The notes under the pieces: generated by a model
The model's database searches: none
Seen by the model: only the letters and a program-made list of their open reading frames with translations
Told to the model about the DNA's origin: nothing
In this document: piece by piece, positions 1 to 64,000 of the stretch
How the letters are laid out: the number at the start of each line of letters is the position of its first letter
Position numbering within the stretch: position 1 is the stretch's first letter
Assembly: GCA_016795485.1 (NCBI GenBank)
Contig: JAEUHM010000017.1
Coordinates: 1 to 64,000, forward strand
Reading direction: 5' to 3'
Source of the DNA: Verrucomicrobiaceae bacterium
GTDB taxonomy: Bacteria > Verrucomicrobiota > Verrucomicrobiia > Verrucomicrobiales > Verrucomicrobiaceae
Length of the DNA: 64,000 nt
Position numbers and translations under genes: made by a program

Positions 1-276
1 AATGCATCGACACTTCCAGCTCCTCAAGACTGGCGTGCTCAGCATTCGGTTCGATGTGCGGACGACCCACACTCCTCAACTATGCCACCTGTAGAAAAGT
101 ACAACTTCTTTTTTCCCTTTTCTTTTGAGAACCGCTCTAGCGTCGTGTGGATGCCCAACCGATCCATTGAGGCGTCGTGCAGTTGGTGCTTCGTAGACGT
201 GATCGTGACTTCATGCCTGAGAGCAACCTCTCGCACTGGTGCTTTGGTAGACGTTCCTACCTGTCCCCTGCTCTGC
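1..276. other. Window edge without a recognisable gene
   Basis: I see no convincing gene here. The short open frames on both strands lack family motifs. The stretch lies downstream of the minus-strand HerA-like gene. It contains a pyrimidine-rich tract around 108-130 and two similar short segments (around 182-200 and 236-254, both reading close to TGGTGCTTnGTAGACGT). An incomplete gene continuing beyond the window edge cannot be excluded. Confidence 0.4.
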
Positions 277-2757
277 TCATGTCGGCTGGGCCCAACCTCG
301 CCTGAGGTCTTCTCCTCGGCGCTCGTAGGGCAGCCAGAGAATGCCTGTGGCGAGGGGTTGGATATTCTTCTTCACGGGGGTGATTTTCTGCGTCTCGATC
401 ACCAGGGTGGCTGGATCATACTGATCCCGAAGCTTCTGGATGTCGTTCTCGACGTCTTGTTGGATCTGTTCGTAGTCGACCTTGAGGCGCTCCAGTTCCT
501 CCTCGGCACTTGCGGCTTCTTTTCCTTCTTTCCAAGCGCGGGAGGCACTGCTGACGGTGGAGGTGCGCGCAAGACCGCCGATGGCTCCGAGGCCGCTCTT
601 CCGCCCTAGTAGTGCACCGAGGATGCTACCGCCGATCTGCATGACGGTCTGGAGCTTGGCAGAGGATGCCTGGGCTTTTTGCTGCTCCATCTTGTCCAGC
701 GCCTTGGTCATCTTATCCTGAAGCGATTTGATGGATTTCGCGGTCTTTGCGCGGAGTTCCTCAATGGCTTTGTCACGCATCTCGCGGGCCGTGGTGGCAA
801 CGCGTGCCTTGAACTGGTCTGCGGACTCACCTGGATTGGAGTAGACTTCCAACAATGGACTGTAGCCAACTTCGATGAAGTGGTTGGTGTAGATCCAGTC
901 GACAAACGCGCTCTGAATGGATGCAAATGTCTTGGCTTTCATGGCCGCGCCCGGAAGATCCCCATACTCTACCTCACCGTCCTCAGGCGACTTGGCGAGT
1001 TTGGTAACGTCGAGGTCATTGGGCAAATCGAATGCTTTTTCCCAGTTCACCTTCTGGTTCTCGACGTCAATTTTATTCACCCGAGTCACCAGACTGCGGC
1101 CACTGATCTTGCGCTTGGCATCATCAATGACCACTGCCGCACTCTGAATGACGGCGGGGATGTAGCAGATGTGATCTGTGTTGAGGCCAGCCTCAGGAGT
1201 GAAGAAATACTCCTCCACCTCCTCCGGAAGCTTGGGCTTGTGGGTATTGCGCACCGAAGTTGTGCCACTTGTGGCTCCAGGAGGCAGAAATCCGTCGTCT
1301 TCTTTGGCACCCTCGGCTTGCTTTGGCTTCGGACGCAGTGGGTCCATGAGTTTCTTTATCTCGCCACGAGCCAACGGGCCTCTCAAATAAGTCATGACCC
1401 AGCGGACGTGGAAAATGAATGGCCCATCTTCGTGAACGTTGTTCATGAGGAAGACGCGATTGCCCAAAGCTGCGAGCATGCGATCAATCTGCGCGCGATC
1501 AAATCCACCGCCTTGGCTGCTGATGGCTCCTTCCAGACCATCCAGCACGCGGGCTTTGTCACGCTCGGTCTGGAGTCGACCGAGGAACCATGTACCAATG
1601 TTTGACAGTGCCTTGTAATCGAGGTCCACCGGGTTCTGAGTGGCTAACAGGATACCGAGGCCAAAAGCACGGGCCTGCTTGAGCAGGATCATCATGGGCT
1701 TCTTGGAGGGCGGGCTGGCTGTGGGTGGGAGGTAGCCGAAAATCTCATCCATGTAGAACATCGCCCGGAGTGAAGTGGTGCCGGCCTGCTGACGCATCCA
1801 ACCCAGAAGTTGATTGAGCAAAAGGGCTACGAAGAACATGCGCTCCGTATCACCCAGGTGAGAGATGCAGAAAATAGAGATGCGCGGCTTACCATCTGGC
1901 GTGTACATCATGCGCTGAATATCCAGGGGCTCACCTTCCAGCCATACGCCAAAGCCAGGGCTGGCGATGAGGTTATTGAGCTTCATGGCGAGCTTATTAC
2001 GCCCTTCCTCGGGGAAGAAGTTGTCCACGTTCTCGACACCGATCTTACGGATGGGCGGCTGCTGTATGAGGCGCACCAGGTTCTCGATGGTGAGGTTCTG
2101 GCGCTTACCCCAGCAATGGCGCACGATGTTGGATAGCAGAATGTGCTCTGGCGATTGCACGGGGTCTGCCTCGATGCCGCAGAGGGCGAGCACGGAACTC
2201 ACAGTGCTTTCGATGCGATCCGCCAGCGTCTCTGCATCCTCCATGATTTCGTCTCCAGGTGCGGCGAGGGAGCTGAGTATAGAGACAGGAATGCCCGCGT
2301 TGCTGCCAGGCGTGTAAATGTTCATGTCCACGGTCTCACGCAGCTTCTTGATGCGCTCCTGGGACTGGCCCCACTCGCCGAGGCCTTTCTTCCACAGGTC
2401 TGCCTGTGCATTGGCGTAGTCATCGACGGACATGCTCTTCCGCCGGGCATCATCTTCATTTACCCAAGGCTTGAGTTTCTCCCCACTCAGTTCAGGGAAA
2501 GTGAACATGAGGTTGCCAATGTCACCCTTTGGGTCAATCGCGATGACCGGGATGCCATCCATAGCGGCCTCCTCCAGCATCGCGAGACACAAACCCGTCT
2601 TGCCAGACCCTGTCATGCCCAGGACAACTCCGTGGGTGACGATATCCTTGGAATCGTAGAGCACCAGGTCATCCTTGAGGGCCTTGCTATCGATGTCGTA
2701 GCCACGGCCGAGGTAGAATGAGCCAAGTTTCTCGTACTGATCTGGGGTGATAGTCAT
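277..2757 (-). CDS. HerA/DUF87-like ATPase with C-terminal coiled coil
   Basis: This is a P-loop ATPase of about 826 residues, similar in architecture to HerA/VirB4-type DNA-translocating ATPases. From the chosen ATG it has a Walker A motif GMTGSGKT at residues 47-54, then 'AIDPKGD' after the first strand, and a Walker B-like 'FYMDEIFGYLP' near the middle. An arginine-containing 'LGRLQTERDKARVL' segment follows. The C-terminal third holds long charged helices (likely coiled coil) around a Gly-rich hydrophobic stretch (GGSILGALLGRK). The open frame extends 29 codons further upstream, but that extension is low-complexity and the ATG at 2757 begins a typical soluble N-terminus. There is no signal peptide, so it should be cytoplasmic. 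The substrate (DNA or protein) is unknown. No NurA-like nuclease is visible next to it, so assignment to end-resection HerA is unsupported. Confidence 0.75.
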   Translation of the reverse strand: MTITPDQYEKLGSFYLGRGYDIDSKALKDDLVLYDSKDIVTHGVVLGMTGSGKTGLCLAMLEEAAMDGIPVIAIDPKGDIGNLMFTFPELSGEKLKPWVNEDDARRKSMSVDDYANAQADLWKKGLGEWGQSQERIKKLRETVDMNIYTPGSNAGIPVSILSSLAAPGDEIMEDAETLADRIESTVSSVLALCGIEADPVQSPEHILLSNIVRHCWGKRQNLTIENLVRLIQQPPIRKIGVENVDNFFPEEGRNKLAMKLNNLIASPGFGVWLEGEPLDIQRMMYTPDGKPRISIFCISHLGDTERMFFVALLLNQLLGWMRQQAGTTSLRAMFYMDEIFGYLPPTASPPSKKPMMILLKQARAFGLGILLATQNPVDLDYKALSNIGTWFLGRLQTERDKARVLDGLEGAISSQGGGFDRAQIDRMLAALGNRVFLMNNVHEDGPFIFHVRWVMTYLRGPLARGEIKKLMDPLRPKPKQAEGAKEDDGFLPPGATSGTTSVRNTHKPKLPEEVEEYFFTPEAGLNTDHICYIPAVIQSAAVVIDDAKRKISGRSLVTRVNKIDVENQKVNWEKAFDLPNDLDVTKLAKSPEDGEVEYGDLPGAAMKAKTFASIQSAFVDWIYTNHFIEVGYSPLLEVYSNPGESADQFKARVATTAREMRDKAIEELRAKTAKSIKSLQDKMTKALDKMEQQKAQASSAKLQTVMQIGGSILGALLGRKSGLGAIGGLARTSTVSSASRAWKEGKEAASAEEELERLKVDYEQIQQDVENDIQKLRDQYDPATLVIETQKITPVKKNIQPLATGILWLPYERRGEDLRRGWAQPT

Positions 2758-2907
2758 GCGCCCAGAGTAGCGGGCGATGTTAGCCGAAAAAAGCGAAAAA
2801 AGTAATGGCCCTGCCGCACTCAAACCATGAGCACAGAGAGCCATTCCTAGTGGCCTACTACCCCACGTTCATGACGACACGGAGTGGGCCGACTGTTGCC
2901 TATTTCT

Positions 2908-3417
2908 TTACTTTAAATCTTTGAGCGCGGCTTTGACATCATCCGCCTGCGTCTCGGTGGAGGCGTTAGGAGCGTGCCAGACGACTTTCCCGTCCTTAAC
3001 GATGAAGCACTGGCGCGTGGCGCGGCCACCCTTGTTCTTTGCGACCTTGAAGGCGTCCAGCACCGCCGCTTTCTCGTCAGCGATCAGCGTAAATGGCAGG
3101 CTGAACTTCTCTTTGAAGGCCTTCTGGTCTGCGGGGTTGTCTGTGGACACTCCGAGCACTTGCACGCCCAGCTTCCCAAAGTCCTGGCTCGCATCACGCA
3201 GGCTGCAGGATTGCTTCGTGCAACCTGGCGTGTCGGCCTTGGGATAGAAGTAGACTACCGTGATGCCTTTGGCGTACACATCGGCAAAGTTGAGGTCTTT
3301 ACCTTCGTGGTCTGGAGCCGTGATTTTGGGCGCATCGTAAGGCGGATTTACAAGCTTGCCTGGCTCAGCAAAAGCAGCACTAGCGATGACAGTGAGGGTG
3401 AGAAGGAGGTATTTCAT
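2908..3417 (-). CDS. Exported thioredoxin-dependent peroxiredoxin (BCP type)
   Basis: This AhpC/TSA-family peroxidase reduces hydroperoxides through a peroxidatic cysteine. A signal peptide (MKYLLLTLTVIASAAFA) precedes the fold, so the enzyme probably works outside the cytoplasm. The motif TPGCTKQSCSLRD carries the peroxidatic Cys66 and a resolving Cys71 five residues later, the spacing typical of bacterioferritin comigratory protein (PrxQ) types. The 169-residue length fits BCP plus a leader. It lies 9 bp downstream of the cytochrome/LRR gene on the same strand, so the two are probably co-transcribed. Periplasmic BCP homologues are common in Verrucomicrobiota and Planctomycetes. Confidence 0.9.
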   Translation of the reverse strand: MKYLLLTLTVIASAAFAEPGKLVNPPYDAPKITAPDHEGKDLNFADVYAKGITVVYFYPKADTPGCTKQSCSLRDASQDFGKLGVQVLGVSTDNPADQKAFKEKFSLPFTLIADEKAAVLDAFKVAKNKGGRATRQCFIVKDGKVVWHAPNASTETQADDVKAALKDLK

Positions 3418-3426
3418 GGTGGTGGG

Positions 3427-4374
3427 CTACTTGATGACAACGTTGAGTCCTTTAGTGCCAGAGGCAGCTGCTGGAGTGATCTTGGTCAGGAATGCGTAGA
3501 CGTTTTTCAGGGACTTGATGTTAGCTAGGTTCTTGAGGCCAGCATCTCCGATGGCAGTGCCATACACATTGATGCTGTTGAGGTTCTTCAACCCCGAGAG
3601 CGCCTCCAGGCCGCCATCGGTGATCTTCGTCTGCCGGAGGTCTAGCCGGGCGAGCCGTGGCATCTTGGCGATGGTCGCAAGAGCTGCATCCGTGATGGCC
3701 GTGCGGCCAAGATCAAGGTGCGCGATGTTATCTGCCAGCGGCAGCAGAGCAGCTACCTTCTCATCCGTGCAGGAGGATACGCCCGTGAGGAAGTCCACAC
3801 GCACCAGCGTGCTGGTAGTGGAAATGGGGGCGATCTGGGCTCCGGCTGCCTTAGCGGCCTTCAACACCGCGTCTGGTACCGCTTTGGCACCCGCTTCCAG
3901 GCTCTTGTAGAACTCCTCATGCTCGCGCTTGCGCATCACGCCAGGCACGGAGCCGCCCACATTGGCAGGCATTCCGTCCTTGCTACCGATCCAGCCACCG
4001 AAGTCCGCGCCCTCTTCGATCCAAGTTTTGAGCAGCTTGACCTCCGCATCGGTGAGAGAGTCACCTTTGGGCGGCATATGGTCATCATCATCCTCCGGCA
4101 GAGTGACGGACTCATAGATGCCACTGGCGGACGGATCTTTCGCCTTCAGCACCGGGCCATTCTCGCTGCCCTTCATGATGGCCCATGAGGCATCCAGCCG
4201 CAGACCGGCCTTAGGCTCCTTCTTCTTGCCGTTCTCTTCAAATGGCGCGCGATGGCACTCAACGCACTTCTTTTCAAAGATGGGCCAGATCTCTTTTTCA
4301 AAGTTAACGGCAGCACTAGCCGTGGCGGCCATGCCGGAAAAAAGGACAGCGGAAAGACAATAACGCGGTGACAT
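3427..4374 (-). CDS. Secreted cytochrome c-domain protein with leucine-rich repeats
   Basis: A signal peptide (to about residue 21, ending ATASA) is followed by a planctomycete-type cytochrome domain. The haem motif is CVECH and the distal 'HMPPKGDSLTDAEV' segment could supply the Met ligand. A short linker leads to a run of leucine-rich repeats from about residue 210 (LDLGRTAITDAAL, LDLRQTKITDGGL, INVYGTAIGDAGL). This fusion is common in Verrucomicrobiota and Planctomycetes. Electron partners are unknown. The peroxiredoxin immediately downstream suggests a joint extracytoplasmic redox role, but this is inference. Confidence 0.85.
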   Translation of the reverse strand: MSPRYCLSAVLFSGMAATASAAVNFEKEIWPIFEKKCVECHRAPFEENGKKKEPKAGLRLDASWAIMKGSENGPVLKAKDPSASGIYESVTLPEDDDDHMPPKGDSLTDAEVKLLKTWIEEGADFGGWIGSKDGMPANVGGSVPGVMRKREHEEFYKSLEAGAKAVPDAVLKAAKAAGAQIAPISTTSTLVRVDFLTGVSSCTDEKVAALLPLADNIAHLDLGRTAITDAALATIAKMPRLARLDLRQTKITDGGLEALSGLKNLNSINVYGTAIGDAGLKNLANIKSLKNVYAFLTKITPAAASGTKGLNVVIK

Positions 4375-4495
4375 GATGAGTGGTCGTGGGGTTGGGCTTG
4401 GAGTAACGAAGCGTCACCCGTCTTGTTTCATCAAAAGGTGCTTCACCTGCTCACATCGCCATTTCCAGCGAGCCAAGCACACACCCCGCTCACAC

Positions 4496-5515
4496 TCACA
4501 CACCACGGAGCCACTTCATCAGTTGCTCCACGCTCCCCGTCACCGAGCACAGCGTCTGCTGCACATTCATCAGCCACCTCAAGTCAGAGCCCGGTGCCGC
4601 CTGATCCACCAGCTTATCACACGCCGTCAGCGCTGCATGGAACAGCGGCAGACTCTGCTCCAGGTCCGTGATCAAATACTGCCACTGGCTGCTCTTCAGT
4701 GAGCCGAAGTTCTTCAGCACATGACTCAGATGTGCGGCCAAATCACCTGCCGTGGAAAGCAACCGCAATACCGCCGGCCGGCTCTTCAGCTCCCCAGGAG
4801 ACGCCAGCAGCATCTCGAAGCGCCGCAGTTCCATAGCCAGCTCTGCACTCACTTGATTGATCAGTGCAGACGCCGCCAGTCCATCCTTGTTCGGCTCCAT
4901 CTTCGCCTCATTCGGATCAGCCTCAATCAGCCCCGCCATATTCAGCGGCGGTCCATCGAACGGATTGAACGCCTTCCCTTCATCCAGCTCATCCCCCACA
5001 CCCCCGCCCAGCCGCGTGCCGCCCGGTCCACCCAGCAGGAACTGCTTACGCCGCTCCCGGTTCTGCCGGATCTGCGCCATCTCCGCCGCCTTCGACAGTT
5101 GCCAGCGCGGCGCACTCACCGTCAGGTGCAAATGCCAACTCTGGATCAGCACCCGCTGCTTATCCCTATTGAACCACTCCAGGAAGATCAGATTCTTCAG
5201 CCCCGCCGGTGGGGTGAACACCCCCGTGCTCGCCTTCCTCGCACGCGGCACATGGCTCACCCGGTAAGACGCCGTCATCTGCCCCACATAGCCATCCTGC
5301 TGAGCCTTCAGCGCCTGGATGTGTTGTGGGTTCGCATCTGGCACGGGATTAAGCATCTCAATGCGACACCCAGCAATGTCGCGGAGGAAGTTTCCCGTCA
5401 GTTCTACCCGCAGAGGCTGCGTGTGACCAGCGAGGTTAAGCGTGCCAGTCACCAGGCCCGGCACCTCGTTGGAGAGGTAACCGCTGATGATGGTGGAATC
5501 GAGGCAGATAAGCAT
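4496..5515 (-). CDS. Hypothetical protein, unknown family
   Basis: I do not recognise this protein. From the ATG at 5515 it has about 339 residues beginning MLICLDSTIISGYLSNEVP. The longer open frame adds 21 residues of unlikely sequence. The N-terminal 70 residues resemble a beta-rich domain (SNEVPGLVTGTLNLAGHTQPLRVELTG). The middle is basic and Gly-rich (QNRERRKQFLLGGPGGTRLGGGVG). The C-terminal part is alpha-helical (ALINQVSAELAMELRRFEML and following). No signal peptide, enzyme motif or long membrane segment is evident. It sits between the cytochrome gene and transaldolase on the same strand, but a gap of about 120 bp on the cytochrome side argues against tight coupling. Confidence 0.65.
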   Translation of the reverse strand: MLICLDSTIISGYLSNEVPGLVTGTLNLAGHTQPLRVELTGNFLRDIAGCRIEMLNPVPDANPQHIQALKAQQDGYVGQMTASYRVSHVPRARKASTGVFTPPAGLKNLIFLEWFNRDKQRVLIQSWHLHLTVSAPRWQLSKAAEMAQIRQNRERRKQFLLGGPGGTRLGGGVGDELDEGKAFNPFDGPPLNMAGLIEADPNEAKMEPNKDGLAASALINQVSAELAMELRRFEMLLASPGELKSRPAVLRLLSTAGDLAAHLSHVLKNFGSLKSSQWQYLITDLEQSLPLFHAALTACDKLVDQAAPGSDLRWLMNVQQTLCSVTGSVEQLMKWLRGV

Positions 5516-5673
5516 GAACTGCCAAAAAGATAAGAGGAATGCGTCCCGCGCGCAAGGTGCTACGGGCAATTTACCCACACACCCGCCACTTCATCCCCAG
5601 CGAGCTGACGCGGGCCAAACTCATCGCCTGCCCGCATCATCATCGTCATCCAGCCGCTCGTTGCGCCTCCCGC

Positions 5674-6627
5674 TTACAGCGCGGCCTGCACCAGCTTCTC
5701 CAGCTTCACAATGTCCTCGCCAAACTTCCGGATGCCCTCCGCCGTCTTCTCCGTAGCCATCGCATCCTCGTTCAACATCCAGCGGAACGCCTTCTCATCC
5801 AGCGTCAGCCTCTCCAGCTTAGCCGCCTTAGCATCTGCCACATTCAGTTTAGGCACCAACGCATCCGTGCTCGCCTGCAGTTCACCCAGCAACGCAGGGC
5901 TGATCGTCAGCAGGTCACACCCCGCCAGCTCCACGATCTCCCCCTTGTTCCGGAACGACGCACCCATCACCTCCGTACCGTAGCCAAACTGCTTGTAGTA
6001 GTTGTAGATCGCCGTCACCGACTGCACCCCTGGGTCTTCCACAGCGGTGTAGTCTTTGCCGGTGCTCTTCTTATACCAGTCAAGAATACGCCCCACAAAC
6101 GGCGAGATCAGCTTGATCCCACCCTCCGCACACGCCACCGCCTGAGCCAGAGAGAACAACAACGTCAGGTTGCAATGAATCCCCTCTTTCTCCAAAACCT
6201 CCGCCGCCTTGATCCCTTCCCACGTCGAAGCAATCTTGATCAAAATCCGGTCACGGCTCGTCCCTGCACCCTCATACAGCGCAATAATCTGCCTCGCTTT
6301 CGCTAACGTCCCATCGCGGTCAAACGACAACCGCGCATCCACCTCCGTACTCACCCGCCCTGGCACGATCTTCAGGATCTCCTGGCCAAAGTTCACCAAA
6401 ATCCTGTCCATCACCGCATCCACCAGCCCCGCGCCAGACAGTGAGCCACCCTTCAAGTCCGCCACCGCCTTATCCACCAGAGAGCGATACTCCGGCTTCT
6501 GGGCCGCCGCCAAGATCAGAGACGGATTCGTTGTCGCATCCTGCGGCTTATAAGCCTTCATCGACTCAAAGTCTCCGGTATCCGCTACGACGACGGTATG
6601 CTGCTTCAGTTGGTCTAGTTGGGTCAT
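5674..6627 (-). CDS. tal: Transaldolase
   Basis: This enzyme of the non-oxidative pentose phosphate pathway transfers a dihydroxyacetone unit from sedoheptulose 7-phosphate to glyceraldehyde 3-phosphate. The 317-residue length matches the TalB subfamily. The N-terminus [20 protein letters not shown] and 'ATTNPSLIL' are family signatures. The Schiff-base lysine lies in [12 protein letters not shown] (Lys131), followed by '[11 protein letters not shown]', and '[13 protein letters not shown]' binds phosphate. Identification is firm. The nearest upstream gene is the QueD-like enzyme, 39 bp away on the same strand. Confidence 0.97.
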
Positions 6628-6666
6628 GGAAGTATAGAGTGTGGGGTTTTAGGAAAAGGGGACAAA

Positions 6667-7035
6667 TCAGACATCAAAACCGCGGAACACACACCGCGCC
6701 GTTGGCGTCTCATACAGAGTAATCTCCGAGATACCCGGCAGTTGAGGCTCCAGCTTCCGCCACAGCCACGCGCACATGTTCTCGATCGTTGGGTTCTCCA
6801 AGCCAGGAATCTCATTCAAGTAAGAGTGATCCAGCAACTCCAGCAGCGGAGACATCGCCTTCGTGATCTCAGCATGATCGTAGACCCATCCAATCGCAGG
6901 GTCCACCTCACCCGTCACCGAGATATCCACGCGAAAGCTATGCCCATGCATCCTCCGGCACTTGTGCCCCTCCGGCGCTGTCGGCAGCGTCTGGGCCGCT
7001 TCAAAACGAAACTCTTTGATCAACGTAGCGCGCAT
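6667..7035 (-). CDS. queD: 6-carboxytetrahydropterin synthase-like protein (QueD family)
   Basis: QueD converts 7,8-dihydroneopterin triphosphate to 6-carboxytetrahydropterin in queuosine/7-deazaguanine synthesis. The 122-residue protein from the ATG at 7035 aligns closely by eye with QueD: GHKCRRMHGHSFRV carries the catalytic Cys and two of the Zn-binding His residues, followed by GEVDPAIGWVYDHAEI, LDHSYLN and a C-terminal Glu (LYETPTARC). The position where canonical QueD has the first Zn-ligand His (AAH) reads AAQ here, so metal binding may differ. Eleven extra upstream codons in the open frame were left out because MRATLIKEF is the normal family start. No other queuosine gene is nearby. 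Confidence 0.85.
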   Translation of the reverse strand: MRATLIKEFRFEAAQTLPTAPEGHKCRRMHGHSFRVDISVTGEVDPAIGWVYDHAEITKAMSPLLELLDHSYLNEIPGLENPTIENMCAWLWRKLEPQLPGISEITLYETPTARCVFRGFDV

Positions 7036-7112
7036 GGAACCTATTAGTGGCAGCCAGTGGCATCTCACTCTGCCTCACCTGACCGCATCTTGAACTCACC
7101 CAGCGTTTCAAG

Positions 7113-7197
7113 TGGTGCTCGGGAAGGGACTCGAACCCTTAAGCCTTTCGGCACAAGATCCTTAGTCTTGCGCGTATACCAATTCCGCCACCCGAGC
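7113..7197 (-). tRNA. tRNA-Leu, anticodon read as AAG
   Basis: On the minus strand the sequence folds as a class II tRNA. The acceptor is GCTCGGG/CCCGAGC with discriminator A and encoded CCA (7113-7115). The D arm is GGCGGAATTGGT, there is a long variable arm (TGCCGAAAGGCTTA), and the T arm is AAGGGTTCGAGTCCCTT. The anticodon stem CAAGA/TCTTG encloses the seven-base loop CTAAGGA, so after U33 the anticodon is AAG (7161-7163), reading CUU. The long variable arm and A73 agree with leucine identity. An A34 leucine tRNA is uncommon in bacteria. Confidence 0.9.
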
Positions 7198-7306
7198 AGG
7201 CACTTGAAAAAGCAGGGCCGGGAGTATACACGGCCCGTCCAGCGCGCAAGGAGAGATTGCATCCAAAACACAATATCTTCATCCAACTCCCACCCCTCAG
7301 AGGAAA

Positions 7307-7375
7307 GTGGTTTCGACTTCAGTCGAAAATCAGTCACCGAAGCGACCCCAGACCTTCGACTAAAGTCGAAGCCAC
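7307..7375. repeat. Pair of inverted REP-like palindromes
   Basis: Two similar modules lie head to head. The first (7307-7327) contains TTCGACTTCAGTCGAA. The second (7355-7375) contains TTCGACTAAAGTCGAA. Each is a palindrome with 7-bp arms, and each carries GTGG or CCAC on the outer side, so the whole 69-bp unit is also an inverted repeat. It lies between tRNA-Leu and the padR gene. It could be a REP/MITE-like dispersed element or a bidirectional terminator; without a genome-wide copy count the two cannot be separated. Confidence 0.7.
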
Positions 7376-7459
7376 ATTCAGCCTTTTGCCCTCCATCCGC
7401 CAGTTGAACAGCCCAGTGAGACGGCGTATCACATCACACCCACCGCCACCTTCACCCCC

Positions 7460-7774
7460 ATGGACCTCAAGCTCATCAACCGTGAGATCCTCCTTTCCTT
7501 CTGGAAGGTCCACGTGTTGTACCATGCCGCCGAGGGAGAAGTCATCGGCAACTGGATGCTAGAAGAGCTCCGCCACCACGGCTACGACGTCAGCCCCGGC
7601 ACCCTCTACCCCCTGCTCAAGCGCATGGAGACCAACGGCTGGCTCACCTCCACCGCCGATCCCAAAGCCGGCCCCAAAGCACCCCGAAGATACAAAATCA
7701 CCAACGAAGGCCGCGCCGTGCTCAAGATCGTGCGCAAGCAACTGCGTGAGTTAGGCGTGGAAGTGGGCAAGTAG
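7460..7774 (+). CDS. PadR-family transcriptional regulator
   Basis: This 104-residue winged-helix protein shows the PadR signature: INREILLSFWKVHVLYHA, then GNWMLEELRHHGYDVSPGTLYPLLKRMETNGWLTS (recognition helix and wing), then PRRYKITNEGRAVL. It is a short PadR type with little C-terminal dimerisation region. It lies 122 bp upstream of the RND efflux operon on the same strand. PadR proteins commonly repress neighbouring transporter genes, and two palindromes in the intervening gap are plausible operators. No Shine-Dalgarno sequence is evident before the ATG. Confidence 0.9.
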   Translation: MDLKLINREILLSFWKVHVLYHAAEGEVIGNWMLEELRHHGYDVSPGTLYPLLKRMETNGWLTSTADPKAGPKAPRRYKITNEGRAVLKIVRKQLRELGVEVGK

Positions 7775-7842
7775 CCCTAACGGGCCAAATCACAGCCGAG
7801 ATAGCCCTGCCGGCTGCCACCTCCCAGCTTTTTCAGCCTCCA

Positions 7843-7860
7843 ATGCAATGTTCATTGCAT
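7843..7860. promoter_or_regulatory. Perfect palindrome, candidate PadR operator
   Basis: ATGCAATGTTCATTGCAT has two 8-bp arms separated by TT. It lies 36 bp before the RND pump ATG and just after padR. PadR-family dimers bind palindromes of this general type in target promoters. Assignment to this PadR is inferred from position only. Confidence 0.55.
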
Positions 7861-7869
7861 CCCACCGTT

Positions 7870-7884
7870 TTACGGCCTCCGTAA
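7870..7884. promoter_or_regulatory. Second palindrome before the RND operon
   Basis: TTACGGCCTCCGTAA has 6-bp arms around CCT and lies 12 bp upstream of the RND pump ATG. It could be a second regulator site or a small hairpin in the leader that masks the start. Its half-site differs from that of the palindrome at 7843. Confidence 0.35.
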
Positions 7885-7896
7885 TAGCCTTTCTAC

Positions 7897-10800
7897 ATGT
7901 CCCTCCCCCGCCTCGCTCTCAGACACCCCTGGACCATCGTTGTCATCGTTGTCGCCGTTTTGCTCGGAGCGTGGATAGCGGCCAAAAAAATGGCACGGGA
8001 TGTCTTTCCGCCCCTGGGCATACCCACCATCTATGTGGCGCAACCCTACGGCGGCATGGACCCGCTTCAGATGGAGGGCTACCTCACGTATTACTACGAG
8101 TACCACTTCCTCTACATCGCAGGCATCGAGCATGTGGAGTCCAAGAACATCCAGGGAGCCTCCATCATGAAGCTCCAGTTCCATCCAGGCACGGATATGT
8201 CAGCCGCGCTGTCAGAGACCATCGCCTACGTGAACCGCAGCCGCAGCTTCATGCCACCGGGCACGCCGGGTGCGTTCGTCACGAGGTTTGATGCCGGTAG
8301 CGTGCCCGTGGGCAACCTGGTATTCTCCACCGAGAACCCCACCCGCACCGTAGGCCAGATGCAGGATGCCGCGCTGAACATGGTGAGGCCGCTGTTTGCC
8401 ACCCTGCCGGGCGTATCCGCTCCACCACCCTTCGGAGGCAGTGCCAGGACCATATTGATCAATGTCAAACCGGACCGTCTGCGTGCCTACGGCCTCTCTC
8501 CAGACGATGTGGTGCAAGCGATGACCGCTGCCAACACCGTGAGCCCCAGTGGCAACCTGCCTCTGCCAGACAAGTTCCCCATCGTGCCCACCAACGCCAT
8601 CGTGAAGAACATCCAGGACCTGGCCGCAGTGCCACTCAAGGTCACAGACAAGGGCGCGGTGTATGTGCGTGACATCGGCGAGGTCAGTGACGGCAGCGAC
8701 ATGATGTACAGCATAGCCATCGTCAATGGTAAGCGCACGGTTTACATGCCAGTGACGAAACGCAGTGACGCCTCCACGCTAAGTGTCGTCGAGTTAGTGA
8801 AAGCGAACCTGCCCAAGTTCAAAGCAGCCTGCCCGGAGGACATCAACGTGACGTTTGAGTTTGATCAAAGCCCCTGGATCATCCGCGCGATCAAGGACCT
8901 CGTGAAGGAAGGCATCCTGGGCGCATGTTTGACGGGCCTCATGGTCTTACTCTTCCTGCGGGACATCCGCAGCGTGTTCATCGTCGTCATCACCATCCCG
9001 GTGGCACTCGCTTCATCATTGCTAGCCCTGTGGATCACCGGGTACAGCGTCAACCTCATGACCCTGGGCGGTCTGGCACTGGCGGTAGGCATCCTGGTGG
9101 ATGAAGCCACGGTGGAGATAGAGAACATCCACAGGCACCTCAAGATGGGAGGCAAAAGCCTGGCCCGCGTGGTGCTGGATGCCTCCGAGGAGACCATAGG
9201 CCCGCGCTCCCTCTCCATGCTGTGCGTGCTGGCGGTGTTCGTACCCAGCTTCTTCATGCAAGGCGCGGCCAAGGCACTGTTCCTACCGCTCTCACTCGCG
9301 GTGGGCTTCAGTATGATCAGCAGCTACCTGCTCTCTAGCACCTTGGTGCCTGTGCTGAGCATCTGGTGGCATGGGAAGCACAGTGTAGGACAGATAAGCC
9401 CTATAGGTCGCATAGGTCGTATAGGACCTATCTTCAGAGCTACTGTGGCCACAAGATACCTTCTGGTCCCCGCCTACCTCGCCGGAGCCCTCTTCTCCAT
9501 CACCCTCTTCCTACCACGCATCGGCACAGAGATATTCCCACAAGTGGATGCAGGACAACTCCAACTCCGCCTGCGTGCGCCCACAGCCACTCGCCTGGAA
9601 ACCACGGAGCAGATCACTCAGCGCGTGCTTTCCATCATAGGAGAGGAAGCACCGGTGGCCATCAGCATGGGCCTCATCGGCGTCCATGCGCCCAACTACC
9701 CCGTTAACCTCATCCACCAGTGGAACAGCGGTCCAGAAGAGGCAGTATTGCAGATACAGCTCAAGGAAAACAGTGGCGTGGCGGTGGGCACACTGAGGGA
9801 GAAGTTGAGGCAAAGATTCTCCCAGGAGTTCCCTGATGTGCTCTTCTCCTTTGAGCCGGCGGACATCGTAAGTCGCGTCATGGCCCTGGGCTCACCCACT
9901 CCCATAGAGGTAGCTGTGAGCGGCAAGGACTTCACCGCCAGCCGCGCTCATGCGGAGACACTGAAGAGCAAGCTGGCAGCTCTTTCCGACCTCAGAGACG
10001 TGCAGTTCGGCCAGACCCTGGACTACCCGAGCGTAGATGTGCAGATCGACCGTGAACGCGCCGGATTGTTAGGCGTCAACATGGCAGACGCCACCCGCAG
10101 CCTGGTGGCCGCAACCGCCAGCAGCCGCTTCACCGTGCCCAACTACTGGGCAGACACCAAGACCGGAGTCAGCTACAGCCTGCAAGTGCAGGTACCGCAA
10201 ACATTGATGAAGAGCGTGGAGGATTTGCGCAACCTACCCATCAGCACTGCCTCCAATACACCGCCCGTGCCGCTGCGGAACATCGCCAAAGTCACCGAAG
10301 GCAACGTCATTGGCCAGTATGACCGCTACAACATGGCCCGCACCGTTTCCATCACCGCCAACCTACACGACAAGCCTCTGGGCACCGTGGCCAGGCAAGT
10401 AGAGAAGGTGCTGGCAGACAACCCGGCACCCGCTGGCGTGAATGTGGTCCTGCGTGGTCAGGTGCCACCCATGATGGAGCTACAGGATGGACTCCGCACG
10501 GGGTTGTTAATCGCCATCGTGACCATCCTGCTGCTGCTGGTGGCCAACTTCCAAAACGTACGACTGGCGCTCATCGTGCTCACGACTACGCCCGCTGCAT
10601 TGCTCGGAGTGCTGCTCGCTCTGGTGCTCACTGGCACTACATTGAACCTCCAGAGCTTCATGGGCGCCATCATGTCCGTGGGTGTGGCGGTAGCCAATGC
10701 CATCCTGCTCGTCACCTTTGCCCATCGTGCTCAGTTGAATGGCCTGAACAAGAAGGAAGCCGCGCTGGAGTCTGCCAGCACACGCATCCGCCCCATTTTG

Positions 10801-10998
10801 ATGACCTCCATCGCCATGATAGCCGGCATGGTGCCCATGGCGATGGCCAAGTCCCAGACCAGCCCGCTAGCCATTGCGGTGATCGGCGGTCTGACGCTCG
10901 CCACCGTGGCCACCATCCTGGTGCTGCCCTCCGTTTACGCCCTGCTCGCCTCCAAGACCGCCAAGAACGCTTCCCTAGAACCCACTGACCCCGCATGA
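7897..10998 (+). CDS. RND-family efflux pump, inner-membrane subunit
   Basis: This proton-driven tripartite efflux transporter has 1033 residues, the usual AcrB/HAE length. An N-terminal TM (WTIVVIVVAVLLGAWIA) is followed by the first porter domain, a six-TM block from about residue 340, the second porter domain, and a second TM block near the C-terminus. The proton-relay segment of TM4 reads GILVDEATVEIEN, with Asp402-Glu403 where AcrB has Asp-Asp. The linker before the second half (about residues 500-512) is encoded by short ATAGG-type DNA repeats. The stop overlaps the ATG of the adaptor gene by 4 bp (ATGA), so the three genes form a coupled operon downstream of padR. The substrate is not predictable; divergence from CusA argues against simple heavy-metal export. 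Confidence 0.93.
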   Translation: MSLPRLALRHPWTIVVIVVAVLLGAWIAAKKMARDVFPPLGIPTIYVAQPYGGMDPLQMEGYLTYYYEYHFLYIAGIEHVESKNIQGASIMKLQFHPGTDMSAALSETIAYVNRSRSFMPPGTPGAFVTRFDAGSVPVGNLVFSTENPTRTVGQMQDAALNMVRPLFATLPGVSAPPPFGGSARTILINVKPDRLRAYGLSPDDVVQAMTAANTVSPSGNLPLPDKFPIVPTNAIVKNIQDLAAVPLKVTDKGAVYVRDIGEVSDGSDMMYSIAIVNGKRTVYMPVTKRSDASTLSVVELVKANLPKFKAACPEDINVTFEFDQSPWIIRAIKDLVKEGILGACLTGLMVLLFLRDIRSVFIVVITIPVALASSLLALWITGYSVNLMTLGGLALAVGILVDEATVEIENIHRHLKMGGKSLARVVLDASEETIGPRSLSMLCVLAVFVPSFFMQGAAKALFLPLSLAVGFSMISSYLLSSTLVPVLSIWWHGKHSVGQISPIGRIGRIGPIFRATVATRYLLVPAYLAGALFSITLFLPRIGTEIFPQVDAGQLQLRLRAPTATRLETTEQITQRVLSIIGEEAPVAISMGLIGVHAPNYPVNLIHQWNSGPEEAVLQIQLKENSGVAVGTLREKLRQRFSQEFPDVLFSFEPADIVSRVMALGSPTPIEVAVSGKDFTASRAHAETLKSKLAALSDLRDVQFGQTLDYPSVDVQIDRERAGLLGVNMADATRSLVAATASSRFTVPNYWADTKTGVSYSLQVQVPQTLMKSVEDLRNLPISTASNTPPVPLRNIAKVTEGNVIGQYDRYNMARTVSITANLHDKPLGTVARQVEKVLADNPAPAGVNVVLRGQVPPMMELQDGLRTGLLIAIVTILLLLVANFQNVRLALIVLTTTPAALLGVLLALVLTGTTLNLQSFMGAIMSVGVAVANAILLVTFAHRAQLNGLNKKEAALESASTRIRPILMTSIAMIAGMVPMAMAKSQTSPLAIAVIGGLTLATVATILVLPSVYALLASKTAKNASLEPTDPA
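9398..9431 (+). repeat. Short ATAGG-type tandem repeats inside the RND gene
   Basis: Three consecutive variants of a roughly 9-11 bp unit (CTATAGGTCG, CATAGGTCG, TATAGGACC) lie in frame inside the pump gene and encode the linker SPIGRIGRIGPI. The base pattern differs from the surrounding codons. The insert falls in the cytoplasmic linker between the two halves, where extra residues are tolerated. Confidence 0.6.
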
Positions 10999-12032
10999 GA
11001 CACCTCGTTGCCCTAACACTCTTCTGCACTCCAGCACTCGCGCTGGAACTGCCAGTCACCAAGCCCACCACGGGCAGCGTTCATCGCTGGGTGGCCCTGC
11101 CATCCACGCTGGCCCCCTGGCAGCAAACGGTGCTGTATGCCAAGGTCACTGGCTTCATTAAAACCATCTCCGTGGACAAAGGCGATGCCGTGAAGGCCGG
11201 ACAAGTGCTTGCAGAAATCGAGATGCCCGAGTTGGAGACGGAGTTGACCAAATACGAAGCGGAATCAGCCGCGCTCAAGCCAGCCTTTGAGTTCGCCCAA
11301 CAAGAATACGATCGCCTGACCAAAGCGCAGAAGTCATCGCCAGCATTGATCTTGCCCCAAATGCTGGAGAAAGCCAAGTCCGAGCTAGACAAGGCCAAAG
11401 CCTCCTTCGATGTGGTGGAAGCGAATGCCAAGAAAGCCCGCGTGATGCTGGGCTATGCGAAGATCACGGCCCCTTTTGCAGGCATCATCTCCGGGCGACA
11501 CGCTGACCCAGGGGCACTGGTCAACGCAGGCAGCAGCACTCTTTTTGAACTGGTGGATGCCAGCACCATCCGTCTGCAAATACCTGTTACGGAGATGGAG
11601 ACGAGTCTTGTGACCGTAGGTAAGCCCATCAAGGCCCAAATCGACGCACTAGGTGCCACCGCCAAGCCCGTGGAGGCCAGTATCTCCCGAGTGGCCTTTG
11701 CGCTAGACCCCGCCACCCGCACGATGCTTGCCGAAGCCGATCTGAAGAACACGGACCTCAAGCTGCACCCCGGCATGTATGCCATGACCAAGATAGCGGT
11801 CGAGCAGCACGACAACGTGATGCTCATCCCCGTGGACGGCCTCGTGATGGAGAAGACCAACGCCTTCGTCTTCACGCATGTGGACGGCAAAGCCAAGAAG
11901 AACGCCGTGACGATAGGCTTCAACGACGGTGCCAACGTAGAGATCATGACCGGCCTGGAAGCCAGCGCCACAGTGCTGCTCCCCGGCAAAGTAACCCTGA
12001 CTCCCGAACAAGCAGTGACTGCCAAGCCATGA
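10995..12032 (+). CDS. RND efflux periplasmic adaptor (membrane fusion protein)
   Basis: The adaptor links pump and outer-membrane channel across the periplasm. It has 345 residues with a signal peptide (MRHLVALTLFCTPALA). A lipoyl-like half (TGFIKTISVDKGDAVKAGQVLAEIEMPELETEL) is followed by an alpha-helical hairpin (to about residue 145), the second lipoyl half (ITAPFAGIISGRHADPGALVNAG), a beta-barrel domain and a membrane-proximal domain. It overlaps both neighbours by 4 bp, which suggests translational coupling. There is no lipobox Cys at the cleavage site. Confidence 0.93.
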   Translation: MRHLVALTLFCTPALALELPVTKPTTGSVHRWVALPSTLAPWQQTVLYAKVTGFIKTISVDKGDAVKAGQVLAEIEMPELETELTKYEAESAALKPAFEFAQQEYDRLTKAQKSSPALILPQMLEKAKSELDKAKASFDVVEANAKKARVMLGYAKITAPFAGIISGRHADPGALVNAGSSTLFELVDASTIRLQIPVTEMETSLVTVGKPIKAQIDALGATAKPVEASISRVAFALDPATRTMLAEADLKNTDLKLHPGMYAMTKIAVEQHDNVMLIPVDGLVMEKTNAFVFTHVDGKAKKNAVTIGFNDGANVEIMTGLEASATVLLPGKVTLTPEQAVTAKP

Positions 12033-13324
12033 GACTCCTCCTTCCCCTACTGCTCTCCACTGCTCTGCACGCAGAGACGATTGACCTACCCACCACGCTA
12101 CGTCTCGCCGGAGCCAATGCCATTGATGTCAAACTCGCTGAAGAGAAGCTAGCCGAGGCCCGCGCAGATGTGCAGCAGCGTACGCTGGCGTTTCTTCCGG
12201 TGCTTAACGTCGGAGTCGGCTACACCAACGTCCAGGGAGCCATCCAGGACATCGTGGGCACCGTGTTGGTCGTCGATAAACAGCAATACACTGCGGGAGT
12301 CGGCATGAGCGTGGACTTGTCCTTGGGAGATGCGCTTTACCAACGTCTTGCAGCCAAACAGAAGTCGCTAGCCGCCGAGAAGAACGTAGAGAGCGAGCGT
12401 CTGGCACGCCAAGTCGATGCCGCTTCGGCTTACTTTGACCTCGTGTATGCTGCGGCCATCGTGGGTGTGACGCAGGAAGCTGTTAGCATCTCCAGTGACT
12501 ACGGCAAGCAGGTAGCCAATGCCGTTCAGGCCGGTGTTGCCTTCAAGGGAGACGCCCTGCGAGTAGATGTGCAGACCAAGCGCAACGAGCTCGACCTGGA
12601 ACGAGCCAAAGGCGCACTCAAACAAGCCAGTGTGGCCCTGGCAGAGAAACTCCGCCTCGACCCCACCGTTACGCTCACCCCAGCCGACGGAGAACCACGC
12701 ACCATTCAACTTGTGGATGCCTCCGCCAATGTGAAGCCGCTCATCGAGAAGGCTTTAGCCAATCGCCCCGAGCTTGCGCGTGAACTTGCCGCCATCTCCG
12801 CCCGCCGAGCCGAGCGCGATGCCATCGTCAAGGGCTCCTGGGTGCCCACGCTCACCGCGCAAGTGTTTGCCGGTGGCCTGGACGGCGGAATCGGCTCTGA
12901 CATGCGTGGATTGGACGACACCCAGAGCTACTTCGTCGGCCTGAAATGGAAGATCGGCGCGGGGGGCCTGTTTGACAAAGGACGCAGGCTGGCCGCCGAG
13001 TCACGCATCCGACAGGCCGAGCTAAACGAGGCCAAGGCCAAGGAGTCCATCACCGCCCAAGTCGTAGCCGCCGCCGAAGAGTGCCGCGTACTTGCTAAAC
13101 AAGTCACCGCAGGCCGTGCCGCCGTGAAAGCCGCCGAAGAGAACAACAAGCTCACTCACGAGCGCCAGGAGTTTGCCGTGGGGATCGTGCTAGAGACGGT
13201 ATTAGCCGAGCAGGAACTCACTCGTGCTCGCCTGGACTACCTACAAACCGTGACTCGTCACAACGCTGCTCAGTATCTGCTGAAGCAGGCACTGGGCACC
13301 ACATCAGCAGCTTCCGGGAAGTAA
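12029..13324 (+). CDS. TolC-family outer-membrane efflux protein
   Basis: This is the outer-membrane channel of the tripartite pump. It has 431 residues with a signal peptide (MRLLLPLLLSTALHA) and long heptad-like helices arranged as two OEP repeats (LAGANAIDVKLAEEKLAEARADV near the start; QAELNEAKAKESITAQVVAAAEE in the second). Predicted barrel strands lie between them (VLNVGVGYTNV, TQSYFVGLKWKIG). It is the last gene of the operon and is followed by a terminator hairpin shared with gltB. No acylation Cys is seen. Confidence 0.92.
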   Translation: MRLLLPLLLSTALHAETIDLPTTLRLAGANAIDVKLAEEKLAEARADVQQRTLAFLPVLNVGVGYTNVQGAIQDIVGTVLVVDKQQYTAGVGMSVDLSLGDALYQRLAAKQKSLAAEKNVESERLARQVDAASAYFDLVYAAAIVGVTQEAVSISSDYGKQVANAVQAGVAFKGDALRVDVQTKRNELDLERAKGALKQASVALAEKLRLDPTVTLTPADGEPRTIQLVDASANVKPLIEKALANRPELARELAAISARRAERDAIVKGSWVPTLTAQVFAGGLDGGIGSDMRGLDDTQSYFVGLKWKIGAGGLFDKGRRLAAESRIRQAELNEAKAKESITAQVVAAAEECRVLAKQVTAGRAAVKAAEENNKLTHERQEFAVGIVLETVLAEQELTRARLDYLQTVTRHNAAQYLLKQALGTTSAASGK

Positions 13325-13337
13325 GTTAACAAACAAA

Positions 13338-13368
13338 AACACCGCCTCGGTTTGAATGAGGCGGTGTT
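13338..13368 (-). terminator. Intrinsic terminator between tolC-like gene and gltB
   Basis: AACACCGCCTC and GAGGCGGTGTT form an 11-bp perfect stem around a 9-base loop. Read on the minus strand the stem is followed by TTTTGTTTG, which suits termination of gltB. On the plus strand it follows the efflux operon with a weaker T-tract, so it may act in both directions. Confidence 0.85.
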
Positions 13369-13385
13369 GATTAAGGAGTGCGTTA

Positions 13386-16300
13386 CTACGGCTGCGTGGA
13401 CGCGGTGGAGGGGCCTGTGGGCTTGGACTCTGCCACGGTCTCGGGGCCTTCTGGCGGAATCTCCACGGGCTTGGCCTTGGAGGTGACTCGGAGGAACTTG
13501 GGCTCGTATTCGGCCCAGTTTTCCAGGATCATCTTGGCGCGTGGACTGTCGGTGCGCTCCAGATGATCATAGATCAGCTTCTTGAGCTGATTGATGTCTT
13601 CTGGATCGCTCAGTCGGTCAGCCTGGATCATCTCGGGGTTATGCAGAGCATCAAACATGTCGTGCTCATCCAAGAGATAAGCCAGACCACCGCTCATGCC
13701 TGCTCCGAAGTTCTTGCCGAAGCCACCGAGGATCACCACGAGGCCGCCTGTCATGTATTCGCAGCCGTGGTCACCCACGCCTTCGACTACGGCAGTAGCG
13801 CCGGAGTTTCTCACGGCGAAACGCTCTCCTCCACGTCCTGCGGCAAAGAGACGGCCACTGGTAGCTCCGTAGAGCACGGTGTTGCCCAGGATGCTGTTCT
13901 CCCATGTCTTGCACGCGGGGTTGAGTCTTGGACTTGGCTTGATGATGACTTCTGCTCCACAGAGTCCCTTGCCCACGTAGTCGTTGGCTTCACCCACGAG
14001 CGTGAGTTTGACTCCACCGCAGGCAAACGCAGCAAAGCTCTGTCCTGCACTGCCTTCACAAGTCACATCCACCGCACCATCTGGCATACCATGGTTGCCG
14101 TGATGGAACGCAATCTCTCCCGAGAGCTTGGTGCCGATGTTGCGGTTGGTGTTCTTGATCTTGTACTTGAGCGGCTTGACCTTGATCTTGTCGCGGATGG
14201 CACTGCGAGCTTCCTGGATGATCTTGTCGTCCAGAGGATGCTCATCCAGACCGTCGTTGCGGTTCATGGTGCAGATGCGCGGTGCATCGCTGCCGATCTG
14301 CTGACCTACGTCCTTCAAGATAGGGCTGAGGTCCAGCAGGTTGGCTTTGGGATGATCTGGCACGAGGCGCTGCTTCAGGAACTCGGTGCGGCCGATAAGG
14401 TCATTCATCTTCGACACGCCGAGTTGAGCCATGATTTCCCGCACTTCTTGAGCGACTCCGTTGAAGAAGTTAACCACGTTGTCCGGGCTGCCTTTGAACT
14501 TGGCGCGGAACTTCGGATCGGTCGTAGCCACGCCCACAGGGCAGTTGTTCAAGTGACACTGACGCACATAAACACAACCCAACGCAATCAAAGCAATCGT
14601 GCCGAAGTTGAACTCCTCAGCACCGAGCATGGCTGCAATGGCGATGTCACGTCCGGTGCGCAATCCACCGTCTGTGCGTAGAGTCACGCGCTCACGCAAT
14701 CCATTCAGCATGAGCACCTGCTGCGCTTCAGCAAGACCTAGCTCCCAGGGCAGACCTGCGTGCTTGATGCTGCTCAGAGGGCTGGCACCCGTGCCACCAT
14801 CATGACCGCTTATGAGAATGATGTCCGCATTGGCCTTGGCCACACCAGCGGCAATGGTTCCCACGCCTGTTTCAGCCACCAGCTTCACGCAAACACGAGC
14901 GCGCGGGTTGGCTTCCTTCAGATCGTGAATCAACTGTGCCAGATCCTCGATGGAGTAGATGTCGTGGTGAGGCGGAGGGCTGATGAGCATCACGCCGGGC
15001 GTGGTGTGCCGCAGACGCGCGATCATGCGATTCACCTTCACGGCTGGAAGCTGACCGCCTTCACCAGGCTTGGCTCCTTGCGCCATCTTGATCTCCAACT
15101 CCATGGCATTGGCCAAGTATTCTGCCGTCACACCGAAGCGACCGGAGGCTACTTGCTTGATCTTGGAGTTGGCTTCATCTCCGTTCTCGAATGGCTTGAA
15201 GCGCCGTGGGTCCTCACCGCCTTCACCGGAGTCAGATTTGCCGCCGATGCGGTTCATCGCAATCGCCAGCGCCTCGTGAGCCTCCGGCGAGATAGCTCCC
15301 ATAGACATCGCTGCCGTGGTAAAGCGTGCGCGGATGTCCTCAATGGGCTCCACTTCGTCGATGGGGATAGAACCATCTGCACTCGGCACGAAGTCGAGCA
15401 GGTCCTTCAGTGCCACAGGGGTATTGGTCAGTTGAGCGGCCACATAGGCCTCGTAGTCTTCCTTCTTGCCGCTCTTGACAAAGGTATGGAAGTTCTTGAT
15501 CACGGGGCCTGTCACGGCGTGCATCTCACCTTTCTGACGAGGGCGGAAGTAACCTGGATCACCGAGATCCACACTCTTCTGGCCTTCAGGAATGGCTTCA
15601 CCGAAGCCTGCTGCATGACGTGCGAGCGCCTCTTGAGCGATTTCGTTGAAACCGATGCCGCTGATCTGACTTGGTGTGCCAGTGAAGGCGAACTTCATCA
15701 CCTCCGCACCAATGCCGACTGCCTCAAAGATTTGCGCACCCGTGTAGCTGCTCAGCACGCTGATGCCCATCTTGGACATGATCTTCAGCACGCCCTTCTC
15801 CAGACCTTTGCGGTAGTTGTAGAGACCCTTCTGGTAATCAATGCCCTCCAGCACACGCTTGCGTGCCGTGAGGTCGTTTTCCAGAGACTCGCGGATCGTC
15901 TCAAAGGCCAAATAGGGACACACCGCGCTCGCGCCGAAGCCGAACAACGTCGCCATCTGGTGCGTGTCACGCGCTTCACCCGTGTCCACCACGAGGCTCA
16001 GCTTCATGCGCAGTTGTTTGCGATTCAGATGATGATGCACCGCGCCTGTAGCGAGCAGAGAAGGTATCGCCGCACGATCATGACTCACTCCACGATCACT
16101 TAACACCAGGATGCGGACGTCATCGTTCACCGCCTGAATGGCTTCCGCACAAAGGCGATCCAAAGCCGTCTTCATGCCCGCAGGACCCTCGGCCACAGGC
16201 CAGGTGATGTCCAACACACGATGCGGGAAGCTCGTCAGCTTCTTCAGTGACTCCAACTCGTTCTCATACAAGAACGGCGAGGTAAGATGCACGACATTCG

Positions 16301-17981
16301 CGTGATCCGGGGTCTCAGAGAGGAAGTTGCGCTGCCAGCCGAGCACCACGTTCAACGACATCACTGCACGCTCACGAATGGGATCAATCGGAGGATTGGT
16401 GACTTGGGCGAACAGTTGCTTAAAGTAAGTCGAGAGCAGGCGAGGGCGCGTGGACAGCACGCTCAGTGCGGCATCATCACCCATGGAGTAGATCGCCTCT
16501 TCGGACTTCTGCACCATCGGTACTATCGCCATGTCGATCTCTTCCTTGGTCCAACCAAACGCAGCTTGCTTCTGAGAAAGCGAGAGCACATCCAGATCAC
16601 CCACAGGCACGTCTGGAGATTGGGCCGTGAGTTCGGTGCGGTTCTTCAACCACTGACCGTAAGGCTGGCGCGCGGCCAAGTCGGCTTTGATCTCAGCATC
16701 AAACGAAACCACGCCCTTCATGATGTCCACACAGAGCATCTGGCCGGGAGCGAGACGACCTTTCTTGATTACCTTGGCATCGTCGATGGCAATGATGCCC
16801 ACCTCGGAGCCAAGCGCGAATATACCGTCATCCGTCATCTTCCAGCGGCTGGGGCGCAAGCCATTCCGGTCCAGGCTGGCCAGCACCTTCAGACCATTTG
16901 TTACTACCAGAGCAGCCGGGCCATCCCATGGCTCACTGAAGCACTCATGATACTCGTAGAACGCCTTCAGTTCAGCACTGACCTTCGGATCAATGCCATA
17001 AGCACTCGGCACCAGCATGGCCACCGCGTGAACCGGATCGCGACCACTTTGCACCAGCAGTTCCAGTGCTGCATCCAAGCTCGCCGAGTCAGACTGCCCC
17101 GGCAGGATCACATCCTTCAACAAGCGCTCTTCTCCGTCCCACACCTCGTGCTCAAAGTCACTCGTGCGGCTGTTGAGCCAGTTTCTATTGCCGCGCACGG
17201 TGTTAATCTCACCATTGTGAGCCAGCATACGGAACGGATGACTCAGAGCCCAGGTCGGGAACGTGTTGGTGCTGAAACGCTGGTGGAACAGCGCCAGAGA
17301 CGTCTCGTAGTCATCACTCTGAAGGTCCGCATAGAACTTCTCCAGTGAGGAAGGCAACAGTAGCGCCTTATAAACGATGGTGCGGTGAGACAGAGACGCC
17401 ACGTAGAACTCCGCCAGGCGATTCTCCTTGGCTTTCAGCCGTAGCTCACGCCGTGCGAGGTAAAGCTGACGCTCAAACGCATCATCCGTCATCTCCTCCG
17501 GCCGCTCCAGCAGGAGATGCTGAATCACAGGCATCGTCCGCCGCGCTTTTTCACCCAGTTCGTTGGGATTGACCGGCACATCACGCCAGCCGATCACCTT
17601 AATGTCGCGATTCCGCAAGATTCCCTCAGCGATCAAATGAATCTTGAGACGCTCCGTCTGGTCTGTGGGCAAGAAAAACACTCCCACCGCCAAATCCATC
17701 GGGTGCTCCAGTTTGTGACCCATCTGTTCTAGCACTCCAGCGAAAAGCTTGTGGGGAATCTGAGTGAGGACTCCAGCACCATCCCCAGTCACGCGATCAG
17801 CGTCCACAGCGCCCCGGTGTTGCACATTGCAAACACCGCAAATCGCCATCTCCAGAATCTTTCGACTGCGTTTTCCCTGAATATCCGCCACAAAACCAAC
17901 ACCACATGCATCTCTCTCTGCAGCCATCTGGTGCAGCGTGCCTTCATTCGGAATGTCTTCAGGATAAAACGCGTACTTCAT
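13386..17981 (-). CDS. gltB: Glutamate synthase, large subunit
   Basis: This enzyme makes glutamate from glutamine and 2-oxoglutarate. It has 1531 residues, the normal length. A 25-residue propeptide precedes Cys26 (ERDACGVGFVA), which becomes the catalytic N-terminal Cys of the class II glutaminase domain. The central and FMN-binding (beta/alpha)8 domains follow (GEGGEDPRRF, PGEGGQLPAVKV, SGHDGGTGASPLSS). The 3Fe-4S motif CVYVRQCHLNNCPVG lies near residues 1134-1148, and a C-terminal GXGXG beta-helix follows. The last roughly 40 residues are Pro/Glu/Thr-rich and atypical. No gltD small subunit is adjacent, so electrons must come from a subunit encoded elsewhere or from ferredoxin. Confidence 0.97.
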   Translation of the reverse strand: MKYAFYPEDIPNEGTLHQMAAERDACGVGFVADIQGKRSRKILEMAICGVCNVQHRGAVDADRVTGDGAGVLTQIPHKLFAGVLEQMGHKLEHPMDLAVGVFFLPTDQTERLKIHLIAEGILRNRDIKVIGWRDVPVNPNELGEKARRTMPVIQHLLLERPEEMTDDAFERQLYLARRELRLKAKENRLAEFYVASLSHRTIVYKALLLPSSLEKFYADLQSDDYETSLALFHQRFSTNTFPTWALSHPFRMLAHNGEINTVRGNRNWLNSRTSDFEHEVWDGEERLLKDVILPGQSDSASLDAALELLVQSGRDPVHAVAMLVPSAYGIDPKVSAELKAFYEYHECFSEPWDGPAALVVTNGLKVLASLDRNGLRPSRWKMTDDGIFALGSEVGIIAIDDAKVIKKGRLAPGQMLCVDIMKGVVSFDAEIKADLAARQPYGQWLKNRTELTAQSPDVPVGDLDVLSLSQKQAAFGWTKEEIDMAIVPMVQKSEEAIYSMGDDAALSVLSTRPRLLSTYFKQLFAQVTNPPIDPIRERAVMSLNVVLGWQRNFLSETPDHANVVHLTSPFLYENELESLKKLTSFPHRVLDITWPVAEGPAGMKTALDRLCAEAIQAVNDDVRILVLSDRGVSHDRAAIPSLLATGAVHHHLNRKQLRMKLSLVVDTGEARDTHQMATLFGFGASAVCPYLAFETIRESLENDLTARKRVLEGIDYQKGLYNYRKGLEKGVLKIMSKMGISVLSSYTGAQIFEAVGIGAEVMKFAFTGTPSQISGIGFNEIAQEALARHAAGFGEAIPEGQKSVDLGDPGYFRPRQKGEMHAVTGPVIKNFHTFVKSGKKEDYEAYVAAQLTNTPVALKDLLDFVPSADGSIPIDEVEPIEDIRARFTTAAMSMGAISPEAHEALAIAMNRIGGKSDSGEGGEDPRRFKPFENGDEANSKIKQVASGRFGVTAEYLANAMELEIKMAQGAKPGEGGQLPAVKVNRMIARLRHTTPGVMLISPPPHHDIYSIEDLAQLIHDLKEANPRARVCVKLVAETGVGTIAAGVAKANADIILISGHDGGTGASPLSSIKHAGLPWELGLAEAQQVLMLNGLRERVTLRTDGGLRTGRDIAIAAMLGAEEFNFGTIALIALGCVYVRQCHLNNCPVGVATTDPKFRAKFKGSPDNVVNFFNGVAQEVREIMAQLGVSKMNDLIGRTEFLKQRLVPDHPKANLLDLSPILKDVGQQIGSDAPRICTMNRNDGLDEHPLDDKIIQEARSAIRDKIKVKPLKYKIKNTNRNIGTKLSGEIAFHHGNHGMPDGAVDVTCEGSAGQSFAAFACGGVKLTLVGEANDYVGKGLCGAEVIIKPSPRLNPACKTWENSILGNTVLYGATSGRLFAAGRGGERFAVRNSGATAVVEGVGDHGCEYMTGGLVVILGGFGKNFGAGMSGGLAYLLDEHDMFDALHNPEMIQADRLSDPEDINQLKKLIYDHLERTDSPRAKMILENWAEYEPKFLRVTSKAKPVEIPPEGPETVAESKPTGPSTASTQP

Positions 17982-18288
17982 GGGATAAAAAACCCCGCGT
18001 GATCGGTCAAGTCCGGCACGAGGGGGGCGGGTTTTCTACACCCTGGGGGCACTTTTGCAAATAGCAGTTTGGATGCCAGAAAAGTCACGAAGCCCCCCAA
18101 GGCACCCAAACTCCAGTCCTCGAGGCCAAAACTTGTTTCGATTTCCGAACTAAATCGGACAATTTGGCGTGTATTGGCTCTGTCAGAGAAGGGCTATTTA
18201 CGTATGGTAGCAGCTTCGAACCATTGATGCGCTTGAGAGTCCCAGCGAAACAACTTCATACGATGTTTTCGGGAGCGGACCGTGATAC
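17982..18288. other. Intergenic region upstream of gltB
   Basis: No gene is supported here. Just upstream of the gltB start (about 17988-18036) the segments AAAACCCCGC and GCGGGTTTT could pair as a leader hairpin. Further out, around 18138-18156, CGATTT and AAATCG flank CCGAACT. The region runs up to the left end of the insertion sequence and presumably holds the gltB promoter, but no clear -35/-10 pair was found. Confidence 0.3.
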
Positions 18289-19731
18289 CTCATTCAAACG
18301 GGACACCGTAGCGGATTTCAAGAGTGGGCTCGGTGCCTCACGGTGGAGGACACCGTGACTGGGTTGGAGATCGTTGTTTTGCTGGGCTTTTGTAATCGTG
18401 TTTTTCCCACAGCTTTGCTTCCTCTCCGCGCTGCCTTTGCCTCCTGGCTCTCGCGTTCTTCTCCCTCCTGGTCTTCTCTTTGGAGTTGGTCTCTCAGCGC
18501 ATACACGGCTTTAAGTTTGGCCTCGAACTTCTTCCTGAGTTCAATCGGATCGTTGTCCTTGAGCCGTTGCTCCAGCTTAGCTCTGGACTCTTTGCTCAGA
18601 TCCTTGCGCGCCAGTAGCCGTGCGCACGGTGTGCTCGCCCTCTTCTCGTGATGCCTGACCACTTTGCCATCCGCTCGCCGCTCCTTGCTCAAAAGCCGCC
18701 TCTGGGCGCTGTAGAGGTTGTTCCAGAGACTCCAGAGTCCCAGTGCTTCATTGAGTGCCTCCACCAGTTCCTGATGCTCAAAGCGATCATCCCCCAGGAT
18801 CAACCGCACATGGGTGTAGTTCTTTTGTTCAATGTGCGCGTTGTGGTTCTTTCGGTAGGGCCGTGAGCGACTCAGCTCGATCTTCGGCTCGTGCTCTTTG
18901 AAGTGTCGGATGAAGTGCGCGTTGAGGAACTCGCTCCCATTGTCAAAGTCCAGCTTCCGAATCGCAAAGGGCAGCGCCTCCTCGATCTGGCTCATGCGCT
19001 GGCAGGTGGCGTATCCTCCGCGATTCCACACCGCTCAGACTTCTGTCCACCCGCCGTGGATGTCGGTAGCGTCCAGCGCCCACACGATGGCTCCCGCCAT
19101 GCTGCCACCGCACAGCGCTACGGTGTCGATTTCGATGGCCCCTGGTGCACTCTCCACCCATGGCTCGCAGCGCACGGCCACTTCCCGCTGCATGGCTGCC
19201 AGTGCTCCACTAGCCACTCGACGCTTGCGCCCTGCGCTGCGGTAGGCGGCCATTTTCCGATCAATCTGTGCTGCACTGATCCCCGCAATCCGCCGCACTT
19301 GCGCCCGAGCTACGGCCCCATAGTTCCGCTGCCAGGAGTCCAACCAAACCTCAAGCATCTCCCCTGCCAGACGTTTTCCACACGGCTGTCCAGCCTCCAG
19401 CCACACCTTCTTGAGCAACTCCAGATCGGCTGGACTATACCGGCTAGAGGCACCTCGTGACTTTCCACTCGGCTCACTTCTTCGCTGCCCTCGCAGCACC
19501 TTGATAGCGTATTTGCGCTCAAACCCAGTTACCTGGCAATACTCGTCCAGCAAGGCCCTGCGGGCCAGCTTCCCGGTGCGCCGGGCATACCGCCCGCGCA
19601 CCACTCGGGTGTAATCTTCTAAACTCGCTTTCATCAACCGTGGCTCCATTGGCCACGGTGTCCTTTTTTATGGGGCATCGACTCTCCCCATTACCCTCGG
19701 CCTCTCCCTCTTCGGTGTCCTTTTCAATGAG
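18289..19731 (-). mobile_element. Insertion sequence with a DDE (integrase-core) transposase
   Basis: The element carries one transposase frame (interrupted) flanked by related ends. The left end CTCATTCAAACGGGACACC (18289-18307) matches the inverted right end CTCATTGAAAAGGACACC (19731-19714). Each side has a second inner copy of GGACACCG (18348-18355 and about 19667-19674), suggesting repeated transposase-binding sites. I could not confirm a target-site duplication. The integrase-type catalytic core and N-terminal helix-turn-helix resemble the IS481/ISNCY-like group; the exact family is uncertain. Confidence 0.7.
18318..19649 (-). pseudogene. IS transposase split by an in-frame TGA
   Basis: The frame 19649 to 18318 is continuous (444 codons including stops) except for one TGA at 19035-19037. 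The N-terminal part (204 residues) has basic helices and the first catalytic Asp (IEIDTVALCGG), ending GGWTEV. After the stop the same frame resumes with AVWNRGGYATC, then LDFDNGSEF (second Asp) and NAHIEQKNYTH (Glu). All three DDE residues are therefore present but divided between two fragments. A single C-to-T change in an Arg CGA codon would explain the stop. The C-terminal region is long, basic and low in complexity. The most likely reading is an inactivated transposase; readthrough is possible but unsupported. Confidence 0.85.
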
Positions 19732-20115
19732 TCACTGCGCTCACTCACCTCCCACGACCACCAAGCTTGACACGACCCCTGCGTTCCATGTTACCATCAC
19801 CGAGTGAACGCTCCGAGTACCCGCCTGGATTTAGATTTAGCAGAACTGTTCCAAGTAACACCCCGAACCGGTCCGCCACCAACAAGGAAGAGCTTCACTA
19901 TTGGAGAGAGATCGACAAAAACGCCACCCTCGTGCCCCGGGTGAGAAAGCTCAAAAACTAGGGCGGGGAACCACTCATGAAGCGCGTGTGGACCGGCCCA
20001 ACGGGTCGGCAGACTACAGCCCAGGGCTGAGCGCAGCGATGCCCTGGGTCCACCCCGGCAAACACCCAGTGCCCTGAAAGGGCACGAGAACGCGCATTCA
20101 TTCTCGTCCACTCCC
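19732..20115. repeat. Intergenic stretch with a hairpin-rich dispersed-repeat-like element
   Basis: From about 19975 to 20105 several hairpins follow one another: CCGGCCCAACGGGTCGG, CCCAGGGC paired with GCCCTGGG, and GTGCCCTGAAAGGGCAC. A minus-strand open frame (19797-20126) covers this block, but its translation is Pro/Gly/Arg/Ser-rich and looks non-coding. The arrangement resembles structured interspersed repeats that are often mis-annotated as genes in this phylum. The first 200 bp next to the IS show nothing recognisable. Confidence 0.5.
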
Positions 20116-22146
20116 TCAAGGCCCAAACACTAGCCGGCCGCCTTTCATCTCGTACTTCACCGGTACGGCTTTCTCGTCTGGATCGCCGAGGTTGAGCTTC
20201 ATGCGGCCGTCGGCGGTGAATCCGTGCACTCTGCCTTCTTGGTGACGCAGCCAGCCGAGAAGCTTTCCTTTCTCGTCATACCGATAAACATCCCGCCACG
20301 GCTTGAGCGCGGTCAATCGCGGATCGCAAAACGCGGGTTGGTTGCTCCGATGGAGAAACTCGGGCAACACCACGCGAGACAGCAGCATGAGGTGCAGTCC
20401 TCGCAGGTAATCGGCCACTGCGGGCGATTCCGCCGCAGTCGGACCGCCCGCCAATACATAACCACCGTCTCCCTGACTCACGAGGACGCCCATGTCCGTT
20501 AACTTCTTGATGCCTGCTCGCACGTCACCGATCACCGCTGCGTCACTTGCCGCAGCAGCAACGGCAATTAGCTCTGCTTGCTGGTTGAGAAACCACCTCG
20601 GGTCATTCGCGAACGTCCTCACGACTTTCTCGGCCAGCGCTCTCAGGTCAGCAGCACCTGCCAGCTTGGCTTTGAGCTTCTTCTCCATGTTAGCAATGTC
20701 TTCCGCAGGTGCCTTCCGTGTTTTCAATTCAGCCAACGCACGCTCCATCGGTTGCAACTCGCCGAGGACGATCTTTGCCTCACTACGAGCTTCATCATTA
20801 ATCAACGTCCTCACCCACCGCTCACCTGGCAACGGCTCTCCAGCCACGACCCTCATCCACTGAAGCCAACGCATGTCTTCACTGGCTCTGGGAATGCCGA
20901 GATCCTCGTTATGCGCTTGGTAGCACACCTCGCTCACCTTGCCACCATCATTGAAGTAGCGCTTCTCATTGGGCAGCATGAACACACTAACAATCGCTGG
21001 AGCTGAGTCCGCCAAGGGACTGCTGACAAACAGCCCCACATCCACGCGATGTGCCTTAATCCCTGTACCCGAGGCGGATTCCATGTCGTCATGCCATAGC
21101 ACTCTGATCTCTGCCTCAGTGCCATCAGCAGAGGACTTGATCTCAACTTTGTCCTTCCGCCCCTGGAGCAGCACCCACCTAGCTTTCATGGGCTTGCCCT
21201 GGATCTCCACAGAACGCCGAGCGCTCAAACGGAGGCTGTAAACCTCTCCCACTCCACGAAAAATCCTTCCCACGCTCGAAGCAGATTGCCCGAGTTGCTC
21301 GGTGACTCCTTCTTTTTCAAAGTAGTCCACTCCATTGACAGGTTTCCGCTCCTCCAGCACCTCTAGCATGGCCACTGGCGGGATGGTGAGAGGGGTCATC
21401 AATTGGGCGCGATTGACCATCGCTTTCTCATCCAGGTTCTTCGCATCAAACACCACCGGGTGAGCAAGTCCGGAGAAGTAATCTTCATCCGTTCGCACCT
21501 GTTTGTTAGACCTTCGGAAGATCATGTTCACTGTGGGCATCAGCACGCCCTTGGCGATGAGTAACTCCTGCACTTCAGGCGTGAAGGCAGCCACAGTGGA
21601 AAGCCATGCCTGGACAAACGGCAGGTCGCTTAATGAAGAGCCTTGGGAGATCAGCACCGCTGGGTGATTTGCAGGGAACAAATCTCCCCAGCCATCCACG
21701 CCATTGAAACCCACATCATGATCCTGATGCTCTGGGTAAATGATGAAGTTGTTGGCCCGATAACTAGCGTCCAGGAAGTTGAAGCCCGGATTGCCAGACA
21801 TGAGGTAAATCCTCGGCAAACAGCCACCCGTATCCGCAGTGGAGGCCATGCTGCAGTTCCCCAACGTCGGCACACGCCGTACCGAGTGAGCCGGGCCCAT
21901 GTGACGACCTGCACCACGTTCCTTTTCGTCGTGAACCAAAGACTTGAGCCCAGGAAACATCCCGACCTGAAATGGCGCATGGCCGCCATCACGGTTCTCG
22001 TATTGCAGCGCCTTTAGGCCCGCAGCCCGTCCCTCGGCATGCCACTCATTCAAGAGCTTGCCCACCTCATCCGAGCGTGTGGTCAGCTTGTCCGCCGCCG
22101 AGGCGGACAACACGCATAAGAAGCCAAGCAGGCTCAAGCCTTTCAT
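20116..22146 (-). CDS. Large secreted protein, unknown family
   Basis: This is a 676-residue protein with a signal peptide (MKGLSLLGFLCVLSASA). I do not recognise a characterised domain. The N-terminal half is rich in Gly, His, Asp and aromatic residues (ENRDGGHAPFQ, NFIIYPEHQDHDVGFNGVDGWGDLFPAN). The central part has beta-strand character with a charged 'EAEIRVLWHDD'. A helical charged stretch (ELQPMERALAELKTRKAPAEDIANMEKKLKAKL, about residues 455-490) leads to a C-terminal domain ending in a beta segment (YDEKGKLLGWLRHQEG, VKYEMKGGRLVFG). It begins 48 bp downstream of the Ldh_2 gene on the same strand. It appears to be a long lineage-specific extracytoplasmic protein. Confidence 0.8.
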   Translation of the reverse strand: MKGLSLLGFLCVLSASAADKLTTRSDEVGKLLNEWHAEGRAAGLKALQYENRDGGHAPFQVGMFPGLKSLVHDEKERGAGRHMGPAHSVRRVPTLGNCSMASTADTGGCLPRIYLMSGNPGFNFLDASYRANNFIIYPEHQDHDVGFNGVDGWGDLFPANHPAVLISQGSSLSDLPFVQAWLSTVAAFTPEVQELLIAKGVLMPTVNMIFRRSNKQVRTDEDYFSGLAHPVVFDAKNLDEKAMVNRAQLMTPLTIPPVAMLEVLEERKPVNGVDYFEKEGVTEQLGQSASSVGRIFRGVGEVYSLRLSARRSVEIQGKPMKARWVLLQGRKDKVEIKSSADGTEAEIRVLWHDDMESASGTGIKAHRVDVGLFVSSPLADSAPAIVSVFMLPNEKRYFNDGGKVSEVCYQAHNEDLGIPRASEDMRWLQWMRVVAGEPLPGERWVRTLINDEARSEAKIVLGELQPMERALAELKTRKAPAEDIANMEKKLKAKLAGAADLRALAEKVVRTFANDPRWFLNQQAELIAVAAAASDAAVIGDVRAGIKKLTDMGVLVSQGDGGYVLAGGPTAAESPAVADYLRGLHLMLLSRVVLPEFLHRSNQPAFCDPRLTALKPWRDVYRYDEKGKLLGWLRHQEGRVHGFTADGRMKLNLGDPDEKAVPVKYEMKGGRLVFGP

Positions 22147-22194
22147 CCCGAGACGTTCGCTAGGACCGGCTGGGATTCAATGCGGCATTTGGCC

Positions 22195-23289
22195 TTAGAC
22201 GTCGTAAGTCGCCAGCGAGGCTGGATTGATCTCGGCCACACCGCACTCGCGTGCGATCTCATTGAAAGCCTCAATCTCGGCGGTCGTGAAAAGCAGTCCG
22301 CCTGCTTTTTGGCTGTGGGCGGCTGCTTGGGCTTCGATCTGGCCGGGAAGAGTTGCGGACTCATTTCCGTGTGCAAACACGTCATCTAGCACGGCCTTGA
22401 GGTTGGCTTTCTGGTCGCGCCCTTTTGCAAACAGGCCAGAGCCGATTGCGTCTGGGTGGATGACTTGGAAATAGAAGGCGCTGGTGCGCTTCTCGCCCTC
22501 GGGGACGGGATTGCCGCGCAATGTTGGCAAAGAACCGCCGATTAGGGCCCCGATCACTTCATTGTAGAGAGCCAAGCCGTAGCCCTTGTGCTTGCCAAAT
22601 GGGATGAGCCACTTAGCGGCGTTCGGGTCAGTCGTTGGCTGGCCATTTTCATCCACGGCGGCGTCCGGCGGCAGTTGCTTGCCCTCGCGCTTCAGTTGCT
22701 GCACCCGCCCCATGGCCACGGTGCTCGTTGCCCAGTCGATCACGATGGGATAACCGAGTGCGTCAGTGGTTGGCAGGCCCCAAGAGTGCGGATTTGTGCC
22801 CAAGGTCGGATGTTTGCCACCGAAGGGCACCACCTCTGCCAGGGTGGACGTGCAGTTGGTGTAGGCCAGATAGCCTTTCTTTGCTGCCTCCATGACATAT
22901 CCACCGCCCCACAGGTAGTGGAATGCATTGTCCACGCTCACCTGGCCGATGCCGTATTTGTCCGCCAGTTCCATGCAGCGATCCATGGCACGAAATGCCA
23001 CCGCCTGACCGAGTTTCAGCTTGGCATCCCAAACCTCGCTCGCCGCGAAAGGCTTCTTGATGACCTCAATCTCAGCGCCCGGCTTGCAGCCACCCGTAGC
23101 GCTACCGAACAAGTGATCCAAGTGCAGCGCCTTGATGCCATTGTGCGTCCGGATGCCATGCCGAGCGGCCATTTCGCAGAACCGGGTAGCATCCTCCGCC
23201 TCATCGGCCAAATAGCCGCGATGCACATAGGCCTTGCGGATCAAATCATTGTGTCGCTCGACAGGAAGGACGTGGTAGGTGGTGCTCAT
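22195..23289 (-). CDS. Ldh_2-family NAD(P)-dependent oxidoreductase
   Basis: This 364-residue enzyme belongs to the malate/L-lactate dehydrogenase-2 superfamily (YlbC/ComC/DpkA type). Members reduce 2-oxoacids or cyclic imines such as delta1-pyrroline-2-carboxylate. Visible signatures are AARHGIRTHNGI near residue 45, the Gly-rich 'YLWGGGYVMEAAKKGYLAYTNCT', 'GTNPHSWGLPT', 'IDWATSTVAMGRVQ' and 'LIPFGKHKGYGLALYNEVIGALIGG'. The start at 23289 (MSTTYHVLPV) is chosen because the open frame upstream runs into the divergent thrH gene. Its start lies 40 bp from that of thrH. With a hydroxyproline-epimerase-like gene just beyond, an imine-reducing role in (hydroxy)proline metabolism is possible but unproven. 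Confidence 0.88.
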   Translation of the reverse strand: MSTTYHVLPVERHNDLIRKAYVHRGYLADEAEDATRFCEMAARHGIRTHNGIKALHLDHLFGSATGGCKPGAEIEVIKKPFAASEVWDAKLKLGQAVAFRAMDRCMELADKYGIGQVSVDNAFHYLWGGGYVMEAAKKGYLAYTNCTSTLAEVVPFGGKHPTLGTNPHSWGLPTTDALGYPIVIDWATSTVAMGRVQQLKREGKQLPPDAAVDENGQPTTDPNAAKWLIPFGKHKGYGLALYNEVIGALIGGSLPTLRGNPVPEGEKRTSAFYFQVIHPDAIGSGLFAKGRDQKANLKAVLDDVFAHGNESATLPGQIEAQAAAHSQKAGGLLFTTAEIEAFNEIARECGVAEINPASLATYDV

Positions 23290-23329
23290 GGGGGCTGATG
23301 CAGTAATCAGCATTGCGCGGAGGGCAATC

Positions 23330-23965
23330 ATGTTTATCCGATCACTTGTGTCCCCCAGCCCTTCCAAGCAAACCCTCGTTACCCTCGACCTAGAGGGCGT
23401 TCTCGTTCCTGAAATCTGGATCGCTGTGGCAGAGCGCACCGGGATTCCGGAACTCCGCCGCACCACGCGTAACGAGCCGGACTACGATGTGCTCATGCGT
23501 TACCGGTTGGACATTTTGGACAAGCACGGTCTGACTTTGGCTCTCATCCAGGATGTGATCGGCGGACTGAAGCCTCTGGATGGCGCGCGGGAGTTTCTGG
23601 ATGAACTTCGCTCGCTGACCCAAGTGATCATTTTGAGCGACACCTTCGAGGAGTTTGCCCAACCGCTGATGCGGCAGCTTGGGTGGCCCACGATTTTCTG
23701 CCATCGGCTGCTGGTGACGGATGGACGCATCACAGGCTATGAGTTGCGTCAGCCAAATCAGAAACAGAAGTCGGTCGCCGCCTTCAAGGGGCTCAACTAC
23801 CGCGTCATCTCAGCGGGTGACTCCTTCAATGACACCACCATGCTGCTGGAAGCTGATACGGGTTACTTCTTCCACGCTCCAGATACCATTAAGGCTCAGT
23901 TTCCCCAGTTTCAGGCGTTTGATCAGTATCCTGACCTTCTGAAGGCCATCAAAGCCGTGCTCTGA
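23330..23965 (+). CDS. thrH: Phosphoserine phosphatase / homoserine phosphotransferase ThrH
   Basis: This HAD-superfamily enzyme matches Pseudomonas ThrH closely by eye: DLEGVLVPEIWIA with the nucleophile Asp, then RRTTRNEPDYDVLM, VIILSDTFEEFAQPLMRQLGWP, YELRQPNQKQKSV and VISAGDSFNDTTML. ThrH dephosphorylates phosphoserine and can transfer the phosphate to homoserine. The length is 211 residues from the ATG at 23330, which has a good ribosome-binding site (GGAGG, about 7 bases upstream). The 17 extra upstream codons of the open frame would overlap the divergent gene and were excluded. Confidence 0.93.
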   Translation: MFIRSLVSPSPSKQTLVTLDLEGVLVPEIWIAVAERTGIPELRRTTRNEPDYDVLMRYRLDILDKHGLTLALIQDVIGGLKPLDGAREFLDELRSLTQVIILSDTFEEFAQPLMRQLGWPTIFCHRLLVTDGRITGYELRQPNQKQKSVAAFKGLNYRVISAGDSFNDTTMLLEADTGYFFHAPDTIKAQFPQFQAFDQYPDLLKAIKAVL

Positions 23966-24041
23966 GCACGGAAGGCTGTTTTCAAGACATCCGCGCGGAT
24001 TTCACACAAGAAGCCGCCCCGCCGTTGGCTGAAGGTTGCGC

Positions 24042-24902
24042 GTGCAGCCCTTACTTGTCATCGACTCCCACACTGGGGGAGAACCTACTCGCGTCATACC
24101 TGATGGATTGAGCCTTGCCGACTTGGAGAAGTGGCGGCGGGCGATCATTTGTGAGCCACGAGGTCATGAAGTCATCGTGGGAGCACTGCTCACACCACCA
24201 AAGCACGCCACGAGCGCTGCTGCGGTCACGTTCTTCAACAATGCAGGTCTTCTGGGTATGTGCGGCCATGGTATGATTGGCGTCATCGCCACGCTGCACC
24301 ATCTGGGGCGCATTCAGCCAGGAGTGCATGAGATTGAGACGCCAGCGGGCACCGTAGCGGCCACGCTTCACCCGGATTTACGTGTGAGCATCCGCAATGT
24401 CCTCTCTTGGAGGAAGGCCGCTGGGGTAAAAGCTGGTGGCGTGACGGGCGACATCGCCTACGGCGGGAACTGGTTCTTCTTGTGTGCTGATCATGGCCTA
24501 GCGCTGACCAAAGCTAACATTCGAGAGCTAACTGAAGCGAGTTTGGCGATCCGATCCGCCGTGCATGAGGCAGGTTTTCCAGAAGTCGATCACATCGAGC
24601 TTCTTGGACCGCCGGAGAACGCGGAGAACCACGGACGCAACTTTGTGCTCTGCCCCGGTGGCGAATATGATCGCTCACCGTGCGGCACGGGAACGAGCGC
24701 TAAGCTCGCCTGTCTCGCAGCCGACAAGAAACTAGCCCCTGGCGCTATCTGGCGGCAGGAAAGCATCATTGGCAGTGTGTTTGAAGGAAGCTATGAGAAC
24801 ACCGAGGATGGAATCATCCCCACCGTCACCGGACGAGCCTTCGTTACTGCTGAATCCACCCTGCACTTTCATCAGGACGACCCTTTCCAAAAGGGGCTGT
24901 GA
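24042..24902 (+). CDS. Proline racemase-family enzyme, probably 4-hydroxyproline 2-epimerase
   Basis: The family interconverts C2 stereoisomers of proline or hydroxyproline using two catalytic cysteines. Both are present: MCGHG (Cys74) and [10 protein letters not shown] near residue 220. This points to an epimerase rather than trans-3-hydroxy-L-proline dehydratase, which has Thr in place of the second Cys. The N-terminus [13 protein letters not shown] is also characteristic. GTG at 24042 is preferred because GAAGG lies 6 bases upstream; TTG at 24036 has no such spacing. With about 286 residues it is somewhat shorter than typical members (310-340). It follows thrH in the same direction, with the Ldh_2 enzyme divergent nearby. 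Confidence 0.85.
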
Positions 24903-24941
24903 CTCCCTTTCCTGCCCTCGACTCTCGGATGCAGACGCGCC

Positions 24942-26219
24942 ATGATGATGGCGATGTTAGGAGTGAAACTATTTCTCAGAGCCGTGATGCTCGTGCTCGC
25001 ACTGGCTGGCTGCAAAGAGCCTACCAGACCACCGCTTGCTCAGCGCGCCTACGTTTGGCAGCGTGTGTGGACGTCAGCCGTAGCGGAAGCCGTGACGAAC
25101 ACGATCAACGACGTGGACGCTCATGTGATCTTTGGTGGTGAAGTCGTGTGGACAAGTGGCCAGCCACAACTGGTTGAGTGCGATATCAACTGGGAGACCT
25201 TGCGTCAACTGAGCAGGCCCGTTTGCATGGCCATGCGCATAGCACCATACCCAGGTCCATTTGACAATGATGCCGTTCAGCACTCGCTAACAGACCATGC
25301 CAAACAACTGCTGGCGAGGTGTGCTAACGAGCGATTGTCTTGTGCAGAGTTTCAGATCGACTTCGATTGCGCGCAGAAAAAGCTCGATGGTTATGCACTC
25401 TGGCTGCGGGCACTACGTGAGGTAGCAAGGCCATGTCGCTTCGTCATCACCACGCTGCCGGCTTGGCTGGGTGAGGCATCGTTCCCTCGGCTCCTGCGGG
25501 AAGTGGATAGTTATGTCTTACAAGTACACTCCGTGCGCCCAGCCAAGCCCGGCGATCCGGTAATGATCTGCGATCCGGAACGTGCTCATCGCGCCGTTGC
25601 CGCTGCGACCCAGTTGCGTGTGCCATTTGAAGTAGCCCTGCCCACTTACTCCGCACTTGTTGGGCTCAAGCCATCGGGTGAGGTCGTAGGTTACTCGTTT
25701 GAAGGACCAGTTCCCAAATGGCCTGCTGATACGCAACTGGTGGCGTTTGACTCTGACGCCGCTGGCATTGCTGGGCTCGTTCGCGAGTGGAAAACACTCA
25801 CGCCAGCAAGCATGCACGGCGTCATTTGGTATCGGCTCCCGATCACTACGGACGTCCGCAATTGGCCGCTCGTTACGTGGCGCCAAGTAAAGGCTGGGGA
25901 GCAGCCAGTCCCTGAATGGCACGTTCAGGCCTCACCCGGTGAGCTTGTGGACTTTAAACTGAGCAATGTTGGAACCTTGAAGACGAACGGCGAGGTGCGG
26001 CTGAAAGTGACCTGGGAAAAGGCCACCTTGGTCGATGCGGAGGCCCTTCCAGGCTTTCTACTGACCAAAGCCAATGGCGGGTTGGTGATCGAATCTGTAG
26101 CCGGAGAAAGTGTTTCGTTGTCGCCGGGGGCCGAACGTGCCATCGGTTGGGCGCGATTTAACCAACGCACCCAAGTTCATGTGGAAGTCAGTTCTCTCCC
26201 GGTCGGCCACTCTCGCTAG
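24942..26219 (+). CDS. DUF3142 domain lipoprotein
   Basis: This 425-residue protein starts with a lipoprotein signal whose lipobox is LALAGC (Cys near residue 24), so it should be membrane-anchored outside the cytoplasm. The mature part begins with YVWQRVWTSAVAEAV, as in DUF3142 proteins. A TIM-barrel-like segment follows (FQIDFDCAQKKLDGYALWLRALRE, FEVALPTYSALV, GVIWYRLPI). The C-terminal roughly 100 residues form a beta-sandwich-like tail. No biochemical function is known for the family. Its 3' end overlaps the next gene's chosen start by 41 bp, suggesting co-expression. Confidence 0.8.
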   Translation: MMMAMLGVKLFLRAVMLVLALAGCKEPTRPPLAQRAYVWQRVWTSAVAEAVTNTINDVDAHVIFGGEVVWTSGQPQLVECDINWETLRQLSRPVCMAMRIAPYPGPFDNDAVQHSLTDHAKQLLARCANERLSCAEFQIDFDCAQKKLDGYALWLRALREVARPCRFVITTLPAWLGEASFPRLLREVDSYVLQVHSVRPAKPGDPVMICDPERAHRAVAAATQLRVPFEVALPTYSALVGLKPSGEVVGYSFEGPVPKWPADTQLVAFDSDAAGIAGLVREWKTLTPASMHGVIWYRLPITTDVRNWPLVTWRQVKAGEQPVPEWHVQASPGELVDFKLSNVGTLKTNGEVRLKVTWEKATLVDAEALPGFLLTKANGGLVIESVAGESVSLSPGAERAIGWARFNQRTQVHVEVSSLPVGHSR

Positions 26220-28359
26220 CGCGTCTGTAGCCTTATTTGCAATCACCGCTGAAGCCAGCGGCCCATTCATCCCGCCCCGATGGCTGGAGTTTGGAGGCCA
26301 AGCAGTGGCCAATGCCCCAGAGTTTTTTTGGGAGCTTGAACTCAAACGGTTGGCAAAGGAGTTTCCCGCGCCCGAGAAACTCAAGTCCGTGGAGCCTGCA
26401 GAGGTGGACATGCCAATGCTGGAAGACTACATCAAACAGGCTTCTGCGGTGGATATCGCTGATTTTGAGGCGGCTGTCAGCCAAGGTAAAATCACGCCGG
26501 GTGACAAGGCCGAGGCTTTGGCCCAACACAAGGCCGCCAGAGAAATCATCAATGCATCCAACGAGGCCACCACTGCCGTGTTAGGGGCGGAGTTTGATTC
26601 TGAGTTCGCGGATTACCACCGTGGAGCATTTGCCTTTCGTAAAGGAGAGGCTTCTTGGGCTGACGCACGGACATCATGGGAGAAACTGCTCGCTCGGCCA
26701 AAGGAACAACGTCACTTCCGCACCACTTGGGCAGCCTTCATGCTGGGCAAGCTCATGGTGTTTAAAAAGGAGCCTGGTGCGGCCAAACAGATGGCGCTGG
26801 TGCGGCAATTGGCTGCGGAAGGTTTTGCAGACAGCTTGGGGCTTGCAGCCGACAGCTATGGTTGGGAAGCAAAAGCGATGCTGGACCAAGGAGATGTTGG
26901 CAAAGCCGCAGAACTTTATTTGAAACAACTCTCCGTGGGAGATGAGTCTGCCATCGTATCGCTCAAGGCATGTGTACCAGATCGCGTGGGTGTGGATGGG
27001 ATGCTCAACTTTGACAACACGAGCCCCGGTTCATATGAAACCGCCGCAGTAGACGAGTGGCGCAAGACGCGGCTTGCCCAGATCGAGAACGCGGCAAAGC
27101 ATCCTCTGCTTCGTCGTATCACAACAGCCCATATTCTTGCGACCGAGACCGTAGACTTCACTTACATGCCAGAGCACACCTCTGCGCGGAGTGTTAACTG
27201 GCTTGAGGCGATCAAGAAAGCGGGACTGGAGAAAGTGGAAGACGCAGACCGCCTTGGTTGGGTGGCATACTCCGCTGGCCGCTATGATGAAGCCGAAGGG
27301 TGGCTGAAGAAGAGCGATGCCACGACTGCAACTGCACTCTGGCTGAAGTCGAAGCTGCTAAGGCGAGCTGGCAAAGTGACAGAGGCATCAAAAGTGATGG
27401 CTGAAGCATTCGTCGCACTCAAGGCGGACAATGTTTTTGGTAAATTGCACGCGTACCTCGGCCAGGATGGCATGAGCTATTCTCCGCTCGCATCTGCTGG
27501 CGGTGACCTTGCCGCACTGAGGCTTACAACTGGCGATTTCCTTCAAGCTTTTGATGCCTTTTTGGAAACCAACCATTGGGACGATGCCTCTTACATCGCG
27601 GAGCGCGTACTAACCGCCGATGAACTGAAGAAGTATGTGGAAGAACATCCAAACAAGCAGGTAAAGACCAACGAGTGGGATGAGCCTCATGACCTGCGTT
27701 ATCTCCTCGGCCGTCGTCTCGTGAGGGAGGACCGGTATAAAGAGGCGCGTGACTATCTGCCAGAGCAGATGCGCGCCACGCTAGATCGATATGTAGAAGC
27801 ACTGAATAAGGGGGCCAACACCAAGCTGAGTAAAGAGCAGCGTGCTCGCGCATGGTGGGATGCGGCCGTGCTGGCACGGTTCTCTGGCATGGAACTCATG
27901 GGCACCGAAGTCGAACCAGATGCATTTGTGTTTGGTGGATCTTTTGAGGCCGCAGAAGTCGCAGACGAGCGGGCAGCGGGCACGTTTGAAAAAGTAACTT
28001 GGCAAACAGACGGCAATGAGAAGAAGGAAGTCCTGCCACTGGTCATCAAAGCGAGCGAGGAAGAAAAGAAACGCGTTTCCAAGCATCGACCCACTCCTAA
28101 CAAGCGCTTCCACTACCGCTACATCGCGGCGGGACTGGCCTGGAAGGCAGCGCAACTCCTTCCGGATCAGTCAGAGGCGTTGGCGGATGTCCTGAACTCC
28201 GCTGGTGGTTGGATCAAGAATGACAGCGCGGCCGCAGACAAGTTTTTCCAAGCGATTGAGCGCCGTGCGTCAAAGACAAACGTCGGCAAAGCAGCAGGAA
28301 AAGCCCACTGGTTTGTGAAAGCCTACGGACCCTGGAGCGAGGCACCCAAAGAGGAATGA
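26179..28359 (+). CDS. Large secreted helical-repeat protein (TPR-like), unknown function
   Basis: From the ATG at 26179 the protein has about 726 residues and a signal peptide (SATLASASVALFAITAEASG). The open frame extends 23 codons upstream, but that part lacks leader character. The mature chain is mostly alpha-helical with TPR-like units (YHRGAFAFRKGEASWADARTSWEKLL, VAYSAGRYDEAEGWLKKS, LVREDRYKEARDYL). It is probably a lineage-specific scaffolding or cell-envelope protein. It overlaps the DUF3142 lipoprotein gene by 41 bp, and the pair is likely co-translated. Convergent with the next gene, with a 6-bp gap. Confidence 0.8.
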   Translation: MWKSVLSRSATLASASVALFAITAEASGPFIPPRWLEFGGQAVANAPEFFWELELKRLAKEFPAPEKLKSVEPAEVDMPMLEDYIKQASAVDIADFEAAVSQGKITPGDKAEALAQHKAAREIINASNEATTAVLGAEFDSEFADYHRGAFAFRKGEASWADARTSWEKLLARPKEQRHFRTTWAAFMLGKLMVFKKEPGAAKQMALVRQLAAEGFADSLGLAADSYGWEAKAMLDQGDVGKAAELYLKQLSVGDESAIVSLKACVPDRVGVDGMLNFDNTSPGSYETAAVDEWRKTRLAQIENAAKHPLLRRITTAHILATETVDFTYMPEHTSARSVNWLEAIKKAGLEKVEDADRLGWVAYSAGRYDEAEGWLKKSDATTATALWLKSKLLRRAGKVTEASKVMAEAFVALKADNVFGKLHAYLGQDGMSYSPLASAGGDLAALRLTTGDFLQAFDAFLETNHWDDASYIAERVLTADELKKYVEEHPNKQVKTNEWDEPHDLRYLLGRRLVREDRYKEARDYLPEQMRATLDRYVEALNKGANTKLSKEQRARAWWDAAVLARFSGMELMGTEVEPDAFVFGGSFEAAEVADERAAGTFEKVTWQTDGNEKKEVLPLVIKASEEEKKRVSKHRPTPNKRFHYRYIAAGLAWKAAQLLPDQSEALADVLNSAGGWIKNDSAAADKFFQAIERRASKTNVGKAAGKAHWFVKAYGPWSEAPKEE

Positions 28360-28365
28360 CAAGCC

Positions 28366-30099
28366 TCAGTTGTGCTGAAGAATCACGACTCCAGACTCAC
28401 CCAAGCCAGTGATTAGCTTGGGTTTCGTGCTCAAGAAGAACCCAAGTCCTCGATCGTTGCTGCCCTTCTGCAAAATAACTCCGGTGAACTTCGGTTTGGT
28501 GCCATCGGTGTGCAAGAAACTGCCGCTGATGAGTCCCGACGATGGCGTGATTTTCAGCGACCACGTGCCGTCACTGCCGCTCACGCCATTGGTGGTGGAG
28601 ACAGTGAGGCTCTTTGTCTGGAGGCCACTCAACAGACCTTTGTCGAACCTTAAGGTGGCATTGGGACTACCAGCAGAGAGTCCCAGCAACACCGAAGTGC
28701 CGGGGGTAACGTTGTATTTGGTGCCAATTAGATCGACATCAATACCCTCAGGCCAACCCCAAGGATAGTGATGCACGTTCTGCCAGGGTCGGAACCAAAA
28801 AAATGGTCCCGTGACATCCGTGTTGGCCTGACTGTCATCGAAGGTGAGTCGTCCACCAAAGCATCCCGCTTTAGCAGGATAGATCTGCGCGTAAATCGAT
28901 GCGGTGAGGTCTTTGCTCATGGTCGTAACTGCCGTGAGCTTAGTGCCATCAGCAAGGGTGCAAGCCAAAGTGACCTTGCCCTTGTTGTTGATCGTCACCG
29001 TCCCGTGCCCAGTCCCCTGAGGATAGTCAGCTAGATTAAGCCCGGATTGTGATGGCGCGGCTGGAAGCGCAACGGTGTAAAAGCCACTCGTGCCGCGGTT
29101 GAGATAAGCGGCGTTCACAGCGCCCGCAGCACGCTCAGCTGAAATGTTGGAATTGGATACCAGCGCTGAGCGATAACGCTGCTTCAACGTGCCCTCGATG
29201 GTGTTAGTTCCGCCAGTCAGATCCATCTCAAGCGCCAGTTCATAGGCAGGCTTGTTGAGCCGAGGAACCAGTAAGGTGGTGCTTCTGCTGGCTCCAAACT
29301 TGGCAACTCCTGTGTTATCGAAGCTACCCGCGATCTTTAACGTGCTGCCGTCTACTTTTAGCGACCCCGTAAACGAGCCAACGTTTGTGACCCGCAAGGT
29401 GATGGCACCGTGGTTGGCATTGGTTGGAGAGGCACTGCCGTCTTCCAAGATTAGGCCACTGAAATCCCCGATCACTGCGGGGGTAAACGGATTGGGCACA
29501 AAGTTAGCAGTGAACTGTGGCACTAGTGTTGAGGCAGCGAGCGCATCGGTGTAAACAAAGTTGAGTTTGGCGAACTCAGTGGCTGGCGCAGTTAAGCCAA
29601 AGCCACTCCAGCGATCAAAGATAAATCCGGCTGCCGGAGTTGCCGTCAGAGAATAACTGCGTCCAACGCGGTAAGCTTCCCCCGCGAGCACTCCACTCAC
29701 TTTTCCAGTATTCAATGGCGAGACACGGGCCTCTAACGCCTTTTTCCAGACCAAAGAAAAGGTGCGGCGCACAACCGTTGAAAACAAGCCATCAACATTG
29801 AACGCTTGTACTTCGATGACGTTCGTTCCGCCAATCGGCGTGCCCACCACTTCATACGTGCCTGCACCAAGCGTCACACCCGGCAACAAAACGCCATTCA
29901 AGCGAACCTCTACCCGATCAAGCACGCCATCGGATTCCACGGCAGCGCCTCGGACGGTCACTGTGGTCGCAAACGAAGTGGTGATCGTGCCAGATGGTTC
30001 TGTAATGGTTGCTGTTGGTGGCGTGGTGTCTGCAGCCACTGCGTCAATGAGCGAGAGGGCCAGCAATGCCACCGTGGAGATGAATCGGAGAGTGTTCAT
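28366..30099 (-). CDS. Secreted multidomain protein with Ig-like and beta domains
   Basis: This 577-residue protein has a signal peptide (TVALLALSLIDAVA). An Ig-like domain follows at about residues 25-115 (TPPTATITEPSGTI, then ESDGVLDRVEVRLNGVLLPG and GTNVIEVQAFNVDGLFSTVVRRTF). Next is an InlB-B-type segment (LTATPAAGFIFDRWSG). The C-terminal half has repeated beta units beginning with FSGLI-like motifs (DFSGLILEDGS, KVTLACTLADGTKL, GLISGSFLHTDGTKPKFTGVILQKG). The composition (Thr/Ser/Gly-rich, Cys-poor) fits a surface or secreted protein. No catalytic motif was seen, and an adhesive or structural role is inference. Confidence 0.8.
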   Translation of the reverse strand: MNTLRFISTVALLALSLIDAVAADTTPPTATITEPSGTITTSFATTVTVRGAAVESDGVLDRVEVRLNGVLLPGVTLGAGTYEVVGTPIGGTNVIEVQAFNVDGLFSTVVRRTFSLVWKKALEARVSPLNTGKVSGVLAGEAYRVGRSYSLTATPAAGFIFDRWSGFGLTAPATEFAKLNFVYTDALAASTLVPQFTANFVPNPFTPAVIGDFSGLILEDGSASPTNANHGAITLRVTNVGSFTGSLKVDGSTLKIAGSFDNTGVAKFGASRSTTLLVPRLNKPAYELALEMDLTGGTNTIEGTLKQRYRSALVSNSNISAERAAGAVNAAYLNRGTSGFYTVALPAAPSQSGLNLADYPQGTGHGTVTINNKGKVTLACTLADGTKLTAVTTMSKDLTASIYAQIYPAKAGCFGGRLTFDDSQANTDVTGPFFWFRPWQNVHHYPWGWPEGIDVDLIGTKYNVTPGTSVLLGLSAGSPNATLRFDKGLLSGLQTKSLTVSTTNGVSGSDGTWSLKITPSSGLISGSFLHTDGTKPKFTGVILQKGSNDRGLGFFLSTKPKLITGLGESGVVILQHN

Positions 30100-30151
30100 G
30101 CGGGTCTGTGTTTGAAAAGGGCCGAAAGGATTGTGTTCAATGTATGCCGGC

Positions 30152-31216
30152 TCAGCGGAACTCGTCCCTCAACCTTTGAGCAGCCTCGACTTCATTTTGC
30201 AGCTTATGGTAGGTCTCGTCTAAGCTCACAACAGCCCCAGAACCTGGAGCGAAACCACAGTCCGGATTTAAGGTTATGCGCCGAGGATCGAGAAACTGAG
30301 CCGCCTTGCGAACTCGCTCCACAATGGTTTCCGCTGAATCAATGCGCCCAGGTGTGACATCAACACAGCCCAAGCCGATCTCTAAATCTGGACGCAGTTC
30401 CTTAAAAACATCCATGTCGCCCGCCTGCGGTGAAGTAAACTCCATGGTCAGATGGTGTACATTGAGCGAGTTGAGATGATGAATGATGGGACCATAGCCA
30501 CCACCGTGGCTTACCTCGCCCCGCGCACGGCCGCCGGCACGTCGACAGAGATGGACCGCAAGTTTTACGCCCGTAATGCCACGCGTAAGCTCATTGAGCA
30601 TCTCGACTGCAAACGTGGCTGCATCTTCGGCGTCTGAGTATGTCGCACGCACAGCCGGATCGACAAATAGGCAAAGATGAGGGTCATCAATCTGGACGAT
30701 GTGAGCTCCTGCATCACGCACCAACTCCAACTCCCTCCGCAACACGGGAACACACTCGCGAATGAAGTCCCGGCGATCTGGATATGCCTTAGCGGACTTT
30801 ACAGGATCCCACATCCGCTCGCCCAACAACGCAGGAGAGGGCAAAGTAGATTTAATCACTCTGTTGGTGAGCGTTTTCAGAAACGTCACTTCCTGGGCGA
30901 TGAAACCGGGAGTCTTTGGGGACAGACGATCCACCACCGTCGTGTATGGCCTGCCATCTGGCGTGAGCCCTAGTTCAAAGCCATGCGCCAGTTCAGCGAT
31001 GACCCCAATGTAAGATCTCCGCCACCATTCGCCATCAGTGATCACGTCCAGCCCTGCATGTTCCTGCATAGCCACTGCATACCTAACGGCAGCTTGCATT
31101 TCTTGCTCATAGCGCGCCGCATCGATCGGCTGCCTACCATTGATGAGATCAAGCACGAAGGCGGGGCGTGGTAGTGAACCGACGACGGAAGTTGGAAAGA
31201 GTGTAGAAGCGCTCAT
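30152..31216 (-). CDS. MetE-like (cobalamin-independent methionine synthase II) methyltransferase
   Basis: This 354-residue protein corresponds to the C-terminal catalytic barrel of MetE. It begins TSVVGSLPRP like other members, with a plausible Zn site: His and Cys in VHLCRRAGG, Glu in LTMEFTSP, and Cys in LNPDCGF. The family includes enzymes acting on acceptors other than homocysteine. The standalone form and the operon context (transporter and nucleotidyltransferase upstream, 20-bp gap) suggest a specialised methyl transfer or thioether chemistry rather than bulk methionine synthesis. The start at 31216 (MSASTLFPT) is chosen over an upstream in-frame start that would overlap the preceding gene. 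Confidence 0.85.
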   Translation of the reverse strand: MSASTLFPTSVVGSLPRPAFVLDLINGRQPIDAARYEQEMQAAVRYAVAMQEHAGLDVITDGEWWRRSYIGVIAELAHGFELGLTPDGRPYTTVVDRLSPKTPGFIAQEVTFLKTLTNRVIKSTLPSPALLGERMWDPVKSAKAYPDRRDFIRECVPVLRRELELVRDAGAHIVQIDDPHLCLFVDPAVRATYSDAEDAATFAVEMLNELTRGITGVKLAVHLCRRAGGRARGEVSHGGGYGPIIHHLNSLNVHHLTMEFTSPQAGDMDVFKELRPDLEIGLGCVDVTPGRIDSAETIVERVRKAAQFLDPRRITLNPDCGFAPGSGAVVSLDETYHKLQNEVEAAQRLRDEFR

Positions 31217-31236
31217 GGTTCTGATAGTCGGTTGAT

Positions 31237-31989
31237 TCAATGGGTCCAATGCCTGCGAGCGAGATCAAAATCCTCTTGGGTATCCACCTCCATGTAGCTG
31301 GAGGCTGTGTCTGAATGCGCCATAGGCACACCGTGCTCGATCATCTCTTGAAGGAGCAAAATGAGGTAGGCCTTTTCAAAAACCTGAGCCTCACGCCACG
31401 GCTGACCCGCAAAACGCTCCCTCACGCGGTGAAAATGCTCCCTGAGCTGTGCAGCACCCGCTGGCGTAAACTTGGCAATACCGGTGAACTCTCCATATGC
31501 ATCTTCCGGCGTGATCCCGCGATGAACTTGCTTCACCAAACCATTTTCCGTCATGACTTTCTCAGCATCATCGGGCGGATGCTGACTGCGGTGCTGATAG
31601 CGATCCAGCCAATTGGTATCCACACTCAAGGCGATGTCCGCAGGATGATGCAGTACCCCTGAGACGACTTCTGGAGTGAAAAGAATGTCAGAGTAAGCAC
31701 ACACGAACCCGTCATTCATGACGTCCTCCGCATGCATGAGGGAAAGTAGGATGTTGTTGTCTTCCCATCCTGTATTGTGCCTGAAGGTGAAGGCTGGATA
31801 ATCCGCGCGAACGCGGTCAATCAAGTACCCACCGATGAAGCAAATGTCAGAAAGCCCGGCTTGGGTGAAGGATTTCACCGCGCGGTCCAACAAACGTTCA
31901 CCCTGGACTTCTGCATAGCACTTGGGTGCAGTTGCTGTGGTTGGCATGAGGCGGCGGCCACGGCCGGCACCGATGATAATGGCTTTCAT
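31237..31989 (-). CDS. LicC/PntC-like nucleotidyltransferase
   Basis: This protein of about 250 residues has the sugar-nucleotidyltransferase N-terminus MKAIIIGAGRGRRLMPTTATAPKC. The motif NTGWEDNNILLSLMHAEDVM resembles the acceptor region of choline-phosphate (LicC) and aminoethylphosphonate (PntC) cytidylyltransferases. 'AYSDILFTPEVV' carries the metal-binding Asp. The C-terminal helix EVDTQEDFDLARR is also typical. It would activate a phosphorylated or phosphonate head group as a CDP derivative. The ATG overlaps the transporter stop (ATGA), so the two are coupled. The true substrate cannot be read from sequence. Confidence 0.82.
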   Translation of the reverse strand: MKAIIIGAGRGRRLMPTTATAPKCYAEVQGERLLDRAVKSFTQAGLSDICFIGGYLIDRVRADYPAFTFRHNTGWEDNNILLSLMHAEDVMNDGFVCAYSDILFTPEVVSGVLHHPADIALSVDTNWLDRYQHRSQHPPDDAEKVMTENGLVKQVHRGITPEDAYGEFTGIAKFTPAGAAQLREHFHRVRERFAGQPWREAQVFEKAYLILLLQEMIEHGVPMAHSDTASSYMEVDTQEDFDLARRHWTH

Positions 31990-33248
31990 GAAGTTGAGTT
32001 CGATTTGTTCCAAAGAAACGAGATGAAGATGGCCCCTGCAAATGCGCAACAGGCCCAAAAACGCACCGCCACCGGCCATCCATGGCGTTCAGCGAGCGTG
32101 CCGGTCATCCAGTCACCGCCCGCAGCTCCCATGTAGCCCATGAAGTTCACAAACCCGGCTGCTGCTGCCGCAGTTCCTTGTCGCGCTAGATCAACGGGCA
32201 AAGTTCCCACCAGCAACACCTGGCTGCCAAAGATGCAAAAGCCCACAGCAAATAGCAGAGACACCGAAACAAGTGGCCCCCAGTGAATGACTGTATCATA
32301 AGCAAGGGTCAGACAGCCTAGCAATGCCATGAGGATCACCACCATCGGAGCGCGGCGGCCAGCAAAAAAGCGATCCGTCATCCATCCACTGACCAAAGCA
32401 CCTGCGATACCACCAAAGGGCAATACAGCATACTTGAGTGCTGCCGAACCGACAGAGACCTTCTGGATTTCCTTCAAATGAGTGACTCCCCAGTCACTGA
32501 ATCCATAGCGGCAGGCATCAAGCACACAAAGAGTGACCGCTACCACCCATAAGGCCGGTGTCGTCAGCGTCATCCGCACCGTTGTGCCCAACGATAGAGC
32601 TGCTGCACTGCCTTTTGCCCGCGCTTCACGAGCACTCTCAGGAGCATCCTTGAGAAAGAGCAACATGTGCACGGAGCTGAGAGTCAAAATAATGGCGGGG
32701 ATCCAGAGGGCAGCCCGCCAGCCATAGCTTTCTGCCGCCCAACCCGAGACTAAGTACGTCAGCCCACCACAAAGTTGGTAACCCGTCCCAATGATGCCGA
32801 TGGCGCGCCCTCGATGAAGCGCATCAAACCAAGACGAAGCCACCTTCATGCAGGGCGTCCACCCCAGAGCCTGTGCATAGCCATTAACTGCCCACACAAA
32901 GATGAAGAACCACAGCCCCTCCACCCACCCAAACAACACGTTGAGTAATGCAGAGGCCATCATCCCGGTGGCGATTAGCTTTGTGGGCGAAAGTCGCTCG
33001 GCTAGTTGCCCATTGATGACCTGGCCCAAGCCGTAAGCCAGCTTCAACCCCATCAGCACCGCACCCATCTCCATTTTGGAGTGGCCAAACTCTGCCATAA
33101 TGCCTGGAACAGCCACACCAAGGTTGTTGCGGCAAAAGTAGAAGCTCCCGTAAGTCAGCCAAAGCACCCAAACCACCAACTTTTGGTCGGGAGTAAACTC
33201 CCGGGGTTTGGTTATTGGATTTTGGCTCTGCACGCGGAACGATCTCAA
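31986..33248 (-). CDS. MFS transporter, organophosphate:phosphate antiporter (GlpT/UhpT) type
   Basis: This 420-residue protein has about 12 predicted membrane segments. The first cytoplasmic and TM region (YGSFYFCRNNLGVAVPGIMAEFG) carries the Arg-Asn typical of the OPA family, which imports glycerol-3-phosphate, hexose phosphates, phosphoglycerates or phosphonates in exchange for phosphate. The segments GYAQALGWTPCMKVASSWF and GRAIGIIGTGYQLCGGLTYLVSGW also match this family. It is the first gene of a minus-strand operon with the nucleotidyltransferase (4-bp overlap) and the MetE-like enzyme, and is divergent from the SAF dehydrogenase. The neighbours suggest an organophosphate or phosphonate substrate. 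Confidence 0.88.
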   Translation of the reverse strand: MRSFRVQSQNPITKPREFTPDQKLVVWVLWLTYGSFYFCRNNLGVAVPGIMAEFGHSKMEMGAVLMGLKLAYGLGQVINGQLAERLSPTKLIATGMMASALLNVLFGWVEGLWFFIFVWAVNGYAQALGWTPCMKVASSWFDALHRGRAIGIIGTGYQLCGGLTYLVSGWAAESYGWRAALWIPAIILTLSSVHMLLFLKDAPESAREARAKGSAAALSLGTTVRMTLTTPALWVVAVTLCVLDACRYGFSDWGVTHLKEIQKVSVGSAALKYAVLPFGGIAGALVSGWMTDRFFAGRRAPMVVILMALLGCLTLAYDTVIHWGPLVSVSLLFAVGFCIFGSQVLLVGTLPVDLARQGTAAAAAGFVNFMGYMGAAGGDWMTGTLAERHGWPVAVRFWACCAFAGAIFISFLWNKSNSTS

Positions 33249-33435
33249 CGGAACGAGCCAGTCTGGTCAATCGTTTTGCGTGGGCAGAAAACCTGAAACT
33301 ACCAGAAATTTAATTTTCCTTAACTTTCTCATTGCTAAGGATAAGGGATTGACCTTATAGTGTAATAACGCTAGCGGGGAGCAGTTGTCCGGGCTATTCC
33401 GGATACTGACGCCAGTGACCAGCATATTTACCAAC

Positions 33436-34659
33436 ATGTGGAATAAACCTGATTTGCCCAAGATTCGGCTTGGAATCATAGGCACTGGATTCATCGCCCG
33501 CGGCCTTGCTGGAGTGGTCAGACGGACCAAAGACTTCGAGGTGGGAGCTGTGTTGACCCGCCGACCATCCTTTGAGATTTCCGGTTTCTCCGCAGACGAA
33601 CTGGTCGACTCCGTTGCAGAACTGCTGGAGCGCTCAGACATGATCGTTGAGTGTTCTGGGGACACTCTGCACGCTACAGACGTGATTAACGAAGCGGTGA
33701 AGGCCGAGATGCCTGTGGTGACCATGAACTCCGAATGGCACGTCACCGTTGGCAGCTACTTCAAGGGCAAAGGAATCATCACTGAAGCAGAGGGAGACCA
33801 AGGCGGATGCCTAGCCGCACTTCACCAGGAAGCGATGCTCATGGGCTTCAAGCCGCTCGCGTATGTCAACGTGAAGGGCTACCTCAACACCAATCCGCGG
33901 CGAGAAGACATGGAGTTTTACTCCCGCAAACAGGGCATTTCCTTGGATCAGGTCACTTCCTTCACCGACGGCTCCAAGGTCCAGATTGAGCAGGCTCACA
34001 TTGCCAACGGCCTTGGACTTGGGATTGTCCGCCCGGGACTGCTCGGTTGCGCGGTTGAAGACGTCCGCAAAGGCGCCGAGATCCTTGGATGCGCTGCGGA
34101 AGAGCTCGGCTATCCCGTGGCTGACTACATCTTGACCAAAGATGCACCCGGTGCCGTCTATATTGTGGCTAGACATGACGACGAGCAGGCCGCTTCCCTC
34201 AACTACATGAAGATGGGTGAGGGTCCCTACTACGTGGTGAAGAAGCCTTATCACCTCTGCCATCTGGAGATGATCAAGACGCTCAAGGATCTTGCCAACA
34301 CCGGATCGGTCCTGTTGGACAACGGCGACCTGCCAACCATCAGCGTGGCAGCCATTGCCAAGCGCTCACTTCAGCCCGGCACCTCCATTCCCCGAGGAAT
34401 GGGTAGTTTCGATGTCCGTGGCGAGTGCGTGAGAATCGCCGAGACAGCTGGTTACCTCCCTATCGGCCTCATGCAACACGCCGTGATCAAGCGCCCAGTG
34501 GCAGCAGGCGACTACCTTACCATGGCGGATGTGGATCTTCCAGATTCCCTTGCGCTTCGTGCTTGGCTGGACACTGAGCGCCGCGTGCTCGCCGCAGCGG
34601 ATGAAGAACCAGAGGCTAAGCGTGGGATGCCGAGCGCCAGGCTCGCCAGCATTCAATAA
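33436..34659 (+). CDS. NAD(P)-dependent dehydrogenase with C-terminal SAF domain
   Basis: From the ATG at 33436 this protein has about 407 residues. A Rossmann fold starts at IRLGIIGTGFIARGLAG, followed by 'SDMIVECSGDTLHATDVINEAVKAEMPVVTMNSEWH', as in homoserine dehydrogenase/Gfo-Idh-like oxidoreductases. The C-terminal segment AVIKRPVAAGDYLTMADVDLPDS is a SAF domain, as found in NeuB and altronate dehydratase. It is divergent from the transporter operon and probably shares its control region. The physiological substrate is unknown. Its 3' end overlaps the 3' end of the rsmA-Nudix gene by 44 bp. Confidence 0.85.
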   Translation: MWNKPDLPKIRLGIIGTGFIARGLAGVVRRTKDFEVGAVLTRRPSFEISGFSADELVDSVAELLERSDMIVECSGDTLHATDVINEAVKAEMPVVTMNSEWHVTVGSYFKGKGIITEAEGDQGGCLAALHQEAMLMGFKPLAYVNVKGYLNTNPRREDMEFYSRKQGISLDQVTSFTDGSKVQIEQAHIANGLGLGIVRPGLLGCAVEDVRKGAEILGCAAEELGYPVADYILTKDAPGAVYIVARHDDEQAASLNYMKMGEGPYYVVKKPYHLCHLEMIKTLKDLANTGSVLLDNGDLPTISVAAIAKRSLQPGTSIPRGMGSFDVRGECVRIAETAGYLPIGLMQHAVIKRPVAAGDYLTMADVDLPDSLALRAWLDTERRVLAAADEEPEAKRGMPSARLASIQ

Positions 34660-35929
34660 ACCCGCTGGCAAAGTCCTCCGGGCGAGCATCCACCCACTCG
34701 TCGACCACCGGCGGTGGAAACCACGTTCCGCAGTCAATTTCATCGGGAGCGTAGTGCACTGGCCCATCGTGCCGAGCCAAATGTAGCTCCACGAACTCCA
34801 TTCCCGTGCGCTCCGTGGCTGGGATATCCGCAAGCTTCTCGGTCTCAGGCACGCGGATGCCAATCTCCTCTTCAAGTTCACGGATGGCACACGTCGCGTA
34901 AGACTCGCCGACGTCCAAATGCCCTGCTGCTGAGCTATCCCAAACAAGTGGGTGCACGTCTTTGAGGTGGCTGCGTTTTTGCAAATAGATGTCTCCACGC
35001 TTATTGAGCACAAAAATGTGCACAGCGCGGTGTCTTAATCCCTCGGCATGGACTTTCCCGCGAGGCTGCTGACCTATCACCCGGTTGTTTTCATCGACCA
35101 CGTCAAACATCTCCGTCGCCTTTTGCCCAGCGTCCGACTTGTTCTGCCTACCCTCGTAGAATCGCGTGAGTTCCACCCACTGCTGGAGGGATAACTCCTC
35201 GGCTCGGATCGTCAAAGGGACTCCAAGATGGTTCACGAGCGCTTCCCATCCATCAGGAGCATCAGGGAGCAGATTTTTGAGCTGTTTCCGCCGCTGGCTA
35301 AAACCTTGTCTCACTAACCGATCAAACAACGGCCTGTCGTAAACTGGCAGCGATCCTGGCTCGCGCGGAGTGAACTTTACCACTGCTGAGTCAACCTTCG
35401 GACGTGGCTTGAAGACATCCGGCGGCACGATCCGCAGCAGCTTTACATCCCAATGCTGTTGCACGAGCAAACTGAGCCCCCCGTAACCATCATCGCCAAC
35501 ATTAGCGGCCAGACGATCACACACCTCCTTCTGGAGCATGAACACGGCATGGCGAATGGGAGTTGCCGGCGTCAGAACTGCCTTCAGCACTTCACCACCC
35601 ACGGAGTACGGTAGGTTACCAATGATCCGCACATCGCCGAAGCGATAGAATGGCCGCAAATCTAGGCGCGTTGCATCGGCATGCATGACTCTCACACGCG
35701 AGTTGTTGGAGAATCGCTCCACCAATGCCGGCGCAAGCTCATTGTCCTTCTCCACAAGCACAAGATTCTCGCACCGATCCGCCAGATGTGCCGTTAGCGC
35801 TCCTTGACCGGGACCAATTTCGATCACACATGCAGCCGTCTGCGGCTCGATTTGATCCGCGATCCAGCGGGACAGATTCACATCCGTCAGGAAGTTCTGA
35901 CCCAGAGATTTTTTTGGCTGAAAAGACAT
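34616..35929 (-). CDS. rsmA: 16S rRNA dimethyladenosine transferase RsmA fused to a Nudix hydrolase
   Basis: The N-terminal roughly 270 residues are a complete RsmA/KsgA: QPKKSLGQNFLTD, the SAM-binding VIEIGPGQGALT, the catalytic IGNLPYSV, and PRPKVDSAVVKF near the C-terminal lobe. This enzyme dimethylates the two adjacent adenosines in the 3' hairpin of 16S rRNA. After a short linker (NKSDAGQKATEMFDVVDENNRVIG) comes a Nudix domain with the box GHLDVGESYATCAIRELEEEIGI, close to the GX5EX7REUXEEXGU consensus, of the isopentenyl-diphosphate isomerase/YfcD-like type. The frame is continuous through the junction. The start at 35929 (MSFQPKKS) is the family start. It lies 16 bp downstream of argS, likely in one operon. 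Confidence 0.92.
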   Translation of the reverse strand: MSFQPKKSLGQNFLTDVNLSRWIADQIEPQTAACVIEIGPGQGALTAHLADRCENLVLVEKDNELAPALVERFSNNSRVRVMHADATRLDLRPFYRFGDVRIIGNLPYSVGGEVLKAVLTPATPIRHAVFMLQKEVCDRLAANVGDDGYGGLSLLVQQHWDVKLLRIVPPDVFKPRPKVDSAVVKFTPREPGSLPVYDRPLFDRLVRQGFSQRRKQLKNLLPDAPDGWEALVNHLGVPLTIRAEELSLQQWVELTRFYEGRQNKSDAGQKATEMFDVVDENNRVIGQQPRGKVHAEGLRHRAVHIFVLNKRGDIYLQKRSHLKDVHPLVWDSSAAGHLDVGESYATCAIRELEEEIGIRVPETEKLADIPATERTGMEFVELHLARHDGPVHYAPDEIDCGTWFPPPVVDEWVDARPEDFASGFIECWRAWRSASHA

Positions 35930-35945
35930 GGTAGGCCTCCAGCGC

Positions 35946-37697
35946 TCACATCCGCTCCGTTGTGCGGATGCCCAACAATCCAAGACCAGCCTTCAAGACC
36001 TTCCCGGTTGCCTCGCACAACAAAAGACGCGTGTTGCGCACGGTCCCGGTGCTATTCAGCACGTGGCACGCCTCATAGAAGCTGTGGTAGGTGTTGGCCA
36101 ACTCGTAGAGGTAAGCCGCCAGCAAGTTCGGCTTGTGATCCACCAAGACGTCATGCGCTGTTTCGGCAAACTGGGCCAACTTAATCGCCAACGCCTTCTC
36201 TGCTGCCTCTGTCAGCTCGCAGTCGCCCGTTAGCTGCACATTACCATCCAGCTTCCTGAAGATGGCTCGTGTCCGGACATAAGCGTTGATCAAATACGGA
36301 GCCGTATTGCCTTGAAGCGAAAGCATCTTCTCCCAACTGAACTTATAGTCAGTCAGGCGGTTTTGGCTGAGCTCCGCGTATTTCACAGCGCCTCCACCAA
36401 TGGTGCGCGCGATTTCATCCCTCTGCGCATCATCCGGGGCACTCTCCTTCTCGTCCACCGCAGCACGCGCACGCTCCACGGCTTCTTCGATGACCTCCAG
36501 CAGACCCACGGTCTCACCGCTCCGAGTTTTGAACATCTTCCCATCTGGTCCCAGAATGCTTCCGAATGCGATGTGGGTGAACTCCGTGGAGTAACCCATG
36601 CGGCGGGCAGCGGCAAACACCTGCTTGAAATGCAACTGCTGCGGTGAGCCCACCACATACCACACTTCATCCGCCTTCCACTCCTTGACCCGATACTCGA
36701 TGGTCGCCAAATCCGTCGTGGCGTATAGAAAACCGCCATCGGACTTGCGAATGATCGCGGGCGTTGGCTTCCACTGGTCACCCTCCCGGATCAAGAACGG
36801 ATCATCCTCGGGCTTGGATGCACCATCGCTGAAGATCACCACGGCTCCGTCACTCTCCGTGGCGATGCCATCCTTCAGCAAGCGCTCCACCAGCGGCCCC
36901 AAGGCGTCGTTGTAGAAGCTCTCGCCCAGATAGTGATCAAACTGAATGTCCAGCGTGCCATACACCTTCTCCAACTGCTCCAGCGTCAGCCGCACACACT
37001 CTTGCCAGATCGCCGTGTTGTCCGCGTCTCCCTGTTGGAGCTTTACCAGTTCGCCCTTGCAGATCTCCAGCACAGCCGGGTCTGCTTTGGTAGCAGCATT
37101 CACTTCTTTGTAGACACGCACCAGCTCATGAATGGCATCCTGTTTCAGCGCTTCCTGATTCAGCAGCGTCTTCCAGCCGTGGATGATCATTCCGAACTGC
37201 GTACCCCAGTCGCCCACGTGGTTGTCAGTGATCACTTTGTGCCCCACAAACTTCGCCACCCGCGCAAGGCAGTCGCCAATGAAAGTGCTTCGGATATGAC
37301 CCACGTGCATTGGCTTGGCGATGTTCGGCGCGCTGAAGTCCACCACAATCGTCCGTGGCTTGTCCACCGCAGGCACCCCACAGTTATCATCAGCCAAAAT
37401 GGTCTTCACCTTACCTGCGAGAGCCTCAGGCGAGATACGGAAGTTCAGGAAGCCCGGCCCAGCAATGCTCACCTCACTGCACAGATCATCCGCTGCAAAC
37501 GCCCCCTTCACCTGCTCCGCCAGGGCGCGCGGATTCATCTTCATCTGTTTGGCCAGCACCATGGCAGAGTTGCTCTGGTAATCGCCAAAACGCGTATCCG
37601 AGGCCAGTGACACGTCGATACTGAAGCCCTCAGGCAAAGAAACGCCCGCCGCAGCAAAGGCGGCAGTGAGATGATGATGCAATTGTGCGCGGAACAT
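35946..37697 (-). CDS. argS: Arginyl-tRNA synthetase
   Basis: This class I aminoacyl-tRNA synthetase charges tRNA-Arg. It has 583 residues with an N-terminal additional domain (DTRFGDYQSNSAMVLAK), the HIGH-type motif in PNIAKPMHVGHIRSTFIGD near residue 130, the 'FETRSG'-equivalent MFKTRSGETVGLLEVI, and a C-terminal anticodon-binding helical domain (YLYELANTYHSFYEACHV, ending GIRTTERM). It is followed closely by rsmA-Nudix on the same strand, so the two translation genes are probably co-transcribed. Confidence 0.97.
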   Translation of the reverse strand: MFRAQLHHHLTAAFAAAGVSLPEGFSIDVSLASDTRFGDYQSNSAMVLAKQMKMNPRALAEQVKGAFAADDLCSEVSIAGPGFLNFRISPEALAGKVKTILADDNCGVPAVDKPRTIVVDFSAPNIAKPMHVGHIRSTFIGDCLARVAKFVGHKVITDNHVGDWGTQFGMIIHGWKTLLNQEALKQDAIHELVRVYKEVNAATKADPAVLEICKGELVKLQQGDADNTAIWQECVRLTLEQLEKVYGTLDIQFDHYLGESFYNDALGPLVERLLKDGIATESDGAVVIFSDGASKPEDDPFLIREGDQWKPTPAIIRKSDGGFLYATTDLATIEYRVKEWKADEVWYVVGSPQQLHFKQVFAAARRMGYSTEFTHIAFGSILGPDGKMFKTRSGETVGLLEVIEEAVERARAAVDEKESAPDDAQRDEIARTIGGGAVKYAELSQNRLTDYKFSWEKMLSLQGNTAPYLINAYVRTRAIFRKLDGNVQLTGDCELTEAAEKALAIKLAQFAETAHDVLVDHKPNLLAAYLYELANTYHSFYEACHVLNSTGTVRNTRLLLCEATGKVLKAGLGLLGIRTTERM

Positions 37698-37844
37698 GAA
37701 AGGACGGCGACATTAGGCCAGCCGGAGCATTTTCCAACGCCATTCTGCATCTTGCGCCATGCCTTGTTACACAGAACCGTTGTCTTTCTACCAAAGTAAA
37801 CTCGTCTTGTGCTCGCTGCGGCCATCCATCACACTCAGCGCATC

Positions 37845-39035
37845 ATGAACCACCTTCTCCCGTTGGTTTTTCTGCTCTCGGCCATTTCTCAGGCAATGGC
37901 TGCTCTCCCAGATCGTCCGCTTCAGAGCATTCTGGATCAAGCAGACATGCTCACACCACCAGAGGAGCAAGTCATCAGTGAAAAGCTCCGCCAGTGGCGT
38001 GCTAAGAAAGGCATCGAAGCATTCGTCGTCACCATTCGCTCCCGCTCCAGCATCGGTGAAAACGGTGGAACTTGGGAATCATTCGCCACCAAGCTCTTCA
38101 ATCGCTGGGGCATTGGCACGGACAGTCGAAACGACGGCGTGCTCTTCCTCATGTCCAAAGAAGAACGCAAGATCCGCATCGAAGTCGGCTCAGGCTTCGG
38201 TCGTCGCCACGACCCCTCACTCAAACGCATCATTGATGAGCAGATGACCCCCGCCTTCCGAGCCGGTCGCTTCGGCGGAGGAGTCATTGCCGCCATCGAC
38301 TCCACCATCGAGCGCCTCTCTGGTCCAGTCGGCACCTCCACCACACTGCCACCTGAGGCCCCTACGCCTCAGCAGCCGCTACCCGTCACCTCTCAAACAA
38401 AGCAATCGACTCCCAACACCCAATCCATCAAGCCCAAGCCAAGCGCATCCAAGCCAAAGCCATCCTCTTCGCCCATCAACCGTCCCGCCGTGCGTCCAGA
38501 CGAGCCAGGCACCGACCCTACCTCCGTAGCCGCACTCACAGGCGGACTTGGTCTCGGCGGCTGGGGATTAAGGCACTATCTACGCCGCAGACGAAAAAAG
38601 TGCAGCCGCTGCGGCACCATGACCGAGCTCCTGGACGAAAATGCAGACGACATCCACCTCGACGACGGACGCAAACTCGAGGAAGCCATGGGCAGTGTCG
38701 ACTACGATGTGCGCAAGTGCCCCGCATGTCGCCTTGTCGACGTTGTTCCCTATCGCACTTGGTTCACCACCACCGAGGACTGCCCCTCCTGCCACTATCG
38801 TACAGTCCGCCGCACCTCACGCATCCTTGTGTATGCCGATTACAATCAATCAGGCCGCAAACTCATTGTGCGCGACTGCAAAAAGTGTGGGCATCACTCC
38901 GAACAAACCGTCATCATCCCCAGGCGCGAACATTCATCTACATCCGGCAGTAGCAGCTTCGGCTTATCAGGCGGCAGCTCAGGCGGCAGCTCAGGAGGCA
39001 GTTCGTCCGGCGGGGGAGCTAGCGGTGGATGGTAA
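37845..39035 (+). CDS. TPM-domain protein with zinc-ribbon and Gly/Ser-rich tail
   Basis: This protein of about 396 residues has a signal peptide (MNHLLPLVFLLSAISQAMA) and a TPM domain (about residues 30-150: DQADMLTPPEEQVISEKLRQW, DGVLFLMSKEERKIRIEVGSGFG). A Pro/Ser/Lys-rich linker, a short hydrophobic stretch (AALTGGLGLGGWGLRHYL) and a four-CxxC region follow: CSRC, CPAC, CPSC, CKKC. It ends in a Gly/Ser tail finishing GGGASGGW. TPM proteins (YgcG, Psb32-like) commonly end this way and act at membranes; some are phosphatases. The zinc-ribbon insertion between TPM and tail is notable, and the next gene is a partial copy of this C-terminal half. Confidence 0.88.
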   Translation: MNHLLPLVFLLSAISQAMAALPDRPLQSILDQADMLTPPEEQVISEKLRQWRAKKGIEAFVVTIRSRSSIGENGGTWESFATKLFNRWGIGTDSRNDGVLFLMSKEERKIRIEVGSGFGRRHDPSLKRIIDEQMTPAFRAGRFGGGVIAAIDSTIERLSGPVGTSTTLPPEAPTPQQPLPVTSQTKQSTPNTQSIKPKPSASKPKPSSSPINRPAVRPDEPGTDPTSVAALTGGLGLGGWGLRHYLRRRRKKCSRCGTMTELLDENADDIHLDDGRKLEEAMGSVDYDVRKCPACRLVDVVPYRTWFTTTEDCPSCHYRTVRRTSRILVYADYNQSGRKLIVRDCKKCGHHSEQTVIIPRREHSSTSGSSSFGLSGGSSGGSSGGSSSGGGASGGW

Positions 39036-39056
39036 CCCTGCAGCACACTTTTACTC

Positions 39057-39628
39057 ATGACCAGCGGCATACTACTCACACTCCTAGCCGTGCCACTCTT
39101 GGTGTGGATCGTCATCCGCCGCCGGGTACCAAGATGCAGCCACTGCCAGCACATCGTGGAATGCATTCCATCCGCAGAGGCCTCCCCAGGCTAACAGACA
39201 GCCAGCGCACCGAGATTGCCATCGGCTCAGTCAACCACACCCTCTATCAGTGCCCCAACTGCTGCATGACCAAGCTCCTCAGCAGAAGGAAATGGTTCAC
39301 CCGCTTCACCCCCTGCCCCAAATGTCACTCTCACGCAGTCATGAAGAGCGAGAGACAAGTCGCCGCACCTACCGAGATACACAGCGGAAAAGCCATCGCG
39401 TCATGGACCTGCGCCCATTGTCACGACGTTCGGCAGGCGCACATCGTCATCCCCGCCCTCGTAACCTCAGCAGTCACCGCATCCTCCTTCTCCTCATTCC
39501 CAGACACCTCCTGGAACCCACCCAGCCACACCTCTTTTGATGGCGGGGCCTCGTCATTCGATAGCGGCAGTTCCTCCTCCGCTTCTAGCAGCGACTCAGG
39601 GGGAGGAGGAGCAAGCGGCAGTTGGTAA
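39057..39628 (+). pseudogene. Truncated paralogue of the TPM protein C-terminal half, frameshifted
   Basis: The ATG at 39057, 21 bp after the TPM gene, opens a frame MTSGILLTLLAVPLLVWIV (one TM) followed by RCSHCQHIVEC, and it stops at 39192-39194. The remaining homologous sequence is in the frame starting at 39182: RLTDSQRTEIAIGSVNHTL, CPNC, CPKC, CAHC and a Ser/Gly tail ending GGGASGSW. Adding one C to the CCCC run at 39184-39187 joins the two parts and gives exactly 39 residues from the first Cys to the second CxxC, as in the neighbouring TPM protein. The TPM domain itself is absent. It is either a true one-base deletion or a sequencing error in a homopolymer. Confidence 0.8.
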
Positions 39629-39656
39629 CAAGTGAGAGGAATCTAGAACCTCGGGA

Positions 39657-40153
39657 TCAACTCACCGAATAGAGCCCCCACCAATTGACACGACGCTCAT
39701 TACTAGCCTGAGGTGCGACTTCGGTGATCCGACCATCAGAATAAAGTCGGTACTCCATTAAATTGTGACCAACCACACTAACCCAAGGTTGCATCCAGCG
39801 GAAGGCCATCCCCGGCTCTCTCGAAAAAATCGTCACTCCCCAAGCACGTCCATCCAGAGCCTCCTGAATCTCAGGACGTGCACGAAGCAAAGACTTCGCG
39901 TCACCTGGCCATAGCCCACCGCTCGCATCCAACTCGTCCATCAACACCCTATGCGCAACGGATAGCGCCGTGACCACGCGCTGCCCTTCCCGCTGTTACG
40001 CTGAGCGTTCATAGAGGGTTTGTGCCAAACTAGCCCCGCAAGAACGCCGCAAGCAATCACGACCATCCAGGTCAACAATGACACAGTATTTAACAGCGCC
40101 TTTGCGGCGCTACCTCCAGAATTGTTGATTACCTGCCTAAAGGTAACCTCCAA
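39657..40153 (-). CDS. Small hypothetical membrane protein, apparently in two overlapping frames
   Basis: One frame (from TTG 40153 to a stop at 39941) encodes a leader and a TM (LLTWMVVIACGVLAGLVW) ending shortly after MNAQRNSGKG. A second frame (to 39657) encodes QRVVTALSVAHRVLMDELDASGG and a globular part ending NWWGLYSVS, with only a GTG start at 39977. Adding one G to the GGG run (minus strand, 39984-39986) would join them into about 166 residues. This could be one frameshifted gene or two coupled genes. No family was recognised. It begins 7 bp after the FG-GAP gene on the same strand, so it is likely in that transcript. Confidence 0.45.
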
Positions 40154-40160
40154 ACTCAGT

Positions 40161-42803
40161 TCATCGCTCCGCTTCCAGTCTCACCAATTGATGATAGCCA
40201 TCACTGTAACCGATGACCAATGCGACTTGGCCGGAGCTATTGATGATGTGAGATGCGCCCTTACCACCAGCACCAGTCGTGTCAGCAAGCGTCGCCGGTA
40301 TAGAGATACTGGCCACCTTAGCAGCACCACCTGCATCATCTCGCACCCACTGGCCTTTGCGCAGTTTGAGGAATGGACGCTCTGCGCCACGACCTATGAA
40401 CAGCGCCTGATTGGAATCTGCAGTGCAACTCGTCAGTGATACCAATATTACATACCAGCCATTCACTGGGTCAGCATCCAGCGTCTGGAATGCTCCTATC
40501 CGTGCCCCATCCGTAGTCCCGATCTTGTCACCCTCCGTAAGCACCCGGTTAGATGCTAGTCCGCTTCCCACCGCACTAAACGAGTGCACGAAAAGGGAAA
40601 CGTCGTTCGCTGCGGTGAACCCACCTCCACTACTCTGTGCCAAGACCATGACTGCGAGGTCTCCTGAAGGTTGGTATCTCAGCAGTCGGGCGTCTTGGAG
40701 AAAGAGTTGGGCCGTAGAAGATGCCGCCCGCTGGAACCAGAGACCCTCATGGCGAGAAAGGCCGTCCGTCGACACCGCTCGGAAGGCTACGTTCCCAACC
40801 AAGTCTACCGTTTCTCCTAGAAAGGCCGACCAATTTCGGTTCGGCAGTGAGGCGATACCACCCTTGCGATGCAAAATCCTAATTGCACGGTTTGCCTCCT
40901 CCTTGAACAATGCTTGATCACCAGATGTAACAGTCAAGAGTGGCACCGAGAACACAAGACTACTCCCTGGCAGCGCCAGCCTTCCGCTAAATTGCCCTAG
41001 AGTTACCGTTCCCAATCCGGAAACAACGTTAGAGCCTTCCCAGAAAAAGCTTTCAATCTCACCATTCTTATCTAGCAAGGCAATTGCTGAGTCCTTGCTG
41101 GCAGTGACGTCGGCTATGCCTTTCTTCAATGACATGCCCACTCCCAGAATATCACTTGTGTGTGAAGACTGTTGAATCTCCCTGAATCCAGAAAGAACTG
41201 GGGCGATGCCCACTGATGACGGGAGATTTGTTCCCTCTCGCAAAACAATCTCAGCCGGACCGCCGCGAAACTTTGCCAATATATGATCGTTGCCAGAAGC
41301 TATCCCTGGGCCACTTAGTGTGCTCAGCAAAAGCTCCGTCCCATCCCCGTCTGCGGAGGGCGTCAGAGACTGGTTCAAAAAAAGTTGAAGAGGTTTGCCG
41401 AAAAATGGTGCGCTGCCGCCATTAGCCACCTGTCCAGTCAGCCCTATGACCTCGGAAGAGACTTGGGCTCCCATAACGCTGCCATTTTTGGAATCGGTGC
41501 CTTTGGTGCTGTGAATCCAGCCGAGATTACCGTTTTGCTTGATTCCAACCCTCTGAAAATTAGAAATCAAGAGCCTAGGATTGCTACCAACGATGTCTCC
41601 GGCGGCCGCATGCTCAGCCCATGGAAGGCGCCCCATCAGCGGCGATACCAGCCATACGGCGCCTGAATCCATAGCTACCAAATCAGCGGAGGGCTCAGCG
41701 AGAGCCCCAACCGTGCCAAACAACGCCACAGGACCTTCGTAGTTACGAGTCGCTCCAGACTCTAGCGTTGCGGTGATGCTGTTTGCGTGCAGATCTATCA
41801 TGTAAGCATCTCCAGATGCAGCGCCCCCCACCAGCGCTAGGTTGCCTGACGCCGCCACATTGCGGCCAAAGCCCGACTGGCCGTCGGGGCTCTCCACTCT
41901 AACAAGCGAATTTACCATTCCAGCAGGCAGGTTTGCTGAAAGAAGATTCTGCATGTAAATGGCACCTGCTCCCGCCCCCGATTCCGAGGGCGCTCCTATG
42001 ACCACCGTACTGTGGCTTATGGCGACGCTTTTTCCAAAATGCATGCCCACTGAAGGCGAGGAGGCTTCTATCACCTCAAGGAGCCAGTGATTCTCCAAAC
42101 GGTAGACAAAAACACCGCCTTCCGCAGACCCATCTTCTGGCGCGCTGATGATGGCTACGCCACTAGCGGCGGCCACAGCTTCACCAAACCGCCCGCCTGC
42201 CGCAGATGGTGCATTGATGGATCCCCGCGGCAGGTAATCGCTCAGCTGAAACGTGAGCACTATGCCGTAGTTCGCTCCATTTGGATAGGCTGGTGCACCC
42301 ACAATCACGGTATTATTGTCAATCGCCACTGCTGAGCCCATCTCGCAGACTCCCGTAAGCGATACTATCGGGACAAGGCTGGCCAGTTGCTTGCCATTAT
42401 CAGGGTTAAACACATACGCGGCCCCCGTCCTGCCATTCCGTCCCGGTGCGCCGATCACTAACCGGTCTCCGCAGATCGCAACTGCCTGACCGAAGCGGTC
42501 ACCCGCAAGCCCACCTGTAAGGACAATCCGCCGAATAAGAACCCCAGTGGAGGGGTGGTGCAAGTAGACAGCGCCAGCATCACTAGCTTGTGTGTCATCT
42601 TCAGGCACACCGACAACAAGATACTTATTGGAGAGCGCCAGTGCTGCGCCAAAGTGGTAGTTGGCGACACTGCTTGCTCCCGAAGGAACCGCAGGCACTA
42701 CCCTCGGAGGTGTCGCCTCCAACGGTATCGCCGACAACATGCTCAGTGCGGTTGCCAAGTAGCAACAAGTTTTGCCCGACTTAACAAAGTATGAATGATT
42801 CAT
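40161..42803 (-). CDS. Secreted FG-GAP/beta-propeller repeat protein
   Basis: This 880-residue protein has a signal-like N-terminus (CCYLATALSMLSAIPLEA). The first half has about seven propeller-type repeats. Each combines a 'FG.AVA...' strand with a 'VIGAP' strand: YHFGAALALSNKYLVVGVPEDD, DRFGQAVAICGDRLVIGAPGRNG, GRFGEAVAAASGVAIISAPEDG, MHFGKSVAISHSTVVIGAPSES. This resembles integrin-alpha FG-GAP blades. The second half has a different beta-rich repeat (GSAPFFGKPLQLFLNQSL and others) and ends 'GYSDGYHQLVRLEAER'. A paralogue of almost equal length lies at 53847-56480. An extracellular, possibly calcium-binding or adhesive role is inferred. Confidence 0.85.
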   Translation of the reverse strand: MNHSYFVKSGKTCCYLATALSMLSAIPLEATPPRVVPAVPSGASSVANYHFGAALALSNKYLVVGVPEDDTQASDAGAVYLHHPSTGVLIRRIVLTGGLAGDRFGQAVAICGDRLVIGAPGRNGRTGAAYVFNPDNGKQLASLVPIVSLTGVCEMGSAVAIDNNTVIVGAPAYPNGANYGIVLTFQLSDYLPRGSINAPSAAGGRFGEAVAAASGVAIISAPEDGSAEGGVFVYRLENHWLLEVIEASSPSVGMHFGKSVAISHSTVVIGAPSESGAGAGAIYMQNLLSANLPAGMVNSLVRVESPDGQSGFGRNVAASGNLALVGGAASGDAYMIDLHANSITATLESGATRNYEGPVALFGTVGALAEPSADLVAMDSGAVWLVSPLMGRLPWAEHAAAGDIVGSNPRLLISNFQRVGIKQNGNLGWIHSTKGTDSKNGSVMGAQVSSEVIGLTGQVANGGSAPFFGKPLQLFLNQSLTPSADGDGTELLLSTLSGPGIASGNDHILAKFRGGPAEIVLREGTNLPSSVGIAPVLSGFREIQQSSHTSDILGVGMSLKKGIADVTASKDSAIALLDKNGEIESFFWEGSNVVSGLGTVTLGQFSGRLALPGSSLVFSVPLLTVTSGDQALFKEEANRAIRILHRKGGIASLPNRNWSAFLGETVDLVGNVAFRAVSTDGLSRHEGLWFQRAASSTAQLFLQDARLLRYQPSGDLAVMVLAQSSGGGFTAANDVSLFVHSFSAVGSGLASNRVLTEGDKIGTTDGARIGAFQTLDADPVNGWYVILVSLTSCTADSNQALFIGRGAERPFLKLRKGQWVRDDAGGAAKVASISIPATLADTTGAGGKGASHIINSSGQVALVIGYSDGYHQLVRLEAER

Positions 42804-43747
42804 AGGCTCGAGGTTGCTAACAAGGACTGTATCGTCCGTACTAAACCTTCATTGGCAACACCCAATATCTACTCCTAATCAACGGAAAAGCCACATGTTA
42901 CCAGGTGATTACTTCCATTCAAACACCCGAGTCGATGGTGATGCATGCCATAGCTTCTCGAGCAGGAATCTGCGATATGCTACGCACGAAGAATAGTATG
43001 CAGTTAACAGATGGCCAAGCAAGCAGGACCATTGATCCCAGCACTGCGACCACGACACCCATAACAAAATTGTCAGACTTACTTTGGCGGAAAGCGTCGA
43101 TCAGAGTTAAACAACAAGCCCCCAACCCAGCCCAGTGACAGAGTCTCCCAAAACCAAAGGAACAACGGCCTGCGATCCTAGCTTAACGGATTAACCAAGA
43201 TTCGAGCGACTTCCGCAAGCGAAGCACCGCCATGAATGAGTCGATCCGTCAGGTCTCATCTTTGCCATTGAATCGAAAACCATGAAGGTAGGAGAATAAG
43301 AAACTCGTTCTACCGCCATCTTATCTCGTTTTTCTTTGTTAGTCTTGCATAGACCGGAATCGTATCGTGGAAAGCGAGACAGCGGTGTCTGCTGGAGTGG
43401 AGTTTGGGTTTAGGCCGGTGACTAGAAGCCTGTCGCATGAAAAACCCTCCCGAGACTCCAAAATCCTTTCCTGGAGACCAAGAAACCGTCCCAAAGCAAG
43501 CCCTCCTCCGGGCTCAAAACCACCTTCGCTCCATGATGGATGCCAACTGCGTTTCTATGAAATGGCTCCATCTATGAGTGACAACACCGCCAAGTGGAAG
43601 AGTGAATCCTTCACTCTGACCGCCTCAGAACTCTTCTAACGACATGACCCCAAACCGTCGGGGAAGCTCAAAGGACATCGCAACCCAATGCACAATCTGA
43701 GCATCCACTGTCAGTTCCTGGCAGCCGAGATCGTTGTTCGAGAAGTC
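42804..43747. other. Long intergenic stretch with only weak small ORFs
   Basis: About 0.94 kb lacks a convincing gene. On the minus strand 42919-43125 can encode 68 residues with one hydrophobic segment (VMGVVVAVLGSMVLLAWP) but only a TTG start. On the plus strand 43437-43577 could encode a 46-residue peptide (MKNPPETPKSFPGDQETVPK and on), and its stop overlaps a 21-codon frame at 43574-43639 (ATGA). None has a clear ribosome-binding site or known family. These may be gene remnants. The change to the GC-richer block downstream begins near the end of this stretch. Confidence 0.35.
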
Positions 43748-44986
43748 ATGATGAATCGCAGACATTTCCTCACTTCATCCACTTCACTGCTCTGCCTGCC
43801 GTGGCTTGAATCGCTGGGTGGGTTTGCTCATGCTGCGGACACAAAAAACAACCCGCAGCGCCTACTGCTCATCGGTGTGCCGCTCGGATTGTATCGCGAG
43901 GCCTTGGTGCCGAAAGAAAGCGGCGCGGGTTATGCCGCCACGGAGTATCTTTCGATCATCGACGGGTTCCGCGACCAGTTCACGATCATCTCCGGCCTCG
44001 ATCATCCGGGCGTGGGCGGCGGGCACGCATCGCAGCCGCGACTGTTCACCGGCGTGCCTTCAAACAAGCGCAATGTGCGCTCGCTTGACCAGTATCTCGC
44101 GGGGAAGATCGGCCAGAGCACGCGCTTTGACACGCTGGCGCTCTCGGCGGGCGCGAATGACTTCGGCTGGACGGACGGCGGCACGCAGGTCCCGGCGGAG
44201 TCGAAAATGGCGAATGTGTATGCGAGGCTTTTCCTCGACGAGAGCAAGGCCACAGCGGAAAAGGTCACGCAGCAGATCGGCCAGGGAAAGAGCATCATGG
44301 ACCTCGTCCAACGTCAGGCGAAGGGCCTGAAGCCGAAGCTCTCCCAGGCCGACCAGGAGAAGCTGGAGGAGTATTTCGAGTCCGTGCGCGAAACGGAACG
44401 CCGGCTGGTGAAATCCGAAAGCTGGGTCCACACGCCCAAGCCGAAGGTGAGCGCGTCCGCGCCGAAAGACCCGACGGATCGCGCGGAGATCATCACGCAG
44501 CTCCGAAATGTGTGCGACATGACACAGCTCGCCTTTCAGACCGACAGCACGCGCATCGTGACCTTCGGCTACTTTCAGCAGAACAACGTGAAGGTGCCCG
44601 GCGTCAGCAACGGCTACCACCCGCTCTCGCACCACGGCCAGGATCCAGAGAACATCGCGCAGCTCAAGCTCATCGAGAAGGAGCTGTTCAAGGAGCTCAA
44701 AACGCTGCTCACCAACCTCAAGAACACGAAGGAAGGCGAAGGCAACCTGCTCGACCGCACGACCATCATCGTCACCTCGAATCTCGGCAACGCCTCCAAC
44801 CACAGCACGAAGGACCTGCCGCTGCTCGTGCTCGGCGGCCGCGTCAAGCACGGCCAGCACCTCGCCTTCGAGTCCGGCACGGTGCCGCTCGCGAATCTCT
44901 ATGTCAGCGTGCTGAACCAGTTCGGCCTCGCCGACAAATCGTTCGCGACATCGACGGGTGCGCTGAAGGGCTTGGAGATTGCTTGA
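43748..44986 (+). CDS. DUF1552 domain protein with Tat signal
   Basis: From the ATG at 43748 (MMNRRHFLTSSTSLLCLPWL) the N-terminus carries a twin-arginine motif NRRHFL followed by a hydrophobic leader ending FAHA, so folded export is expected. The mature roughly 390 residues match DUF1552: RLLLIGVPLGLYREALVP, FTIISGLDHPGVGGGHASQPRLFTG, RNVRSLDQYLAGKIGQSTRFDTLALS, SNGYHPLSHHGQDPENIAQL and TIIVTSNLGNASNHSTKDLPLLVLGG. The family is related to alkaline-phosphatase-like folds and usually follows a DUF1587/DUF1592 cytochrome gene in Planctomycetes and Verrucomicrobiota. That partner is absent here. Codons are strongly GC-rich compared with upstream genes. Confidence 0.92.
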   Translation: MMNRRHFLTSSTSLLCLPWLESLGGFAHAADTKNNPQRLLLIGVPLGLYREALVPKESGAGYAATEYLSIIDGFRDQFTIISGLDHPGVGGGHASQPRLFTGVPSNKRNVRSLDQYLAGKIGQSTRFDTLALSAGANDFGWTDGGTQVPAESKMANVYARLFLDESKATAEKVTQQIGQGKSIMDLVQRQAKGLKPKLSQADQEKLEEYFESVRETERRLVKSESWVHTPKPKVSASAPKDPTDRAEIITQLRNVCDMTQLAFQTDSTRIVTFGYFQQNNVKVPGVSNGYHPLSHHGQDPENIAQLKLIEKELFKELKTLLTNLKNTKEGEGNLLDRTTIIVTSNLGNASNHSTKDLPLLVLGGRVKHGQHLAFESGTVPLANLYVSVLNQFGLADKSFATSTGALKGLEIA

Positions 44987-45002
44987 GCGAGCGCAGATTG
45001 TA

Positions 45003-45027
45003 ATTTCTCCTTTTAAAAAGGAGAAAT
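45003..45027. promoter_or_regulatory. 25-bp near-perfect palindrome before the AAA_14 ATPase gene
   Basis: Two perfect 12-bp arms (ATTTCTCCTTTT and AAAAGGAGAAAT) flank a single A. It begins 16 bp after the DUF1552 stop and ends 19 bp before the ATG of the ATPase gene. It could be an operator for the ATPase gene or an A/T-rich bidirectional terminator. The AAGGAG inside the right arm is too far (about 23 bases) from the ATG to be its ribosome-binding site. Confidence 0.6.
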
Positions 45028-45046
45028 AACCATTATCCTCTCCCTC

Positions 45047-46372
45047 ATGGAAGGAGAACTCAAAGCCGTCATCCGCGAAAAGATCATCCAGGGCCTCGAG
45101 GCCGGAATGCCTGCGCTCACGCGGCGCGAGGTCTATCTGCCTGCCATTCGTGGCAAGGCGCTGGCGGTCATCGGCATGCGTCGTAGCGGAAAGACGACGT
45201 TTCTCTGGCAATGCATGGCGGACCAACTGGCCGCCGGAGCGCCCCGTGAAACGCTGCTCTACTTCAACTTCGAGGACGACCGCATGGACGGTCTGACAGC
45301 GAAGGACCTGCATCATCTCATCGAGATATACTACCAGCTCCATCCAGGCTTTCGCGACAAGAAGACCGTGCGGCTTTATCTGGATGAAATCCAGCTCGTG
45401 CCCGGCTGGGAGAGCTTTGTGCGCCGCATCATGGATTCCGAGAAGGTCGAGATCATGCTCACCGGCTCCTCGGCACGTCTTTTGAGCCGCGAAATCGCCA
45501 CTTCGATGCGTGGCAGGGCGCTGGAGGTGCTGGTGCATCCTTTCAGCTTCCGCGAGTATCTGTCGCATCGAGATGCGAGTGTCACGCGGCCTTTCTCCCA
45601 GCTCGCGAAGGCGGCGAAATCCACGCTGCTGAGGCATTTTGACGGTTACCTGCACCAGGGCGGCTTTCCAGAGGCGCAAAACGCGCCGGAGCGTGATCGC
45701 GATGCGCTGCTACGCAGCTATGTGGATGTGGCGATGCTGCGCGATGTCATCGAGCGGCACTCCGTTTCCAATCCCACCGCCCTGCGCTGGCTGGTGCGGC
45801 AGCTTCTCGGCAACGCCGCAGGCACCTTCAGCGCCCAGAAGTTTTTTGATACCTTGAAGTCGCAAGGCATCGCCGTGGCCAAGGACACCGTGCATGCCTA
45901 TCTTGGTCACCTCGAGGATGCCTTCCTCATCCGCACCGTCTGCATGCACTCCAGCTCGGAGCGCCAGCGCATGGTGAACCCGCGCAAAGCCTATCCCGTG
46001 GACCCGGGGCTCATCCCGGTGTTTGAGCGCACACGACGCGCCAACACCGGTCATGCCTTGGAGACCGCCGTGCTGCTCGAACTCGAGCGGCGAGGTGCCA
46101 GCATCGGCTACCTGCGCACCTCATCCGGCTACGAGATCGATTTTCATGCCGACTTTCCGGATGGCTCCATCCAGATCATCCAAGTGTGCGCCGACCTCTC
46201 GTCGAAGGAAACGCTGGAACGCGAAGTCCGCGCTCTCCTCGATGCGCAAGGTGCACATCCGCAGGCCACGCCATTGCTGCTGTCGATGGATGCCTCTCCG
46301 CCCGCCTCTCTACCCTCGGGCATTCACTGGCAATCCGCCGCCGCGTGGTTGCTGGGTGATGAGATGGACTGA
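45047..46372 (+). CDS. AAA_14/DUF4143 ATPase
   Basis: This 441-residue protein has an N-terminal P-loop ATPase domain: Walker A VIGMRRSGKTT (residues 41-51), 'LLYFNFEDDRM', Walker B VRLYLDEIQLVPGWESFVRR and sensor 'EIMLTGSSARLLSREIATSMRGR'. A C-terminal DUF4143 domain follows (LRWLVRQLLGNAAGTFS, LEDAFLIRTV, NTGHALETAVLLELERRGASIGYLRTSSGYEIDFH). The DUF4143 segment ends in a PD-(D/E)XK-like core (E..EIDF). The family is widespread, often solitary and of unknown function, sometimes linked to mobile or toxin-antitoxin-like genes. The preceding palindrome suggests autoregulation. Confidence 0.92.
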   Translation: MEGELKAVIREKIIQGLEAGMPALTRREVYLPAIRGKALAVIGMRRSGKTTFLWQCMADQLAAGAPRETLLYFNFEDDRMDGLTAKDLHHLIEIYYQLHPGFRDKKTVRLYLDEIQLVPGWESFVRRIMDSEKVEIMLTGSSARLLSREIATSMRGRALEVLVHPFSFREYLSHRDASVTRPFSQLAKAAKSTLLRHFDGYLHQGGFPEAQNAPERDRDALLRSYVDVAMLRDVIERHSVSNPTALRWLVRQLLGNAAGTFSAQKFFDTLKSQGIAVAKDTVHAYLGHLEDAFLIRTVCMHSSSERQRMVNPRKAYPVDPGLIPVFERTRRANTGHALETAVLLELERRGASIGYLRTSSGYEIDFHADFPDGSIQIIQVCADLSSKETLEREVRALLDAQGAHPQATPLLLSMDASPPASLPSGIHWQSAAAWLLGDEMD

Positions 46373-46375
46373 TCC

Positions 46376-46434
46376 GCTCACGGATGATCAAACCGCTTCC
46401 CGGGCACCGGTTTGCCGTCTTCGAGGAGCCATGT
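46376..46434 (-). repeat. Orphan copy 1 of a gene-tail repeat
   Basis: This roughly 59-bp segment just after the ATPase stop is almost identical to the 3' end of the glycoside-hydrolase-like gene at 50534-50592. On the minus strand it encodes WLLEDGKPVPGKRFDHP and a stop, but no gene body precedes it. Codon changes relative to the intact gene are mostly silent (CGG for CGC), apart from His for Asn. It is likely the remnant of a paralogue. Confidence 0.8.
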
Positions 46435-46528
46435 GCTTTGCTTGAGAGGATGTTTGGAGGTTTTTGTTTCGATTTGTTCTGATCGGTTTGAGCTACATTG
46501 CCCGCCGCGATGGCGTTCATGCTCGTGC

Positions 46529-48520
46529 ATGTCCATCGCAGCTCGCATTCTCGTTTTGCTCGCACTCACCGCACCGCTCGTGGCGGCAGATTTTGTGCTC
46601 GTTTCCAAAGAGGCGGCTCCAGCGCCGATCATCGTGGCAAAGGATGCGCCGGTGCGCACGCGGGATGCGGCGGTGACCTTGGCGGACTACATCGCGAAGA
46701 TTAGCGGCCAGAAGCCGGCGATCCTCGATGGTGCGCCGCAGCCGCTGCCGGAGCGGGCGGTGTGGGTCGGCGTGCAGCCGGAGCTGAAGGCGCTCTTTGC
46801 CAAAACGAGCTTCGATTTCGAGCATCCCGAGGAGACCCTCGTCCTCGCGAGTGAAAAGCATCTCGTCATCGCGGGACGTGATCGCTGGGACCCCGCGCAT
46901 ACGGAGGTGAAAGGCCGCCTGGCGATGAAGACCGGCGTGCAGCAGGAATACGGCACGGCAAACGCGGTGTATTCCTACCTGCGCGATCAACTCGGCGTGC
47001 GCTGGCTCTGGCCGGGCGAGGAGGACATCATCCCGCGTGAACGCATCGCCATCGGCGTGATGGAGCAGCGCTATCATCCGCAGATCCGTGCTCGTGGCGG
47101 CATGTTGGTCAAAACCTCGCTCGGCGACAACAAAGAGAGCGCCGAGGAGCTGTGGTCACGCTTTCAGCGGGTGCAGCTCGACTCGATGGACATGAATGGC
47201 GGCCACGGATTCGGCGATTGGTGGGAAAAGCATGGCGCGGCGCATCCCGAATACTTCGCGGCGGCTCCTGACGGACGGCGCATCGCGATGAAGCCCAGCG
47301 TGAGCAACACCAAGCTCTGCGCCTCGAATCCTCAAGTGTGGCAGCAATGGCTCGTCGAGACATCAGCCAAGCTCCGCGCTGATCCGCTGCTGCGTGTGAT
47401 CAATGTCTCGCCGAACGACGGCTACACCAGCGGCCACTGCACGTGCAAAAACTGCCTCGCGTGGGATCATCCCGATGGCGAAAAAATGGAGTGGAGCTTT
47501 CCCGGCACCGGTTTGAAATACCAGGGCGTGTCGCAAACGGATCGCGACGTGCGTTTCGCCAACACGCTCGCCCGCCTGCTGAAAAAGGAGTTCCCGCAGC
47601 GTGAGGTCTTCCTCCTGCTCAATGCCTACGGCCTCGCGCGGAATCCACCGCTCGGCGTCGTGCCGGATGACAACGTCATCATCTCCAGCGTGGCGAACTT
47701 CCACATGAGGTCGCCCAAGGAACGCCAACTGCCCATCCAGCAGCACACAGGTTGGGCGAAGGTGGCGAAACACCTCATGTGGCGGCCGAATCTTGGCAGT
47801 CCGGCCGGTCTGAGCTGGGGCATGCCGGATGTGGCAATGACGCAGGCGCAGGAGGATTTTCGATTCGCGGCGGACACGCGCTGCATCGGCCTCTACTTCG
47901 ATCTGTTCTGGCTGCACTGGTCCACGCAGGGTCCGCACTACTACGCTCTCGCGCATCTCGCGTGGAACCCGCGCACCGATGTCACCGCGCTGATGGATGA
48001 CTACTACCAGCGCGGCTTTGGCCCTGCCGCACCCGACGTGAAAGCCTACTGGCAGCTCATGGAGCGCACGCGCATGGAGTTCGTCGCCGAGGAGCCGAGC
48101 CGTTTCCGCGCCTTTGATCTGCCGAAGAAATACACCGCGGATGTTTTCGCCCAAGCGCAGCGCCATCTCGATGCCGCGAGTGCCAAACTGCCCGCTGACG
48201 ATGAAACGCATCGCCGCCGACTGCACTTCGTCCGTTGCGGCCTCGACTACGCCAAGCTCGTGGTGGACACCCGCGCCTGGATGCAGAAGCTCGAAGCCAG
48301 CAAAAACAAGGACAGCGAGGCCAAAGCCAAAGTGTTGGCCAACTGGGACCTCGTCGCGAAGATGCAGAAGGACTTCCCCGCGCACGCCATCAACTGGCAG
48401 GCTGTCTGGCGCAGCCCGAGCGGCGGTGAAGAAATCGGCAAACGCGTCATGGGCCTGCACCCCAATGCACCTCTCAGTGGCCGCACGCTCAAAGAGCTGC
48501 GCACGCCAGGGCTGGAGTGA
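46529..48520 (+). CDS. Secreted DUF4838 protein, probable glycoside hydrolase-like
   Basis: From the ATG at 46529 the protein has about 663 residues with a signal peptide (MSIAARILVLLALTAPLVAA). An N-terminal GH20-like 'helper' domain (AAVTLADYIAKISGQKPAIL, TLVLASEKHLVIAGRDRW, AVYSYLRDQLGVRWLWPGEEDIIP) leads to a barrel-like DUF4838 region (RVINVSPNDGYTSGHCTCKNCLAWDHP, with a CxC..C cluster, and ADTRCIGLYFDLFWLHWSTQGPHYYALAHLAWNP). DUF4838 proteins are thought to act on polysaccharides, but no enzyme is firmly characterised to my knowledge. The extra 39 codons upstream in the open frame have no leader. Neighbours are other secreted proteins. Confidence 0.85.
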   Translation: MSIAARILVLLALTAPLVAADFVLVSKEAAPAPIIVAKDAPVRTRDAAVTLADYIAKISGQKPAILDGAPQPLPERAVWVGVQPELKALFAKTSFDFEHPEETLVLASEKHLVIAGRDRWDPAHTEVKGRLAMKTGVQQEYGTANAVYSYLRDQLGVRWLWPGEEDIIPRERIAIGVMEQRYHPQIRARGGMLVKTSLGDNKESAEELWSRFQRVQLDSMDMNGGHGFGDWWEKHGAAHPEYFAAAPDGRRIAMKPSVSNTKLCASNPQVWQQWLVETSAKLRADPLLRVINVSPNDGYTSGHCTCKNCLAWDHPDGEKMEWSFPGTGLKYQGVSQTDRDVRFANTLARLLKKEFPQREVFLLLNAYGLARNPPLGVVPDDNVIISSVANFHMRSPKERQLPIQQHTGWAKVAKHLMWRPNLGSPAGLSWGMPDVAMTQAQEDFRFAADTRCIGLYFDLFWLHWSTQGPHYYALAHLAWNPRTDVTALMDDYYQRGFGPAAPDVKAYWQLMERTRMEFVAEEPSRFRAFDLPKKYTADVFAQAQRHLDAASAKLPADDETHRRRLHFVRCGLDYAKLVVDTRAWMQKLEASKNKDSEAKAKVLANWDLVAKMQKDFPAHAINWQAVWRSPSGGEEIGKRVMGLHPNAPLSGRTLKELRTPGLE

Positions 48521-48533
48521 GGTGCCCACGCCA

Positions 48534-48584
48534 GCTCACGGATTATCGAAGCGCTTCCCGGGCACCGGTTTGCCGCTTTGCGAG
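48534..48584 (-). repeat. Orphan copy 2 of the gene-tail repeat
   Basis: This roughly 50-bp segment follows the DUF4838 gene. On the minus strand it reads SGKPVPGKRFDNP and a stop, with only silent differences from the intact tail at 50534. Upstream in that frame the similarity fades and a stop appears within a few codons, so it is a short remnant. Confidence 0.75.
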
Positions 48585-48626
48585 ACAACCAGTTAAGGAT
48601 TGCTGTGTAATGAGCGGGATCATAAC

Positions 48627-50534
48627 ATGCCCGTCATGAGATTCTGGCTTCGCTTTCTACTGCTGCTCATTCCCGTGGTCGCTTCTGCTGTCGAAGATCT
48701 GCCGCTCGACTATCCACGAGAAGGAGACTGGGAGACTTCTCCAGTGCCTGAAGGCGTGGAGATTTCGCTTATTCTGCCCAAAAAGGTGATGATCGGCGAG
48801 CAGATGCCCGCACAGCTTGTCATCCGCAATCAGGGCAAGACGGCGTTCAAGATCACCACAGGCGGCGACTACCGCGGCACTGGCTTTCCTCAGCGAATGA
48901 AGGTGCGGGTTCGTGACGCGCAAGGAATCGCACTGCCTGAACTGACTCGTGCGAACTACGGAATGATGGGCGGCGGCCTGATGGGGCCACAAACTCTGGA
49001 GCCCGGTGTCAGCCACTCCATCGAGTTTCCGCTGGATCGTTATGTCAGCTTTCCGAAAGAGGGCAAATACACCGTGACGGCCGGTCATGACCTCGGATGG
49101 CTCCGGAACGACAAGAAGCCGCATCCGCTGGGAGTAGCGACCCTTGAGGTGACGCTACCCACAGCGGAGCAGGCAGAGGCATTGGTTCAATCCATCATCG
49201 CGGGAAAACAAGCCACACCGACACATGTGGCCTTCCAGGGTAAAAGCTACCCGCCCATGCGTGATGAGCCGATGGATTACGTCACCCAGGCAAAGCTCTG
49301 CGTGCTGCGACACCCGGTCTATCTGCCCGCGCTGACCAAGGCTGCGCAGAGCGGCTCCGCGGAGGCCGTTTCCGGCATCGGCCGCATCGCCAGCACCGCG
49401 GCCACCGAGTCGCTGATCGCGTTGCTGAACGACGGTAACTTTCAGGTGCAATCGGAGGCATTGACCCAATTGCAGCGGCGTGTGCCTTCCAAAGAAGATC
49501 CTTCGCAGCCCGCCGTGCATTTCATGTGGGGTGGTGATGTGTTCCAAATCGGCCCATTGTTGCCAGCCGCGTGGAGGCCAGAGTTTGAAGCGCAGATCGC
49601 CGCTGAGGCCGCCCGGCTGCTCTCCCACGACAATCCAAACGTGGTCAGCGCAGCCGCGTGCCTAGTTCAAGCCTGCGGCACTGAGCAAGCCGGTCAGGCG
49701 GTTCTCGATGCCTTGCAGAAGTCGCTCGACACCCATCGAACCATTCCACGAGAAGACACTGCGGCGCTTTATCCGCCGCTCCCGGAGCCCGCCCTGATTG
49801 GCGCGCTCGATGGACTGCGAAAACGCGGCTGGCGTTCTCCCGATCCCGGCAGAACTGCGCTCATGGTCGCGAAGTTTCGTGAATACGCAGACAAAACGGT
49901 TCCAAAGCCATCTGGAAATGACTGGAAGGACAGCATGCTCACCTGGGTGGAGAACGGGCCTCCAACACTTCGTGAACACGCACTCAAAGCCATTCCGCAG
50001 CCGCTTAGCGACGCCGCGGTCAAAGTGGTGCTCGCAGCTCTCGCGGATGAAAACCCGCGCGTGCTCATCGCAGCCTGCGAAGTCGCCCACGCGTCCAAAC
50101 GGAAGGAATTCATCCGTCCGCTGTGTCAGATCGTGGAAGTGGATCGCGTCCAAAACGTGCATCGAGCCGCGATTGAGGCCGCCAGGGAGTGCGGAGCACG
50201 CATGGAGCTTTGGCGGGCAGTTGCGCAAACCATCGTGGTCAAGGAACTGCTCGTCGAGTCCGCGCAGGAACTCGTGAAAGGCACTCTCGACCTGCCTCTG
50301 GGCTCTGGCTCAGGCGGAAACAGCAATTTCACCACCGATCAACGCTTCGCGATCCGTGCTGCCTGGATTGAATTTCTCTCCCGGAACGAGGCCAAACTCG
50401 CCGCCGGAAAGAAACTCCCCGTGCCTGACAACACAACGAGCGCCAAGCTCACCGGAGGCGGATTTGTTGAGGGAACGAGCGTGGTCGATTTCACCTTGAA
50501 GGACGGGTCTTGCTGGCAGCCAAAGGCAAAGTAG
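48627..50534 (+). CDS. Secreted HEAT-repeat protein
   Basis: From the ATG at 48627 (a second ATG lies at 48636) this protein has about 635 residues. A signal peptide (FWLRFLLLLIPVVASA) is followed by a beta-sandwich-like domain (GVEISLILPKKVMIGEQMPAQLVIRNQGKTAFKI). Alpha-helical HEAT/Armadillo-type repeats come next (KAAQSGSAEAVSGIGRIASTAATESLIALLNDGN, ALKAIPQPLSDAAVKVVLAALADENPRVLIAACEVAHASKRKEF). Such proteins act as scaffolds; the partner is unknown. Its TAG stop is separated by one base from the stop of the convergent glycoside-hydrolase-like gene. Confidence 0.85.
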   Translation: MPVMRFWLRFLLLLIPVVASAVEDLPLDYPREGDWETSPVPEGVEISLILPKKVMIGEQMPAQLVIRNQGKTAFKITTGGDYRGTGFPQRMKVRVRDAQGIALPELTRANYGMMGGGLMGPQTLEPGVSHSIEFPLDRYVSFPKEGKYTVTAGHDLGWLRNDKKPHPLGVATLEVTLPTAEQAEALVQSIIAGKQATPTHVAFQGKSYPPMRDEPMDYVTQAKLCVLRHPVYLPALTKAAQSGSAEAVSGIGRIASTAATESLIALLNDGNFQVQSEALTQLQRRVPSKEDPSQPAVHFMWGGDVFQIGPLLPAAWRPEFEAQIAAEAARLLSHDNPNVVSAAACLVQACGTEQAGQAVLDALQKSLDTHRTIPREDTAALYPPLPEPALIGALDGLRKRGWRSPDPGRTALMVAKFREYADKTVPKPSGNDWKDSMLTWVENGPPTLREHALKAIPQPLSDAAVKVVLAALADENPRVLIAACEVAHASKRKEFIRPLCQIVEVDRVQNVHRAAIEAARECGARMELWRAVAQTIVVKELLVESAQELVKGTLDLPLGSGSGGNSNFTTDQRFAIRAAWIEFLSRNEAKLAAGKKLPVPDNTTSAKLTGGGFVEGTSVVDFTLKDGSCWQPKAK

Positions 50535-50592
50535 CTCACGGATTATCAAAGCGCTTCCCGGGCACCGGTTTGCCGTCTTCGAGGAGCCACAT
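50534..50592 (-). repeat. Gene-tail repeat, intact copy inside the coding region
   Basis: This is the third and longest copy of the repeat, forming the last codons and stop of the glycoside-hydrolase-like gene. All three copies lie immediately 3' of a plus-strand gene and in the same orientation, roughly 2.0-2.2 kb apart. Confidence 0.8.
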
Positions 50593-52077
50593 GTCCTGCG
50601 CGTCGATGAAATGCCAGTCGCCGTAGATGGCGAAGAGGTTTGCTTGGCGGAACTCGAGCTCCAAACGGACGATTTTGCCGACGAGGAGCTCCAAATCGGC
50701 CTTTTTCCACTTCAGCGCATGTTTGAGCGAGTTCGCGTTTCGCATCGGAATGCAGTCATCGAAGCTGAAATCGGGCAGTGGCTGGCTTTTGATGTCGGTG
50801 AGTTGGAAACGCACTTCGCCAAAATCTGCGGCGGCATTGAGAAGAAGCTGCGCGGACTTCAAAAGCATCGGCTTGGACTGGATGCGTGCGAAGTCGCCAC
50901 GCGAGCGCAGGTGCATGAAGCCATCTTTGCGCACGGTGTGCAGCAGCACGGCGCTCGTGGGCTCCTTCGTCGCGTTCTTCGCCGCACGTTCACGACCGTG
51001 CGCGCCTTTGTGCGATTCGGAGTAGATGCGGATTTCATCACCCGCTTCGACGAGGCTGCTGGGCCGGATTTGAGCGCAACCATGCTCGGGAATGGGATTC
51101 AGCGCGATGAACGGCTTCCTTTGGCCACGGATGAAGTGATGGCCGTCGTAGCTGAAGGTGAGTTGTGAGTCGAAGTCGCCAAAGAACTGGTTGTAGCTGT
51201 TCACCGGCACGCTGCTGGAGTTTCGGAAAGTCCAAAGCACGCCCACATAGCCGGGACCGCTGCGCAGCACTCGCATGCCGTAAAAGCCCACCGGGCCATC
51301 CACATCGAGCGCATCGGGTTGCAGATGCAGTTGCGGCTCGCTCCACGTTTTGAAGTCGGAAGTCTCGCGCAACACAAGACGACGATCACCCCAGCCAGGG
51401 CGTGCGGTGAGCACGTGCGTGCGGTCGCTCTCGCGGTAGAAACAAAACACCGGCGGCTCCGGCTCCCAATCATCCGTGGACCACTGGCCGTCTTTCTTCA
51501 GTTCCCAGTGCAGGCCATCCTTCGACACCAGTGTGGCAGCCATGCTCATGTAGCGCTTTTTGCCCTCACGCTTCGCGATGTCGTGCCACGGATGCTTTTC
51601 ATTCGCGAGCGCCTGCTCATAAACCGCGTCCGCATCCTGCCTGCCGAACATTTTGAAGGGAAAGCCATCAGCCGCGACCGGATCGTGATACACACCGCTG
51701 CCCTGACCATGCGTGAAGGTGAAAACATGATGCGGCGCGATCTTTTCACCCTCCGGCTGCGCATCCGGCACCGGCAGCGGTCGCCACGCGATGCCATCGT
51801 CGCTCTGCGCCGCCATGATCGTGAACGGACTCCACTTGATCGAGTAAATCATCCGCCACTGCCCGCTCGCCGCATCCCTCCACACCGACGGAAACACCAT
51901 CGACGCGTGTGAAAACTGCGGATCCGTGTAAGTGCCCGCCGCGACCGCTTGGGGCGTGGTTTGCACCAACTCGGTGTTGTTCCACGCATCCCAATGCGCC
52001 AGATCCCAAAAAGGCAGCGCTTTCTCGGCGAGAGCGAGGCTTGAGGTGAAGAACAGACAAAGGAGCAGGCGGCGCAT
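50536..52077 (-). CDS. Secreted beta-propeller glycoside hydrolase-like protein
   Basis: From the ATG at 52077 (MRRLLLCLFFTSSLALA, signal peptide) this protein has about 513 residues. A run of five-bladed-propeller-type segments is visible: HASMVFPSVWRDAASGQWRMIYS, AQSDDGIAWRPLPV, SMAATLVSKDGLHWEL, LVLRETSDFKTWSEP, SQLTFSYDGHHF. Each blade has the D-G..W or S-D-G motif of GH32/43/130-like folds. A C-terminal beta-sandwich-like part follows, ending WLLEDGKPVPGKRFDNP. The catalytic acids cannot be fixed by eye. Two orphan copies of the coding tail lie downstream of other genes at 46.4 and 48.5 kb. Confidence 0.7.
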   Translation of the reverse strand: MRRLLLCLFFTSSLALAEKALPFWDLAHWDAWNNTELVQTTPQAVAAGTYTDPQFSHASMVFPSVWRDAASGQWRMIYSIKWSPFTIMAAQSDDGIAWRPLPVPDAQPEGEKIAPHHVFTFTHGQGSGVYHDPVAADGFPFKMFGRQDADAVYEQALANEKHPWHDIAKREGKKRYMSMAATLVSKDGLHWELKKDGQWSTDDWEPEPPVFCFYRESDRTHVLTARPGWGDRRLVLRETSDFKTWSEPQLHLQPDALDVDGPVGFYGMRVLRSGPGYVGVLWTFRNSSSVPVNSYNQFFGDFDSQLTFSYDGHHFIRGQRKPFIALNPIPEHGCAQIRPSSLVEAGDEIRIYSESHKGAHGRERAAKNATKEPTSAVLLHTVRKDGFMHLRSRGDFARIQSKPMLLKSAQLLLNAAADFGEVRFQLTDIKSQPLPDFSFDDCIPMRNANSLKHALKWKKADLELLVGKIVRLELEFRQANLFAIYGDWHFIDAQDMWLLEDGKPVPGKRFDNP

Positions 52078-52211
52078 GATCGTGAAACGTCGTGAAAGGC
52101 TCCTTTTGGCTCGTTTCGACCGCTTCGTGGCAAAGTAAAGCCTCGTGCTGCATTTTCGCTTCACGCCATGAAATCGAACTCGGCTACGGTTGCGACTGGG
52201 CGAGGGGAAGC

Positions 52212-52302
52212 TGGCGGACAGAGAGGGATTCGAACCCTCGTTACCGGATTAGGGTAAACACGCTTTCCAAGCGTGCGCATTCGACCACTCTGCCATCTGT
52301 CC
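52212..52302 (-). tRNA. tRNA-Ser, anticodon GGA
   Basis: On the minus strand the acceptor GGACAGA pairs with TCTGTCC, with discriminator G and encoded CCA (52212-52214). The anticodon stem CACGC/GCGTG encloses loop TTGGAAA, so the anticodon is GGA (52266-52268), reading UCC/UCU. A long variable arm and T arm (GAGGGTTCGAATCCCTC) are present. It marks the right edge of the GC-richer block. Confidence 0.95.
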
Positions 52303-52390
52303 TTTTCAGCTTTTGGGGGGCTGTCTGGCTGGTCTTGCCAGACGGGCGCGTAACGTGACTCGTTTAAGCCAGGGAGCAAGGTGATTCTGC

Positions 52391-53653
52391 TCAGTCCTTT
52401 TTGCGATCGAGGTCGGCTCCGATGGCGCTGAACTTGTCGTCGATGTGCTCGTAGCCGCGGTCGATGTGGTAAAGGCGGTTGATCTCGGTTTTGCCTTCTG
52501 CCTGGAGGGCGGCGAGGACGAGTGCGGCGGAGGCGCGGAGGTCTGAGGCCATGACGGGTGCGCCTTTGAGCTTCTGGCCGCCGCGGATGCGGGCGGTGGC
52601 GCCTTGGAGGTCGATGTCTGCTCCCATGCGCTTGAGCTCGGCTACGTGCATGAAGCGCTGGGGGAAGATGGTCTCGGTGATGGTGGAGACGTCGTTGATG
52701 ACGGTGGCGAGGGCTCCGAACTGGGCTTGCATGTCGGTGGGGAAGCCTGGGTAGGGCTGGGTGGTGATGTCGAAACCTTTGGCCTGGGGGTTGGGACGGA
52801 TGGTGATGCTGTCTTTGCCGACTTCAAGGGGGAAGCCGGAGTCGATGAGGACTTGGAGCATGGCTTTCATGTGCTCGGGTGCACAGCGGCGGATGGTGAC
52901 GCCTTCTCCGGCCATGGCTGCGGCACAGAGGAAGGTGCCGGCCTCGATGCGGTCTGGGATGACGGTGTGCTCGGCCCCGTGGAGCTCTTTAACGCCATGG
53001 ATGGTGATGGTGTGGGTGCCTGCTCCTTCGATCTTGGCTCCCATTTTGATGAGGAAGTTGGCGAGGTCCTCGACTTCTGGTTCTGCGGCAGCGCCTTCGA
53101 TGACGGTGGTGCCTTTGGCGAGGACGGCTGCCATCATGACGTTGTCGGTGCCGAGGACGGTGGAGCCGTGCTTGCCGAGGAGGTTGATGGTGGAGCCTTT
53201 GAAGTTCTTTTTGGCATCGACGTGGATGTCTCCGCCATCGACGGTGATTTTTGCACCAAGGCCTTCGAGTCCTTTGAGGTGGAGGTCCACGGGGCGGTCT
53301 CCGATGACGCAACCGCCGGGGAGGGAGACGCTGGCCTTCTTTAACCTGCCGGTGAGAGGGCCTAGGACGCAAATGGAGGCGCGCATTTTCCGGACGAGGT
53401 CGTAGGGGGCCACGGATTTGATTTTGGTGGCTTCTACGGTGACGACTCCACTAGCGCGTTCTACTTCTGCGCCTAACTCGGCGAGGATCTGGGTCATGTA
53501 GTTGGTGTCTGAAAGGTCAGGCACGCGGCGGATGACGCATTTTTCCTTGGTGAGGAGGGTGGCGGCGAGGATGGGAAGGGAGCTGTTTTTTGAGCCGGAG
53601 ATGGTGACGCGCCCTTTGAGGGGGGTGGGGCCTTTGACGATGAGCTTTTCCAT
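52391..53653 (-). CDS. murA: UDP-N-acetylglucosamine 1-carboxyvinyltransferase
   Basis: MurA transfers enolpyruvate from PEP to UDP-GlcNAc, the first committed step of peptidoglycan synthesis. The 420-residue length and motifs match: SGSKNSSLPILAATLL, then the active-site loop LPGGCVIGDRPVDLH with catalytic Cys115 (the Cys targeted by fosfomycin, not the Asp of resistant forms), GHGSTVLGTDNVMMAA-like Gly loops, IPDRIEAGTFLCAAAM, GFPTDMQAQFGAL and the C-terminal DLRASAALVLAALQAEGKTEI. It sits alone between tRNA-Ser and the divergent FG-GAP-like gene. Confidence 0.97.
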   Translation of the reverse strand: MEKLIVKGPTPLKGRVTISGSKNSSLPILAATLLTKEKCVIRRVPDLSDTNYMTQILAELGAEVERASGVVTVEATKIKSVAPYDLVRKMRASICVLGPLTGRLKKASVSLPGGCVIGDRPVDLHLKGLEGLGAKITVDGGDIHVDAKKNFKGSTINLLGKHGSTVLGTDNVMMAAVLAKGTTVIEGAAAEPEVEDLANFLIKMGAKIEGAGTHTITIHGVKELHGAEHTVIPDRIEAGTFLCAAAMAGEGVTIRRCAPEHMKAMLQVLIDSGFPLEVGKDSITIRPNPQAKGFDITTQPYPGFPTDMQAQFGALATVINDVSTITETIFPQRFMHVAELKRMGADIDLQGATARIRGGQKLKGAPVMASDLRASAALVLAALQAEGKTEINRLYHIDRGYEHIDDKFSAIGADLDRKKD

Positions 53654-53846
53654 GAATGGAGGAGTGAAGAGAGGTGGTCTGGGGATTGGCTATGGAGAAC
53701 GGTGGGGATAGCGCAAGGCATTTGTCATGCGGAGCGGGCACTTTCTGAGAACGGAGGGGGTGGACAATGGTGTGGGTATCCGACTTTGGTCGTAGGCCGG
53801 AGGTCTGATCGCGCGCGGCGGGTGGATGATGGAGGGTGGGGGCGTG

Positions 53847-56480
53847 ATGAAAACCTTTCTCGTTCTTTTCTTGGCATCGACGTCTCTGCTGACGGCAGGT
53901 ATCAATGCGCCTGTGGAGTTGGTGTTTCCTGCTGGTAGCAGCTACATCTCGCCGAGTTACCAGGGTGTGGCGATGAATGACAGTTACATCCTGGTGGGCT
54001 TCCACTATGCGGATGTGAAGGATGGATCTGGGAAGGTGGTGCCCGGTGCTGGTGAGGTGCAGGTTTTTAGTGCTACAACGGGACAGTTCATCAGGCGGCT
54101 GAAACACCCCAAGCCGATGACGGGCGCGAAGTTTGGTAATCGCGTGGTGTTGTGTGGCAATCTGGCTGCGGTGCTAGACACAAACTTGCGCGTGAATGCA
54201 TTCGACATCTCGACGGGGAACTTGAAGTGGAGCTATCGGCCAACGGATGACACGGAGGCGTTTGTGCTCCACGATGGGTTTGTGGATCACTTGTCCGCTG
54301 ATGCTGGCGGGGTGAAACTGGGGATGTCTACGGCGTGGTGGATCAATTATCCAGGTCTGGGTTTCTATACGGCCCAGGGGTTCGTGGGCCAAGTGAGGGC
54401 TGATGGCTCACCAACGACGATGTTGTATGAGAGCGATGCCCAGGCCATGGGGGGATTTGGCGGGTCAACGGCAGTGGCAGGCAATATGACGGTGGTGGGG
54501 AGTGCTCAATATGATGTGGGTGGCGAGGCTAACAGCGGACTGGTGACTGTGTTCGATGGTAGCACGATGATAGGCCACCTAAATCCAGCAGTAGCGGTGG
54601 CTGAGGATCAGTTTGGCTGTGCAGTGGCGATAACGCGTGATCGGATCGTCGTAGGTGCACGTGGAACGGATCTTCCTGGGAGGGGAAACGCGGGCCGAGT
54701 GTATGTCTTTGACAAGACCAACTTTGGTCTGGTGACTCAAATCGATGCACCTGCGGAACTAGGAGCTGGGGCTAGGTTCGGGGAAACTCTGGCGGGCCAT
54801 GGCTCGCGAGTGTTGATAGGCGGGACTGGCTCGGTGTGGAGTTATGACCTGTGCTCTGGTGATTTGTTGAGGCTAACGAGCACTGGGGCAACGACCACTG
54901 GCTTTGGGCGGAGCGTGGCGGTGTGCTCGCACTCTGCTGTTGTGGCGGATTCTGACGCAACTGGTGGAACCGCATCTCAGGGGCGTGTGTATTTGTATCG
55001 CCATCTGAGCCGGACACTTCCGGCGTATGCAGTGGTCGCCTCTACAAATGAGACTGCACCTGGATGTAAAACGGGCACAGTCTTTGCAGGATTTGGTAAT
55101 ACGGCGCAAGCGACTAACGGGAAAGTGCTTCACTTGGCAACGCTCAAGGGAGGAGAATCCACTTCGGCAACGAACGCCGGTGCTTGGTCAAACCAAGGCA
55201 TGGACTATGCGCTGGTGATGCGCAAAGGCGATGAGTTTGGCAGTGACGTGCTGAGTGCTCCCATCCAGCCGTTCTTTGCGAACGATGGAACGGGCAGATT
55301 CCTGGCCAGATATGTGGAGAGTCAAAAACTGGCGATCTTCCGCGACTCTGGGACGACTGTTTCCCAATTGCTTAAGGAGGGTGGAAGCCTGGTGGTGAAC
55401 GGTAAACATGAGACGATAGCCAAGATTCACGATGTGGCAGGCAGCACAGAGGCGTCCAGCTTCGTCACGGTGGCAGCTAGCAGTCTTCCTGGGTCCGGTG
55501 GTGTGACGCTCTCAAATGATAGTCACATCAGCCGCCACATTGGGGTCTCTATGGTGAATGAGGCCCGTGAGGGGCTTGAGTCCGCTATCTCGGGTGTGAA
55601 TCTGGGGCAGATCTCGCCTCGACTTGCTGTGGAGGCAGGGCGGCTAGCTTATGTGGCAAAACTTGCTAACGCGCCGACCACTGCGGACAGCGCCTTGTTT
55701 GTGAAATCCCTGGGCATCAACAACACACGAGCGATGGCGGTCAAGGGCGATACGGCTCCAAGTGCAGGGAACGCTAAATATTCCTCGTTTGTGAGCACGG
55801 CGATCAATGGAACGGAGACGGTTTTCAAGGCGACCCTCAAAGGCGGTGCCTCGAGCATAACGAGCGGCCTCTGGAGGACTGCATTGATCAACAATAACAC
55901 ACAAGTGGCGACCTATCCAGTGGCGATCCGGCTGCAGCAGGCTGGGGGAATGCCAAATGGGGTAAAATACAGCAAGTTCATGGAGATCTTCATCGCGTCG
56001 AGCGGCGGGATATTGTTCCGCGCTCAAGTGACTGGTCCAAGTATCACGCCCAACAATGATGTGGGTATCTGGCTCCACTCTCAAGGAGTGAATCACCTGT
56101 TGCTGAGAGAAGGTGCACCGGTTCAAGGTGCTAATGGGCCCAAGGTAGGCGTCATCCAGAGAGTGAGTATGGCGAAGGAAGGTCGGTATGCAGTTCTGGT
56201 TTCGCTCAGTGGCACTCCCTCCAGCGCAAACCAAGCCTTATTGAGCGGAAACTTCCTGAGTTCCGCAACTTCCAAGTGGGCACCGTCTTTGGTTCTTCAA
56301 AAAGGTCAGTTTGTGGACAGGCCTACAGCGACACCAATCAAAGGGCTCAAAATGTCAGCCAACCATATTGACGCCAGTGGCTCTGGCAGCAAAGGCCAAG
56401 CCTCCCAGGTGAGTGTTCATGGATTGCTGTTCGTCACGGAGTACGCTAGTGGGAAAGATCTCATTCTCGCAAACCCCTGA
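53847..56480 (+). CDS. Secreted FG-GAP/beta-propeller repeat protein, paralogue of the 40-kb gene
   Basis: From the ATG at 53847 (GGAGGG lies about 10 bases upstream) this protein has about 877 residues and a signal peptide (MKTFLVLFLASTSLLTAG). Propeller-like repeats cover the first half: AKFGNRVVLCGNLAAVLD, DQFGCAVAITRDRIVVGARGTD, ARFGETLAGHGSRVLIGGTG, TGFGRSVAVCSHSAVVADSD. The second half is a repeated beta domain like that of the paralogue. The ends also correspond (SGSGSKGQASQVSVHGLLFV here, AGGKGASHIINSSGQVALVI there). The gene is divergent from murA. Function is unknown; surface or extracellular location is inferred. Confidence 0.85.
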   Translation: MKTFLVLFLASTSLLTAGINAPVELVFPAGSSYISPSYQGVAMNDSYILVGFHYADVKDGSGKVVPGAGEVQVFSATTGQFIRRLKHPKPMTGAKFGNRVVLCGNLAAVLDTNLRVNAFDISTGNLKWSYRPTDDTEAFVLHDGFVDHLSADAGGVKLGMSTAWWINYPGLGFYTAQGFVGQVRADGSPTTMLYESDAQAMGGFGGSTAVAGNMTVVGSAQYDVGGEANSGLVTVFDGSTMIGHLNPAVAVAEDQFGCAVAITRDRIVVGARGTDLPGRGNAGRVYVFDKTNFGLVTQIDAPAELGAGARFGETLAGHGSRVLIGGTGSVWSYDLCSGDLLRLTSTGATTTGFGRSVAVCSHSAVVADSDATGGTASQGRVYLYRHLSRTLPAYAVVASTNETAPGCKTGTVFAGFGNTAQATNGKVLHLATLKGGESTSATNAGAWSNQGMDYALVMRKGDEFGSDVLSAPIQPFFANDGTGRFLARYVESQKLAIFRDSGTTVSQLLKEGGSLVVNGKHETIAKIHDVAGSTEASSFVTVAASSLPGSGGVTLSNDSHISRHIGVSMVNEAREGLESAISGVNLGQISPRLAVEAGRLAYVAKLANAPTTADSALFVKSLGINNTRAMAVKGDTAPSAGNAKYSSFVSTAINGTETVFKATLKGGASSITSGLWRTALINNNTQVATYPVAIRLQQAGGMPNGVKYSKFMEIFIASSGGILFRAQVTGPSITPNNDVGIWLHSQGVNHLLLREGAPVQGANGPKVGVIQRVSMAKEGRYAVLVSLSGTPSSANQALLSGNFLSSATSKWAPSLVLQKGQFVDRPTATPIKGLKMSANHIDASGSGSKGQASQVSVHGLLFVTEYASGKDLILANP

Positions 56481-56492
56481 ATCCCGCTGGCC

Positions 56493-57074
56493 ATGCATAC
56501 CTGCCCTTGGTGCACCACTAACTATGTCAACTGGAAGAGCAGCTGTGATCAGTGCGGCGGTCCGCTGGCGCGGCCACCAGGAATGGAGATTGGTCCGCGT
56601 CCGCCAGAGGCTCCCCGCACTGTCCCGAAGCGCTATGCGCGCAAGGTGATGTGGACTTCAAACATCATGGCACTGGTGGGGCTGGGCTTTTCAGGCGTGG
56701 GACTGCTATTCATCATACCCTTCGTCGTGAATAAGCTCTGGCTGGCCAGTTTTATTCCAGCCTTCTTTTTGTTAGGCGGTGTGTCCATGTTCTGGAGCGC
56801 CTACTCCAACGCTCGCTCACGACTGCGTGCCTTCAGATATGGTAAAATCGTAGAGGGCAAAGTCAGAAGTGTCCGCTCCGATACCTCCCAAAGCGTGAAC
56901 AACCAGCACCCTTACAAGCTTACGTACCACTTCCCTGTCGGAGACACTCTGCAGGAAGGCACCATCGTGACTTTTGACAGCACTGCGTGGGAGCGGCAGC
57001 CGGGTCAGCCACTTTGGGTGCTCTACGATGAACAAGACCCTGAGTGCAACGCCATCTATCCACCTTTGGCGTGA
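56493..57074 (+). CDS. Zinc-ribbon membrane protein with DUF3592-like domain
   Basis: This 193-residue protein begins with a zinc ribbon (CPWCTTNYVNWKSSCDQC). Two TM segments follow (IMALVGLGFSGVGLLFIIPFVV and LASFIPAFFLLGGVSMFWSAY), then a beta-rich DUF3592-like domain (KIVEGKVRSVRSDTSQSVN, YKLTYHFPVGDTLQEGTIVTFDS, PLWVLYDEQDPECN). It starts 12 bp after the FG-GAP-like gene, so it is probably co-transcribed. The DUF3592 family is often a membrane-associated module of unknown role. Confidence 0.8.
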   Translation: MHTCPWCTTNYVNWKSSCDQCGGPLARPPGMEIGPRPPEAPRTVPKRYARKVMWTSNIMALVGLGFSGVGLLFIIPFVVNKLWLASFIPAFFLLGGVSMFWSAYSNARSRLRAFRYGKIVEGKVRSVRSDTSQSVNNQHPYKLTYHFPVGDTLQEGTIVTFDSTAWERQPGQPLWVLYDEQDPECNAIYPPLA

Positions 57075-57137
57075 AAGGCTGCAAACTCGTGCTTCCTCGC
57101 TTGGCATCGGGCCGGAAGAGGTTAGCTTTTACAAAAC

Positions 57138-57893
57138 ATGTCAGCGAATCCCCGCAGGAGCGATCCCCCAGCCACTCCGCGTCATTTCGCCCCTACTCGC
57201 TGGAGTCTAGTGCTGCACGCGCATCGCTCAGACGACAGAAGCGGGGCTGATGCGCTGGCAGAACTGTGCCGAGCCTACTGGCTGCCGTTGTTCGGGTATT
57301 TACGTGGCCGAGGTTACGATCCACACTCAGCGGAGGATCTGGTGCAGGGTTTTTTTGAGGAAGTGCTGGAGCAAGAGACTTTCAGCAAGGCAGACCCTGA
57401 TCGCGGGCAGTTTCGCACGTTCCTGCTAAGTTGTCTGCATCATTATGTTGCCCGTCAGCATCAGCGTGAGGCCAGAGCCAAGCGAGGTGGTGGCCAGCGT
57501 TTACTACCGCTGGATGTGGACGCGGATGAAGCGGAGGCCCGGTATCTCCGTGAGTTGACAGATGCCTCAGGCACTCCTGAGGAGCACTTCGACAGGCTCT
57601 GGGCGCTGACTTTGCTGGATCGTGCGGTGAACAAACTGCGAGCTCAGCACGAGGGAGCCGCAGCAGCACAACGATTCGCCGTGTTGCAGCCATATTTGGT
57701 CGGAGCGCGGGGGGACGTGCCGCTTGAAGAGGCTGCTCAGAAGCTTGGATTGACGCCTCAAGCAGTGAAATCAGCTGTGTTTAGGCTCAGGCAGCGATTC
57801 TCTGAGATTGTGCGCGAGGAACTCAGGGAACTGGTGGAGAACGATGCGGATGTGCAGGACGAACTCCGCTACCTGCTTGGTTGCATCAGTTGA
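57138..57893 (+). CDS. ECF-type RNA polymerase sigma factor
   Basis: This 251-residue sigma-70 family protein belongs to the group that in Planctomycetes and Verrucomicrobiota pairs with Ser/Thr kinases. Region 2 reads ALAELCRAYWLPLFGYLRGRGYDPHSAEDLVQGFFEEVLE. Region 4 helix-turn-helix reads DVPLEEAAQKLGLTPQAVKSAVFRLRQRFSEIVREEL. The N-terminal FAPTRWSLVLHAH is typical of this subgroup. No anti-sigma gene is adjacent; the downstream kinase may control it by phosphorylation. The gap to the kinase is about 33 bp. Confidence 0.92.
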   Translation: MSANPRRSDPPATPRHFAPTRWSLVLHAHRSDDRSGADALAELCRAYWLPLFGYLRGRGYDPHSAEDLVQGFFEEVLEQETFSKADPDRGQFRTFLLSCLHHYVARQHQREARAKRGGGQRLLPLDVDADEAEARYLRELTDASGTPEEHFDRLWALTLLDRAVNKLRAQHEGAAAAQRFAVLQPYLVGARGDVPLEEAAQKLGLTPQAVKSAVFRLRQRFSEIVREELRELVENDADVQDELRYLLGCIS

Positions 57894-57926
57894 TGCGGAA
57901 CGCGAAGAGCGGTATGTTTTCGGAAA

Positions 57927-59726
57927 TTGACCGCTTCCCTCAATAGTTCTGAAGTCTCCACGCAAACTTGCCCAAAGTGTGGCAAGCCTGTGCCGCATGG
58001 CTTGATGACGGGGGTGTGCAGGCGGTGCATGGCAGCAGCGATGCTTGCTGAAGCCGATGAGCTAGGACCGTTTGCAACGGTCGATGACCCAGAGATGATC
58101 CTCAGCCGGGTAGCAGACTACGATGTGCTGCGTGTTCTTGGGCGTGGAGGCATGGGGGTCGTCTGCCGGGCAAGAGATCGGCTCCTAGGCCGGGAAGTAG
58201 CACTCAAGCTGATGCACTCCGGAGTTCTAGCCAGTGATGAAGAACTCAGGCGGTTCAACACTGAGGCGGAAGCTGTGGCGAGGCTCCGTCACCCTCACCT
58301 AGTCACTATTTATGATGCGGGCGAGGCTGATGGCCAAGCCTACTACACGATGACGTTGGCTGAGGGAGGCACCCTGTCTAGTCGATTAAAGGATGGTCCT
58401 CTCCCACCACGTGCAGCAGCTGAACTCGTAAGTTGTCTGGCAGAGGCCGTCCATCATGCACACGCAAGGGGCGTGCTCCATCGAGATTTGAAGCCGGCCA
58501 ATGTTCTCTTTGATGCGGAAGGACGTCCGCTCGTGAGCGACTTCGGTCTGGCACGCCTGACAGCGAATGCCACGATCACTCGTAGCGGTGCTCTTCTCGG
58601 CACGCCAGGCTATCTCGCTCCTGAAGTTGCGAGTGGTGCCGCAGGGCACACCACTAGCAGTGACGTATATGCCTTGGGCGTCATTCTCTATGAATGTCTG
58701 ACCGGTAGGCCGCCCTTTGAGCATGAGTCGCCCCTGGTGCTGCTAAAACTGATTGCTGACAACGATCCAGTGCCGCCTTCCAGCATTGCTAAGGGCGTAG
58801 ACAGTGATTTAGAAGCCATATGCTTGTTAGCTATGGAAAAAGCGCCTTCAAGGCGCTACAGCAGCGCTGAAGCGCTGGCTACGGATCTCCGGCATTGGCT
58901 CAAAGGGGAAGATGTCACTGCGCGGCGGCTGCCATATACCGAGCGGTTTTGGCGTTGGGCACAGCGGCACCAAGCACGTGCCGTTCTATACACGATGACT
59001 GCGGTGTCCCTGGTGATTCTCACGGTGACTTCCGCAGTGATGAACGTGTTCCTCACCAACGAACAACACGCCACTCGTGACTCCATGCGCCGAAGTGAAG
59101 CCCGGCGTGCAGAACTCCTCACCAGATTTGCGTCCAGACTTCTACAAACAGACGACGGATGGGATGAGGCCGCCGACTACCTCACAGAAGCGGCGACATT
59201 ACAAACGGGAGACCCCGTGCGTGATCGCAGCGTTCTTTTCCGTCTTCACATCCTCGATCGGCTAAAGAGTCTGCCAGGCGAACCATGGCCGCAGTGGGAT
59301 GGCACAGGCCTGCAATCGGTCGCATTCTCAGCAGAAGGTATCTGCGTTCTCACTACCACTACGGGAACGATGCATCTCGTCGGAGCAGGAGCGCTCCCAT
59401 CGGATCATGTTGGCGGAACGCGAGGCAGAGACTCGCAATCAAAAGGATTGGTGAAGCCCGCAGACGATGGAACTGTAAATGTTGCGGGTCGCGGCCTGCC
59501 ACTAAAGCTGCCAGCTGTTAAAGCCCAATTGTCTCCAGACGGACAGTTCGTGGCCACGATTACGACTGGTGGCGATCTACAGATTTGGGAGTCAGCCAAT
59601 GGCCAGGCCGTGTCGCCAGCGATCAAGTTGCCCGAAATCGAAAGCCCAAGTCTGGTGTGGGAGGGTAACGGCAAACATCGTCTTGCTATCTGGTCGCCCA
59701 CCAAAGCGCTTTTGCTCGACTGGTAG
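57927..59726 (+). CDS. Ser/Thr protein kinase with zinc ribbon, TM and short WD-like tail
   Basis: This 599-residue protein starts with TTG (57927); no ATG or GTG occurs in frame nearby. A zinc ribbon CPKCGKPVPHGLMTGVCRRC (residues 15-34) is followed by a Hanks-type kinase domain: LGRGGMGVVCRARD (Gly loop), EVALKLM (Lys), LHRDLKPANVLF (catalytic), VSDFGLA, GTPGYLAPEV. A TM (VLYTMTAVSLVILTVTSAVMNVFL, about residues 350-373) leads to an extracytoplasmic tail with two to three WD40-like segments (LQSVAFSAEGICVLTTTTG, VKAQLSPDGQFVATITTGGDLQIWES). Family members often carry six or more blades, so the sensor may be truncated or non-propeller. The upstream ATG at 57893 opens only a 17-codon frame. 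Confidence 0.9.
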   Translation: MTASLNSSEVSTQTCPKCGKPVPHGLMTGVCRRCMAAAMLAEADELGPFATVDDPEMILSRVADYDVLRVLGRGGMGVVCRARDRLLGREVALKLMHSGVLASDEELRRFNTEAEAVARLRHPHLVTIYDAGEADGQAYYTMTLAEGGTLSSRLKDGPLPPRAAAELVSCLAEAVHHAHARGVLHRDLKPANVLFDAEGRPLVSDFGLARLTANATITRSGALLGTPGYLAPEVASGAAGHTTSSDVYALGVILYECLTGRPPFEHESPLVLLKLIADNDPVPPSSIAKGVDSDLEAICLLAMEKAPSRRYSSAEALATDLRHWLKGEDVTARRLPYTERFWRWAQRHQARAVLYTMTAVSLVILTVTSAVMNVFLTNEQHATRDSMRRSEARRAELLTRFASRLLQTDDGWDEAADYLTEAATLQTGDPVRDRSVLFRLHILDRLKSLPGEPWPQWDGTGLQSVAFSAEGICVLTTTTGTMHLVGAGALPSDHVGGTRGRDSQSKGLVKPADDGTVNVAGRGLPLKLPAVKAQLSPDGQFVATITTGGDLQIWESANGQAVSPAIKLPEIESPSLVWEGNGKHRLAIWSPTKALLLDW

Positions 59727-59733
59727 CATCCTG

Positions 59734-61140
59734 TTAACTGATTACCGGTAATTGGAACTCCTCGCGATACTCTTCATCGCAAAGTTTGTTCGCCTCATTG
59801 GAAAACTCGCCCGTGAATCGTTCGCTAACGGGATCAAATCTTAGTGTGGGGCCGGTTATCGCCAAATCCTGAGTCATGTCGATCTTATTTGCAGCGAGGT
59901 TGGCCTTAAAATCCTCCAGGGTCTCTAGAGCCATCGGTATGCCTTTGATTCGCTCCTGAATCTCGCCTTCCGGCAATTTCTTGCCCAACCGCCAACTGAT
60001 ATTGGCCATGTGGGCAAGAGCTGCAGAGTAGTGGCCATGCAAGATGGACTGATGGCTGCTCACGAGTTTGCCTTGGCGGATGGCATTGATCCAGTTCTGT
60101 TGATGATTTCCACCATCATCGAGGCTGAACTTTTTAATGAGATTGCCTTTCAGGTCGAATGCCTTGCTTTCGGCCAGGAATCCGCCTTCACAGTGCACCA
60201 CGTTTCCAATGCGGATGCCCTGGTATGCTGGTGATTGCCCCCAGTCCATGTCTTTCATGGGGAGTCCACGATTATCGAACAAAAGCGGCGCGCCTTCGGC
60301 ATATTGAAAAAGTGCCAGTTGATTGTTAGGGCTCTCCCCATCGTCAATGTAACCCCATCTCTGGCCAAGACTCATTGCAGTCAGCGGATGAGCTTCTTGT
60401 GCCAACGCCCAACGTGCCACATCCAACTGATGCGGGCCCTGATTACCGATGTCACCATTGCCGTAGGGCCATTGCCAATGCCAATCATAGTGGAAGAGTT
60501 TTCTCATCACCGGGGTCATCGGACGAGGGCCACACCAAAGGTTGTAGTCGATCTGCTTGTTGACGGATTTCGGTTTATCCACCTTACCAATGCTTTCCCG
60601 GGTTTTGAAGTTCAGTCCCCGTGACAAGGTGACCGTTCCAAAATGGCCTTCCTTGATCCAAGCGAATGCTTCATCCCATCCCGTATCGGCACGACGTTGC
60701 ATGCCGTGGGTAACGACTAAGTTTGGTCGCTTGGCTGCGGCTTCCGCGAGGAGGCGACCTTCACGGATGTTATGAGAAATCGGCTTCTCCACGTAAACAT
60801 GCTTTCCATGTTGTATAGCCGTCAGGGCGATCAGCGCGTGGGTGTGATTGGGCGTGGCGATCATGATCGCGTCCACATCCTTATCTTCACACAGCTTTCG
60901 GAAGTCTTGGTACTTCTTCACGCTCAACCCAGCAGAGTGCTCGTCGAGTTCACGAGAATCACAGTCGCACAGCGCTACGACCTTGCAGTAGTCAAGTTTT
61001 TGCAGGTCGGCTAAATGGTATTTACCACGACCGTGGAGGCCGCAAATGGCGACTCTCACATCATCCGTCGAACGTTTTGGTCCACACCCTACCGTTAGCA
61101 GGGCAGTGCTTTGAATAAGAAAATGACGGCGTGTGGGCAT
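59734..61140 (-). CDS. Tat-exported Gfo/Idh/MocA-family oxidoreductase
   Basis: This 468-residue protein has a Tat leader MPTRRHFLIQSTALLTVGC; the Cys after TVG could be a lipobox. The NAD-binding fold begins VRVAICGLHGRGKYHLADL. 'VEKPISHNIREGRLLAEAAAKRP' carries the family EKP motif, and 'GPHQLDVARWALAQEAHP' the GxH-type active-site segment. 'GNGDIGNQGPHQ' is typical of secreted members in Planctomycetes and Verrucomicrobiota. The sugar or inositol substrate is unknown. It is convergent with the kinase gene, with a 7-bp gap. Confidence 0.93.
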   Translation of the reverse strand: MPTRRHFLIQSTALLTVGCGPKRSTDDVRVAICGLHGRGKYHLADLQKLDYCKVVALCDCDSRELDEHSAGLSVKKYQDFRKLCEDKDVDAIMIATPNHTHALIALTAIQHGKHVYVEKPISHNIREGRLLAEAAAKRPNLVVTHGMQRRADTGWDEAFAWIKEGHFGTVTLSRGLNFKTRESIGKVDKPKSVNKQIDYNLWCGPRPMTPVMRKLFHYDWHWQWPYGNGDIGNQGPHQLDVARWALAQEAHPLTAMSLGQRWGYIDDGESPNNQLALFQYAEGAPLLFDNRGLPMKDMDWGQSPAYQGIRIGNVVHCEGGFLAESKAFDLKGNLIKKFSLDDGGNHQQNWINAIRQGKLVSSHQSILHGHYSAALAHMANISWRLGKKLPEGEIQERIKGIPMALETLEDFKANLAANKIDMTQDLAITGPTLRFDPVSERFTGEFSNEANKLCDEEYREEFQLPVIS

Positions 61141-61194
61141 TGGCTTGAATCAATCCGGGAACATAACAGAGGCAAGTATCCTCCCAGGTTGATT

Positions 61195-63249
61195 CTACTG
61201 CGAACGATAGGGCCTTTCTTGCGCAAACTCAGCCTCGCTTGCCCGAATACTTTCAGCCAGTCCTGTCTTGCCTTGCCTCTGAGCCAAAAGCTGGCCTTGC
61301 TTTGATACTTCAACCGCTGCTTCGAAGTCACCACTTTCCGCATAAGCCGCGGCAAGGACTTGCAAGATGCTCGGGTCATCAAACATCGTCAGTTTGGCAG
61401 CTTTGCGGGCCAGTCGCAGTGCTTCTGGCCCGTCCCTCAAAGCACCGTCACCCGACGTCGACATGATCCACGCACAGTTCGTGAGTGCGCTTACAAGCTC
61501 CGGTTCATTCGCTATGGCTTGCTTGAACGCCTCAAGTGCAGGCGCGTGCTGACTTTGAAAAAAGTGAACGTTGCCCACCGAAGTTCGCGCTTTGGCATTG
61601 AATGGCTCAACCTCAAGGATGTGGCGGAAACATTGAAGAGCCTCCTCGTATCTCCGATTGAGCAGCAAAAGATTGCCACGGTCATTCCAAGCAGCGGTGA
61701 AGTCTGGCTTCAGCTCATGCGCCCTTGAATACGCGCTCAGTGCTTCCTCCGTCCGGCCCAGTCGCTCCAGGACGATTGCCTTGTTGTAGTGAATGATCGA
61801 GTTGTGCTCCGGCTGAAGCTCCAATGCCTTCTCGAGGTGACGAAGCGCATCTTCGCGTAATCCCATGGCCTCTAGCGCGTTCGCCAGATTCACGTAGCAT
61901 CCGGCATAGTCTGGCTTCACCTCCAGGGCCTTGCGAAACTGACGCACTGCCTCGGCGTGGCTGTGCATATCCATCAACTGGCTTCCATAGTCGTTGTGGG
62001 CTTTCCACGGGGCATCATGGCGTGAAATCGCATCTTGCCAGAACACGTCCACGTCCGCATAGAGTGCTGAACGTTGGCGACAAAGTGCCGTAAGGATCAA
62101 AAGTGTGGTGGTGACAGCAAAGACTCGGATTGCGCGTAAAGGAACCCAATCAAGCGCCCAACCCGCGGCTGCAAAGACTGCCATGGCGGGCACATAGCAC
62201 CAACGATCTGCTAGCCAGGCATATTTGAAACCGTTTACTGCGAATATCCCCAGCAGCGGGAACAGGGTTCCTAGAAAAATGAGCATCAGGGCTAATGCTC
62301 CTCTTTTGTTACTGCGAAAACATAGAGCGAACAGCATTGCGATGCCGGCCAGTCCCGCCCAGTGCCACCAGACACCAGCGTCCAAAGCCCACTTGGGATA
62401 GAATACGCGCAAATCTGATGGCCAGATGAGTTTGGTCAGATAGATCCCTGGCAACTGACCCGCCAAGACGATGCGATCTAACCATGGCAATGAGGAGGTG
62501 ATATCGCCCTTCAGCACCATGTCAGTTTCCAACCGGCCGGTAATCAGTATCAGGGGTATGGAAACGGCCAGCCAAGGGAACAATGGAAGAACGTGCCGTC
62601 TCCATTCGAGAGACCCAGTTCGCCACCATGATAGAACTAGGACCACTCCGATCAGAGTAACCGCTCCAACCTTGGAGAGCATGGCCAAAGAAAATGCGCC
62701 AAATGCAAGGCCGTGCATCCAGAGGGTGCCCTTCCCTTTTGATGCCCACCAACCAACCGCCGAACCATGTCCAAACAACGCAAGTATTCCAAACAAGGTG
62801 CATAGAACGTTCTTCCGCTCGGTAATCCAGGCCACAGACTCAGCCATCATAGGATGCACCGCAAACAGCGCTGCTGCAAACCAACCGTGACGCAGGCCCA
62901 AGCGGGAAAGGAAGATCCAAAAACCCACGGCACTCAATCCGTGTAAAAATGCGTTCTCAACATGGAGCGGGGCGGTTCGCCCGGCACCCCAAAGCAAGTA
63001 GTCCAGCCAAAACGAAGTCGTTGTGACGGGATAATACTGCTGGACGGACCCCGGATCTGTCCAGATCCGCCAGAGCGCGTTGGGGGCGGCGTAGAGGCCA
63101 TAGGCATTTGTCAGCCAGTCCTTGTCGTCCCAGATCTCTGGGCCTGAAAACGCGGGCGCGAACGCGGCCAATGCAAGCACAACCAACCCGAGCCCCATCA
63201 AGAAGGGCCGATAACTCGTAAAAGCATTCCGGAGAAAGGAGTTGGGCAT
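61195..63249 (-). CDS. Polytopic membrane protein with C-terminal TPR domain
   Basis: This 684-residue protein has about ten to eleven N-terminal TM segments (PFLMGLGLVVLALAAFAPAF, LAFGAFSLAMLSKVGAVTLIGVVLVLSWW and others). Luminal loops contain 'SGPEIWDDKDWLTN' and 'HPMMAESVAWITERKNVLCTLFGI', as in TMTC/O-mannosyltransferase-like proteins of the GT-C fold. From about residue 420 TPR units follow (EAVRQFRKALEVKPDYAGCYVNLANALEAMG, ALSAYSRAHELKPDFTAAWNDRGNLLL, ALQCFRHILEVEPFNAKARTSVGNV). It may transfer sugars to exported proteins, but no activity is proven. It is divergent from hisG. Confidence 0.85.
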   Translation of the reverse strand: MPNSFLRNAFTSYRPFLMGLGLVVLALAAFAPAFSGPEIWDDKDWLTNAYGLYAAPNALWRIWTDPGSVQQYYPVTTTSFWLDYLLWGAGRTAPLHVENAFLHGLSAVGFWIFLSRLGLRHGWFAAALFAVHPMMAESVAWITERKNVLCTLFGILALFGHGSAVGWWASKGKGTLWMHGLAFGAFSLAMLSKVGAVTLIGVVLVLSWWRTGSLEWRRHVLPLFPWLAVSIPLILITGRLETDMVLKGDITSSLPWLDRIVLAGQLPGIYLTKLIWPSDLRVFYPKWALDAGVWWHWAGLAGIAMLFALCFRSNKRGALALMLIFLGTLFPLLGIFAVNGFKYAWLADRWCYVPAMAVFAAAGWALDWVPLRAIRVFAVTTTLLILTALCRQRSALYADVDVFWQDAISRHDAPWKAHNDYGSQLMDMHSHAEAVRQFRKALEVKPDYAGCYVNLANALEAMGLREDALRHLEKALELQPEHNSIIHYNKAIVLERLGRTEEALSAYSRAHELKPDFTAAWNDRGNLLLLNRRYEEALQCFRHILEVEPFNAKARTSVGNVHFFQSQHAPALEAFKQAIANEPELVSALTNCAWIMSTSGDGALRDGPEALRLARKAAKLTMFDDPSILQVLAAAYAESGDFEAAVEVSKQGQLLAQRQGKTGLAESIRASEAEFAQERPYRSQ

Positions 63250-63402
63250 GTCTGGCTATAGAAAGCCTCATTTCTCATCCGCAACAACCGTCAGATACAG
63301 CGGTGCGCCCTGCACAAGTGGACGGGGAACAAGTCCGGGTTTTGCTCCTACCGCTGAGCCCGGAAGTCTGAAGCCGAAGCAAATGTAAAAAATGCTCGCC
63401 AA

Positions 63403-63437
63403 GGGGGCGGGGCCGTGTAGTTTCGCGCCCCTTTTTT
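63403..63437 (+). terminator. Terminator-like hairpin before hisG (possible attenuator)
   Basis: GGGGCG (63404-63409) and CGCCCC (63426-63431) form a GC-rich stem with a 16-base loop, followed by TTTTTT (63432-63437) on the plus strand. It ends 19 bp before the hisG ATG. The only upstream gene points away, so a plus-strand terminator here would act on the hisG leader itself. Confidence 0.6.
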
Positions 63438-63456
63438 CATCCCAAAGCCGCCGAAT

Positions 63457-64000
63457 ATGTCCACCCCCACTCCTAGTCTCCGCCTCGGACTGCCGAAAGG
63501 CAGCCTCCAGGAGCCTACTTTGGAGTTGTTCAAGCGTGCGGGTTACAACATTGTCGTGTCCAGCCGTTCTTATCGGCCCACCGTGGATGATAAAGACCTA
63601 GAACTAAGGCTTCTTCGAGCACAGGAAATCGGTCGCTATGTAGATCATGGCTACCTCGACTGTGGCATAACCGGGGCCGACTGGATTGCAGAGAATGGCG
63701 CGGTCGTTGAAGTCATCAGCAATCTGCGGTACTCAAAAGCCACATCGATGCCCACGCGGTGGGTTCTTGTGGTTCCCGAAGACTCTCCTGTCCAGACCGT
63801 GAAGGATCTGCAGGGCAAGCGAATCGCGACAGAGGCCGTGGGGATTACCGAGAAATACCTAGCCAGTCATGGAGTGCAGGCCGAGGTAGAGTTCAGTTGG
63901 GGAGCCACTGAAGTAAAGGTTCCGGAACTGGTCGATGCAATTGTGGACATCACCGAGACAGGTTCATCACTCCTTGCCAATAAGTTACGGATAGTCGATA
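63457..64000 (+). CDS. hisG: ATP phosphoribosyltransferase HisG (partial, runs off the window)
   Basis: HisG catalyses the first step of histidine biosynthesis, joining ATP and PRPP. The 181 visible codons start [24 protein letters not shown]. They include [49 protein letters not shown] and the PRPP-binding [18 protein letters not shown]. The C-terminal end lies beyond the window, so the long or short HisG form cannot be decided. A terminator-like hairpin lies in the leader just upstream. Confidence 0.93.

Follow-up and report, generated by a model that had tools for sequence, protein, structure and literature searches.

For cytidylyltransferases of the COG1213 type, the known substrates include phosphocholine, phosphoglutamine and phosphoglycerate (PMC12275187); one further relative, CD0242, has been proposed to use phosphothreonine (PMC10714395). 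PntC of T. denticola (6PD1/6PD2) and LicC of S. pneumoniae (1JYK/1JYL) share one fold, a GxGxR...PK signature and C-terminal ExD metal residues; in PntC, E104 contacts AEP, and D105 of LicC is the structurally equivalent acidic amine contact (PMC6697681). CpgD of Caulobacter is a CTP-dependent COG1213 phosphoglycerate cytidylyltransferase with a carboxylate organophosphate substrate, and enzymes of the Cj1416 type are phosphoglutamine cytidylyltransferases. Among methionine synthases, the core enzymes MesA-MesD have no folate N-domain and use zinc- and homocysteine-binding residues whose roles have been described (PMC7857596). Finally, the organophosphate transporters GlpT, PgtP and SLC37A4 combine the MFS fold with a pair of phosphate Arg residues. 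At the locus analysed here, relatives of all three groups are encoded side by side; we found no described pathway in the literature that pairs these genes.

The window, that is, the whole stretch of 64,000 nt that was analysed, comprises positions 1 to 64,000 of the forward strand of contig JAEUHM010000017.1 from a Verrucomicrobiaceae bacterium (GCA_016795485.1). Three minus-strand genes constitute the operon. The first encodes an OPA-type MFS transporter (31986..33248; TIGR00881, E 1e-67, and PF07690), with a start codon that lies somewhere from 33248 to about 33180; the second a COG1213-type cytidylyltransferase of 250 aa (31237..31989; NTP_transf_3), hereafter NT; and the third a standalone MetE-like zinc enzyme of the core methionine synthase type with 354 aa (30152..31216; Meth_synt_2, PF01717, E 3.5e-29). 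The OPA stop overlaps the NT start in an ATGA at 31986-31989, and 20 bp lie between the NT stop (31237) and the MetE ATG (31216). A divergent dehydrogenase gene adjoins the operon and is not conserved with it. For all four genes, the ORFs and the Pfam/NCBIfam assignments reproduce the coordinates, overlap, gap and families given in the preliminary description. Given that dN/dS between orthologs of the trio genes ranges from 0.03 to 0.13, indicating strong purifying selection, these are not chance ORFs. An Rfam search recovered no riboswitch in the window, the only match being an unrelated nhaA-I at another locus (L018).

A scan of species-representative genomes yielded 18 further NT loci at 59-79% identity, all of them from metagenome-assembled genomes and most labelled Verrucomicrobiota. 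Whole-genome searches added 8 genomes with adjacent NT and MetE, a count that leaves out G882 (which repeats locus L026) and G797 (NT and MetE unlinked). Including the window, NT and MetE are therefore adjacent, with order and strand kept, in 26 genomes, and OPA lies upstream of the pair in 17 of these, counting one locus with opposite-strand genes in between (L016) and one in which OPA is split into two frames (L024). The remaining 9 loci carry NT-MetE with no OPA nearby, and a genome search at E 1e-40 recovered no OPA ortholog in 4 genomes that have the pair; import is thus not obligatory, and NT-MetE can be regarded as the core to which OPA is a frequent addition. At L013, OPA and NT are followed by an apparent transposase where MetE would be. 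The module is scarce, being present in 5 of 387 genomes across the phylum (about 1-2%); 8 of 384 genomes matched in a sample of the class, one of the 8 through a 41% paralog (G648), and a close NT occurs in only one of 56 relatives.

The preliminary description had proposed to look for conserved synteny across Verrucomicrobiota, and such synteny exists for the trio, with variable flanks. Because the flanking genes differ at nearly every trio locus, conservation of the trio is selective and does not reflect general synteny. Clustering of the flanking ORFs returned no conserved fourth gene, recurrence being limited to related-genome pairs and to families in at most 4 loci, and transferase, kinase and glycan genes are not among the recurrent neighbours of the module. 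Among neighbours found at single loci are a Gfo/Idh protein with an ADH (L062) and a URO-D protein (L027). Directly after NT-MetE at L065 (2160-5783), a protein composed of DinB_2, FGE-sulfatase and methyltransferase domains (OvoA-like) and a PLP enzyme resemble an ovothiol operon, and at L018 (5188-6938) the trio is followed by an IF-2B/MtnA-type isomerase and a class II aldolase in an arrangement resembling methylthioadenosine salvage; each was seen once.

The strongest sign that the trio works together, rather than merely being neighbours, is co-occurrence in the absence of linkage: in G797, all three orthologs (64-65%) are present on separate contigs (C117, C139 and C52), and while this assembly is fragmented, the OPA and NT contigs have other genes around them. 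Pairwise protein distances of OPA, NT and MetE also correlate (Mantel r 0.89-0.96), which fits co-inheritance, although species relatedness contributes to these values as well. The linkage is well supported, and the three genes form a conserved module that is apparently self-contained and horizontally scattered. Given that the trio travels together across many otherwise unrelated Verrucomicrobiota, it probably encodes a small uncharacterised pathway.

The AlphaFold2 model of NT (pLDDT 93.5) was matched by VIA-align to PntC first (Z 27.3) and LicC second (Z 25.8), a small lead over GlmU and RmlA-type enzymes, which scored at Z about 25 or below. K23, D101, E234 and D236 are invariant in 24 orthologs. 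Judged by modelled fold and by its catalytic residues (GxGxR, PK, Asp and the C-terminal ExD), NT is predicted to be a LicC/PntC-type cytidylyltransferase of COG1213, and the earlier assignment to this type, rather than to sugar-1-phosphate enzymes, agrees with the ranking. Identification as IspD, which the DXR-like neighbour might suggest, was rejected, as the PF01128 match is weak and below the cut-off, and the genome encodes a canonical DXR. Identity to PntC and LicC amounts to 15-18%, there are no lic or ppm genes nearby, and the residue aligned with PntC E104 is Tyr99 in all 24 orthologs. Since an invariant Tyr occupies the position of the amine-contacting acidic residue, a specificity like that of PntC or LicC is not supported.

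There is a second difference from PntC. NT residues 124-143 contain a 12-residue insert, marked by W-x(6)-R-x(3)-P-x(2)-D-x-E, which is common to four of four glutamine-kinase-linked NTs examined (one with F for P) and is absent from PntC, from inositol-phosphate cytidylyltransferase, and from a Rhizobium NT encoded near PEP mutase together with its close relative. The four NTs are encoded in plasmid operons beside PEP-utilising (glutamine-kinase-like) enzymes, in three cases also with an annotated gamma-glutamyl hydrolase, and from this context we infer that they are Cj1416-type phosphoglutamine cytidylyltransferases, for which the insert might be diagnostic. They are 27-31% identical to NT over the whole length and share its YxD motif. 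However, neither a PEP-utilising glutamine kinase nor a gamma-glutamyl-CDP-amidate hydrolase was recognised at the trio loci examined, and the tree, in which the trio NTs form one clade (100/99), does not settle whether the Cj1416 type is its sister group. CpgD can be likened to NT by family and description, but ceramide pathway genes were not recognised at trio loci. Because NT combines the glutamine-kinase-type insert with a Tyr at the acidic amine contact, the phosphate compound that it binds is more likely to resemble an amino acid or a carboxylate than choline or AEP. On contig C116 of G797 (L105), a different COG1213-like NT (25% identical) is encoded together with a TPP enzyme, a probable methyltransferase and what looks like the terminal part of a PEP-utilising enzyme; this Verrucomicrobiota genome might hold a phosphoramidate-type cluster.

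In GlpT, an Arg pair in helices 1 and 7 binds phosphate. The equivalents of these residues, R45 and R269, are R20 and R227 in the transporter (translation from 33188) and are invariant in 16 orthologs, which argues for membership in the OPA family. K80, H165 and N166 of GlpT are replaced by Q56, Y137 and Q138, again invariant in the 16 orthologs. The GlpT model scores 174 bits against 632 required, and the protein falls below every curated cut-off for GlpT, PgtP and UhpC/UhpT, in line with the previous view of an OPA-type protein distinct from plain GlpT. The genome encodes a second OPA-type protein (30% identical) on contig C49, adjoining an apparent glycerol-phosphate dehydrogenase gene.

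The model of the MetE-like enzyme (pLDDT 87.1) has its best fold match in MesD (3rpd, Z 36.5), followed by MetE of T. maritima (Z 34.7). As in the Mes enzymes, the folate N-domain is missing, and the zinc ligands H223/C225/E260/C321 as well as the homocysteine residues S15/E64/D178 are invariant in 24 sequences. Trp137, likewise invariant, aligns with W539 of T. maritima MetE, which presumably stacks on the pterin, and has no counterpart in the aligned MesD and Listeria structures. Unlike MesD, to which it is about 25% identical, the protein is tied to an NT, and neither MesX (DUF1852) nor a corrinoid gene was recognised among the annotated neighbours of the module loci. It scores below the cut-off of every NCBIfam model for methionine synthases, and, with MetH encoded in the genome, ordinary methionine synthesis does not depend on it. 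Taken together, the modelled fold, the zinc and homocysteine residues, Trp137 and the presence of MetH point to homocysteine as the thiol substrate. MetE-like paralogs of about 40% identity at L066 (1174-2238) and L078 (6478-7596) have no adjacent NT and probably belong to a related family with another role.

It is likely that the three genes serve one pathway, the chemistry of which we infer from the properties of its members. Our tentative preference is for a route in which an organophosphate is imported, activated with CDP and linked to the S-alkylation of homocysteine. In such a pathway, the OPA transporter would exchange an organophosphate, as its conserved Arg pair suggests, and NT, if it behaves like its family, would use CTP to convert this compound to a CDP-linked derivative and pyrophosphate. 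The MetE-like zinc enzyme would activate the homocysteine thiol and subsequently alkylate it, and the electrophile might be the CDP-activated compound itself, with CDP leaving, or alternatively a methyl donor supporting modification of that compound. TagF-type transferases (PF04464) are absent from 24 genomes searched, 11 of which have the module or its NT-MetE core, so that no enzyme of this type offers itself as an outside user of the CDP compound. In its most explicit and, to our minds, quite improbable form, cytidylylation would make the phosphate or phosphonate a leaving group (R-O-P + CTP -> R-O-CDP), and the zinc-thiolate of homocysteine would displace CDP to give S-alkyl-homocysteine; speculatively, the product would be methionine if R is methyl. 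We know of no precedent for CDP as a leaving group for a zinc-thiolate, and this reaction, if true, would represent a new use of organophosphates as alkyl donors. More generally, provided that the linkage holds, the module joins a zinc enzyme that alkylates homocysteine to a producer of CDP derivatives whose family is known to use several small molecules as substrates. This would imply a CDP-linked metabolite that is new and, perhaps, a previously unrecognised fate of environmental organophosphates in Verrucomicrobiota. With only three genes in the module, purified proteins would suffice for a direct test.

The same genes could instead contribute to surface tailoring of the Lic/Pnt type, with an imported or endogenous phospho-head group activated as its CDP derivative, a transferase encoded elsewhere passing it to a lipid or glycan, and MetE providing methionine for SAM-dependent methylation. 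LicC and PntC are indeed the closest solved relatives of NT by fold, and the COG1213 relatives CpgD (CDP-glycerate; PMC12275187) and CD0242 (proposed CDP-threonine; PMC10714395) both serve surface molecules. We nevertheless consider this doubtful, as the loci share no recurrent transferase, kinase or glycan gene, PF04464 is missing as described above, and a dedicated MetE would be superfluous where MetH exists. Another possibility is that the MetE-like protein adds a fifth kind to the core methionine synthases, and that OPA and NT act in a different process, so that the cassette moves jointly without forming one pathway. Retention of all zinc and homocysteine residues, and of a Trp at the presumed pterin-stacking position of T. 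maritima MetE, would be in keeping with such an enzyme. However, the examined genomes with a MetE ortholog of at least 63% also have NT, even when the two are unlinked as in G797, whereas the homologs at L066 and L078, which have no NT beside them, are more distant (about 40%) and do not belong to this group, and we therefore rate the proposal as unlikely.

The preliminary description also entertained phosphonates, and a pathway in which OPA imports a phosphonate and NT produces a CMP-phosphonate would accord with PntC as the top fold match and with the occurrence of a COG1213 NT near PEP mutase on a Rhizobium plasmid. Because PEP mutase was not found in the genome, endogenous phosphonate synthesis is not supported; in addition, the PEP-mutase-linked Rhizobium NT is devoid of the insert, and the PntC E104 position is taken by Tyr99. 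The evidence from the module neither demands nor contradicts a phosphonate route, and we judge this pathway to be quite unlikely; uptake of an external phosphonate would be compatible with the evidence.

The divergent gene (33385 or 33437 to 34659, plus strand) encodes a Rossmann dehydrogenase (NAD_binding_3) that its catalytic domain (DRL_cat, PF21135, E 2.8e-29) identifies as a DRL (DXR-like) protein. Its best solved relatives are 3upl/3upy, which we take to be the Brucella DXR-like enzyme. The Rossmann part of the earlier annotation holds, and the C-terminal SAF domain is reduced to a PF08666 match below the cut-off (E 0.022). The DRL family has been described previously (PMC3424233). Of the 37 relatives searched, many have a DRL ortholog (43-52%, about 48%), and nearly all of these lack the trio, while no DRL is found at other trio loci; the proposed four-gene locus thus contracts to the trio. 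The idea that DRL is a fourth member acting on the imported compound draws on the intergenic region it has in common with the operon and on Gfo/Idh-type dehydrogenases preceding NT at L029, L062 and probably L064, yet it is most improbable given that the latter belong to a different family, that the distribution of orthologs runs against it, and that G041 carries DRL and the trio on different contigs. Nor is the protein needed for isoprenoid synthesis, as the canonical DXR is an intact ORF of 407 aa. In three relatives (L050, L052 and L054), the DRL ortholog adjoins a family 2 glycosyltransferase, possibly reflecting a role of DRL in surface sugars. Two further genes of the window may be mentioned: next to the locus, a single ORF (34616-35983, minus strand) appears to fuse the rRNA adenine dimethylase KsgA (22-275) to a NUDIX domain (317-427), and about 5 kb away lies a gene resembling proline racemase / 4-hydroxyproline epimerase (24036-24902, plus strand).
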